Program-made: the position numbers and the translations under genes
Source: a bacterium
GTDB taxonomy: Bacteria; Bacteroidota; Rhodothermia; Balneolales; M1805
Assembly: GCA_006226965.1 (NCBI GenBank)
Contig: SBGQ01000178.1
Span: forward strand, 1 to 32,678
Length of the DNA stretch: 32,678 bases
Reading direction: 5' to 3'
Notes under the pieces: generated by a model
Database searches by the model: none
What the model was told of the DNA's origin: nothing
Seen by the model: the letters and a program-made list of their open reading frames with translations, nothing else
Shown: piece after piece, positions 1 through 32,678 of the stretch
Position numbering within the stretch: the first letter of the stretch is position 1
How the letters are laid out: every line of letters begins with the position of its first letter

Positions 1-74
1 AAATATAATAAAAAGAGTCTTATATCTTAAAATGTTTTTGTTGTGTTACTTGTATTTTTTTTCGTACTTGTGGC

Positions 75-866
75 ATGGATTTTTTTTACACCCCACATCT
101 ACTGGACCCAAAAACCTCAGGAATTATAGATTCGATGTATCATATTCAGGGAGATTATGTACAGTTCCAGCGTTCAATCCTGCCCGACGGTAAAGTGGAT
201 GTACTCATTTGTTTGAATTCGATAAAGCCGGATCATCAAAAAGATAAAATCCTTAAGCCGGGAGCTTATGTTCAGGCAAATCGTAGTGAAGCATTTGAGT
301 TTAATATTTTAGGTGAAATAGAACTTATTGGCGTGCGTTTTTATCCGCATACTTTTTTTCGTGTATTTGCCGTACCACCTGCTGAAATTCAACTCGGAAT
401 TCAAGATTTGAATTCGTTTTTCTCTTTTTCTGTTGATGATTTTATTTCTCAATTGAGTGATTTCTCTACTATTCATCAAAAACTCACATATGTTGAGAAT
501 TGGATTTTGTCTGTGGCAAAAGGAAATCCGCTTTATTTCGCTTTTGAACATGAACTAGCTCATCAACTTACACAAACAAGCTCTAGAACTACTCTGGATG
601 CGATATGTGCCGATCAATCCAGTTACAAACGCATCCAACGGTATTTCGGGAATGTAGTCGGCACTTCTCCAAAGCAATACCAACGTTTATTACGCCTAGA
701 TGCCCTTCACCAATATTTATTATCTGCTAATCCGAATACTATTCGCTGGCTGGATGTAGTGTATGAATTGGGTTTTTACGACCAATCTCATTTGAGTAAA
801 GAAACGAAATCATTAATGGATTTAACTCCAACTCAGTTTTTAGATTCCGTGAAGAACTTTGTGTAA
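75..866 (+). CDS. AraC-family transcriptional regulator (DUF6597-like N-terminus)
   Basis: This is a 263-residue protein. Residues 1 to about 110 resemble the beta-rich DUF6597 sensor domain found at the front of some AraC regulators (PDGKVDVLI near residue 38). Residues about 170-260 form an AraC-type double helix-turn-helix, with a recognisable second helix block (VVYELGFYDQSHLSKETK) and the LTPTQF ending. Proteins of this layout bind DNA in response to an unknown effector or act as global stress regulators. The ATG at 75 lacks a Shine-Dalgarno sequence, as is common in Bacteroidota. The TonB receptor gene begins 77 bp downstream on the same strand, so that receptor is the natural candidate target, but this is inference. 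Target and ligand are unknown. Confidence 0.85.
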   Translation: MDFFYTPHLLDPKTSGIIDSMYHIQGDYVQFQRSILPDGKVDVLICLNSIKPDHQKDKILKPGAYVQANRSEAFEFNILGEIELIGVRFYPHTFFRVFAVPPAEIQLGIQDLNSFFSFSVDDFISQLSDFSTIHQKLTYVENWILSVAKGNPLYFAFEHELAHQLTQTSSRTTLDAICADQSSYKRIQRYFGNVVGTSPKQYQRLLRLDALHQYLLSANPNTIRWLDVVYELGFYDQSHLSKETKSLMDLTPTQFLDSVKNFV

Positions 867-893
867 TCATTCTTGTCCGATTTTTACAAGAGA

Positions 894-923
894 TTGATTT
901 CACTCACCCGTAAGTTAGCTTTC
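894..923 (+). promoter_or_regulatory. Candidate Bacteroidota-type promoter for the TonB receptor gene
   Basis: A TTG at 894-896 is followed after 19 bp by TAGCTTTC at 916-923. This is one mismatch from the TAnnTTTG -7 box used by Bacteroidota primary sigma factors, at the usual spacing. The start codon is 20 bp further on. It suggests the receptor has its own promoter rather than relying on the araC-type gene upstream. Confidence 0.45.
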
Positions 924-943
924 AGATTAACAAAACCCCGATT

Positions 944-3250
944 ATGAAAGCATTTTTAATTTTCTTGTTCTTGATTTCCCTTTTTATCGAGAGTTCAGCA
1001 CAACAACAAACTATTTCAGGAACAGTTAAAGACGCTCTTTCTTTGGAAGGTCTGCCCGGAGCAAACGTTTCTTTACAACCCGGAAATTACGGAGCGGCAA
1101 CTGACTTAGACGGTAATTTCAAACTCACAAACATTCCTTACGGACGCTATACCGTAACCGTCAGTTTTGTCGGGTTTCAATCTAAAGTTTTACAAGCTGT
1201 TGAAGTTAATTCTGCCAAACAAGTGATCTTAGAATTTCTGCTCGAAGAAGAAGTCTATACTTCGGAAGGCATAACCATAACAGCGCAACCCAACCGCGCT
1301 GAAGTACAAAATTTATTCACGCAAGTGAGTGCAATTTCGTTTTCTGTTGAAGAAACCCGACGTTTTGCAGGAGCAATGGACGATCCTCTGCGTGCTGCGG
1401 CAGTTTTCCCGGGTGTTGTTCAAAGTGGTGATGTAAACTCAAACGGAATCGTTGTTCGGGGAAATTCTCCCAAAGGGTTGCAATGGCGCTTAAACGGTGT
1501 ACGTATTCCCAACCCGAATCACTTTGGAAATGTAGGGCGTTCTGATGGCGGTGTAACTTTGTTTTCAACGCAATTATTGGCTAATTCTGACTTCCTCACT
1601 TCGGCTTTTCCTGCTGAATACGGAAATGCAAGCAGCGGTATTTTCGATATTCGCTACCGAAAAGGAAACGCTAATCAACGTGAGCACACCGTTCAGGTTG
1701 GCATTAACGGTATTGACTTGGCAACCGAGGGTCCGCTCGGTTCCGGAGGTTCATCATCCTATCTGATTAACTACCGATATTCCATTTTTGGCTTTTTGCA
1801 ATACATAGAACCCGATATGAAAGGAAAAGTACCGCAATATCAGGATGTGAATTTTCAGTTTGATTGGCAAACTGAGAAATGGGGAAATTTCACGTTTTTC
1901 GGTGTAGGCGGTATGGATGAATCCTCAGCAAAACCGGAGCCGGATGGTGATTTCACCCTAGAGGAACGCATGGATCAACGCTTAGATAACAATGTTGGCG
2001 TTTTAGGTTTACAACACAGTTACAGTTTATCAAAACGTGCTGCATTACAAACAACCTTAAGTTTTGTAGGCAGACAAGTTGATTTTCGTGATGGAATGCG
2101 CGACTCAGTTTTTACCTATCAACCCTTGAGTAATGTGAGTCAGTTAAATTACACTTGGGCAATAGAACAATCCGTAACTCAAAAACTGTTTGAACATGGT
2201 TTGATGCAAATCGGTTACCGCGCTGCTTTAGACGGTTTCGAAACAACCATAAGCGAAACTTTAACACAGCAAAACGGCTTGGAATCCATAGCCGATGACA
2301 ACGGAACTACTCAAAATCTTGAAACGTATATCCAAACCAAATGGAATCTGAGTCCGCAATTGAGCATAAATACGGGCATTCATTCTATGTATTATCGTTT
2401 AACAGATTCGTTTACTTTAGAACCAAGAATCTCTGCTAAGTATCTGTTCACAAACGGAAACTCATTTGCTTTGGCCTACGGTAACCACGCTCAGTTAGAA
2501 GATATTTCTGTCTATTCGATGAATCTTAACGGCGCTTCAAACTCCGATTTAAAACCCGGACGAGCTCATCATTTTTCAAGTACTTACAGTTTTGGTTTAA
2601 GTGATAATCTTCATGCGCAGGTAGATGCGTATTATCAGTATTTATATGACATTCCGATTGTTTTTGGGTCTTATAAATCTCTTATTAATCATGCTGGCGG
2701 AGTTGTAACCGATTCGTATATCAACAACGGGAAAACCTACTCTTATGGTCTTGAATTGATGATTGAGCACTTTTTCAAAACCGATTATTACTATTTGACA
2801 ACGGTTTCCTGGAATAACAGTCGTTACCGTGACGGCAGCGATATTTGGAGAACGAGTCGCTATTCTTCAGGACTTACGTTAACCGCATTAGGAGGAAAAG
2901 AATGGCGTTTCACAGAAAATAACAGTCTTAGTTTGAACATTCGCGCTACGCATACTTTAGGCGAATATTACATTCCTGTCGATGTGAGTGCTTCGAAACA
3001 AGCCGGTGTAGAGGTGATGAATGCGAATACTGTTTATCAAGAGCGTCTGCCAAACTTTATTTATGTGGATTTTTCTCTCGGATATAAATCGAACTATGCG
3101 AAATCTTCCGGCGAATGGAGCATTCAAATTAAAAATATGCTCAATCAGCGTCCGATAATTGGTTATTCGTACAACTCGGTAACCGAAACTGTTGAAGAAA
3201 TGAAACCGCTTGGAATTATTCCGATTCTGGCTTACCGCTATAATTTTTAA
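944..3250 (+). CDS. TonB-dependent outer-membrane receptor with carboxypeptidase-regulatory-like domain
   Basis: This is a 768-residue outer-membrane receptor. Residues 1-19 are a signal peptide ending SSA before QQQ. Residues about 22-108 form a CarboxypepD_reg-like beta-sandwich (GLPGANVSLQPG, then TDLDGNFKLTNIPYGRYTV). A plug domain follows (about 130-230, with VVRGNSPKGLQWRLNGV), and the rest is a beta-barrel of alternating aromatic strands ending in YRYNF, a typical outer-membrane C-terminus. Such receptors import a ligand with energy from TonB-ExbBD. It is shorter than SusC-type receptors and has no SusD partner nearby, so glycan uptake is not indicated; the substrate is unknown. A heptad-repeat element begins 3 bp after its stop codon, and I see no intrinsic terminator. 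Confidence 0.88.
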   Translation: MKAFLIFLFLISLFIESSAQQQTISGTVKDALSLEGLPGANVSLQPGNYGAATDLDGNFKLTNIPYGRYTVTVSFVGFQSKVLQAVEVNSAKQVILEFLLEEEVYTSEGITITAQPNRAEVQNLFTQVSAISFSVEETRRFAGAMDDPLRAAAVFPGVVQSGDVNSNGIVVRGNSPKGLQWRLNGVRIPNPNHFGNVGRSDGGVTLFSTQLLANSDFLTSAFPAEYGNASSGIFDIRYRKGNANQREHTVQVGINGIDLATEGPLGSGGSSSYLINYRYSIFGFLQYIEPDMKGKVPQYQDVNFQFDWQTEKWGNFTFFGVGGMDESSAKPEPDGDFTLEERMDQRLDNNVGVLGLQHSYSLSKRAALQTTLSFVGRQVDFRDGMRDSVFTYQPLSNVSQLNYTWAIEQSVTQKLFEHGLMQIGYRAALDGFETTISETLTQQNGLESIADDNGTTQNLETYIQTKWNLSPQLSINTGIHSMYYRLTDSFTLEPRISAKYLFTNGNSFALAYGNHAQLEDISVYSMNLNGASNSDLKPGRAHHFSSTYSFGLSDNLHAQVDAYYQYLYDIPIVFGSYKSLINHAGGVVTDSYINNGKTYSYGLELMIEHFFKTDYYYLTTVSWNNSRYRDGSDIWRTSRYSSGLTLTALGGKEWRFTENNSLSLNIRATHTLGEYYIPVDVSASKQAGVEVMNANTVYQERLPNFIYVDFSLGYKSNYAKSSGEWSIQIKNMLNQRPIIGYSYNSVTETVEEMKPLGIIPILAYRYNF

Positions 3251-3253
3251 AAA

Positions 3254-3309
3254 GGTATATGGTGTAAGGTGTAAGGTGTAAGGAGTATGGAGTATGGGGT
3301 ATGGAGTAT
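3254..3309 (+). repeat. Tandem heptads GGTGTAA / GGAGTAT (8 units)
   Basis: Eight consecutive 7-bp units share the pattern GGNNTAW. They are the left arm of composite element copy 1 and begin 3 bp after the upstream stop codon. Confidence 0.85.
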
Positions 3310-3357
3310 TCAGGTTCTAAATCAACAATCAGCCATCAGCCATTTCTAAAATCCGAC
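3254..3357 (+). repeat. Composite heptad-repeat element, copy 1
   Basis: Eight 7-bp units lie in perfect register at 3254-3309: GGTATAT, GGTGTAA three times, GGAGTAT twice, GGGGTAT, GGAGTAT. After a short joint comes a right arm with CAGCCAT units (about 3328-3343), then TTTCTAAAATCCGAC. The right arm nearly matches the reverse complement of 5976-6025. It sits between the TonB receptor stop and the methyltransferase start, reading left arm to right arm on +. Further similar CCGCAATCC bases run toward 3370. Confidence 0.8.
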
Positions 3358-3385
3358 GCCCGCAATCCAACTTCCTAAATTTGCC

Positions 3386-3393
3386 TATCTTTG
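3386..3393 (+). promoter_or_regulatory. -7 box TATCTTTG directly in front of a start codon
   Basis: TATCTTTG matches TAnnTTTG exactly, and the ATG of the methyltransferase gene begins only 4 bp after it. With the usual 4-8 bp to the transcription start, the mRNA would begin at or within a few bases of the ATG, so it would be leaderless or nearly so. No TTG at the -33 position is evident. Confidence 0.5.
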
Positions 3394-3397
3394 GCGC

Positions 3398-4291
3398 ATG
3401 AAAAACTTGTCTATTGAACTCTGTACGCCCGAATTCTGGAACGATTACGAATTGCTCGACTGCGGTAATTTTGAAAAATTAGAACGTTTTGGAAGTTTTA
3501 TTTTCCGCAGACCTGAACCTCAAGCCGTTTGGGATAAAGCATGGACAGAGCAAGAATGGCAAAAACAAGCTCATGCACGTTTTGAAGGAGATTCTCCGAC
3601 TACGGGAAAATGGATTAAATACAAGCCGGTTCCTGATCGTTGGGAAATTCGTTATCACTCCAAATTATTGGATTTCAAAATGCGCTTGGCAACTACCGCT
3701 TTTAAGCATGTCGGTTTGTTTCCGGAGCAAGCTACCAACTGGGAGTTCATTGCAGATTCCATCAAAAAGATTAAAGGGGAAGAACCAAAAGTTCTGAACT
3801 TGTTTGCCTACACTGGCGGAGCAAGCATTGCCGCACGAAATGCAGGAGCATTTACAACCCACGTTGATTCCATCAAACAAGTAGTAACATGGGCAAACGA
3901 AAACGCAGAACTAAACAATTTCGACAAAATTCGCTGGATGGTTGAAGACGCCGTAAAATTCGTGAAACGTGAAATCCGCAGAGGAAATACGTATCACGGT
4001 ATTATTCTCGACCCGCCGGCATACGGACACGGCCCAAAAGGTGAGAAATGGAAATTAGAAGATCATATTCTTGAAATGATGAAAGATGTAACTCAACTTC
4101 TCGACCCAAAACAGCATTTTCTTGTCCTAAACACGTATTCTCTTGGCTTTTCATCCTTGATTGTGAAAAACTTACTCGATCAGACGATGCACAAAGATGC
4201 CAAAAAAATGATTGGAGAAGTGGTTTTGCAGGCAAAATCAGGTGTAATTTTACCTCTTGGTGTGGTTGGTAGAGTTTCTAAAAATTTATAA
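3398..4291 (+). CDS. Class I SAM-dependent methyltransferase, RlmI-like (probable rRNA cytosine-C5 type family)
   Basis: This 297-residue protein has the SAM-binding motif I at about residues 133-141 (LNLFAYTGG), an acidic residue after strand 2 (D156) and the motif IV sequence DPPAYGHG at 205-212. This arrangement is found in the RlmI/RlmKL family of 23S rRNA methyltransferases. It lacks the PUA domain of E. coli RlmI and has instead about 90 residues of N-terminal beta structure (GKWIKYKPVPDRWEIRY). The likely role is methylation of an RNA base using SAM, with target unknown. Proteins like this are often annotated only as class I SAM-dependent methyltransferase. Its last 6 bp overlap the converging ATP-grasp gene. 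Confidence 0.8.
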   Translation: MKNLSIELCTPEFWNDYELLDCGNFEKLERFGSFIFRRPEPQAVWDKAWTEQEWQKQAHARFEGDSPTTGKWIKYKPVPDRWEIRYHSKLLDFKMRLATTAFKHVGLFPEQATNWEFIADSIKKIKGEEPKVLNLFAYTGGASIAARNAGAFTTHVDSIKQVVTWANENAELNNFDKIRWMVEDAVKFVKREIRRGNTYHGIILDPPAYGHGPKGEKWKLEDHILEMMKDVTQLLDPKQHFLVLNTYSLGFSSLIVKNLLDQTMHKDAKKMIGEVVLQAKSGVILPLGVVGRVSKNL

Positions 4292-5500
4292 ACCCGCTAA
4301 AACCTCTTTTTCTATCATTTCCAATTCTTCAAACGATTTTGCTTTAATAACAACCGTTACGTGATTGTGAGAAACCTGTCTCCACACAATCGATTGATGT
4401 TGGATTCGGGATGAACATAAAGGGGGATTTTCCGTTGGGATGCGTACTACTCTCGCCTGATTAGTTTCCGGCTTGGGGCATTGATAGGCTGATTCCTGTG
4501 GTTGCGCCATTTCCATTTTTGCCCATTCACGCCATAAGTTTAATCCATTTGCCGCCTCAACCAACTCGGCGATGTAATGGCCGCTCACTTTTCCTGACGA
4601 TTGTATGAAATAGAATTTCCCATCCTGCGCTGAATGAATAAATTCGTTACTGGAAACACCGTATTTCAAACCCATCGAATCGATAATTTGCTTATTCAAC
4701 TTAAGTAAATCTTTTTCGATTTTGCTTCCTTTTTTGATGGTTGATAACGACATCATTCCGCCGTTTTGAACAATATCCATCACCGGACGACTGTACTTAT
4801 GTACCCCTGCAAATTGCACTTCATGGTCGTACACAATCGAATCAACCTGATAGATTTCCCCGGGAATAAAACGCTCAATCAAATATAAAGATTGGTCATC
4901 TCCCAAGTCTAAAATACTGTCCCACAACTCTTTCTGGTTGCTCATCTTTTTGTATTTATCGGATGCATCTTTGAAACGAGGTTTTAAAATCCAAGGTGGA
5001 GTTACAATAGATGTGAACGCTTTTATTCGTTCGTAATTCAACACATGAACATATTCAGGAACTAAAATATCGTCTTCTTCAGCTTTATCCCGCATGGCTA
5101 ATTTATCGCGGAAATAACGCATTCTGGTTTCGCCCATTCCTGAAACTCGCAAATGCTCACGCAATGCCGATGCTTTTTCTACATCATAATCATCTAAAGG
5201 AACAATTTTATCGAAATGAACTGAACGCGCAAGGTAACTCACGCCTTTAATAAGATTCGGAATATTCCAAGTATCTTCACGTTCATCCACAAAGAAAATA
5301 TCAGCTAAAAACTCTCTTGGCCATGGTTTTTCGCGATTTGCCACATCGGTTATTAAATAAATAGTACAACCTAAGTGATGTGCTTCCTGTAAAAAATCCA
5401 AGCCTTTAAAATGGCTGGCAATACAAAGTAAAGTGAGTGGACGATACGTTGGGGTCACGCGATAACAATTGAGTTCAATTTGCGCTGAATATACAATCAA
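4286..5500 (-). CDS. ATP-grasp domain protein (carboxylate-amine ligase-like)
   Basis: The ORF codes for 404 residues. After a Rossmann-like N-terminus (LTLLCIASHFKG) comes an ATP-grasp core: RYFRDKLAMRDKAEEDDILVPEY, then PPWILKPRFKDASDKYKKM for the ATP-binding lysines, and later YLIERFIPGEIYQVDSIVYD. The acidic metal-binding end is less standard (GVSSNEFIHSAQDGKFYFIQSSGKVSG), with N/Q/S where ExN motifs are usual. Such enzymes join a carboxylate to an amine or other nucleophile with ATP; the substrate cannot be told. No ATG exists near the N-terminus: the long frame begins at TTG (5500), and a GTG at 5458 is an equally good start. It overlaps the 3' end of the methyltransferase gene by 6 bp. 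Confidence 0.72.
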   Translation of the reverse strand: MIVYSAQIELNCYRVTPTYRPLTLLCIASHFKGLDFLQEAHHLGCTIYLITDVANREKPWPREFLADIFFVDEREDTWNIPNLIKGVSYLARSVHFDKIVPLDDYDVEKASALREHLRVSGMGETRMRYFRDKLAMRDKAEEDDILVPEYVHVLNYERIKAFTSIVTPPWILKPRFKDASDKYKKMSNQKELWDSILDLGDDQSLYLIERFIPGEIYQVDSIVYDHEVQFAGVHKYSRPVMDIVQNGGMMSLSTIKKGSKIEKDLLKLNKQIIDSMGLKYGVSSNEFIHSAQDGKFYFIQSSGKVSGHYIAELVEAANGLNLWREWAKMEMAQPQESAYQCPKPETNQARVVRIPTENPPLCSSRIQHQSIVWRQVSHNHVTVVIKAKSFEELEMIEKEVLAGL

Positions 5501-5547
5501 TCCGAGTGATTTCAGGGATTATTTTAATTTTTGAGTTGTAAATCAGG

Positions 5548-5555
5548 TATTTTTG
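5548..5555 (+). promoter_or_regulatory. Candidate -7 box TATTTTTG for the DUF2721 gene
   Basis: An exact TAnnTTTG match lies 23 bp before the ATG. A TTTG at 5530-5533 could be the -33 element, but the 14-bp spacing is shorter than the usual 17-21 bp, so the call is tentative. Confidence 0.35.
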
Positions 5556-5578
5556 AGCTGCATTAATTCAACCTGATT

Positions 5579-5968
5579 ATGGAAATTACGATTACAACCC
5601 CGGCCCTTCTTTTCCCTGCCATTTCACTACTCTTACTTGCCTACACAAACCGGTTTTTAACTATTTCTAATTTGATTCGCACGCTCCACGCTAAATACAA
5701 AACCGATCCGGCGGAGCAATATCTCAATCAAATCAAAAACCTCCGCATTCGTGTTCATTTGATTAAAAACATGCAGCTTTTAGGAATTTCATCACTTTTA
5801 CTGAGTGTAATTTGTATGCTTTCTTTGTTTATGGGATGGATTATTGCCGGAAAATGGTTGCTTGCAATCAGTCTGACTTTACTTGCTGTTTCTTTAGGAT
5901 TTACGATTCGTGAAGTTCAGATTTCCGGACATGCTTTGGAAATTCAGTTAAGCGATATGGACCAGTAG
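5579..5968 (+). CDS. DUF2721 family membrane protein
   Basis: This is a 129-residue integral membrane protein. A first hydrophobic segment with the family signature TTPALLFPAISLLLLAYTNR (about 6-25) is followed by a cytoplasmic-type stretch (LIRTLHAKYK to LRIRVHLIKN). Two more hydrophobic helices lie at about 64-87 and 91-109, then a short hydrophilic tail. This matches the small DUF2721 family, whose function is not known. The ATG at 5579 follows a candidate promoter. The TAG stop at 5966-5968 runs directly into the heptad-repeat element, and a DNA glycosylase gene converges from the other side. Confidence 0.8.
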   Translation: MEITITTPALLFPAISLLLLAYTNRFLTISNLIRTLHAKYKTDPAEQYLNQIKNLRIRVHLIKNMQLLGISSLLLSVICMLSLFMGWIIAGKWLLAISLTLLAVSLGFTIREVQISGHALEIQLSDMDQ

Positions 5969-6081
5969 ATGTCGGATGTCGGATTTTAGAAATGGCTGAT
6001 GGCTGATTGTTGATGGTTGATTTAAAACCTCCATACTCCATACTCCATACTCCATACTCCTTAAACCTTAAACCATTCTCC
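5966..6081 (-). repeat. Composite heptad-repeat element, copy 2 (reverse orientation)
   Basis: Read on +, it begins at the TAG stop codon with ATGTCGG twice (5969-5982), then TTTTAGAAATGGCTGATGG and TTGATGGTTGAT-type units. It ends with seven in-register heptads at 6033-6081: ATACTCC four times, TTAAACC twice, ATTCTCC. On the minus strand this is the same left-arm-to-right-arm order as copy 1, and the 50 bp of right arm are nearly identical. It fills the gap between two converging genes; the glycosylase stop lies 9 bp beyond it. Confidence 0.82.
6033..6081 (-). repeat. Tandem heptads ATACTCC / TTAAACC (7 units)
   Basis: Seven consecutive 7-bp units. On the minus strand they read GGAGAAT, GGTTTAA twice and GGAGTAT four times, so they belong to the same GGN5 class as copy 1. 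Confidence 0.85.
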
Positions 6082-6090
6082 TTACTATCT

Positions 6091-7038
6091 CTATTTTCCG
6101 CGCCTTTTCTTCTCTCTCACCAAATAATTGATATACATAAACTCAATCGCCAAAGACTCATACCCTTTCCAACGGTGAATCAATTGTTGAAAATCCTGCT
6201 CTGAAATTTCATCTGGATTTGCGCCATAACTCAAAGAAATCCATCGTCTGAGCGCCTTTTCCATGCCTTTATCTTTATTAGACGGAAATACACAATCCGT
6301 TCTTGAACGAAAAATCATAATATCCTGCGCTGAGGTCGGGCCGATACCGCGCACTTTCGTAATGGTATCATAAAACACTTGCGGTTCACAGTTTTCCAAC
6401 TCATCCAAATTCATAGTTCCGGAAACTATATCCTGCGCAAAACCAACTACATATTCGCCTTTTCGAAGTGATAAACCGTACTTTTTCATATTCATGGGGT
6501 CACCGCTCATCAATTGTTGCGGAGTCGGCCAACTGGCGATTAATCCGTCTTCGTGCGGAATCATGGTTCCGTATCCGGAGCGAACTCCGTACACCATTTT
6601 TTTAGCTGTAGGTTTATGCGAAATCTGAGTTTGTATAATTCTGTTGATGGTATCCTCAAAAATAGTGGCACGTGTCATGCGTTTAAAACCGTAAAAATCG
6701 AGCATCAAGGAACCTAAAACCGGATCGTCTTGCGCCTGCTCCATCAAGGGTTTTAAATCAATTTGTGTTCCCAATATTCTGGCAAGCTGCTTATTCGCTT
6801 CATCGATTTCGTTTTTCGATACATCTGAAGTCGTCCGAATATCAAACACCGGATTTTCGGGATCACCGTTAAACATCACAGTAAAAATAAAATCTTTGTC
6901 ATTCACTCTAAGTGGTCTCGTAAACCCTTGATCAGCAATAGTTTCTATCTGATGTTCAAAATCGAAATAATCATCAGCATCCAAACAAAGGAAAAAATCG
7001 TGTGGTGCAATGGATTTTAATTGCCAGCGAGTTGACAT
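6091..7038 (-). CDS. DNA-3-methyladenine glycosylase II-like (AlkA/HhH-GPD family)
   Basis: This is a 315-residue base-excision repair enzyme of the HhH-GPD superfamily. The N-terminal 90 residues resemble the AlkA N-domain. The helical core has the FEDTINRIIQTQIS helix (127-140) and the helix-hairpin-helix KVRGIGPTSAQDIMIF (228-243), followed by the loop CVFPSNKDKGMEKALRRW. The catalytic aspartate is probably D256; it sits one residue later than in the usual FPxxDLG pattern, implying a one-residue loop insertion. The expected reaction is excision of alkylated purines. The KKRRGK tail is strongly basic. Its 3' end abuts the heptad-repeat element and it has no recognisable terminator. Confidence 0.8.
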   Translation of the reverse strand: MSTRWQLKSIAPHDFFLCLDADDYFDFEHQIETIADQGFTRPLRVNDKDFIFTVMFNGDPENPVFDIRTTSDVSKNEIDEANKQLARILGTQIDLKPLMEQAQDDPVLGSLMLDFYGFKRMTRATIFEDTINRIIQTQISHKPTAKKMVYGVRSGYGTMIPHEDGLIASWPTPQQLMSGDPMNMKKYGLSLRKGEYVVGFAQDIVSGTMNLDELENCEPQVFYDTITKVRGIGPTSAQDIMIFRSRTDCVFPSNKDKGMEKALRRWISLSYGANPDEISEQDFQQLIHRWKGYESLAIEFMYINYLVREKKRRGK

Positions 7039-7311
7039 ACACTTGTATTTGGTGAACGGTTGCCGCTAAGTTTTCAAATTGGCAACTGAGTGTCAAGTTA
7101 AGATTGACGAACAGAGCAAAAACTTTGAATTATAAAAAACACTCACATTCGCCTTTTCCAAGGTAAAAAATGAACGATTGCTAAGCTTTTATACAAAATC
7201 TCAGCACGCATTTTCATAGAAAATTCAAAACTGAATTCACTAGAATCTTCTATCCCTGAATCGTCTTGAAAACGTAAATATTTAAAATAAATGTGCTTTA
7301 TTCTAAATTAA
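7039..7311. other. Intergenic region without a recognised gene
   Basis: About 270 bp lie between the glycosylase start and the threonine synthase stop, both on -. A weak inverted repeat (TTGCC at about 7050 with GGCAA at about 7080) is the only structure seen. I find no convincing promoter box, RNA gene or ORF. Confidence 0.5.
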
Positions 7312-9027
7312 TCAGGCTTTTCCCGCCAAAGCTAAACCTTTTACGAACGCCTTTAATCCTGCTTCAATCGTGTCTGTAGAAACCGATTTTACCAAGAATT
7401 GCTTTTCTTTATGGGATAATCTTAAAGTCACTACAACCAATGAACTCGCTGCCGGACTCAACACTTCCACATTATGATCAACGACTTCGATAGGAATCAA
7501 GGTATCTGTAACCGATTTCACCGCAGTTATTACAGCGTGTAATGGACCAACGCCTTTAGCTTTTGCATCAATATGTTTGCCTTTAATTCCAAGACTAACA
7601 GTTGCATTAACCAAACCGTTTTTGCGCATACGAACATCGTAATCCAGTACCTGAATTAATTGGTCAGATTCCGGCTCCTCATCAAAAACCATCGATTGAA
7701 GCACTTCCAACTCTTTTTCGGTGAGGATTTTGCCGCGCTTATTGAATGAATCCACGTAATCATTAAAGATCTTCGCCTGTTCAGGTTCCAATTTCAAATT
7801 ACCGAACGGACTTCCCTGCCATTTTCCCCAAGCACTTGCCTGAATATCCAAATAGCCGGAATTAATAAACTTGTGAATGGCTTTTAAATCATTCCCGATT
7901 ACCGGTGAAGGCAAACTGTGTCGAACCACAACGCCTGTATCTTTCAAGCCGATTCCGGTTAGTACAAACAAACACTTAGCGGAACCAAATTCTTTACGAT
8001 ATTTCTTGAAGGCAGCCAAGCCTAAAGCACTTGCAGGCTCTGTAAAAATGCCTTCTTTTTGTGCCATTTCGGTCAAAGCTTCCAGAATTTCTTCTTCCGA
8101 AACGGTGAACGCCACACCGTTACTTTCGTTGATTCCACGCAACACTTTATAAAAATCTACCGGATCGGCAGCCGCAACTGCACCGGCAATAGTTTGCACA
8201 CGTGTTTCAATAATCTTTTCTTTTTTGAAGATGCCCTTTACAACGGGAGAGCTTCCTTCGGGTTGAACAGCAACCATTTTCGGGAGTTTTTTAATCAAAC
8301 CCTGATTAAAAGCTTCGCGATATCCTTTCCAGATGGCGCCAAAATTTGTACCGCATCCAACCGGCACAAAAACGTAATCAAAATCGTCGCCGCCTTGCTC
8401 AATCACTTCAAAACTCATGGATTTTTGTCCCTCTTCACGGAACACATAATCGCCGGCCAAATAGTAATTGCCTGATTCTGCAAACTTACGACACAATGCT
8501 TCACAGGTCGAGTAATCACCTTTTACTTTAATCACTTTGGCGTTGTACACCATTGCCTGAGCCAATTTACCTTCAGTAGTGTATTCGGGTACAAATACGT
8601 AACATTTTATACCAAAATAACTGGCGTATGCTGCAACCGAAGCCGCCATATTTCCGGTTGATGCCAAACAAATGGCATCAGCACCTAACTCACGGGCTTT
8701 TAACACTTCAATGTAAGAACCGCGATCTTTAAAACATCCGGTTGGATTTTGATATTCGCTCTTTACCCAAACATTTCCATCGTACTGCGCTGAAAGTTTA
8801 TCGAGCCTTTTCAGTTCTGTTTTATTGGTACGAATCGGGTCTTCGGGGCGGGTTTTTAAAGGAACGAGAATCTGATGTGGATTTTCCGGTGAAATATGGT
8901 ACTCAATCTCTAAAACACTTCCGCAAACCGTACAATATGTGGTTGTTTCTTTCTCTGAATTGATGTGTCCGTGTTGTACACATTTGAGCGTATAAAGCTC
9001 ACTTTCGGTTGAAGTGCTGTTGTTCAT
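7312..9027 (-). CDS. thrC: Threonine synthase fused to a LeuA-type regulatory domain
   Basis: This 571-residue protein converts O-phosphohomoserine to threonine with PLP. An N-terminal cysteine cluster (C16, C32, C35) suggests a zinc ribbon. The PLP lysine is K100 in NPTGCFKDRG, the threonine-synthase form rather than the FKLRG of threonine deaminase. ASTGNMAAS (122-130) and VGCGTN (223-228) form the cofactor pocket, and the fold ends near 375. After an 80-residue linker, residues about 456-571 look like the LeuA dimerisation/allosteric domain of 2-isopropylmalate and citramalate synthases: LDYDVRMRKNG, then GVGPLHAVITAVKSV, then STDTIEAGLKAFVKGLA. In those enzymes this domain binds leucine or isoleucine. 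Control by a branched-chain amino acid is therefore plausible, but inferred. Confidence 0.88.
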   Translation of the reverse strand: MNNSTSTESELYTLKCVQHGHINSEKETTTYCTVCGSVLEIEYHISPENPHQILVPLKTRPEDPIRTNKTELKRLDKLSAQYDGNVWVKSEYQNPTGCFKDRGSYIEVLKARELGADAICLASTGNMAASVAAYASYFGIKCYVFVPEYTTEGKLAQAMVYNAKVIKVKGDYSTCEALCRKFAESGNYYLAGDYVFREEGQKSMSFEVIEQGGDDFDYVFVPVGCGTNFGAIWKGYREAFNQGLIKKLPKMVAVQPEGSSPVVKGIFKKEKIIETRVQTIAGAVAAADPVDFYKVLRGINESNGVAFTVSEEEILEALTEMAQKEGIFTEPASALGLAAFKKYRKEFGSAKCLFVLTGIGLKDTGVVVRHSLPSPVIGNDLKAIHKFINSGYLDIQASAWGKWQGSPFGNLKLEPEQAKIFNDYVDSFNKRGKILTEKELEVLQSMVFDEEPESDQLIQVLDYDVRMRKNGLVNATVSLGIKGKHIDAKAKGVGPLHAVITAVKSVTDTLIPIEVVDHNVEVLSPAASSLVVVTLRLSHKEKQFLVKSVSTDTIEAGLKAFVKGLALAGKA

Positions 9028-9061
9028 CAGTCCGGAATCTCCATTCTCCTAAAAATTCATG

Positions 9062-9090
9062 CAAAGTTACACAAATTGATGGAATCACAA
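9062..9090 (-). promoter_or_regulatory. Candidate promoter of the threonine synthase gene
   Basis: On the minus strand TTG (9090-9088), 18 bp, then TAACTTTG (9069-9062) fits the TTG-N17-21-TAnnTTTG consensus of Bacteroidota promoters. The predicted transcript would start near 9055 and leave a leader of about 30 nt. Confidence 0.55.
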
Positions 9091-9202
9091 GGGGATTTAC
9101 CAAGGTCATACTTAGTAAAAATTTATGACTTGCTCCTGATGCCTGAATGATTTATCGTTTAGAATCGTTTCTCTTTCAGCTTTGTGAATTCGCCTGTTTA
9201 CC

Positions 9203-10303
9203 ATGAAAATCAGATACTCATCATACATTCCATCACCCGACCATAACAAAACGCCCTTTCAAAAACTGAAAGATATTTTCGACCAATTATTATTGATTTC
9301 CGGCGGTGATGTTTCTCAGGCTTTAAAATGGTTGAATGAACTCGACAGACAATACAATCTAATTAAACCGGAAGATGAGTATTCCATGGCTCAGTTCATC
9401 GAAGATTTAAAAGAACAGGGCTTTATTGAGTTTGATGATGAGCAAAATCGTATGATTTTAACCGCAAAAACCGAAGTAAATCTGCGAAAAAATGCTTTCG
9501 AAGAAATTTTCAAAAACCTGAAAAAAGGCACAGTCGGAGAACATAAAACTGATTTCACAGGTCGCGGAATGGAGCGCCAACCGGAAACAAGAGCCTTTCA
9601 ATTCGGGGATGACTTAACCCAACTCGATACCACGGCATCCGTTCTAAATGTGCTCAAACACTCGAATCTCGAAGCGTTCGACATGCAGGAAGACGACCTC
9701 ATGATGCACGAAACCGACCATTATACCGGAGTGGCAACTGTTTTAATGATCGACCTCTCTCACTCCATGATTTTATACGGTGAAGACCGCATTACTCCGG
9801 CAAAAAAAGTGGCTTTAGCTTTAAGCGAACTCATCTTGAAAAACTTCGCAAAAGACAGTTTAGATATTATTGCTTTTGGTGATGACGCCTGGCAGGTTTC
9901 CATCAAAGATTTACCATATTTACAGGTCGGACCGTTTCATACAAATACCAAAGCCGGACTCGAAATGGCGAGAAATCTCTTATCGCGCAAAAAACATTCG
10001 AACAAACAGATTTTTATGATTACCGACGGAAAACCATCTGCCATGTTCGAATACGGAAAATTGTACAAAAACAGCTACGGACTCGACCGAAAAATCGTAA
10101 ATAAAGTATTAGATGAAGCCGTAAAATGCCGACGTGAAAAGATTGAAATCACTACGTTTATGATTGCTCAAGATCCCTATTTGCAGAATTTTGTGCACGA
10201 ACTTACCGAAGCAAATGGTGGAAAAGCGTACTTCACGGGCATTGACAATTTGGGTGGAGTTGTTTTTCAGGACTACATCAAAAACAGAAAAAAAAGGGTG
10301 TAA
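9203..10303 (+). CDS. VWA-domain protein with MIDAS motif (BchD/chelatase-like)
   Basis: This 366-residue protein has no signal peptide and is probably cytoplasmic. The first 170 residues are mostly helical and charged, with a GRGMERQPETR motif near 120. Residues about 177-360 form a von Willebrand factor A domain. Its metal-ion-dependent adhesion site is DLSHSM (D184, S186, S188), followed by an FHTNTKAGL threonine loop and the MITDGKP strand. Relatives usually act with a MoxR or magnesium-chelatase-like AAA+ ATPase. None is adjacent here, so a partner would have to be elsewhere. The stop codon lies inside the stem of a terminator serving the converging lipoate ligase gene. Confidence 0.78.
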   Translation: MKIRYSSYIPSPDHNKTPFQKLKDIFDQLLLISGGDVSQALKWLNELDRQYNLIKPEDEYSMAQFIEDLKEQGFIEFDDEQNRMILTAKTEVNLRKNAFEEIFKNLKKGTVGEHKTDFTGRGMERQPETRAFQFGDDLTQLDTTASVLNVLKHSNLEAFDMQEDDLMMHETDHYTGVATVLMIDLSHSMILYGEDRITPAKKVALALSELILKNFAKDSLDIIAFGDDAWQVSIKDLPYLQVGPFHTNTKAGLEMARNLLSRKKHSNKQIFMITDGKPSAMFEYGKLYKNSYGLDRKIVNKVLDEAVKCRREKIEITTFMIAQDPYLQNFVHELTEANGGKAYFTGIDNLGGVVFQDYIKNRKKRV

Positions 10304-10318
10304 AAAAAACTTACACCC
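10288..10318 (-). terminator. Intrinsic terminator of the lipoate ligase gene, inside the VWA gene's 3' end
   Basis: The 8-bp stem TTACACCC/GGGTGTAA (10296-10303 with 10311-10318) has a 7-nt loop. On the minus strand it is followed by an uninterrupted T8 tract (10288-10295). The left stem arm includes the last codons and TAA of the VWA gene. Confidence 0.75.
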
Positions 10319-10325
10319 CAAACGT

Positions 10326-11330
10326 TTACTCTATGTCAGCGCCGTAAATTAATTCCAGAAATTCATCTTTAGAAACATCACCGAAATACTGTTTCACATC
10401 TACATTTTCCAGCGCGGCTTGCAATTCAGCTGGTTCGTAACGCACACCTTTTAAAAGCGTCTCAATCTCTGAAACAGGCGAAAATCCTAAAAAATCACCG
10501 AAAATTTTCACTTCTTCGATGTGACCTTTTTCTACATCTAAACGCAGATCAATCTCACCAATCGGGAAACGTTTTGTCCGTTGAATATTAAACTTTGGTG
10601 AACGTCCAAAATTCCAATCCCAATTTCCGTAACGCTCTTCGCGAAGTTTGTGCACCGCATCCCAATCTTCCTGTGTAGGATGATATATTTCAAAATGCTC
10701 CAATTCGCTGGTTAATCCTTCCAACAAAGCCGCTCTGAATTCCATAACCGACATCGGTTTTTCTAAAAATTCGGTGATATTTGCTACACGACTGCGAACT
10801 GATTTGTGCCCTTTTGACTGAATTTTGCTCATTTTCACATTTAAAGCATTGGCAACTTCGCCTAGTTCGCTATTAAACAGTAATGTTCCGTGGCTGAACA
10901 TTCGTTTTATTGTTGAATACTGTGCGTTACCAGAAATCTTGCGTCCGTCAACCTGAATATCGTTGCGTCCGCTTAATTCAGCATTTACACCCATTTTTTG
11001 CAATACATGAATTACCGGAGCCGTGAATTTTTTGAAATTGTGCAGGCTGGCACTATCGTAATTTGTAATAAAACTGAAATTCAGATTTCCCAAATCGTGA
11101 TACACGGCACCGCCGCCTGAAAGACGTCGAACCACGTGAATTTTATTTTTTTCTACATATTCGTGATTAATTTCTTCCAGTGTATTCTGATTTCGTCCGA
11201 TTATAATCGAAGGTTCATTGATGTAAAACAGCAAATAATCGTGGCTGAAATCAAAATTTCTAAGCGCGTGTTCTTCTAAAGCAAGGTTTAGACTCGGGTC
11301 GTTAATCCCGTTGTTATCAATAAAAATCAT
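10326..11330 (-). CDS. lplA: Lipoate-protein ligase A
   Basis: This enzyme of 334 residues activates free lipoate with ATP and attaches it to a lysine of the E2 subunits of 2-oxoacid dehydrogenases and of GcvH. The signature RRLSGGGAVYHD lies at residues 68-79, and K131 in GRKISGNAQ matches the catalytic lysine region of E. coli LplA. A C-terminal domain (about 245-334, with FGRSPKFNIQRTKRFPIGEIDLRL) corresponds to the accessory lipoate ligase domain. The frame is open upstream to a TTG at 11387, but the ATG at 11330 (MIFIDNNGIND) matches the family N-terminus and is preferred. It is transcribed toward the VWA gene and ends in an intrinsic terminator. Confidence 0.9.
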   Translation of the reverse strand: MIFIDNNGINDPSLNLALEEHALRNFDFSHDYLLFYINEPSIIIGRNQNTLEEINHEYVEKNKIHVVRRLSGGGAVYHDLGNLNFSFITNYDSASLHNFKKFTAPVIHVLQKMGVNAELSGRNDIQVDGRKISGNAQYSTIKRMFSHGTLLFNSELGEVANALNVKMSKIQSKGHKSVRSRVANITEFLEKPMSVMEFRAALLEGLTSELEHFEIYHPTQEDWDAVHKLREERYGNWDWNFGRSPKFNIQRTKRFPIGEIDLRLDVEKGHIEEVKIFGDFLGFSPVSEIETLLKGVRYEPAELQAALENVDVKQYFGDVSKDEFLELIYGADIE

Positions 11331-11718
11331 GGTAAAACTGAATTTTTTTGGGCAATGAAGCCGCAATTTATCGAATCTCATTACCAATTGCTGATTGAAA
11401 CATCGCTCTGAATGGAACGATTGTTTTTACTATCATCACTTGTATTGCTTTTAAGCCGATCCGGACTAAACTGGAATTCAGGTTTCTATACTTTAATGCG
11501 ATTTTATTACTTATGAACGAGGTTAGGGATTCTAAGAATCTTGCTTTTACATGATTGACGTTTTTTAAAACCATTTCAAGTGCAGTCCGGAACTAGTTTT
11601 CTCACAATTAGGACTCACAGTGTTTAAAAGTCCTTTTAAAAAAACGTCCTGGCGAAGCGTATTTATTTCATCCAATCTCAATTACTTATATTCTGAAAAA
11701 CAACCTCAGCGTTTTTCT
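11331..11718. other. Divergent intergenic region, no gene seen
   Basis: This is roughly 390 bp between the outward-facing lplA and hydrolase genes once their starts are placed at ATGs. It must contain both promoters, but no exact TAnnTTTG box is obvious. A small palindrome, GATTC-TAA-GAATC, occurs near 11528. A 68-codon minus ORF here has no recognisable features. Confidence 0.45.
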
Positions 11719-12720
11719 ATGAAATTCCTGTTTCTAAGCTATTTTCTTTTTCTGTTTCCAATTGCATCTAGAGCACAACTTTTACCCGGCTTTCAAGAGA
11801 CAGGGATTTTTCATGAGCAACAATTAGTACTAGAAGATTCCACTTCAAAAACTCGAATTTTGATTAATGCACCATTTAGTGGATTTCAAGAACACAATCA
11901 AGTAATGCTTGTTTTGTATGCACTTCCGAATGGGAATTCGATTGAACAAACGAAGGGTAAAAAAACGAATCCGGGCGATGATTGGCATTTCGATATTCAA
12001 CATATTGCCGCTCAAACTCGATTTATCCGTTCCGTACTTTCCGAAAAAACAGTGGTGGTTGCTTACTTAGAAAACACGTACAAAAGTTGGCCTCTTTGGA
12101 AACGGGAAACACCGGATTATCTGCGAAAAACCAATGAAATGGTAAAATATATCTCGCAACTTTTTGAAAACTGGAGCCCCGAAATAGTTTTAAACGGACA
12201 CAGTGGCGGAGGTCGATTCTTATTTAACTATTTGGAATCAGTTGATGAAATACCTGAAATAGTAACACGTATTTCATTTCTGGATAGCGATTACGGATAC
12301 GAAGATTCCACACATGGATCCAAACTGAACAACTGGCTTCATTCAGGAACTAACAAATTTCTCACTGTTTTGGCCTATAACGACAGTGTGGTTGTGTATA
12401 ACGGCAAACCCTTGGTTTCTCCCACTGGAGGAACATGGTACCGAACCAAGTTGATGAAAAGCTATCTATCTCAATCGTTTAACTTTATTGAAGTGAATCA
12501 GGATAGTTTACTTTGGTACAAATCGGCTAATAACACCATCTCGTTTGTACTCAAAACCAATCCCGAAGGTAAAATCTATCATACCGTTCAAGTTGAACGA
12601 AATGGATTTATTCACAGCATTCTTGCAGGAACTGCCTACGAAGAAAAAGGCTACCGTTACTTTGGCGAACGAGCCTATTCAGAGTTTATGAGTGATAGTG
12701 TTGGTGTGCAAAAACGTTGA
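11719..12720 (+). CDS. Secreted alpha/beta-hydrolase-like protein
   Basis: This is a 333-residue exported protein. MKFLFLSYFLFLFPIASRAQ is a clear signal peptide, which places the start at the ATG at 11719 rather than the in-frame GTG at 11620. A nucleophile elbow VLNGHSGGGRF gives S162 as candidate nucleophile. An acidic residue follows in SFLDSDYG (D189 or D191), and H299 in NGFIHS is in the right place for a Ser-Asp-His triad. It is probably a periplasmic or lipid-exposed esterase or peptidase; the substrate is unknown. The 3' end contains the candidate promoter of the next gene. Confidence 0.68.
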   Translation: MKFLFLSYFLFLFPIASRAQLLPGFQETGIFHEQQLVLEDSTSKTRILINAPFSGFQEHNQVMLVLYALPNGNSIEQTKGKKTNPGDDWHFDIQHIAAQTRFIRSVLSEKTVVVAYLENTYKSWPLWKRETPDYLRKTNEMVKYISQLFENWSPEIVLNGHSGGGRFLFNYLESVDEIPEIVTRISFLDSDYGYEDSTHGSKLNNWLHSGTNKFLTVLAYNDSVVVYNGKPLVSPTGGTWYRTKLMKSYLSQSFNFIEVNQDSLLWYKSANNTISFVLKTNPEGKIYHTVQVERNGFIHSILAGTAYEEKGYRYFGERAYSEFMSDSVGVQKR

Positions 12721-12730
12721 TTTATCTTTG
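12701..12730 (+). promoter_or_regulatory. Promoter of the DUF1801 gene, overlapping the end of the hydrolase gene
   Basis: TTG (12701-12703), 19 bp, TATCTTTG (12723-12730) is an exact match to the Bacteroidota consensus at ideal spacing. The -33 element lies in the last codons of the upstream gene. The predicted leader is about 50 nt. Confidence 0.6.
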
Positions 12731-12788
12731 TATCTATAAATTCTAGATAATTTTAAAATTTCATTTGAACTAATTAGCATTCAAGCCC

Positions 12789-13205
12789 ATGACCAAAGCA
12801 AACAACAAAACCTCAGCAAACACCCTTTCAGTTGATGAATTCTTACAGCAATTCTCATCAAGTCCGGAATTCGAAGATTTACTCGAAATTGACCGAATGA
12901 TGCAGGAAGTTTCCGGACATCAGTCAAAAATGTGGGGAACGAGTATTGTCGGGTATGGTGAAATCGAACTCAAGTATGAAAGCGGACGCGAGTTAGATTG
13001 GTTTTATTTCGGGTTTTCTCCTCGAAAACAAAACATCAGTTTATATCTCACTTGCGATTTATCAACGATGAGTCACCATTTAGAAAAATTGGGGAAATAC
13101 AAAAACGGGAAAGGGTGTTTATACATCAAAAAGCTCGCTGATGTTGATAAAGAAGTGCTGAAAGAAATGTGTAAGCAAGCAATGCTATCTAACAACAAAC
13201 ACTAA
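12789..13205 (+). CDS. DUF1801 (YdhG-like) family protein
   Basis: This is a small soluble protein of 138 residues. The family core is visible: GHQSKMWGTSIVGYG (about 43-57), YESGRELDWFYFGFSPRKQNISLYL (about 63-87) and LGKYKNGKGCLYIKKLADVD near the end. DUF1801 proteins are widespread, small and of unknown biochemical function; some resemble frataxin-like or iron-binding folds in structure comparisons, which does not establish a role here. It has its own promoter and a strong bidirectional terminator, so it is probably a one-gene transcript. Confidence 0.82.
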   Translation: MTKANNKTSANTLSVDEFLQQFSSSPEFEDLLEIDRMMQEVSGHQSKMWGTSIVGYGEIELKYESGRELDWFYFGFSPRKQNISLYLTCDLSTMSHHLEKLGKYKNGKGCLYIKKLADVDKEVLKEMCKQAMLSNNKH

Positions 13206-13233
13206 TTTTCTGAATCAATAGTGTCAGCATAAA

Positions 13234-13263
13234 AAAAGGCAACCCTTTCAACGGTTGCCTTTT
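13234..13263. terminator. Bidirectional intrinsic terminator
   Basis: An 11-bp perfect stem (13234-13244 with 13253-13263; GC core GGCAACC/GGTTGCC) has an 8-nt loop. It is flanked by A7 on the left and T4 on the right. It sits between the converging DUF1801 and Hsp20 genes and can serve both. Confidence 0.85.
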
Positions 13264-13316
13264 CGGTCTAACAAATGTTGTATTGTATGAACTTTATCGA
13301 GGTTAAATGAAGGGGC

Positions 13317-13754
13317 TTATTCTATTTCAATGAGTTTTGCAGTTTCAACTTTTTGTTCTGTTTTCGCTATTACGATACTTAGAACACCATGCTCATAATT
13401 GGCTCTTACACTTTCTCTGTTTGCTTTTTCAGGGAGAGTAAAGCTTCGTTTAAATGAGCTGTAGCTGAATTCACGACGCATATAACCTTCTTTTTCTTCT
13501 TTATTTTCAGCTTCTTTTTCAGAAGAAACGGTTAATACATCTTTATCGAGACTGATTTTAAAATCGTCTTTTTTTAATCCGGGCGCTGCTAATTCGACAA
13601 TAAAATCGGTTTCTGTTTCTTTGATATTTACCGCCGGAATTTGACGAATGTTTAAAGAATCACTAAACAAATCTGACACAGGAGTGTCAAAAAAGTTATC
13701 AAAGAGTGAATCGAACGTTGGCATTAGGTCTCTTTTAAAACGAACAAGTGTCAT
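13317..13754 (-). CDS. Small heat-shock protein, Hsp20/alpha-crystallin family
   Basis: This is a 145-residue ATP-independent holdase chaperone. The N-terminal 40 residues are phenylalanine-rich (FDSLFDNFFDTPVSDLF), the usual client-binding arm. Residues about 42-137 form the alpha-crystallin domain, with ELAAPGLKKDDFKISLD, the charged loop SSEKEAENKEEKEGYMRREFSYSSF and the ANYEHGVLSIVIAK strand. A short C-terminal IEIE provides an IxI-like dimer-linking motif. Unusually for this window there is a strong Shine-Dalgarno sequence, AAAGGAGA, about 6 nt before the ATG. It differs clearly from the second Hsp20 at 23890-24288. Confidence 0.93.
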   Translation of the reverse strand: MTLVRFKRDLMPTFDSLFDNFFDTPVSDLFSDSLNIRQIPAVNIKETETDFIVELAAPGLKKDDFKISLDKDVLTVSSEKEAENKEEKEGYMRREFSYSSFKRSFTLPEKANRESVRANYEHGVLSIVIAKTEQKVETAKLIEIE

Positions 13755-13811
13755 ACTATTTCTCCTTTTAGATTGATGTTTTAAATCATCTATGACAAGG
13801 CTCGTGCCAAC

Positions 13812-13838
13812 AAAAAAGCCCGCTCATTTTGGCAGGCT
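13812..13838 (-). terminator. Second minus-strand terminator-like hairpin
   Basis: On the minus strand, AGCCTGC and GCGGGCT (13838-13832 with 13823-13817, one G-T pair) form a 7-bp stem with an 8-nt loop. The T run (13812-13817) begins at the last stem base. It lies downstream of a first terminator and upstream of the Hsp20 gene. Confidence 0.5.
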
Positions 13839-13868
13839 AAAACATGATAAAACAACAGTTTGTCAGCT

Positions 13869-13898
13869 AAAAAATGCCATTATTACAAACCAATGGCA
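13869..13898 (-). terminator. Intrinsic terminator of the small membrane protein gene
   Basis: On the minus strand TGCCATT and AATGGCA (13898-13892 with 13881-13875) form a 7-bp stem followed by T6 (13874-13869). A further perfect palindrome AACCTG-A-CAGGTT (13898-13910) separates it from the stop codon. Confidence 0.65.
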
Positions 13899-13913
13899 AC
13901 CTGACAGGTTTTA

Positions 13914-14117
13914 CTAGTAACGAGAGGTTTTTGAAAATCGGCTTAACAGGAATAACGTGAGAAAACCCGATACAATTGATAATACAAGTAGATATATCAC
14001 TTTTGAATCAGGTCCGGTAGTTAGTACAGACTCTGAATTTGCCGTATTTACTAAAAATAATACGAGCATTGTAAAAATAATACCGGCATACATAAACCGT
14101 CTTCTAATCATCAACAT
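13914..14117 (-). CDS. Small two-helix membrane protein, unknown function
   Basis: This is a 67-residue hypothetical protein. A basic start (MLMIRRRFM) precedes a hydrophobic helix at about 10-24 (AGIIFTMLVLFLVNT). A short polar stretch follows, then a second helix at about 40-59 (VIYLLVLSIVSGFLTLFLLS) and a basic tail (RFSKTSRY), so both ends probably face the cytoplasm. I do not recognise the family. A downstream terminator and a large perfect hairpin upstream support its being a real unit. It is divergent from the large hybrid sensor gene. Confidence 0.55.
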   Translation of the reverse strand: MLMIRRRFMYAGIIFTMLVLFLVNTANSESVLTTGPDSKVIYLLVLSIVSGFLTLFLLSRFSKTSRY

Positions 14118-14159
14118 TTACATTCTCACTTTCTAAAATCAATATTTTTGAGTATTGTA

Positions 14160-14194
14160 TTTGAAAGTGCCACATTGGGTGTGGCACTTTCAAA
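14160..14194. promoter_or_regulatory. Perfect 14-bp inverted repeat in a divergent promoter region
   Basis: TTTGAAAGTGCCAC (14160-14173) and GTGGCACTTTCAAA (14181-14194) pair perfectly around a 7-nt loop. No T tract follows on either strand, and no gene ends here: both neighbours start on either side. That makes an operator, 5'-leader structure or small-RNA terminator more likely than an mRNA terminator. Confidence 0.55.
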
Positions 14195-14357
14195 AGGGTT
14201 TCAATCTCTTAATGAAATAGCCTTAGGGATATATCTCAGTACCTCCGTTCAAGAAAGTATTCTGAGTTGTGTTCAGACAGTAGCATCAAACTACGATATT
14301 GTATGAGTAAAATATTTACACTATCGTTTCAAAGACTGTCACTATCAATTCAATTTT

Positions 14358-17300
14358 ATGAAGCTATTCTCATATTGGGATTTTTTTAAACATTCAGCTC
14401 TAGTCTTTTGCATTCAGCTTATAGCCAATAGTGCATACGCACAATTAAACTCCTATCGCCTAGGAAATCTTAACCCTCCAATCATTATTGAAAATTACGC
14501 GGCAAGTAGTGGTTTGCCCGTTGAGGCACTTACAGATATCAAATTTTCACCCGACGGGAATTTATATCTCAGCTCATATGATGGTTTAATTCGTTTTGAC
14601 GGCACCTCATTTTATTCCAAAAACTCTTCTAATGATTCCGTTTTTGTGAGCGATTACCCGATCGCTTTGTATGTATTAAAAGACTCATCCATTATTGTTT
14701 TAGACGATATGGAAGAAGCTATTTGGATAAAGGGGAAGAAAGAAGTTCGCATTAACGGAAAAGTGGGTTTACCCTCATCAACAATCAATCACATTCATAT
14801 AGAAAACGGTTCGAAGATTTGGATTTCAACTAATTATGGAATCGGAATGCAAGAAAATGGCCCCAACTTCAGCATTTTCAACCGCTACTTTAAATACAAT
14901 GTAAAATGTGCCGTTCCATTCGATGAGTTCAGTGTCTATGCCATGACGGACAGAGGTCTTTTCCTGGTCACAAAAAATACGATTCGGAAGATTTACAACT
15001 TTGAAGATGAAATATTTGCTGATGAATCCAGAGTGCGATTAACGCTTACTGAAGACAAGCAATTACTCGTTGCAGCGAAATATGGCATATTACACTTTAA
15101 TGAGAAACACGAACTCGTTTATCGTCAATTTTTAAATACCACTGCCTATCAGTTTTATAAAGACAAAAGTGTAAATAACAGCTATCTGTTGCGAACCATG
15201 GAAAAATTTTTCTGGTACAATGTGAATACGCACAAACTAACGCCTTATCCGACAACAAAAGAGGTGTACGGCGGGAATTTTGTATTTGACGATTCCAAAT
15301 GGATGGGTTCAGAATTATTAGTGGGCGCTTATACTATTTATCATAAAGGCAGAATCATTTTTACGGCACCAGATTCGGTTAATATCTCAAATACCGCACA
15401 AGATAATCTGGGAAATCTTTGGATTGCTACGAACGGAAGAGGGTTATTCAAGTTGTCGTACGGTAAATTTTATACGCTCGACCTTCCTAAAGACCCTTTG
15501 AATCTAAACGCTTATTCCATGAGCAAAGACCAATCCGGAGTACTATGGTTTACTACCTTAAAATCGGGTTTAATTTCGTGGGACGGCACTTCGATTAAGC
15601 GCCACAGAGTTAATCCGACAGCGACAAATCTGGAAGATACTCGGGTAATTTCAACCACATCTTCGGGTGAAGTTTTTACTTCAATTTGGGGGGATGGGCT
15701 ATGGAAAAAATCAGACAAAAGCTGGAATCGTATTCTTCCTGAGCATCAGGTTTTAAACAGACAATTTAATGTTGTTGAGGCCTTTTATGAAGATGATTTC
15801 GGGAACTATTGGCTTGGTTCTATAACAGGATTAATTCACCTAAAAAAAGACTTGAAATCGGCAGAAGAACTGCGTGACTCCGTTGGAAATCCTCTTGCAT
15901 TTGTGCGAACTATTAGTCCTTGGTACGAAAATCAGATTCTTTTGGGCACAAATAAGTTTGGCGTTTGGAGAGCCGATACAAAAACTAACTTTATTTATTC
16001 GTTCTTACCGACTCAAGCAGGTCGTTTGATTCGGGATATCTATGCACCTTCAAAAGATACCGTTTGGTTTGCAACGGAAGATAAAGGCCTCGTTCGGTAT
16101 GTTACCAATGGTTCGGGTTCATTATCCATTAAGTCTTTTAATATGCCGGAAATTATGCCCGATTGGTCAGTTCACAAGATTCTTCGTGATCGATTCGGCT
16201 ACTGGTGGCTTACCAATAATCAAGGTTTATATCGAATCAAAAAGTCTGAACTGGATCTCTTTTTAGATAAAAAGATTTCAGACACACAACTGTTGCGATT
16301 TACTGAATCGGAAGGTTTACCACACCGCGAATTTAACGGCGGAGTGATGAACGCCGGAATTGTTGACGAAAAAGGTTGGATTTGGGTTCCGACACAACGT
16401 GGAATCAGCTTTTTTAACCCTGCTGATTTTTTAAGCGATCCGGAATATGAAGTTCAGCTTAAAGAATTTAAAACAGATTATCGAACCGAAAAATTTACCG
16501 GCTCAGAAATCACATTGGAACAAAATGAGCGGGCAATCAACCTGAACATTGCCATTAAGAACGGGCATGAAATCAAACAGAAATCAATCTCTTACAGAGT
16601 AGTTCCCAGCGATACCATGTGGCGCATGAGTCAACAAGCCGGAAATGTCTTTATATCAGGCTTAGCCTCAGGAAATCAGAAAATCGAACTACGATTAAAT
16701 CACCAACCATCGTTTAAGCCAGTAACTTTATCAATTCCGATATATGTTGCCGAATTTTGGTATGAAAATTCCTATTTCTGGATTTTCGTCTTATTTCTGC
16801 TGGGAGTTCTGTTCACCGGTAGTTTTTATTTAATTGTAAAACGTGCTCAAGTGCGGGAAGATATTCTTAATGTGAAAGTAAAGGAACGCACGCATCAATT
16901 AGAAAAGCAACGCGAAGAAACTGAAAAAGCGCTGGAAATTGTCCAACAACAAGCATCGGAGTTGCAAGAGATTGATAAAATTAAAACAGAGTTTTTTGTT
17001 CGGCTTACACACGAATTGAGAACACCATTATCCTTGATAAACGGACCTCTTGAGCATATCATAGAAACCATCGAAAACGGTGAATTAGCTGATATGCCTT
17101 TGCGTTTAAAAGGAATCAAAAAAAACGCTGAAACGCTGCACAGTTTAATCGATCAGCTTCTTGAGTTGTACCAATTTAATGTAGGTTCGTTTAAGCTGCA
17201 TAAGCAGCGGGTAAATCTCTCTGCGCTCACCAAAGACGTAGTTGAAAACTATGTAAATCATCATCATTCTGATGTAAGTATCATCAAATTTGAAAAGAAA

Positions 17301-18470
17301 TACGCCGAGATTCTTATAGAAACAGACCCCTCACTTTGGGAAATTATATTAACTCACATTAGCACAATTTCTGTACCCTACATCAACAAAAACGAATCCT
17401 TGTATGTGTATTTCAGCTGCGAGAAGAATACTGTAAGCTTGATTTTTGAAAACTTTGCAAACGCTTTGGATGAAAAGGATTTCAATCAATTGTACGAACT
17501 CTTTTATAATCCGGAATCAAACGAAAAACTGATAGGCTCAGGGTTAGGACTCACCTTAGCCAAAAAATATGTTGAATTGCTTGGCGGAGATATTCATATA
17601 CGCTCTGTGGAACAAGGTAAAAATCAGCTTATAATCGAATTACCCAATCTGATTTCATTCGAAAAAAGTGATTCTTCGCCGATCATTTTCTTTACTTCTG
17701 AAAAACAAGCAGCCATCAATCTTTCGAATCCGAACAAGCTTCCTCAACTGCTAATCGTTGAAGACAATCAGGAATTCAGAGAATATCTCAACTTGATATT
17801 AAAAGACGAGTATTTTCTGGTTGAAGCCGCAAACGGAGCAAGAGCATTAGAAATTCTAAAACAATACCGTCCGGATCTCATTATATCTGATGTGATGATG
17901 CCCACCATGAACGGCTTCGATTTTGCCAAAAATGCACGCGAAATGGATGGCTTAAAAACCATTCCTCTCATTTTCCTCACAGCTAAAAACACCAAACAAG
18001 CGATTCAAGAAGGTTTACAAACCGGCGCTCAAGCCTATTTAACCAAGCCTGTAAGTAATTCTATTCTAAAAGCTCAAATTCAATCGTTAATCCAAAGAGA
18101 AAAAAGTACACAACACTTAATTGCTTCAACCAAAAAGGCGGAAAAAGACCCGTTCAGAATTCAAGTTGATGAATTAATTCTTCGTCACCTTTCTGACCCT
18201 CAGCTTTCAATAGATACGATAGCAGAAGCTATACATGTGTCAAAATCGAGTTTATATCGCAAATGGAAAGAGGTTTCTCCTAGTGAGCAAATGAACGCTT
18301 ATATCATTCGCAAAAGGCTCGAAGAAACACTAAGACTAGTTAAGGATGATAAACTCACTTTCTCTGAAGCATCGTTCGTATGCGGCTTTTCTAATCCGTC
18401 CTATTTTTCGAGAATTTTCAAAAAAGTTTATCATTGTACCCCAAGCGAGTACATCGAAAAAAATATATAA
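14358..18470 (+). CDS. Hybrid two-component sensor/regulator (Reg_prop propeller, histidine kinase, receiver, AraC HTH)
   Basis: The 1370 residues run as follows: signal peptide (1-29, ending NSAYA), Reg_prop-type beta-propeller repeats (about 35-690, e.g. NLWIATNGRGLFKLSYG), Y_Y_Y domain (about 705-795), membrane helix (about 805-828), HisKA with phospho-acceptor H885 (LTHELRTPL), HATPase_c, receiver with D1178 (IISDVMMP) and lysine TKP, and an AraC HTH (about 1262-1370). It would sense a periplasmic ligand and bind DNA from one chain. The ATPase domain is odd: the G2 box GSGLGLTLAKKYVELLGG is intact, but the N-box asparagines and the DTGIGI G1 box are replaced (ILTHISTISVPY; FENFANAL). Kinase activity is therefore doubtful. 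No polysaccharide-utilisation locus is adjacent. Confidence 0.92.
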   Translation: MKLFSYWDFFKHSALVFCIQLIANSAYAQLNSYRLGNLNPPIIIENYAASSGLPVEALTDIKFSPDGNLYLSSYDGLIRFDGTSFYSKNSSNDSVFVSDYPIALYVLKDSSIIVLDDMEEAIWIKGKKEVRINGKVGLPSSTINHIHIENGSKIWISTNYGIGMQENGPNFSIFNRYFKYNVKCAVPFDEFSVYAMTDRGLFLVTKNTIRKIYNFEDEIFADESRVRLTLTEDKQLLVAAKYGILHFNEKHELVYRQFLNTTAYQFYKDKSVNNSYLLRTMEKFFWYNVNTHKLTPYPTTKEVYGGNFVFDDSKWMGSELLVGAYTIYHKGRIIFTAPDSVNISNTAQDNLGNLWIATNGRGLFKLSYGKFYTLDLPKDPLNLNAYSMSKDQSGVLWFTTLKSGLISWDGTSIKRHRVNPTATNLEDTRVISTTSSGEVFTSIWGDGLWKKSDKSWNRILPEHQVLNRQFNVVEAFYEDDFGNYWLGSITGLIHLKKDLKSAEELRDSVGNPLAFVRTISPWYENQILLGTNKFGVWRADTKTNFIYSFLPTQAGRLIRDIYAPSKDTVWFATEDKGLVRYVTNGSGSLSIKSFNMPEIMPDWSVHKILRDRFGYWWLTNNQGLYRIKKSELDLFLDKKISDTQLLRFTESEGLPHREFNGGVMNAGIVDEKGWIWVPTQRGISFFNPADFLSDPEYEVQLKEFKTDYRTEKFTGSEITLEQNERAINLNIAIKNGHEIKQKSISYRVVPSDTMWRMSQQAGNVFISGLASGNQKIELRLNHQPSFKPVTLSIPIYVAEFWYENSYFWIFVLFLLGVLFTGSFYLIVKRAQVREDILNVKVKERTHQLEKQREETEKALEIVQQQASELQEIDKIKTEFFVRLTHELRTPLSLINGPLEHIIETIENGELADMPLRLKGIKKNAETLHSLIDQLLELYQFNVGSFKLHKQRVNLSALTKDVVENYVNHHHSDVSIIKFEKKYAEILIETDPSLWEIILTHISTISVPYINKNESLYVYFSCEKNTVSLIFENFANALDEKDFNQLYELFYNPESNEKLIGSGLGLTLAKKYVELLGGDIHIRSVEQGKNQLIIELPNLISFEKSDSSPIIFFTSEKQAAINLSNPNKLPQLLIVEDNQEFREYLNLILKDEYFLVEAANGARALEILKQYRPDLIISDVMMPTMNGFDFAKNAREMDGLKTIPLIFLTAKNTKQAIQEGLQTGAQAYLTKPVSNSILKAQIQSLIQREKSTQHLIASTKKAEKDPFRIQVDELILRHLSDPQLSIDTIAEAIHVSKSSLYRKWKEVSPSEQMNAYIIRKRLEETLRLVKDDKLTFSEASFVCGFSNPSYFSRIFKKVYHCTPSEYIEKNI

Positions 18471-18499
18471 AAGACATAACTATCTTAATTTTTTACTTG

Positions 18500-18520
18500 A
18501 CAATTTCGCGAACAAATTGT
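18500..18520. promoter_or_regulatory. Inverted repeat, possible operator upstream of the ankyrin gene
   Basis: ACAATTT and AAATTGT (18500-18506 and 18514-18520) are perfect inverted repeats 7 bp apart. A TTGACA hexamer overlaps the left half. The site lies about 105 bp before the ankyrin start and 30 bp after the hybrid sensor stop. Its function is unproven. Confidence 0.25.
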
Positions 18521-18626
18521 ACTCTCTTTTAAGAGCCAAAGTGGTTCTCGATGCTAATTTTAACTTGTTATTTTTCAGCATCTTACTCCAAAATCACTCA
18601 AATTTGAAAAAGAAAGTGAGTTGGCT

Positions 18627-19001
18627 ATGGAAACAGCACTTCTTAACGCAGCTGAAAACGGAGATTTAGAAACAGTTCGTCATGCTCTCGTAATGGGAGT
18701 AAACTTCAACGAAGCCGACGAACACGACCGCTCAGCACTTCTAAAAGCCTCAAAACATGGACATTACGATGTAGTAAAAGCACTACTCGACCATAACGTA
18801 GATATAAATCAAAGAGATAACCGGGGAACTACAGCTTTATATTGGGCTGTTGTAAACAATCATACCGATATAGCAAAACTTCTATTGGATTCTGGTGCCG
18901 ACCCAAAGATTATTGATAACCGAGGTTGGACGCCTTTGGATCATGCACGCGCTGATCATCATAAAGAAATAGCGGAACTTATTGATTCAGTAACACATTA
19001 A
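18627..19001 (+). CDS. Ankyrin-repeat protein
   Basis: This is a 124-residue protein that is essentially all ankyrin repeats. There are about four units, with capping variants at both ends: ETALLNAAENGDLETVRHAL, DRSALLKASKHGHYDVVKALLDHNVDINQ, GTTALYWAVVNNHTDIAKLLLDSGADPKI and GWTPLDHARADHHKEIAELI. Ankyrin stacks bind other proteins; the partner is unknown. There is no signal peptide, so it is cytoplasmic. The frame could start at a TTG at 18621, but the ATG at 18627 is preferred. It follows the hybrid sensor on the same strand by about 150 bp and ends in a good terminator. Confidence 0.85.
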   Translation: METALLNAAENGDLETVRHALVMGVNFNEADEHDRSALLKASKHGHYDVVKALLDHNVDINQRDNRGTTALYWAVVNNHTDIAKLLLDSGADPKIIDNRGWTPLDHARADHHKEIAELIDSVTH

Positions 19002-19021
19002 TAACTTCAACGACTCTCTGT

Positions 19022-19053
19022 AAAGGCTGGTTTTTTAATCAGCCTTTTTTTTT
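19022..19053 (+). terminator. Intrinsic terminator of the ankyrin gene
   Basis: The stem AAAGGCTG/CAGCCTTT (19022-19029 with 19040-19047) is followed by a T tract ending at 19053. On the other strand it overlaps the last codons of the small ORF behind uvrA. Confidence 0.8.
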
Positions 19054-19191
19054 GAATTCACCTCTCATGCAAGCAAACTGTGCTTTTTTTTGCTGATAGA
19101 TTTGCTCTTGCAGGAACTTTTCTTGCAAACTCTGAAAAGAAATAGAGGATTCCGTTTTTACTTCTTGCTCGTTTTTCTTTTTCTCTTCCAT
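19039..19191 (-). CDS. Possible 50-residue protein directly downstream of uvrA
   Basis: An ATG at 19191-19189, 8 bp after the uvrA stop, opens a frame of 50 codons ending at TGA (19041-19039). The peptide starts MEEKKKNEQEVKTESS, continues as a glutamine-rich amphipathic stretch (SLQEKFLQEQIYQQKK) likely to be helical, and ends FACMRGEFKKKG. It would be translated from the uvrA transcript, possibly by coupling. The last codons run into the ankyrin terminator. I do not recognise the family; the short length means chance cannot be excluded. Confidence 0.45.
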   Translation of the reverse strand: MEEKKKNEQEVKTESSISFQSLQEKFLQEQIYQQKKAQFACMRGEFKKKG

Positions 19192-19199
19192 AGTAAATG

Positions 19200-22037
19200 C
19201 TACACAACTCCCGCTTTTGCCAAGCGATTAAATTCATGTTTCAAAAACTGAGCTGTAGGTGTATTGAAGTTTTGAGAAACATCGTACGGAGTACCAGTTG
19301 CTACAATTTCTCCGCCGCCTTTTCCGCCTTCCGGACCGATATCAATAACCCAATCTGCCGCTTTAATTAAATCTAGATTGTGCTCAATTACAACAACGGT
19401 ATTTCCTTTGTCTGTTAATTGATGAATTACATCAACCAACACTTTCACATCCTGAAAATGCAGGCCTGTTGTCGGTTCATCCATAATGTAAATCGTATCA
19501 CCTGTCCCGATTTTGCTCAATTCTTTTGCGAGTTTTACACGTTGAGCTTCGCCACCGGAAATCGTAGTACTGCTTTGTCCGATGGTTAAATAACCGAGTC
19601 CAACCGAGTTCAACGTTTCCAAAATACGTCGAATTGGGGGAACTGCTTCAAAAAAGCCAACTGCTTCTGAAATCTGCATATCCAATACATCCGAAATGTT
19701 CTTTCCTTTGTAATAAATCTGCAAGGTTTCTCGATTGTAGCGCTTGCCTTTACAGGTTTCGCAAGGCACATACACATCAGGTAAAAAATTCATCTCAATT
19801 TTGCGCATTCCATCACCACCACATGCTTCACAGCGTCCGCCCTTCACGTTAAATGAAAAACGACCTCTGTCGTAACCGCGAATTTTGGATTCAGGAAGTT
19901 CTGCAAATAAGTTTCGTATATGATCGAACAATTTCGTGTAGGTTCCGGGATTGGAACGTGGTGTACGCCCAATCGGACTTTGATCAACAGAAATCACTTT
20001 ATCAATTAAATCTAAACCTTCGATTGATTCGTATGGCAAAGCCGGTGTTTTCGAGTTATAAAAATGGTTGGAAAGAATCGGAACTAAAGTTTGGTTGATG
20101 AGCGAGCTTTTTCCGCTTCCGCTCACTCCTGTCACACAAATAAATTTTCCAAGCGGGATTTCCAGATTTACGTTTCTGAGATTATGCCCTTTGGCTCCCA
20201 ATAATTTTACGCTTTTTCCGCTTCCGCTTCTCGGCTTATCGGGAACAGTTACGATTAATTCGTCGCGTAAATATTTTGCCGTGGTTGAGTTGATTTCTAA
20301 CTCTGAAGGTTTTCCCTGAGAGACGATTTCACCGCCATATATTCCGGCTCCTGGTCCCATATCTACCACCCAATCGGCATGTTCTATGGTTTCGCGGTCG
20401 TGTTCAACAACAAGAACTGAGTTCCCTAAATCTCGAAGCATTTCAAGCGAACGAATCAGTTTAATATTATCTCGTTGATGCAGGCCTATGCTGGGTTCAT
20501 CCAAAATATAAAGCACACCAACTAACTGCGTTCCGATTTGAGTTGCTAATCGAATACGCTGCGCTTCACCACCGCTTAAGGTCTGGGCTTCACGGTTTAA
20601 GCTTAGATAGGTTAATCCCACATTGTGAAGAAAATCTAAACGATCTCGAATTTCTTTCAACACTTGGTGTCCAATTAGCTGCTGGCGCTCAGTAAGTTTT
20701 AAGTTATTGATTGCCATTCTTAACTCACCGATATCCATTTTCACCAAATCATGAATGGAATAGGTATCCAATTTGTAAGAAAGAGCCTCTTTATTCAGGC
20801 GACCGCCATTACACTCACGGCACAAAACTTTATCCATAAAGCCCTGAGCCTTTTCTTTCTCTTTGGCTTTACCGGTTTCGTAAGCATCGCGGATAATTTT
20901 ATATAAACCGGGAAAAGTATGGTTGTAGTTTACCGTATTGTTTTTAAAATCGTAAGCGACCTTGAATTTACGCTCTCCGCTTCCTTCAAATAGAATAGTT
21001 TTGGCTTCTTCGGGGATATTTTTATACGGTGTTTCTAAGGTACAATCGTATTCTGCAAGTACTGCTTCAATCTGTTTGAATAAAAATGTTCCACGCGCGG
21101 GCCCCAAATAACGGATAGCTCCTTCGGCGATATGCTGCTCATCATTCGGTACAATTTTAGACATATCAGCATCATAATGATAACCGATACCATCACAGGT
21201 AGAACAAGCTCCAAACGGTGAGTTAAATGAAAATAAATTGGGCGCAGGGTCTTCGTAAGCTAAACCGCTTTCTGTATCAAATAACTTCTGAGAATACAAT
21301 TGGTCTTTAAACGAATTTCCTTTTTCCTGAATAGCTAAAATCACGTTTCCGTCTGCCATTTCAAGCGCCATTTGTACACTTTGAGCAATTCTGGATCGCG
21401 AGTTCTCTGAAACAACAAATCGGTCGACCACCACTTCAATATTGTGGGTTTTGTAACGATCTACCTGCATGTTTTTTTCCAATTCAAGAAATTCGCCGTC
21501 AACACGAACACGAATAAAACCTTGTTTCATAGTTTGTTCGAACAACTCGCGGTAATGCCCTTTTCTGCCTCGCACAACCGGAGCTAAACAATACGCTTTG
21601 GTTCCTTCAGGCAAAGCTAAAATAGAATCTACCACTTGGTCGGTAGTTTGTTTTTCCATTTTTCTGCCTGACAAATAACTGTACGGAGTTGCGACTCTTG
21701 CGTACAATAAGCGCATGAAGTCATAAATTTCGGTAACCGTTCCAACCGTTGAGCGAGGGTTTCTTGATGTCGTTTTTTGATCGATGGAGATAACCGGAGA
21801 CAAACCGTCGATGAAATCCACTTCCGGGCGTTCCATCATACCCAAAAATTGCCTCGCATACGCTGATAAAGATTCCATAAAACGACGCTGCCCTTCGGCG
21901 TAAATGGTATCGAATGCAAGCGAGGATTTTCCCGAACCGGACAAACCTGTAATTACTACAAATTGATCTCTGGGAATGTTAATATCGAAGTTTTTAAGAT
22001 TGTGTTCGCGGGCGCCTTTAACGGTTATATACTGCAC
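19200..22037 (-). CDS. uvrA: Excinuclease ABC subunit A
   Basis: This is a 945-residue UvrA, the DNA-damage recognition ATPase of nucleotide excision repair, working with UvrB and UvrC. Two ABC ATPase modules are complete: Walker A motifs GLSGSGKSS (31-39) and GVSGSGKSS (about 636-644), and signature motifs LSGGEAQR and ISGGEAQR. Zinc-binding cysteine sets appear at CSTCDGIGYH, CRECNGG and CEACGGDG...CETCKG (about 735-765). Length is normal for the family. The start is a GTG at 22037, giving MQYITVKGAREHNLKN, the conserved N-terminus. uvrB and uvrC are not in this window. Confidence 0.98.
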   Translation of the reverse strand: MQYITVKGAREHNLKNFDINIPRDQFVVITGLSGSGKSSLAFDTIYAEGQRRFMESLSAYARQFLGMMERPEVDFIDGLSPVISIDQKTTSRNPRSTVGTVTEIYDFMRLLYARVATPYSYLSGRKMEKQTTDQVVDSILALPEGTKAYCLAPVVRGRKGHYRELFEQTMKQGFIRVRVDGEFLELEKNMQVDRYKTHNIEVVVDRFVVSENSRSRIAQSVQMALEMADGNVILAIQEKGNSFKDQLYSQKLFDTESGLAYEDPAPNLFSFNSPFGACSTCDGIGYHYDADMSKIVPNDEQHIAEGAIRYLGPARGTFLFKQIEAVLAEYDCTLETPYKNIPEEAKTILFEGSGERKFKVAYDFKNNTVNYNHTFPGLYKIIRDAYETGKAKEKEKAQGFMDKVLCRECNGGRLNKEALSYKLDTYSIHDLVKMDIGELRMAINNLKLTERQQLIGHQVLKEIRDRLDFLHNVGLTYLSLNREAQTLSGGEAQRIRLATQIGTQLVGVLYILDEPSIGLHQRDNIKLIRSLEMLRDLGNSVLVVEHDRETIEHADWVVDMGPGAGIYGGEIVSQGKPSELEINSTTAKYLRDELIVTVPDKPRSGSGKSVKLLGAKGHNLRNVNLEIPLGKFICVTGVSGSGKSSLINQTLVPILSNHFYNSKTPALPYESIEGLDLIDKVISVDQSPIGRTPRSNPGTYTKLFDHIRNLFAELPESKIRGYDRGRFSFNVKGGRCEACGGDGMRKIEMNFLPDVYVPCETCKGKRYNRETLQIYYKGKNISDVLDMQISEAVGFFEAVPPIRRILETLNSVGLGYLTIGQSSTTISGGEAQRVKLAKELSKIGTGDTIYIMDEPTTGLHFQDVKVLVDVIHQLTDKGNTVVVIEHNLDLIKAADWVIDIGPEGGKGGGEIVATGTPYDVSQNFNTPTAQFLKHEFNRLAKAGVV

Positions 22038-22117
22038 AGTTTTGCTACGAAAAGGGTTAAAATGGAATCAGGAAAGATAATAAACGAAAACGGAATTTGA
22101 GGGAAATTCATTCACCA

Positions 22118-22156
22118 AAAAAATAAAGCCGGACAGCTTCCGCCGCCCGGCTTTTT
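22118..22156. terminator. Intrinsic terminator of the HtrA gene
   Basis: The 8-bp stem AAAGCCGG/CCGGCTTT (22125-22132 with 22147-22154) is flanked by A-rich sequence on the left (22117-22127) and T5 on the right. It lies about 70 bp downstream of the protease gene on -, and could also stop plus-strand transcription. Confidence 0.75.
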
Positions 22157-22227
22157 ATCACTATAAATATTGGGGATATCTAGAGTGTTATGCTTAGGGT
22201 TTATTGAGGATCTATGATTAAACTGTT

Positions 22228-23718
22228 TTAAAATTCAAATGCGAAGTACAAGCTTACATTTTGGCGAATGATTCTGAATATCACGGCTTCGCCTTTTTTG
22301 TATTTCTTCACTTCTTTTTCAAATGAAGCTACATCATCAACTTTCTTTTTGTTTACTGCGAGAATAACATCGCCTTCGCGTAAACCGTTTCTGTAGGCTG
22401 AGGATCTTGCATCAATTGAGGTAATTACGACACCTTCAACGCCGGATTTAACTTGATATTGTCTGGCCAACTCTGAATTTAGTGTGCTGTATTCAAACTT
22501 TAATTGGTCGCTGATGCTGTTGCTACCTGTACTTTCCGAAACTACTCCTGAACCGCCTTTTTCGTCCAATACGATGGTTAAATCCTTATTATCGCCATCA
22601 CGCAATACTCCGATTTTAGCCTTTGCACCTGGTGTTGTGGCTGCAACTTTATTCTTTAACTCTGTTGAGTTTTTAATTTTTTTACCATCGAAAGATTTTA
22701 TTACATCTCCCTCTTTTAAGCCTGCACGAGATGCCGGAGAATTGGGTTCAACCTGAGCAACAATCACACCTTCAGAAGATTTTAAATCGAGTGCTTGAGC
22801 CATTTTTGAGTTGATATCCTGCATGTACACGCCGATGTAACCACGAGTAACTTTTCCGTATTTGATAAGCTGTTCCATTACGGTACGAGCCATATTTATC
22901 GGAATACTAAAGCCAATTCCTTGATAACCGCCGGAACGAGATGCAATAGCTGTATTAATACCAATCAATTCACCATTTAGGTTTACTAAAGCTCCGCCAG
23001 AGTTTCCGGGATTAATTGCTGCATCTGTTTGGATAAAATCTTCATACTCGGCTAGTTGTAAGTTTGCGCGTCCGCGAGCTGAAACTATACCCATGGTTAC
23101 TGTGTGCGCCAACCCTGCATCTAAAGGACTACCAACCGCAATTACAATTTCGCCAACACGCAATTCATCAGAATTACCTAATCCGAGTGTAGGAAAATCA
23201 TCACCTTCAACTTTTAATACAGCAATATCGGTTTGTGGATCAGTTCCGATTACTTTTGCCTCGTACTCAGTTTCCGAATCCAATAATCCCACTAACAATT
23301 CATCTGCACCGTCAACTACGTGGTTATTGGTTAAAATGTAGCCGTCTTTTGATACGATTACACCGGAACCCAAACCTTCGCGAACACGCTCTTCTGTTTG
23401 GCGTCCGCCGTTCGGCATTCCAAAAAATTGCGCAAACGGGTCAATACGTTGATACTGAACTTTCTGTTTTGATTTGATAGTTACAACCGCCGGATTCGCT
23501 TTTTCAGCAATATTGGCTAAAGCGTTATTTAAATTTTTGAGCGTTTCGGTTGGGTCAACGGCTGTTGCTGTGTTGGTTGATGAGCGGGTTAATTCAACAG
23601 GTAACGAATTTTCCTGATACACTTTATCCCCATGCATTACCGGTGTGAACCATACCAAAGCTCCCACTAAGGTAATTCCGGCTAATGCGCTTAAAAATTG
23701 ATGTGATTTTTTAAACAT
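22228..23718 (-). CDS. HtrA/Deg-family serine protease with two PDZ domains
   Basis: This is a 496-residue envelope quality-control protease. An N-terminal hydrophobic segment (residues 9-25) acts as signal or anchor. The trypsin-like domain has the triad H133 (TNNHVVDG), D164 (QTDIAVLKV) and S240 (NPGNSGGAL). PDZ1 spans about 290-385 (RGYIGVYMQ to NKDLTIVL) and PDZ2 about 405-490. It should degrade or refold misfolded periplasmic proteins. The frame is open to 23826, but the ATG at 23718 has a good Shine-Dalgarno sequence (AAAGGAGA) and gives a normal export signal; the upstream extension would run through the terminator of the Hsp20 gene. The hydrophobic C-terminal LYFAFEF is unusual. Confidence 0.93.
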   Translation of the reverse strand: MFKKSHQFLSALAGITLVGALVWFTPVMHGDKVYQENSLPVELTRSSTNTATAVDPTETLKNLNNALANIAEKANPAVVTIKSKQKVQYQRIDPFAQFFGMPNGGRQTEERVREGLGSGVIVSKDGYILTNNHVVDGADELLVGLLDSETEYEAKVIGTDPQTDIAVLKVEGDDFPTLGLGNSDELRVGEIVIAVGSPLDAGLAHTVTMGIVSARGRANLQLAEYEDFIQTDAAINPGNSGGALVNLNGELIGINTAIASRSGGYQGIGFSIPINMARTVMEQLIKYGKVTRGYIGVYMQDINSKMAQALDLKSSEGVIVAQVEPNSPASRAGLKEGDVIKSFDGKKIKNSTELKNKVAATTPGAKAKIGVLRDGDNKDLTIVLDEKGGSGVVSESTGSNSISDQLKFEYSTLNSELARQYQVKSGVEGVVITSIDARSSAYRNGLREGDVILAVNKKKVDDVASFEKEVKKYKKGEAVIFRIIRQNVSLYFAFEF

Positions 23719-23824
23719 AATTGTCTCCTTTGTTTTCAAATACAGGTGCAAAACGCTTTCGTTTTTGGTGCTATTGTCTGTGAATTGTAAAGAGCTTGTT
23801 AAATGTGTTTTTAACATATTTATC

Positions 23825-23856
23825 AAAAAAAAGGCCGCAATAACTTACTGCGACCT
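23825..23856 (-). terminator. Intrinsic terminator of the second Hsp20 gene
   Basis: On the minus strand AGGTCGCA and TGCGGCCT (23856-23849 with 23839-23832, one G-T pair) form an 8-bp stem followed by a T tract down to 23825. It separates the Hsp20 and HtrA transcripts. Confidence 0.78.
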
Positions 23857-23889
23857 ATAAAACGAAAAGCCTAGAACGAATCGCAGTTC

Positions 23890-24288
23890 TTAGTTGATTT
23901 CGATAGTTCGAGCTTGTTCTTCAGCTTTTTTGGGGATGGTTAAGGTGAGTAAACCGTTTTCAAACGAAGCTTTTACAGAGTCTTTTTCAACCGTATCAGC
24001 CAATTTAAAACGGCGTTCGAATTCTCCGTAATTCACTCCTTGGCTAATCCATTTGGCATCTGATTCCGGCTTTTCACGCTTTGCTGAGATTACCAATTCA
24101 TTGTTTTCCAATTTAATTTGGATATCCTCACGTTTAAATCCGGCGAGAAATAATTCCAATTTATACGCATCAGTTGTTTCTAAAATATTTGATGCGATTG
24201 TAAACTTGGCTTGCTCCTGTGCGACTTGTGCATATCGTTGAGCCATTTTATTTAATTGATGGAATGGGTGAACTCTTCTGTAAACCAT
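23890..24288 (-). CDS. Small heat-shock protein, Hsp20/alpha-crystallin family (second copy)
   Basis: This is a 132-residue holdase chaperone. It has a short N-terminal arm (MVYRRVHPFHQLNKMAQRYAQVAQEQ), then the alpha-crystallin domain at about 30-125: LELFLAGFKREDIQIKLENNELVISAKRE, GEFERRFKLADTV and ASFENGLLTLTIPK. The C-terminal TIEIN provides the IxI motif. It is more divergent and shorter in the N-arm than the Hsp20 at 13317-13754, so the two are not recent duplicates. It lies upstream of the HtrA protease on the same strand but is separated from it by a terminator. Confidence 0.9.
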   Translation of the reverse strand: MVYRRVHPFHQLNKMAQRYAQVAQEQAKFTIASNILETTDAYKLELFLAGFKREDIQIKLENNELVISAKREKPESDAKWISQGVNYGEFERRFKLADTVEKDSVKASFENGLLTLTIPKKAEEQARTIEIN

Positions 24289-24386
24289 AGTAAGTAATGA
24301 TTAGGTGTTTGTGTTGATTTTGATACAACACTTGCCAAAATCCATTCCAGTTTGCAGCATATGCCAATTTGAACGTTTGCTCAAAT

Positions 24387-24415
24387 AAAAAATGTCAGAC
24401 TAGCTGACATTTTTT
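24387..24415. terminator. Bidirectional intrinsic terminator after DAHP synthase
   Basis: A perfect 12-bp stem of A6-TGTCAG with CTGACA-T6 (24387-24398 with 24404-24415) encloses a 5-nt loop. It lies 28 bp past the DAHP synthase stop on -. Confidence 0.85.
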
Positions 24416-24442
24416 CGTTTTTAGTAAAAAGATTTCTGACGT

Positions 24443-25807
24443 TTAGCCTGCTTTATATGATTGCCATTCTTTAGCAATTAAAAATGCCATCTCTAAACTC
24501 TGTTCGTAATTCAGACGCGGGTCACAATAGGTTTCGTAATTGTCTTTTAAACCTTCAGCCGCTAAGCCAGTTGCTCCGCCCACACATTCCGTTACATTGT
24601 TTCCGGTAAGTTCTAAGTGAACACCTTTTAATTTGGAACCCTCAGCTTTATGAATCTGGAACGTGTGCTTAATTTCGGTGATAATATCGTCGAAATTTCT
24701 TGTCTTGATGGAATCATCGGTAGAAAACGTATTTCCGTGCATGGGATCACACGTCCAGATAACCGATAAACCTGCACGTTTCACTTCGCGAATCATTTTC
24801 GGAAGCATATCAGCAATCTTACTTTTACCGTATCTGGAAATAAGTACGATTTTGCCTTTTTCGTTGGTCGGATTCAAGGTTTCGATGAGTTTTAAAATTT
24901 CATCCACTTCGTAAGGTGGACCCACTTTTATTCCAATCGGATTTTGAATTCCCTTTAAATATTCAACGTGAGCACTTCCTAAATCGCGGGTTCTGTTACC
25001 CAACCAAACCATGTGCGCCGACAAGTTGAAAAATCCGTTTCTGTGCGGCACTTTTCTGGTTTGAGCAGCCTCATAATATAAATTCAAAGCTTCGTGAGAA
25101 GTATAGAAATTCACTTGTTTGAGTGATAAAATTCTGTTTGGTGAAATACTCTCCACAAAACGAATCGAACTTTGAATCGATTTCACCATTTCAGCATATT
25201 CACCGGCGTATTTATTTTGCTTCATGAAATCCAACTCCCAGTATTCCGGGTGATGTAAATCTGCAAAACCACTGGATTCCGTTAATGAACGAATGAAATT
25301 TAATGTTAACGCCGCACGCTGATACCCTTCAACCAAACGATCGGGATTCGGCATTCTGGCTTCTAGTGTCGGCTCGAAACCGTTTATTAAATCGCCTCGA
25401 TAGGTTGGCAATTCGATTCCGTTTACCATTTCGGTGTCGTTGGAACGCGGTTTTGCGTATTGCCCAGCCAAACGTGCAATGCGAACGAGTGGAATGTCCA
25501 TTTGATGAATCATTACCAAACTCATTTGTAACAACACTTTGATTGTGTTTACAATCGTAGTATCAGTACAACGATCGAATGATTCGGCACAATCACCGCC
25601 TTGCAAAATAAACGCTTCACCATCGGCTACTTGGCGTAATTTTGATTTTAATTCGTCAATTTCCCAAGATGTTACCAAAGGAGGAAGTGACTTTAGTTCA
25701 CGAAATTTAGAATCTAAACGTTCTTGATTGGGATAAACCGGGAGCTGTTGTACGGGTTTCTCTTTCCACGTAAGTGGGTGCCATTCTGTTTGTCTTTGTT
25801 CTGACAT
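24443..25807 (-). CDS. aroG: 3-deoxy-7-phosphoheptulonate synthase, class II
   Basis: This is a 454-residue enzyme joining phosphoenolpyruvate and erythrose 4-phosphate, the first step of the shikimate pathway to aromatic amino acids. It is the class II (plant/mycobacterial) type. The start MSEQRQTEWHPLTWKEKPVQQ is typical; QGGDCAESF carries the metal-binding cysteine, and RIARLAGQYAKPRS, IWTCDPMHGNTF and HLELTGNNVTECVGG are all present. The frame extends to 25897, but the ATG at 25807 gives the family N-terminus. Length is normal. The symbol is used loosely because class II enzymes carry different names in different species. Other shikimate genes are not nearby. Confidence 0.95.
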   Translation of the reverse strand: MSEQRQTEWHPLTWKEKPVQQLPVYPNQERLDSKFRELKSLPPLVTSWEIDELKSKLRQVADGEAFILQGGDCAESFDRCTDTTIVNTIKVLLQMSLVMIHQMDIPLVRIARLAGQYAKPRSNDTEMVNGIELPTYRGDLINGFEPTLEARMPNPDRLVEGYQRAALTLNFIRSLTESSGFADLHHPEYWELDFMKQNKYAGEYAEMVKSIQSSIRFVESISPNRILSLKQVNFYTSHEALNLYYEAAQTRKVPHRNGFFNLSAHMVWLGNRTRDLGSAHVEYLKGIQNPIGIKVGPPYEVDEILKLIETLNPTNEKGKIVLISRYGKSKIADMLPKMIREVKRAGLSVIWTCDPMHGNTFSTDDSIKTRNFDDIITEIKHTFQIHKAEGSKLKGVHLELTGNNVTECVGGATGLAAEGLKDNYETYCDPRLNYEQSLEMAFLIAKEWQSYKAG

Positions 25808-25954
25808 GGTTGGTTGGTTGATGTATATGTATAAAACTGAGTAATAAACCTCTAAAGAATGCTGACAATACGATTTGAACGCACTTTTTGCAAGCATTTT
25901 TTTTGATTAATACGGATTGTTTTCACTTGATGGGGATTTTTGAAAAGGTGTAAA

Positions 25955-26038
25955 GGTTTCAGGTTTGAGGTTTCAGGTTTGAGGTTTCAGGTTTGAGGCT
26001 TGAGGCTTGAGGCTTGAGGCTTGAGGCTTGAGGAGTAT
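25955..26038 (+). repeat. Tandem heptads GGTTTCA / GGTTTGA / GGCTTGA (12 units)
   Basis: Twelve consecutive units without a break in register. The first six alternate between two variants, giving a 14-bp higher-order period; the next five are identical GGCTTGA and the last is GGAGTAT, the unit seen in copies 1 and 2. Confidence 0.9.
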
Positions 26039-26101
26039 GCGAAATTCAGTAGTAAGCATTCAGCATTCAGATATTGTTCAGGTTTTCCAAATCAAAATCT
26101 G

Positions 26102-26164
26102 CCATCAACCATCAACCATCAACCATCAACCATCAACCATCAACCATCAACCATCTACCATCAA
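26102..26164 (+). repeat. Tandem heptads CCATCAA (9 units)
   Basis: Seven CCATCAA, one CCATCTA and one more CCATCAA, all in register. On the minus strand the unit is GGTTGAT. The same unit occurs twice in copy 4 and singly in copies 1 and 2. Confidence 0.9.
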
Positions 26165-26299
26165 CAATTTCCGAAATCCGATTCGAAGCACAGCGTAGAA
26201 CCGCGAAGCGAAATCAAACATCTTCCGTCAATTCTTCATAATTCATCAAATTGGAATAACTTTTGAAAGCAGTTCATCAGAATAAACAAAAAGGAAACT

Positions 26300-27211
26300 A
26301 TGAACTACAAAGACTATTATTCCATTATTGGTGTGGCAAAATCTGCAACTCAGGATGAGATAAAACGTGCTTATCGCAAGCAGGCGGCAAAATTACATCC
26401 GGATAAAAATCCCGGCGATAAGAAAGCGGAACAAGGTTTTAAAGACCTTCAGGAAGCATACGAGGTTTTAAAAGACCCTGAAAAACGCAAACTTTACGAT
26501 AAAGTGGGTTCCAACTGGAAACAATATCAACAAACAGGAGGCGATCCGAACGCATATAACTGGCAACAATGGGGCGGACAAAATCCGTTTGGCGGTTCTC
26601 AAGGTTTTGGCGGCGGACAGTTTTCCGATTTCTTTGAAACTATTTTTGGCGGAATGGGAGGTCGTGGTTTTGGCGGCGCTCAAGGCTTCGGAAACGGATT
26701 TCAACAAGCGCAGCAACAACGGCAACCGGAACCGCAAGTTATTGAATCTGTGTTGGAAGTCAGCTTAGACGATTTGTATCACGGCGCTGAAAAAAACGTG
26801 GTTTTACAAGGTCAGCAGGTAAAGGTTAAAATCCCTAAAGGCATTGAAGACGGTAAAAAACTAAAACTAAAAGGTCGCGGACCAAACGGTGCAGATGTTT
26901 TACTGGTCATAAAAACACAATTAAGAAGCAATCAGGAACGAAACGGTGCCGATGTAACACACATTGCAACTGTGCCGATTTGGGATGCCATTTTGGGCAC
27001 GCAAATCAGTATAAAAACATTTAAAGGCGAAGTTAATCTTAAAATTCCCGAACTCAGCAAACCCGAAAGTTCCCTGCGTTTAAAAGGTTTTGGTTTGCCA
27101 AAATATCACCACAGCGCAGAACATGGCGATTTGTTCGTAAAAATCCGTTACGCTTTACCTGATTCCCTCAGCGATAAAGAACGTATGCTTTTAAAAGAGT
27201 TGAAGCACTAA
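26300..27211 (+). CDS. DnaJ/CbpA-type J-domain co-chaperone without zinc finger
   Basis: This is a 303-residue Hsp40. The J domain covers 3-68 with the HPD motif at 33-35 (KLHPDKNPGD). A Gly/Phe-rich linker with much Gln follows (about 85-140), then two C-terminal substrate-binding domains (about 145-300: LEVSLDDLYHGAEKNV, VKIPKGIEDGKKLKLKGRG, RLKGFGLPKY). The CxxCxGxG zinc region of DnaJ is absent, so this is the CbpA type. It would stimulate DnaK and hand over clients. A Shine-Dalgarno-like AAAAGGAAA precedes the ATG. The last four codons form half of a perfect hairpin. Confidence 0.92.
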   Translation: MNYKDYYSIIGVAKSATQDEIKRAYRKQAAKLHPDKNPGDKKAEQGFKDLQEAYEVLKDPEKRKLYDKVGSNWKQYQQTGGDPNAYNWQQWGGQNPFGGSQGFGGGQFSDFFETIFGGMGGRGFGGAQGFGNGFQQAQQQRQPEPQVIESVLEVSLDDLYHGAEKNVVLQGQQVKVKIPKGIEDGKKLKLKGRGPNGADVLLVIKTQLRSNQERNGADVTHIATVPIWDAILGTQISIKTFKGEVNLKIPELSKPESSLRLKGFGLPKYHHSAEHGDLFVKIRYALPDSLSDKERMLLKELKH

Positions 27212-27225
27212 TTGTGCTTCAACTC
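27197..27225. promoter_or_regulatory. Perfect hairpin across the dnaJ-like stop codon
   Basis: GAGTTGAAGCAC (27197-27208, the last four codons) pairs perfectly with GTGCTTCAACTC (27214-27225), leaving a 5-nt loop that holds the TAA. No T tract follows, so it may stabilise the 3' end or act as a non-canonical terminator. Confidence 0.6.
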
Positions 27226-27323
27226 AACATCTTTGCGTAACTATTTAATAACATCGATTTAACACAAGTTATACTCCTTCTTAACACCATTTATTGAGTT
27301 TTGAGAAACCTAAAATCGGTGTA

Positions 27324-28148
27324 ATGAAAAGAATACTTGATACGCTTATCCTCTCCGACATCCATTTAGGAACGGTTGGTTGCCATGCCGAGGAACTTCT
27401 TGAATATCTCGACTCTGTTGAACCGCGCCACCTGATTCTTAACGGCGATATCGTGGACATCTGGAACTTCCGCAAATTTTACTGGCCGGAAGCACATATG
27501 AAAGTCATTAAACGACTGCTTCAATTTATTACAGATGGCATCGAAGTAACATATATGACCGGAAATCACGACGAATTACTTCGAAAAATCACACCGCTTC
27601 ATATCGGAAATTTCCATCTCCGAAACAAAATGGTTATCAATCTAGATGGGAAAAAAGTGTGGGTTTTTCATGGTGATGTATTTGATATTACCATGAAACA
27701 TTCAAAGTGGCTTGCAAAACTTGGAGCAGTAGGTTACGACATCCTTATTCTGCTGAATCGCTTAGTTAACTGGGGACTCGATTTAATCGGCAGAAAACGT
27801 ATTTCTCTTTCGAAGAGAATTAAAGACAGCGTAAAAAAAGCTGTTTCTTTTATTGATGATTTTGAAATGACTGCAATGGAATTAGCGATTCAAAATCACT
27901 TTGACGTAGTTGTTAACGGACATATTCATCAACCTAAAATAAGAACCTATACCACGGAAAAAGGTGAGGTTTTATATGTGAATTCCGGGGATTGGATTGA
28001 AAACTTAACCTCACTTGAATACAACAACGGCGAATGGAACATCTTCGATTATCGCAAATGGAAAGCTGAGGAAGAAGCTGAAAAAGTACTGCCAAAACTT
28101 GCTGAAACTCTTGAATTTGAAATTTATAACGAACCGGCACTCATTTAA
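27324..28148 (+). CDS. Metallophosphatase, UDP-2,3-diacylglucosamine diphosphatase-like (LpxH family)
   Basis: This calcineurin-like phosphoesterase has 274 residues. The metal-binding motifs are in order: SDIHLG (D12, H14), NGDIVDIW, GNHDELL, VFHGDVFD and NGHIHQP. The phrase HGDVFDITMKHSKWLAKLGA and a helical insert resemble the LpxH-like group, which cleaves UDP-diacylglucosamine in lipid A synthesis; activity on another nucleotide-lipid cannot be excluded. The frame is open from a TTG at 27294, but the ATG at 27324 is the better start. The glycosyltransferase gene follows after 35 bp on the same strand, so the two are probably one operon acting on the same lipid or glycan. Confidence 0.8.
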   Translation: MKRILDTLILSDIHLGTVGCHAEELLEYLDSVEPRHLILNGDIVDIWNFRKFYWPEAHMKVIKRLLQFITDGIEVTYMTGNHDELLRKITPLHIGNFHLRNKMVINLDGKKVWVFHGDVFDITMKHSKWLAKLGAVGYDILILLNRLVNWGLDLIGRKRISLSKRIKDSVKKAVSFIDDFEMTAMELAIQNHFDVVVNGHIHQPKIRTYTTEKGEVLYVNSGDWIENLTSLEYNNGEWNIFDYRKWKAEEEAEKVLPKLAETLEFEIYNEPALI

Positions 28149-28183
28149 CACTCTTCAGAAGAATATCATTTAAAAAGACTTTT

Positions 28184-29167
28184 ATGAAAATATTGTATGG
28201 CATCCAAGGAACCGGACACGGACACGTAAGCAGGGCACGTGAAATTCTCCCTGCATTAATGGAAAACTACGATGTTGATATTCTGATTAGCGGTTATAAT
28301 TCCAAATTACATATTGAGCAACCCATTAAATATCGTTGCAAAGGCATCAGTTTTATTTACGGTCACGGTGGTATTTCGTTGTCTAAATCCTTGCGGGAAC
28401 TCAATTTGATTCAATATTTGCGTGATACGGTTAATCTGAATGTGAGCGATTATGATTTAGTGATTTCAGATTTTGAACCGGTAACGGCTTGGGCGGCACG
28501 CATCAAAAAAGTGCCTTCGTTGAGTATGAGTCACCAATCGGCATTTGCATCCGATAAAACTCCGCGTCCTGACAAAGTTTCGCGAATCGCTGAAATGGTA
28601 ATGAAACACTATGCACCTTGCGACCAATCCATTGCGTTCCATTTCGAACAGTACGACGATTTTATTATGCCGCCGATTATTCGCGAGGAGGTTCGCCGTT
28701 TAAAACCTTATGTCGGCAACCATGTAACGGTGTATTTACCGGCATTTTCAGAGCAATTGTTAATTGATGTATTCGGAAAACTGAAACAACGCGAATGGCA
28801 TATTTTTAGCCCTTCTATTACTGAAAGAAAGCGTATCGGAAACATGATTCTAATTCCGGTAAACAATCAGGAATTTCTAAGCAGCTTGGAAGGCAGCGAA
28901 GGTTTAATTACCTCTGCCGGTTTTGAAGCTTGTGCGGAAGCTATGTATTTGGGAAAAAAATTACTCACTATTCCTATTCAACATCAATATGAGCAATATT
29001 GTAATGCTGCTGCGCTCAAAAAAATGGGTATTACGGTTATTCCAAAAATCTCCAATACCATGATTGAGAAAATTAATGCCTGGGTTGAATACGATGAAAT
29101 GATTCCGCTTCCGAATTATTCAACAGCACATGATGTTATTGCAAAAATGAAGCAGATGTTTGCTTAG
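28184..29167 (+). CDS. Glycosyltransferase family protein (GT-B, MurG/PF13528-like)
   Basis: This is a 327-residue GT-B fold enzyme. The N-terminal KILYGIQGTGHGHVSRAREILPAL loop is typical of this group, which resembles MurG and UGT-type transferases. The C-terminal half carries the sugar-nucleotide site region (SSLEGSEGLITSAGFEACAEAMYLGKKLLTIPIQHQYEQ), again MurG-like. It probably transfers a sugar to a lipid or other acceptor at the inner membrane. It is coupled in an operon with the LpxH-like phosphatase, which suggests glycolipid or lipid A-related work. The TAG stop at 29165-29167 flows directly into twelve ATGTCGG heptads. Confidence 0.83.
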   Translation: MKILYGIQGTGHGHVSRAREILPALMENYDVDILISGYNSKLHIEQPIKYRCKGISFIYGHGGISLSKSLRELNLIQYLRDTVNLNVSDYDLVISDFEPVTAWAARIKKVPSLSMSHQSAFASDKTPRPDKVSRIAEMVMKHYAPCDQSIAFHFEQYDDFIMPPIIREEVRRLKPYVGNHVTVYLPAFSEQLLIDVFGKLKQREWHIFSPSITERKRIGNMILIPVNNQEFLSSLEGSEGLITSAGFEACAEAMYLGKKLLTIPIQHQYEQYCNAAALKKMGITVIPKISNTMIEKINAWVEYDEMIPLPNYSTAHDVIAKMKQMFA

Positions 29168-29339
29168 ATGTCGGATGTCGGATGTCGGATGTCGGATGTC
29201 GGATGTCGGATGTCGGATGTCGGATGTCGGATGTCGGATGTCGGATGTCGGATTGTAGAAATTTTTGATGGTTGATGGCAGATTTTTGATTTGGAAAATC
29301 TGAAACTTGAATGCAGAATGCTTAAACTGAATTCTCCTC
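29165..29339 (-). repeat. Composite heptad-repeat element, copy 4 (reverse orientation)
   Basis: Read on +: the TAG stop of the glycosyltransferase, ATGTCGG twelve times (29168-29251), a TTGTAGAAATTTTTGATGG joint, two TTGATGG units (from 29265), the core shared with copy 3 (GGAAAA at 29293-29298; ATGCAGAATGC at about 29311-29321), and ending GAATTCTCCTC. The final part overlaps the last codons of the converging gene. On the minus strand the module order equals copy 3, but the left-arm heptads are reduced to GAGGAG. Confidence 0.85.
29168..29251 (-). repeat. Tandem heptads ATGTCGG (12 identical units)
   Basis: 84 bp of perfect tandem repeats start on the base after a stop codon. The same unit occurs twice at 5969-5982, also directly after a TAG stop. 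On the minus strand it reads CCGACAT. Confidence 0.95.
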
Positions 29340-30203
29340 AACTCTTAGCGCAACTTCGAGCTTTTTTAACTTTTCGATTAGTTGTCGGCGTATTAATACC
29401 CCTTGTTGATACAATTTCTTTTGTTCGCGAACATATTCTTCTGCGCCTTCTTTTGTCTCGATAGGAATATTGATTTCACCCAAACCGGAAACATCGTACG
29501 GACTCGCTTTCATATCAATCCAACGCGCGTTCCAGGCTAAATCAAACGCTTCCCAAATAGTTTCGGAATCAATCCACGGATAAAATTTAAAAGCCCAACG
29601 GTAAACATCCATATTCGTATGAATGCATCCTCCCTGCTCCATTTCCGGCATTTCAGGCTTTGTCAATTGATACGCATTTAAAGGTTTTGCAGGTTGAGTA
29701 AAAAATCGGAACGCATCATAATGTGTGCAGCGAATCGGGCGGGATTCCACAAAACGTTGTGTGGCTTCGGGACTGAGTCGCAAAGGTAATTTGTGACGTT
29801 TGTCGGTTTCTTCTTTGTACACCATTGCCCACTCGTGCATACCCAAACAGCCAAATTGTGGTTCATGCTCCTGCGTTTTTTCGAGCATGTCAATCAACCA
29901 AAGTAAAGAATGAAAACGGTGCGATGGAAACTGACGTAAATCCATCATCCAAGAATCACCGGTATCAACAAAAAGAGATTCGTTTGGAATTTCTTTGCAA
30001 TCTTTGTCCAGCTTTACATCAAATCCCGCAGAAAAACGCTCGAGAAGTCCCGGGCGAAACGAATAATAATCAAACAAGAAATCTATTGCAGGATGTTTAG
30101 CTCCGGCTTCCCGTTTATCCAAATACAATGAAAGCCGTTCTTTTACTCGGTTTTCATGAGCTAATTTTCGTTCGTAAAATTCGGATGCGTTTAATCGTTG
30201 CAC
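29322..30203 (-). CDS. Conserved protein of unknown function (family sometimes labelled 3-methyladenine DNA glycosylase)
   Basis: The 293 residues match a family I know from Actinobacteria and Bacteroidota by the strings HPAIDFLFDYYSFRP (about 37-51) and RPIRCTHYDAFRFFTQPAKPLN. Other blocks that look conserved are FGCLGMHEWAMVYK, RHKLPLRLS and EQGGCIHTNMDVYRWAFKFYPW. Database entries often call it 3-methyladenine DNA glycosylase, but I see neither a helix-hairpin-helix nor an AAG-type fold signature. The many His, Cys, Asp and Glu in those blocks would suit a metal enzyme, which is inference. It starts at GTG (30203), the only good start after an in-frame stop. The last codons (EENSV and TAA) fall within repeat element copy 4. 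Confidence 0.72.
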   Translation of the reverse strand: MQRLNASEFYERKLAHENRVKERLSLYLDKREAGAKHPAIDFLFDYYSFRPGLLERFSAGFDVKLDKDCKEIPNESLFVDTGDSWMMDLRQFPSHRFHSLLWLIDMLEKTQEHEPQFGCLGMHEWAMVYKEETDKRHKLPLRLSPEATQRFVESRPIRCTHYDAFRFFTQPAKPLNAYQLTKPEMPEMEQGGCIHTNMDVYRWAFKFYPWIDSETIWEAFDLAWNARWIDMKASPYDVSGLGEINIPIETKEGAEEYVREQKKLYQQGVLIRRQLIEKLKKLEVALRVEENSV

Positions 30204-30227
30204 GAAATTTTGTATTCAGTTCTCCGT

Positions 30228-30235
30228 CAAATTTA
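30228..30235 (-). promoter_or_regulatory. Candidate -7 box TAAATTTG
   Basis: An exact TAnnTTTG match on the minus strand lies 24 bp before the GTG of the conserved unknown gene. No -33 TTG at standard spacing is seen. Confidence 0.35.
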
Positions 30236-30489
30236 ACCAGTTTACTTTTCTTTTTTGATGATGAATTCAATAAACAGGGATGTAATCCACGCAAAAAAGC
30301 TTTATTCGTTTCTTCGTGGATAAAACATGTCTAAGCGAAATCGATCCTATACGTTTTCTTTGATGCCGTGCAACATATACTACATTAGCTATTCATAAAA
30401 AAATGTGCGTGTTGTAAAAGCTTTAATGCAATTTCTTCTCAACCACCGAATTCGTCTATATTCGGGCTGCTTTATTATCATATACAGAC

Positions 30490-31848
30490 ATGAGATTCGT
30501 AGTTACCCTTTTTCTTTTTTTGATACCCATTTCAGGTTTTGCGCAAGTTAGTTTGCAAGATAAAATCGCCCAGATGATTATGGTTGCCTTTACCACATCT
30601 CAGGCGTCGAAAGACAGTTTATTATTTGATATCGCCAACCGAAATTTAGGCGGGATTCTACTGTTTAAATACAATTTGGTGAATCCGACTCAAATGAAAG
30701 CTTTAACAGACGAGCTTCAAGTTTCTGCGAATACACCCTTGTTTTTAGCAACCGATCAAGAAGGCGGACGTGTTGCCAGGTTAGACGGAACAAACGGTTT
30801 CGAGAGTACATACAACCATTACACCTTGGGGACTACGTACAATCGTGAAGATTACACACGTGGTGTTGCAGCAAAAATGGGTGATTGGCTAAACCAAGTT
30901 GGGATTAACGTAAACTTAGCACCCGTTGTTGATGTAAATGTAAATCCGCAAAGTCCGGCAATCGGCGCATTAAATAGAAGTTTTTCATCGGATCCGAACC
31001 GTGTTGTACAACATGCCGGTTATTTTATTGATGAAATGAATACCCGTTCGATTGCAACGGCTTTAAAACATTACCCGGGGCATGGTAGTGCCTTAAGTGA
31101 TAGCCATTACGGTTTTACAGACATATCGAATACATGGCAGGAATACGAACTAACTCCGTTCCGAGATTTGATTGCAAATGGATATAGTGATATGATAATG
31201 ACCGGACATTTATTTAAGTCCGATTGGGATGAAATGTACCCAGCTTCCATTTCTAAGCATGCCATTACCACCATTTTAAGAGACAGTCTTGGCTTTGAAG
31301 GCGTGGTGATCAGCGATGAATTATTTATGCAGGCCATCAGCGATAATTTTGGATTTGATGAAGCTGTAGTTCAGGCAATTCGCGCAGGTTCAGACATCCT
31401 TTTGTTTAATAAAAACATACTCAATAATCGCTCACTAGTTTACCATATCATCGAAACGGTAACATTAGCGATTGAGTTTGGCGAGCTAGATGAATCATTA
31501 ATTGATGATGCTTACAATCGCATTCAAACCTTAAAAAATGAGCGAATCATTACTTCAAATGATGAGGAACAACAACTTGAATTACCATCTGAGATTCTTA
31601 TTTCTAACTATCCGAATCCGTTTAATCCGAGCACTCAAGTTTTACTCACCGTTCCTGAATCAGGCTCCTACTCCGTTAGGGTTTTTAATACTTTGGGACA
31701 ACAAGTGGCAAACCTTCATCAAGGAAACCTAAAAGCAGGAACTGTTTCATTTCAGTTTGACGGAAGCGGTCTTGCAAGTGGCGTTTATCTCGTTATCACC
31801 CAAAGCACGACTCTACAAAACGTGCACAAAATAAGTTTGATCAAGTAA
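30490..31848 (+). CDS. Secreted beta-N-acetylhexosaminidase, GH3 (NagZ-like), with T9SS sorting domain
   Basis: The 452 residues comprise a signal peptide (1-19, ending SGFAQ), a GH3 TIM-barrel (about 22-350) and a T9SS type A C-terminal sorting domain (about 370-452; YPNPFNPST, FNTLGQQV, GSGLASGVYLV). NagZ features are the KHYPGHG motif (193-199), the D204-x-H206 acid/base pair and the nucleophile D276 in VVISDELFM. The predicted reaction is removal of N-acetylglucosamine from muropeptides or chitin-like sugars. Classical NagZ is cytoplasmic and recycles cell wall; this one is exported to the cell surface or medium, so scavenging of outside peptidoglycan or chitin is more likely. No C-terminal beta-lactamase-like domain is present. 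Confidence 0.9.
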   Translation: MRFVVTLFLFLIPISGFAQVSLQDKIAQMIMVAFTTSQASKDSLLFDIANRNLGGILLFKYNLVNPTQMKALTDELQVSANTPLFLATDQEGGRVARLDGTNGFESTYNHYTLGTTYNREDYTRGVAAKMGDWLNQVGINVNLAPVVDVNVNPQSPAIGALNRSFSSDPNRVVQHAGYFIDEMNTRSIATALKHYPGHGSALSDSHYGFTDISNTWQEYELTPFRDLIANGYSDMIMTGHLFKSDWDEMYPASISKHAITTILRDSLGFEGVVISDELFMQAISDNFGFDEAVVQAIRAGSDILLFNKNILNNRSLVYHIIETVTLAIEFGELDESLIDDAYNRIQTLKNERIITSNDEEQQLELPSEILISNYPNPFNPSTQVLLTVPESGSYSVRVFNTLGQQVANLHQGNLKAGTVSFQFDGSGLASGVYLVITQSTTLQNVHKISLIK

Positions 31849-31925
31849 TTACTTTGCTGAAAGCGTTACCGTAAAAAAAGCCTTTAATGTCGGTTAATTT
31901 ACATCACAAGAAATTGAATTCGCAT

Positions 31926-31933
31926 TATATTTG
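31926..31933 (+). promoter_or_regulatory. -7 box TATATTTG of the thioredoxin-like gene
   Basis: An exact TAnnTTTG match lies 24 bp before the ATG at 31958. It overlaps the upstream TTG (31931) that would extend the frame, which argues for the ATG as the true start. Confidence 0.5.
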
Positions 31934-31957
31934 AACCATCATTCAAATATCTACAGC

Positions 31958-32563
31958 ATGTTAACAACTGAAAAACACATCAGCCCTGAATTATTATCCA
32001 AAGCCATGACTTGGCAAGAATATTGGGATTTAAACGAAAAACTCGTTGCAGAAAACAAAACTACCGGTACGGAACAGTCCGAAAGTCTACTCAAATACAC
32101 CGTTCTAAACTGGACACGTATGCAGCGAATCCAAAAGACATTGGAACTCGAAGCCTCTGTTGTTGAAACTGTTAAAAAGATTGATACAGAATTTATCATT
32201 TTGGCCATTACTGAAGCTTGGTGCGGTGATGCAGCTCAAAACCTTCCGGCTATCGCTAAAATTGCTGAGTTAAATCCCAAACTTGATTTTAAATTGATTT
32301 TACGTGATGAATATCCAACCGTTATGGATCATTACTTGACAAACGGGAGCCGTTCCATTCCTAAAGTGATTGTTCTGAAAAAAGAAAACTTGGAAGAGAT
32401 TGGTGTTTGGGGACCAAAACCGGCTGAGCCTATGAAATTATTGGCTGAGTTTAAAGCAAATCCCGAAATGCCGCGCGATGAGTTCTATAAAAACTTGCAT
32501 ACTTGGTACGCAAAAAATAAAAGTGTCGATGTTCAGTACGAGATTGTTGAGTTGTTGAAGTAA
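31958..32563 (+). CDS. Thioredoxin-like family protein with single-cysteine WCGD motif
   Basis: This is a 201-residue cytoplasmic protein. The core from about 75 to 180 has the thioredoxin beta-alpha pattern: FIILAITEAWCGDAAQNLPAIAKIAEL, LDFKLILRDEYP and the cis-proline strand SRSIPKVIVL. The active site reads WCGD, so only the first cysteine (C89) of the usual CxxC remains. This is common in the Thioredoxin_9-type family. A single cysteine suits a monothiol role such as bacillithiol or glutathione-linked exchange, rather than classic disulfide reduction; this is inference. An N-terminal helical extension of about 70 residues precedes the fold. It appears to be a single-gene transcript. Confidence 0.82.
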   Translation: MLTTEKHISPELLSKAMTWQEYWDLNEKLVAENKTTGTEQSESLLKYTVLNWTRMQRIQKTLELEASVVETVKKIDTEFIILAITEAWCGDAAQNLPAIAKIAELNPKLDFKLILRDEYPTVMDHYLTNGSRSIPKVIVLKKENLEEIGVWGPKPAEPMKLLAEFKANPEMPRDEFYKNLHTWYAKNKSVDVQYEIVELLK

Positions 32564-32678
32564 GGTATTCATTAACCATCTATTCTTGTCTGATTTTAGT
32601 TAAATAACGAGCGTCTAATAACGCTACCCTGCTATCATGCAGATAGTTATACTTAATAAATGATTTAAGCTTTTTGTA
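32564..32678. other. Window end, no feature recognised
   Basis: 115 bp after the thioredoxin-like gene. Small inverted repeats (AGCGT/ACGCT near 32611, CTGC/GCAG near 32635) have no T tract, so no terminator is called. Confidence 0.4.

Follow-up and report, generated by a model that had tools for sequence, protein, structure and literature searches.

A PLP enzyme of the threonine synthase family carrying a LeuA-type regulatory domain in the Balneolales

Isopropylmalate and citramalate synthases, which are DRE-TIM enzymes, are the known carriers of the LeuA regulatory domain. In the stretch of DNA analysed here (the window, 32,678 nucleotides of contig SBGQ01000178.1, assembly GCA_006226965.1), a domain of this kind appears to stand behind a pyridoxal phosphate (PLP) enzyme, which raises the question of whether the fusion is genuine, whether its two sites are preserved and which reaction would be under control. 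The first-pass annotation had described a complete threonine synthase with a LeuA-type domain at residues 456-571, and had proposed feedback on this enzyme by a branched-chain amino acid. The open reading frame runs from 9027 to 7312 on the minus strand, starts with ATG and has no internal stop. Its features are as follows.

7312..9027, minus strand: complete fusion gene, 571 aa, with its stop codon counted in the coordinates
8923..8982, minus strand: N-terminal Cys-rich segment, residues 16-35 (C16 / C32-x2-C35), zinc-ribbon-like
7954..8823, minus strand: PLP fold-type-II catalytic domain (PALP), residues 69-358 (Pfam E 4.2e-72)
8728..8730, minus strand: K100 of PTGCFKDRG, the lysine forming the PLP Schiff base, invariant in 44 orthologues
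8437..8457, minus strand: A191-G192-D193-Y-V-F-R197, in place of NSxNxxR (A191, G192, D193 and R197 invariant in 44)
8344..8358, minus strand: G224-C225-G226-T227-N228, in place of GNxG[N/D], by alignment
7687..7791, minus strand: helical linker, about residues 413-447, matching the LeuA segment that precedes the regulatory domain (extent approximate)
7333..7701, minus strand: LeuA_dimer regulatory domain (PF08502), residues 443-565, from profile matches
7543..7554, minus strand: G492-V-G-P495 at a helix N-terminus, invariant; effector-carboxylate role in LeuA, by homology
7447..7539, minus strand: effector-pocket equivalents H497, H518 and A527, from the 3f6g alignment
7372..7380, minus strand: S550-x-D552 loop of the effector site, invariant

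Architecture and distribution of the fusion

A Pfam search of the protein matched PF08502 at 64.7 bits (E 9.9e-18), well above the gathering score of 24.9, and the motifs noted earlier, GVGPLHAVI at 492-500 and DTIEAGLKA at 552-560, were present together with K100. The LeuA-type identity of the C-terminal part was thus borne out, whereas its limits had to be redrawn, with the domain starting nearer residue 443 and the linker of about 413-447 belonging to it as well. The NCBIfam model leuA_bact (TIGR00973) aligned residues 416-565 with its positions 349-493, and because this match begins at model position 349, part of the LeuA helical linker is included in the fusion. Helices were placed in the linker by a single-sequence AlphaFold2 model with a pLDDT of only 37. 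In LeuA, the linker is held to transmit the inhibitory signal (PMC10464499).

A profile of the C-terminal part from 30 orthologues, searched against all PDB sequences, found 3f6g/3f6h, a citramalate synthase regulatory domain, as the only convincing chain (E 3e-4), and the same part taken as a single sequence gave no match in the PDB with phmmer. Pairwise BLAST of the C-terminal part of P0001 was not significant against the LeuA of its own genome and weak against a CimA (E 3e-5); the fusion-family C-terminal profile matched both. At the other end of the protein, C16, C32 and C35 are invariant among the fusion orthologues, and the Cys-rich segment may bind zinc. An Rfam search of the window found no RNA regulator upstream of the gene.

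Of 129 genomes of the order, 53 encode the same architecture, at 49-60% identity and in four family-level groups. Two of the 53 copies are interrupted by contig ends, and the LeuA domain is present in every copy whose length allows a judgement. A tree built from catalytic domains recovers the fusions as a single monophyletic group with full support; its sister subfamily was not settled by this tree. A chance or frameshift fusion is ruled out by the 53 genomes and the single monophyletic group. Outside the order, the fusion was absent from a sample of 395 genomes of the phylum (E <= 1e-60), and plasmid records gave no match across 80% of the protein length, so that no broad spread through the phylum or on plasmids was seen. 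Mean identity between the window protein and its orthologues is highest in the PALP domain (65%), lower in the LeuA part (47%) and lowest in the linker (35%).

No consistent operon partner of the fused gene was found among the loci examined. Its neighbours include a divergent AnmK gene and, in one family, convergent dap genes; in the largest family the fusion adjoins lysC-dapB-dapA-dapD or thrABC, convergently. In several relatives thrABC, the fusion and dapB-dapA-dapD are grouped (L051:3071-5542 and G009 C2:180915-185576), and in this aspartate-family cluster the fusion gene is convergent to thrC. Elsewhere in the window lie a gene for a 1370-aa hybrid two-component protein with propeller repeats, kinase, receiver and AraC-type HTH (14358-18470) and a 404-aa open reading frame with no Pfam family (4286-5500), whose residues 36-330 weakly match the NCBIfam argininosuccinate lyase/ATP-grasp-type model PRK02186. 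Por_Secre_tail sorting domains, which occur in the window and in relatives, and SusC-like proteins point to an origin within the Bacteroidota/Balneolota/Rhodothermota group.

Catalytic and effector sites

Invariance of residues was scored on 44 aligned fusion orthologues. T357 is invariant alongside K100, and the predicted residues of PLP chemistry are intact. The NSxNxxR motif is common to the thr-operon ThrC proteins of both subclasses (E. coli, the window genome, Priestia and Listeria) and to an annotated archaeal relative; GNxG[N/D] is common to the same set except the archaeal relative, and both motifs line up in the same way in the four top-ranking bacterial threonine synthases of the PDB. 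In their place all aligned fusions carry A-G-D-[Y/F]-x-x-R, shorter by one residue, and G-[C/A]-G-T-N; in the alignment, the change from the thr-operon threonine synthase motifs is thus invariant. In T. thermophilus ThrC, N154, S155 and N188 of these motifs, together with R160, presumably bind the substrate phosphate, and of these four residues the fusion retains the arginine alone. R197, T357 and KDRG of the fusion are threonine-synthase-like.

Profile scores place the protein in the same family. The thrC model TIGR00260 matched at 206 bits in an NCBIfam search (cut-off 167), several orthologues scoring slightly under the cut-off, whereas threonine ammonia-lyase models gave at most 108 bits against cut-offs of at least 379; Pfam showed no ACT domain. 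Of the earlier description, a catalytic domain of the threonine synthase family is supported, together with a LeuA-type effector domain that retains its features for binding an amino-acid carboxylate, and it is probable that the reaction has changed relative to threonine synthase.

Proteins that a profile names threonine synthase can be something else. PRK08197-type 'threonine synthases' (L081:3742-4926, L082:4921-6123 and L084:4043-5239) have KEPYR in place of NSxNxxR and come from genomes that lack homoserine kinase; the name of this family may be incorrect. Similarly, thrC-annotated proteins outside thr operons on haloarchaeal plasmids (L113 and L114) have NxAxINPFQ and GDGCT at the usual motifs and are likely not threonine synthases.

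In the regulatory domain G492, V493, G494, P495, S550 and D552 are each invariant in the 44 orthologues, and the carboxylate-binding core, as predicted by homology to LeuA, is intact. A change in the corresponding loop of M. abscessus LeuA abolishes leucine control (PMC11057210). H518 is likewise present in 44 of 44 orthologues and aligns with tyrosine Y454 of Leptospira CimA, a replacement which suggests altered effector selectivity. The putative pocket residues were assigned by alignment with the Leptospira citramalate synthase domain (3f6g). Position 497 is D in 43 of the 44 and position 527 is T in 43 of the 44, the window copy alone having H497 and A527, two residues that may have changed or abolished its response to the effector. 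However, H497 need not mean effector loss, since the citramalate synthases of the order also have H at this first pocket position (GPVHA).

Threonine and isoleucine pathways and the candidate reaction

A canonical thrA-thrB-thrC operon lies on another contig of the window genome (3.78 Mb; listed completeness 100%), and a role for the fusion as sole threonine synthase of the cell was rejected on this ground. The wider claim that the fusion is the cell's threonine synthase is likewise not supported, given this operon, the replaced motifs and the retention of the fusion where homoserine kinase or canonical ThrC is missing. Homoserine kinase is present in the window genome and absent from 10 of the 46 good-quality fusion genomes (>=90% complete, <=5% contaminated), a count which left out alternative kinases such as TIGR02535. 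Two reduced genomes, G090 (90% complete) and G091 (89%), are also without homoserine dehydrogenase, which the other thrB-less fusion genomes checked retain. Many threonine prototrophs have no recognisable ThrB according to GapMind (PMC7311316), and because of these and of possible alternative kinases the absence of thrB is moderate evidence and not proof.

For isoleucine, the window genome has ilvD-ilvB-ilvN-ilvC-leuA as consecutive genes, ilvN being assigned by position and length. Its six PLP fold-II proteins are CBS, CysM, a CysK-like protein, TrpB, ThrC and the fusion. It encodes no IlvA or TdcB, the threonine ammonia-lyase model finding nothing better than the fusion, and no CimA, LeuA being the sole HMGL-like protein. 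With ilvDBNC-leuA present and IlvA, TdcB and CimA absent, the fusion is the sole visible candidate source of 2-oxobutyrate in this genome. The 46 good genomes as a whole comprise 17 with a regulated IlvA, 12 with a CimA-type enzyme, 14 without ilvD and three with ilvD and neither enzyme. These three are the window genome, G006 and G026, and TdcB-like proteins were found in the latter two. The CimA-type enzymes are LeuA_dimer-bearing proteins of 530-560 aa, three of which, two from fusion genomes, were confirmed as citramalate synthase. Thus the fusion is not a simple replacement of IlvA family-wide, and its role must be broader than isoleucine synthesis, because it is retained irrespective of how isoleucine is made and even in genomes that look auxotrophic.

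The nearest unfused relatives are proteins of about 400 aa with 38-40% identity to the catalytic part of the fusion. In all five loci seen, a gene for a Rid-family enamine/imine deaminase follows directly on the same strand (family f5: L065:7593-8000, L066:39-497, L075:1165-1572, L076:1506-1901 and L078:820-1194), which suggests that these threonine-synthase-like genes encode dehydratases and not threonine synthases. RidA/Rid genes are known to cluster with threonine dehydratase (PMC4433059). No RidA gene was seen beside the fused genes at the fusion loci themselves.

Taken together, the fusion likely marks a step at the threonine/isoleucine junction that is controlled by branched-chain amino acids, more probably on the threonine-consuming side. 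The explanation we tentatively prefer, at somewhat less than an even chance, is a lyase of the threonine synthase lineage that is controlled by branched-chain amino acids and is probably a threonine deaminase. A threonine-consuming lyase is favoured by the position of the fusion as sole 2-oxobutyrate candidate, by its RidA-linked relatives and by precedents for deamination by ThrC: the T. thermophilus and B. subtilis enzymes deaminate threonine in vitro, and a diverged Microcystis ThrC combines synthase activity with threonine deamination, with sigmoidal kinetics and inhibition of the deamination by isoleucine (PMC12172450). The replaced motifs, the presence of canonical thrABC and the retention of the fusion without homoserine kinase or homoserine dehydrogenase add to this support. 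It is weakened by the HMM score, nearer threonine synthase than ammonia-lyase, by the threonine-synthase-like R197, T357 and KDRG, by a distribution that does not track the need for 2-oxobutyrate, and by the RidA link, which is missing beside the fused genes and comes from relatives whose place in the tree is unsettled. The H497 and A527 that the window copy alone has among 44 also weaken the case for its control by branched-chain amino acids. A narrower form, an independently evolved deaminase regulated by isoleucine or leucine through a LeuA switch in place of ACT, from which alone the window organism would obtain 2-oxobutyrate for isoleucine, is doubtful.

In the preferred scheme, a fold-type-II paralogue of the threonine synthase lineage would have gained the LeuA helical linker and regulatory domain. 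O-phosphohomoserine would no longer be a substrate, and threonine, or a close hydroxy amino acid, would be converted to 2-oxobutyrate and ammonia by elimination and deamination. The C-terminal domains would pair and hold a branched-chain amino acid between their beta-beta-beta-alpha units. Binding would be relayed through the linker to the catalytic domain, where isoleucine or leucine would probably act as an inhibitor. Within the window genome the fusion would supply 2-oxobutyrate to the ilv enzymes, while in relatives without the isoleucine pathway it could serve threonine breakdown, with the branched-chain amino acid signalling amino-acid supply.

Three other explanations were weighed. It is rather unlikely that the fusion is a regulated lyase or synthase with a different substrate (e.g. 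serine, an acyl-homoserine or a diamino acid), its LeuA domain sensing branched-chain amino acids as a nutrient signal. Cysteate synthase, which evolved from threonine synthase, provides the precedent, and the gain of an invariant D193 and GTN near the substrate, retention in amino-acid auxotrophs and the synteny with lysC-dapB-dapA-dapD in one family would all fit; yet no partner gene indicates which other pathway this would be, the dap genes run convergently and are not co-transcribed, and the score of the cysteate synthase model (54 bits) lies far under its cut-off of 325. Somewhat less likely again is a second threonine synthase on O-phosphohomoserine, feedback-regulated by branched-chain amino acids and working beside the unregulated canonical ThrC. 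It would explain the TIGR00260 score above cut-off, threonine synthases as the best PDB relatives, the retained K100, R197, T357 and KDRG and the convergent thrABC neighbours in several relatives, but it has to contend with the canonical thrABC of the genome, with the loss of motifs shared by threonine synthases and with genomes that keep the fusion without homoserine kinase (TIGR02535-type alternatives left out) or, in two cases, without homoserine dehydrogenase.

It is improbable that the LeuA domain serves chiefly for dimerisation, or as a partner for the LeuA of relatives without a regulatory domain, and not as a switch of its own enzyme. The domain does dimerise in LeuA, and the LeuA of G003 stops at 387 aa without a regulatory domain. 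However, the LeuA of the window genome retains its own, the fusion persists in genomes without ilvD, and the invariant carboxylate-binding residues would be superfluous for dimerisation alone. The short LeuA of G003 (L094:1489-2652) adjoins an intact ilv region, and unregulated LeuA seems to be present in several relatives too (open frames of 395-426 aa).

Comparison with known systems

The fusion appears to combine a known catalytic family and a known sensor in a way that is undescribed. In the open literature searched, with subscription journals and InterPro architecture tables outside its scope, no PLP enzyme with a LeuA_dimer domain was described. Its conservation on a PLP enzyme in about 50 species presents the LeuA domain as a portable amino-acid sensor, like ACT, and provides an example in which control at the threonine/isoleucine junction can be tested. 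If the fusion deaminates threonine, a gap in isoleucine-pathway prediction would be filled for a whole bacterial order.

With ThrC (TIGR00260; PDB 2zsj, 6cgq, 1uim and 2d1f) the fusion shares the fold-type-II core and the N/HPTGxFKDRG, STGN and TGxGLKD motifs; in contrast to ThrC, it has NSxNxxR and GNxG[N/D] replaced, carries the extra LeuA linker and regulatory domain, and occurs with a canonical ThrC alongside. Like IlvA (BTD1/BTD2; TIGR02079 and TIGR01124), it joins a PLP fold-II domain to a C-terminal branched-chain amino acid control domain. Control of threonine deaminase is through ACT-like domains (PMC3851459), whereas the fusion has LeuA_dimer in their place and a catalytic domain of the threonine synthase lineage. 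Compared with LeuA and CimA (PF08502; PDB 3f6g/3f6h and 3FIG), its catalytic partner is a PLP enzyme and not a TIM barrel, and the tyrosine Y454 of CimA is an invariant histidine. Plant threonine synthase is a precedent for allosteric control in this family, but its effector is S-adenosylmethionine and it has no LeuA domain (PMC9081730). The Microcystis ThrC is likewise of the threonine synthase lineage, and isoleucine-inhibited deamination of threonine was shown for that enzyme; unlike the fusion, it has no LeuA_dimer domain described and keeps its synthase activity (PMC12172450).

Follow-up and report, generated by a model that had tools for sequence, protein, structure and literature searches.

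The heptad composite described here is a new, lineage-specific family of small non-coding repeats dispersed through the genome, with about 30 copies that lie mostly against gene ends. Precedents exist for heptad arrays, for Bacteroidetes heptamer assemblages, and for modular repeats such as BOX; it is the ordered composite that is new. The window, the whole stretch of 32,678 nucleotides that was analyzed, is contig C57 of a draft Balneolales genome (G000; 3,783,809 bp in 184 contigs) and contains four copies. Statistics were drawn from ~945 kb of stretches, most of which were picked for repeats, and gene ends were taken from a simple ORF caller, not from curated annotation. Copies were located with a profile of 102 positions, aligned from 19 copies with their arrays collapsed, and matches with E<1e-8 were regarded as strong. 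An exact run was defined as at least 13 matching bases at a given period, with dinucleotide-preserving shuffles as the control.

The four sites were present at the positions given in the original prediction, with copies 2 and 4 on the minus strand. Five exact runs of period 7 were detected in the window, while 0 of 200 shuffles contained any, and Tandem Repeats Finder reported period 7 at 4/4 sites. The constant 7-bp unit that had been proposed was thus seen as a period at every site, but some units are 8 bp long (GGTGTAAA). Copy 1 (3251..3357, plus strand; profile match R1 at 3266-3362, E=1.9e-17) starts one base past the TAA stop (3248-3250) of ORF 944-3250. Its left arm, which extends to 3309, consists of AAAGGTATAT, three GGTGTAA units, and four GGAGTAT/GGGGTAT units, and is followed by the joint TTCAGGTTCT, AAATCAACAAT, a CCATCAG arm, and TTTCTAAAATCCGAC. 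Copy 2 (5968..6083, minus strand; profile match at 5970-6068, E=7e-21), read as its reverse complement, comprises two GGTTTAA units, four GGAGTAT units, the joint GGTTTTAAATCAACC, a CCATCAG arm, and TTTCTAAAATCCGACATCCGACATC. The right end of copy 2 overlaps the TAG stop (5966-5968) of ORF 5579-5968 by the last base, and the 3' end of ORF 6091-7038 lies close to its left end. Copies 1 and 2 had nearly identical right arms, as expected.

Copy 3 (25943..26181, plus strand; profile matches at 26044-26119, E=2.6e-9, and at 26139-26181, E=5e-6) is located between two divergent genes. Its left part, to 26038, carries AAAAGGTGTAAA, alternating GGTTTCA and GGTTTGA, five GGCTTGA units, and GGAGTAT; the middle contains ATTCAGC heptads (26044-26070) and the core GTTTTCCAAATCAAAATCTG (26082-26101); and the right part consists of nine CCATCAA units (26102-26165) and AATTTCCGAAATCCGA. 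The right end is diverged and reads TTTCCGAAATCCGATT rather than TTTCTAAAATCCGACAT as had been stated. A TTCGAAGCACAGCGTAGAACCGCGAAGCGAAATC module is joined to this end at 26182-26215. The same module was observed in C135, C12, and C160, and elsewhere it sits between heptad halves; some elements have a longer middle with TTCACGTTTCGTGAA.

Copy 4 (29167..29339, minus strand; profile match at 29239-29338, E=3.1e-22), read as its reverse complement, has a diverged left part (AGGAGAATTCAG... GCATTCT GCATTCA AGTTTCA), the core CAGATTTTCCAAATCAAAAATCTG (29279-29302), two CCATCAA units, TTTCTACA, and 12.4 units of ATCCGAC (29167-29253; GATGTCG on the plus strand). Its right end overlaps the TAG stop (29165-29167) of ORF 28184-29167 by the last base, and the element occupies the entire convergent spacer up to ORF 29322-30203. 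The protein encoded before copy 4 aligned to several homologues over residues 1-327 of 327, i.e., through its last residue, and is therefore not truncated. The sequence TTTTCCAAATCAAAA is common to copies 3 and 4 as proposed, but close variants of the core, which had been considered unique to these two copies, were found genome-wide. Likewise, a left arm of GG heptads had been assigned to copy 4, where only the diverged units given above were found. The predicted list of modules therefore holds as an overall plan but not for every copy, the left arm of copy 4 and the right end of copy 3 being the exceptions. Within its core, copy 4 also has a short perfect stem (CAGATTTT/AAAATCTG), which other copies do not conserve. 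A protein search for syntenic relatives with a window protein returned homologues of only ~50% identity, too distant for their spacers to be compared with those of the window, but the matches provided a panel picked independently of repeats. The homologues place the genome in Balneolales, and species of the same family were absent among the relatives searched.

Across the genome, the profile detected about 31 strong places, and full or near-full-length matches outside the training set were obtained at C132, C58:10464, C150, C124, and C160. Three heptad patterns occurred at 78, 111, and 276 places, compared with 0, 11, and 0 in the reversed control. ATCCGAC was the commonest expanded unit among those searched, its two-unit word occurring at 276 places. 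Tokenizing the modules, a procedure independent of the profile, yielded 28 clusters of four or more module types, in which 359 of 372 module pairs followed the consensus order. The remaining 13 pairs were reversed and mostly involved GGTTTNA, which is present twice in the skeleton. The 359:13 count indicates that the order belongs to a dispersed element. The idea of a defined, dispersed, ordered element thus stood up to the genome-wide search, in which the heptads were found neither in random order nor at only four sites. The element is also distinct from slippage of a single repeat, as had been argued, since an ordered skeleton is common to the ~31 places. It shares with heptanucleotide simple-sequence repeats (LSSRs) tandem 7-bp units beyond the length given by chance, but their other trait, one unit per array with no wider homology between loci, does not describe loci that share a skeleton. 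The element core was absent from ~85,000 species genomes and from the IMG/VR viral contigs searched, and the repeat is therefore lineage-specific.

The step length of the arrays was strongly biased. In 491 kb picked for repeats, 64 exact runs had period 7 and 15 had period 8, and 0 were detected at periods 5, 6, 9, 10, 11, 13, and 15. In a repeat-independent panel of 80 Bacteroidota loci picked by protein, periods 7 and 14 led, with period 8 close behind. Module tokenizing showed that every module is multiplied in some copies and single in others, with copy numbers of 1-7 for GGTGTAA, 1-8 for GGTTTNA, 1-5 for GGAGTA, 1-13 for TATTCAG, 1-12 for CCATC, and 1-13 for ATCCGAC. About 20 contig ends of G000 fall inside heptad or octad arrays (for example, C56:1-95, C62:1-95, and the ends of C99 and C133). 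Many of them are cut at 93-95 bp within the array, so that the real arrays are probably longer, which suggests that they exceed the k-mer of the assembler. Heptad arrays accordingly break short-read assemblies of this group, and they offer ready-made length markers.

The unit itself can change while the step is kept. Three sister species from a different Balneolales genus (loci L286, L288, and L293 in G057, G006, and G042) share an orthologous spacer in which the arrays were ATCAGCT x6, ATCACCT x11, and ATCACCA x8; across 700 bp, the identity of the right flanks was 89-93%. Another orthologous spacer in the sister species carried ATCAGCT in 10, 9, and 8 copies. The three different units at one orthologous spacer indicate that the unit is replaceable and the period is retained. 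Slippage in steps of 7-8 nt would be the simplest reading of the period bias. Among the longer simple repeats, heptads are the most frequent in many bacteria, and the polymerase footprint is the main cause suggested for this. Two papers (PMC4679880, PMC4692102) credit the idea of a footprint of 7-8 nt to an earlier survey.

The position of the element relative to genes was also constrained. Its right end has a fixed phase, terminating directly after CGACATC. For 12 of the 19 full copies with both neighbors known, the distance of this end from an opposing stop codon was -2 to +6 bp; C136, where a contig end bounds the left side, brings the count to 13. The gene on the right of these stop-adjacent copies runs toward the element. 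Read in the sense of that gene, the element starts with GATG, often completing the stop codon (T plus GA or TA plus G), as in copies 2 and 4. The left end, TTTGAAAAGG or TTTAAAAAGG, also touches stop codons in C61, C124, C54, and copy 1. At the convergent copies 2 and 4 and at C124, almost no spacer is left outside the element.

Furthermore, the arms showed a strand polarity. In the window's genome, the gene closer to the array was the one 5' of its G-rich strand for 50 of 56 arrays (p=1e-9; 24/26 at stop flanks and 26/30 at start flanks), although many of these 56 arrays are members of one element family and hence non-independent. The same polarity was observed in 14 of 17 cases in the protein-picked Bacteroidota panel and in 16 of 19 in stretches of other Balneolales, some of which are orthologous. 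In G084, a genome of another Balneolales family with TTGAGTA heptads and one weak profile match only, the polarity was 35/45 (p=2.5e-4), and at loci with both arms the C-rich arm lay 3' of the G-rich arm (6 vs. 0). Spacer ends free of arrays showed no skew of this type at stops and a weak skew at starts. A phylum-wide sample of GG-phased arrays, for which a reversed control is uninformative because the pattern is palindromic in order, gave 25/43, which is not significant overall, and within 10 bp a bias was observed beside stops (16/26 vs. 5/22; Fisher p=0.009). Orientation-independent polarity was consequently dropped as a phylum-wide rule and kept for Balneolales and for stop-codon flanks. 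In Balneolales, the polarity of the arms is thus set by the edge of the neighboring gene and not by gene direction. Neither this polarity nor the fixed right end at stop codons was part of the original prediction. Some spacers of G084 (e.g., L419 and L435) consist wholly of diverged heptads (TTGAGTA, GGTTGGT, TTAGTTG, and AGAAGGC), which are more varied than those in the window's genome.

The observed features are copies throughout the genome, a common module order, a period bias, expanded units that differ between copies, a right end near stop codons, and strand polarity. We consider it likely that all copies descend from one skeleton of ~100-130 bp (AAAAGGTGTAAAGGTTTTAGGAGTAAGGAGTATTTAGGTTTTAAGTTTTCCAAATCAAAAATCTGCCATCAACCATCAAAAATTTCTAAAATCCGACATC), that a different heptad in each copy was multiplied in place by slippage of 7 nt, sometimes 8 nt, and that the copies spread as units, possibly by duplication, gene conversion, or enzymatic mobilization. 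Since the skeleton is a run of 7-bp quasi-repeats, almost any part of it could slip. The copies would then have persisted at spacer edges, with both arms G-rich on the strand leaving the neighboring gene. The original prediction that something preserves both order and unit length was right in that both are conserved, but one process need not be responsible: the order would follow from derivation from one skeleton, and the unit length from a step bias that acts on all arrays, including those of relatives. The common order could also result in part from gene conversion between spacers rather than from spread as units. The element probably has no dedicated function and is tolerated at spacer edges. 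Descent and slippage alone leave the strand polarity unexplained, and likewise its recurrence with unrelated units in another Balneolales family (G084) and in Xanthomonas and Nostoc (PMC4692102).

The phase of the right end could alternatively reflect a MITE-type element mobilized in trans by a stop-codon-targeting transposase, the first bases GATG completing TGA or TAG, but we regard this as unlikely. The right ends adjoin stop codons in the same heptad phase, and left ends are found at stops in the four cases listed above. However, terminal inverted repeats were absent, the two ends matching at 1-5 of 12 positions, which is about the chance level. Many array ends are undefined, and the few copies for which both ends could be placed showed no target-site duplication. 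Mobilization of the RAYT/REP type was rejected, as no match to PF01797, the Y1/REP-associated transposase, was detected in the genome under conditions in which control matches were positive. The palindromic unit and Y1 transposase of REP/BIME were thus not observed; there was no consensus fold. Moreover, selection alone would also leave a stop codon beside a non-coding block.

It is somewhat more doubtful that the element acts at 3' ends in both directions, terminating the transcripts of both flanking genes. RNA read from either direction would start G-rich and become C-rich and G-poor, with YC every ~7 nt, which by its letters would resemble Rho-utilization sites. Right ends lie at opposing stops in the 12 of 19 copies and C136, and hardly any convergent spacer remains outside the element at copies 2 and 4 and at C124. 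We retain this role as a candidate because the element is the whole spacer at some convergent sites. On the other hand, a hairpin between the GG arm and the CC arm was rejected, with single folds at z -1.8 to +1.2 relative to dinucleotide shuffles. No consensus base pairs were found across the 19 aligned copies, no Rfam family matched the element, and an intrinsic terminator search gave no terminator-like match inside copies 3 and 4, the elements examined. The polarity is also seen at start flanks (26/30), which is unexpected for a terminator; copy 3 is located between divergent genes; and copies with one arm missing persist.

The polarity and the arm plan would in principle be accounted for if heptads were added to 3' ends at double-strand breaks and the extended ends were then joined, so that the G-rich arm, joint, and C-rich arm would be the scar of a telomere-like 7-nt extension that was later spread. 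The polarity counts (50/56, 14/17, 16/19, and 35/45 in G084) and the constant position of the C arm 3' of the G arm in G084 (6 vs. 0) are in the expected direction, and by analogy the plan would match head-to-head interstitial telomeric repeats; in vertebrates, telomeric-like repeats are inserted at double-strand breaks (PMC7215372, PMC8537989). Nevertheless, we consider both the process and the scar highly improbable. The many unit sequences within one genome leave no single template, there is no candidate enzyme, and polarity in the wider Bacteroidota was not significant overall (25/43). In addition, a dispersed skeleton covers most copies in the window's genome without breaks, making these copies non-independent. 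Finally, that simple repeats arose independently at each site and are alike by chance or composition is scarcely credible, because although heptad arrays are common in the phylum, non-periodic stretches (AAATCAAAAATC and AAATTTCTAAAATCCGAC) are conserved, full-length profile matches occur outside the training set, and the 359:13 order refutes it.

Among known systems, the cyanobacterial STRR are heptanucleotide tandem units in the intergenic DNA of a distant group, and their likeness to the present repeat is the unit length; we know of no composite module order for them. No specific report on tandem repeats of Balneolaceae was found in the literature. The original prediction that the group has no described equivalent has to be qualified with respect to heptamers. 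The available text of MacGregor 2015 (PMC4679880) describes "larger assemblages of heptamer repeats" for Elizabethkingia anophelis, in intergenic regions that are almost the same as one another, and also notes heptamers in Gramella and Aequorivita. Like the present repeat, the TAACTGA and other assemblages of that text are intergenic heptamer direct repeats of Bacteroidetes in which contigs break; they are described there for few sites, and that text mentions no ordered dispersed family, polarity rule, or unit turnover at orthologous spacers.

The heptanucleotide SSRs of Xanthomonas (GGGAATC) and Nostoc (GGGGA(C/T)T) likewise have 7-bp units with G runs, are mostly intergenic, and vary in length between related strains (Rehm et al. 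2015, PMC4692102). The same polarity rule was reported for them, the G-rich sequence being on the coding strand 0-50 bp past stops and on the non-coding strand close before starts (PMC4692102). In contrast to the present repeat, they have one unit type per genome and no ordered multi-unit skeleton, and their GGG or GGGG units are quadruplex-capable, whereas the units found here (GGTGTAA, GGAGTAT, and GATGTCG), as read from their letters, appear to carry mostly one GG and not the GGG of those SSRs. BOX of Streptococcus pneumoniae (PMC3049150) is similarly a small dispersed intergenic element with fixed module order and variable internal copy number. It differs in having terminal inverted repeats, target duplications, and a predicted RNA fold, whereas the present repeat has neither inverted repeats nor a fold and contains many different expandable modules, all of 7-8 bp. 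STAR of Staphylococcus (PMC3532100) also comprises direct repeats scattered through intergenic DNA, with expansion and contraction at individual loci, but consists of a 14-bp GC-rich motif with ~40-bp spacers between.

These results indicate that the gaps between bacterial genes can be assembled and remodeled 7 bases at a time, in a constant strand direction. Swapping of the unit with the period kept, polarity at gene edges, and recurrence in distant bacteria make the question of step length testable, and any mechanism must cover step length and polarity jointly. Polarity and unit turnover are the two features that most deserve follow-up.

Octad composite arrays (ATCTAATC, ACCTAATC, ATTACATC, GCTACATC, and ATCAACTA) were also observed in G000, at C16:9050-9159, C41:8819-8903, C55:1-95, C61:6025-6119, C80:10348-10408, and C108:9550-9637. 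Those of C16 and C41 come after the hairpin CTCCCGTATGCACGGGAGTGAC, and another comes after GAGGGCTTTTCGTTTC. Arrays of GATGTCG/ATCCGAC were found in another Bacteroidota family (G365:C1:483118-483154, L358) and in another Balneolales genus (G023:C198:12327-12361, L067), in both cases with no other part of the element in the sequence inspected.

Follow-up and report, generated by a model that had tools for sequence, protein, structure and literature searches.

The question raised by this locus is why two unrelated genes should each end in a TAG stop codon exactly where a tandem array of the heptad ATGTCGG begins. Both genes lie in the window, by which we mean the whole stretch of 32,678 nucleotides that was analyzed. 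The preliminary description of this DNA offered two readings of the shared junction: either the end of the element includes the TAG and so creates the stop codon, or insertion targets stop codons. The junction itself is exact. Within the window, TAGATGTCGG is present at 5966-5975 and 29165-29174 and at no third site (the mean in 100 shuffles is 0.04), and at both places the TAG is the in-frame stop of the upstream open reading frame, which encodes a DUF2721 protein in one case and a glycosyltransferase in the other. We argue below that heptad arrays lying flush with stop codons probably belong, as arms, to a family of small intergenic elements that fit between genes, some of which carry a gene for the 23S-rRNA-intervening-sequence protein (IVP; PF05635, a four-helix bundle).

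The glycosyltransferase gene (28184..29167, plus strand) encodes 327 amino acids, matches PF13528 (E 7.2e-41) and stops with the TAG at 29165-29167. The array that follows, (GATGTCG)12.4 at 29167..29253 on the plus strand, is the G-rich left arm of the element, and its first G is also the final base of the glycosyltransferase stop. All 12.4 copies are perfect (TRF match 100%, score 174). The remainder of this composite element (ATTGTAGAAATTTTTGATGGTTGATGGCAGATTTTTGATTTGG...GAATGC, 29252..29321, plus strand) is 95% identical to the typed consensus across 61 bases and reaches the stop of a convergent gene (29322..30203, minus strand), whose TTA at 29322-29324 adjoins the right end of the element and for which a Pfam search returned zero matches. 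Within the element, GC skew switches from +0.64 to -1.0. The DUF2721 gene (5579..5968, plus strand; PF11026, E 1.5e-36; TAG stop at 5966-5968) is followed by a second element (5968..6090, plus strand) composed of two ATGTCGG units, ATTTTAGAAAT, TGATGGC/TGATGGT units, and then CTCCATA and CCTTAAA units. It occupies the spacer, except for a few bases, up to the stop of another convergent gene at 6091. In both the 5968 and the 29167 copies, the element takes up the whole, or almost the whole, of the spacer separating two convergent genes.

Two more copies are present in the window, both on the minus strand. The third (3251..3370) has its C-rich right end adjoining the TAA stop of a gene at 944-3250. 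The fourth (25944..26190) lies away from any stop codon, in a divergent spacer between genes for DAHP synthase and a DnaJ-type protein, and is made up on the plus strand of approximately nine CCATCAA and ten AGGCTTG-type units. The IVP gene is absent from the window copies. Their predicted folds are no better than those of shuffles (z-scores of +1.87, -0.26 and +1.04, and of +0.05 and -1.25 on the other strand), and by these scores the stable hairpin followed by a T run that marks an intrinsic terminator is lacking on both strands.

The same composite structure is dispersed across the genome (3.78 Mb in 184 contigs), where the array runs into a unit consisting of ATTTTAGAAATTTTTGATGGTTGATGGCAGATTTTTGATTT plus C-rich heptads, CTCCTTA and ACACCTT among them. 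The core is found at 27 genome sites with at most 3 mismatches, compared with 0 for a reversed-pattern control, and a genome search with the 73-base consensus returned 54 pieces at E-values up to 10. Every one of the 14 genome matches to HNATGTCGGATGTCGG reads (A/T)GATGTCGG, although 3 of these matches are restarts within an array past a mutated unit. The longer junction string TAGATGTCGGATGTCGG is found in the whole genome only at the two window junctions, so the TAG form is not typical. Among 128 genomes of the order, the ATGTCGG-type core pattern, which is silent on other heptads, was found in this genome only. Contigs such as C14, C20, C34, C54, C56, C62, C65, C70 and C73 terminate within ATGTCGG arrays; the assembly therefore breaks at long arrays, and the left ends concerned are unreadable. 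Another kind of repeat that is likewise dispersed and intergenic, resembling CTTCACGAAACGTGAA and CCCGTGAATACGGG, lies behind the left module at five loci (L061, L065, L069, L105 and L118).

The preliminary description called for the junctions between elements and genes to be gathered across the genome, and most copies turn out not to lie far from stop codons. Left ends were set by a fixed rule, genes were called with a dicodon model, and array ends lost at contig ends (four merged rows) were excluded from the count. Among 25 readable array starts with an upstream gene in the same direction, 23 are located between -2 and +7 nt from the stop of that gene (8 at -2, 5 at -1, 3 at 0, 3 at +1, and 4 at +3 to +7). 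One of the two exceptions (L121) begins 62 nt past the stop, immediately downstream of a T run that itself follows a hairpin-like stretch. At the other (L118), which is counted in the 25, the upstream gene was mis-assigned and a minus-strand gene overlaps the junction. Six further starts face minus-strand genes, and one locus (L113) has weak gene calls only. A core-free scan of a sample from the same genome gave a similar picture, with 7 of 12 same-direction arrays at most 6 nt from a stop versus 0.7 expected. The other five lie at 16-40 nt and look by eye like later modules belonging to elements that have their own start or end at a stop; the gene upstream of a further nine arrays was on the minus strand.

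The identity of the stop codon is also biased at these junctions. The 23 tight junctions comprise 10 TGA, 6 TAG and 7 TAA stops, versus 42 TGA, 42 TAG and 190 TAA stops among 274 sampled genes, such that TGA and TAG together are enriched (16/23 versus 84/274, p = 0.0003). The last one or two bases of the stop are in register with the array in 13 of the 23 cases (T^GATG, TA^GATG and close variants, where the caret marks the boundary), of which 8 read T^GA and 5 read TA^G. A junction specific to TAG was rejected, given that the exact form occurs only twice in the genome and that TGA is commoner among the tight junctions.

Comparisons with related proteins bear on the proposal that the element supplies the TAG and thereby creates the stop. 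Where this could be tested, the stop sits at its native position. An enoyl-CoA-hydratase-type protein (ECH, L117) has the same final residue in 29 of 29 relatives from the order, and HisB does so in 28 of 29. In 22 of 28 relatives the end of HemF differs by no more than one residue (7 with the same end, 14 ending one residue earlier and 1 ending one later), with the remaining 6 ending two to ten residues later; 28 of the 29 loci were compared, the other being without a stop. A large C-terminal truncation by the element was rejected on the basis of these three proteins. The evidence from the glycosyltransferase, whose best matches in named records come from Balneolaceae and relatives, is weaker. 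This protein is one residue below the commonest homologue length (328 aa, 25 of 80), and its nine closest homologues, among the matches listed, are 7-17 residues longer, and therefore a small C-terminal change is neither supported nor excluded. The Pfam match of the DUF2721 protein extends to the end of the profile. The notion of a stop created by the element consequently fails for ECH, HisB and HemF, whose stops are native, and survives only in a narrower form: the identity of the stop tracks the array, and the part in register is the G of TAG or the GA of TGA.

Relatives in the order carry comparable arrays built from other heptads. At 100 loci from these relatives, a period of 7 yields 54 intergenic arrays, versus 0-7 for periods of 5, 6 and 8-11. 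Among the 30 G-rich arrays that have a same-direction upstream gene and two known neighbors, 25 start at most 6 nt after the stop, and some overlap it, whereas uniform placement would give 1.8 of 30; several of these arrays share a gene pair, and the sites are therefore not independent. A frequent junction is T^AGTC.TGAGTC, and TAG accounts for 17 of the 25 flush stops versus 116 of 419 in the background. Thirteen arrays that face a start codon were excluded from this test. Eight of them lie within 13 nt of the start, and the flush fit is therefore not confined to stops.

Some elements carry a gene between their arms. Among the loci examined in this genome there are two IVP genes, one between hisD and hisC (L120) and one beside polA (L034). 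At the former, the hisD stop reads T^GATGGCT(GATGTCG)n, followed by the IVP gene (PF05635, E 2e-18) and then by AAATCCG heptads that code the N-terminus of hisC. This element shares its (ATGTCGG)n left arm with the window arrays and has a C-rich right arm. At the latter, the IVP gene (E 1.9e-21) is accompanied by 8-mer arms reaching the stop of polA. In relatives, the spacer between the ECH and thiolase genes contains an IVP gene inside repeats at 10 of 29 loci by profile matches, and 3 of these 10 frames look broken (L268, L292 and L294). A Pfam check of the cargo at this site identified two IVPs and one DUF559 protein. A gene for DUF559, which is nuclease-like, occupies the position of the IVP gene at 2 of the 29 loci (L288 and L291), with flanks of the CCCCTCCTT...AAGGAGGGG type. 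At four others (L271, L272, L283 and L289), the right arm appears by eye to lengthen the thiolase N-terminus in frame by 21 nt, equal to three heptads (MT[HQ]DSRL...). When the arms at three loci were compared with shuffles, two exceeded all 300, and the third (L279) was equaled by 23 of 300. A locus in Solitalea, from a different order (Sphingobacteriales), by eye follows the same plan with another heptad. Because the window copies share the arm and plan of the IVP-bearing form, they may well descend from such elements.

Cyanobacteria are known for short tandemly repeated repetitive (STRR) heptanucleotides, which form tandem arrays between genes. A plasmid search for the IVP protein returned 28 records, 26 of them cyanobacterial. 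Twenty-one loci were fetched and 19 used, with the only fetched non-cyanobacterial loci (L308 and L317), which had no gene table, being excluded; L309 and L310 have near-identical neighbors and hence are not independent. An array of 7-mers occupies the spacer before the IVP gene at 15 of 19 loci, versus 5 of 20 other spacers from the same loci (p 0.0012), and the spacer after the gene at 8 of 15. G exceeds C in the left spacer at 17 of 19 loci and in the right spacer at 1 of 15. Inversion of the arms exceeds that in shuffles at 14 of 19 loci. Unlike STRR sequences as such, the heptads considered here adjoin IVP genes, mostly as inverted arms. The upstream gene runs in the same direction at 15 plasmid loci. 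The array begins from -24 to +6 nt relative to the stop of this gene at 10 of them and 32 and 113 nt away at 2 others, and the remaining 3 lack a lag-7 array on the left; since many of the left spacers measure just 27-73 nt, closeness to the stop is partly forced.

Three plasmid loci (L306, L309 and L311) encode IVP proteins that are approximately 79-83% identical and have similar arms, but their upstream and downstream genes are without similarity at E 0.001. Closely related units between unrelated neighbors imply that the unit moves. Separately, IVP genes lie within CRISPR operons at L298, L304 and L307, in the order cas6-IVP-cas4 twice and cas10-IVP-cmr3 once, and long 7-mer arrays precede the IVP gene in both cas6-IVP-cas4 loci. 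In predicted RNA folds of 25 full elements (17 of the 19 plasmid loci, the two from this genome and six from relatives), the arms pair more than in five shuffles in 16.

Taken together, the reading we favor, with somewhat better than even confidence, is that an intergenic element dispersed through the genome has the array as its left arm, that its full order is a G-rich tandem heptad arm, a small IVP gene and a usually inverted C-rich heptad arm, that its flush fit arises through survival, slippage and erosion, and that the window copies are IVP-less forms. Such an element runs from at or near the stop of a first gene to the start of a second, or to a convergent stop, and so neither gene is broken. 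Copies would survive only between coding sequences, where the arms would grow and shift through slippage while unconstrained flank is lost. The limit of this process would be the T of the stop codon, since the arm can supply the last two bases (T^GA, TA^G or T^AG).

The main rival to this erosion view is that stop codons, or the bases immediately after them, are the specific insertion target of the elements, perhaps in mRNA or DNA at T^AA, T^GA or TA^G with the involvement of reverse transcription, and that the element end restores the stop. We regard this as unlikely but worth serious attention. The position of 23 of 25 starts fits the earlier suggestion that insertion targets stop codons, as do the 13 junctions reading T^GA or TA^G, the T^AG junction in relatives despite their different heptad, and a left gap near zero where the right residue is long (these edges are rough, and some of the residue is other repeats). 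Reverse transcription is brought to mind by bAvd, a reverse-transcriptase partner that IVP resembles weakly, with E-values of 8.6e-5 and 2.9e-6 that are both under the curated cut-off. However, the junctions are not specific to TAG, all three stops occur, as do gaps of 0-7, one copy sits behind a terminator-like sequence, several face starts, and in relatives most start-facing arrays are close to the start codon. Of the features expected of MITEs or insertion sequences, inverted arms are present in most full forms, and no target-site duplication was noticed by eye at the examined elements. Because flank erosion limited by selection would produce the same flush geometry, targeting is not singled out by it.

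Perhaps insertion could occur anywhere between genes, with spacers so short that every site adjoins a stop. In 28 of 29 relatives, the distance from HisB to the next gene is -1 to 9 nt and an array is absent there, and spacers between same-direction genes in the sample have a median of 22 nt; both observations are in keeping with this idea. Nevertheless, if starts were spread uniformly over the residual spacer, 4.4 of 16 would be expected to fall within 4 nt, and 14 do (the right edges are rough, and several, at L115, L066, L064 and L046, are wrong by eye), and the excess in relatives described above, from sites that are not independent, points the same way. Moreover, four ECH-thiolase spacers with little or no element (L269, L273, L286 and L293) still measure 59-101 nt. 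Very short spacers as the sole cause were rejected through the uniform-placement tests in this genome and in relatives, and we consider the idea improbable. We give still less credence to a functional device at gene ends, such as a bidirectional, unstructured, C-rich terminator of the Rho type or an insulator. The switch in GC skew inside the element and the unstructured window copies would suit such a role, as would the hairpin and T run seen by eye, uncounted, in many longer convergent spacers that are free of the element. But elements are also found between same-direction genes and some carry a gene, and the combination of dispersal and IVP cargo speaks for a selfish element rather than a device.

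The nearest known relative of the erosion-shaped element we propose is the intervening sequence (IVS) of rRNA genes. Warrier et al. (2016, PMC4990558) describe an IVP-family ORF between complementary borders, called selfish or parasitic, that is cut out of the rRNA by RNase III; in a typical IVS this excision is not followed by ligation. The full elements likewise place a PF05635 ORF between borders that are complementary in most plasmid loci, in a transcribed place tolerating fragmentation. They differ in that all of the loci examined lie between protein genes, at stop or start codons, rather than in rRNA genes, in having arms of tandem heptads, and in that many copies, those in the window among them, are without an ORF. 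Since IVS borders are complementary and cut by RNase III in that account, and since the arms pair in most predicted folds of full elements, we infer an intercistronic counterpart of the IVS: the arms would pair in the transcript, and the element would live where fragmentation of mRNA is harmless.

Tandem 7-nt units between genes also recall the TAACTGA heptamers of Beggiatoaceae, Cyanobacteria and Bacteroidetes, which, according to MacGregor (2015, PMC4679880), are intergenic, lie mostly just before start codons, have no evident transfer mechanism, and are matched in some close relatives by shorter, repeat-free spacers. In contrast, the unit described here is ATGTCGG, which is stop-free on that strand, lies mostly at stops and is linked to IVP. 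A term count of the main text of that paper gives zero occurrences of "four helix", "S23" and "intervening", and among the open-license matches listed, titles, abstracts and term counts revealed no paper linking heptad repeats with IVP/S23 genes.

More tentatively, and with a little less than an even chance of being right, heptad repeats in Balneolales, other Bacteroidota and cyanobacteria might all be arms or remains of one widespread class of IVP-built mobile element that settles at the stop codon of a gene and completes it with its own first bases, which would let it persist unnoticed within operons. The findings offer a possible origin for intergenic heptanucleotide repeats and give IVP genes, known from rRNA inserts, a wider life. 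They predict that inverted heptads flank IVP genes and that transcripts would be cut at the arms, and also that closely related strains would differ by flush insertions with both neighboring proteins intact. These elements may also represent a natural experiment in how mobile DNA avoids doing harm, by placing its boundary at the point where translation stops.
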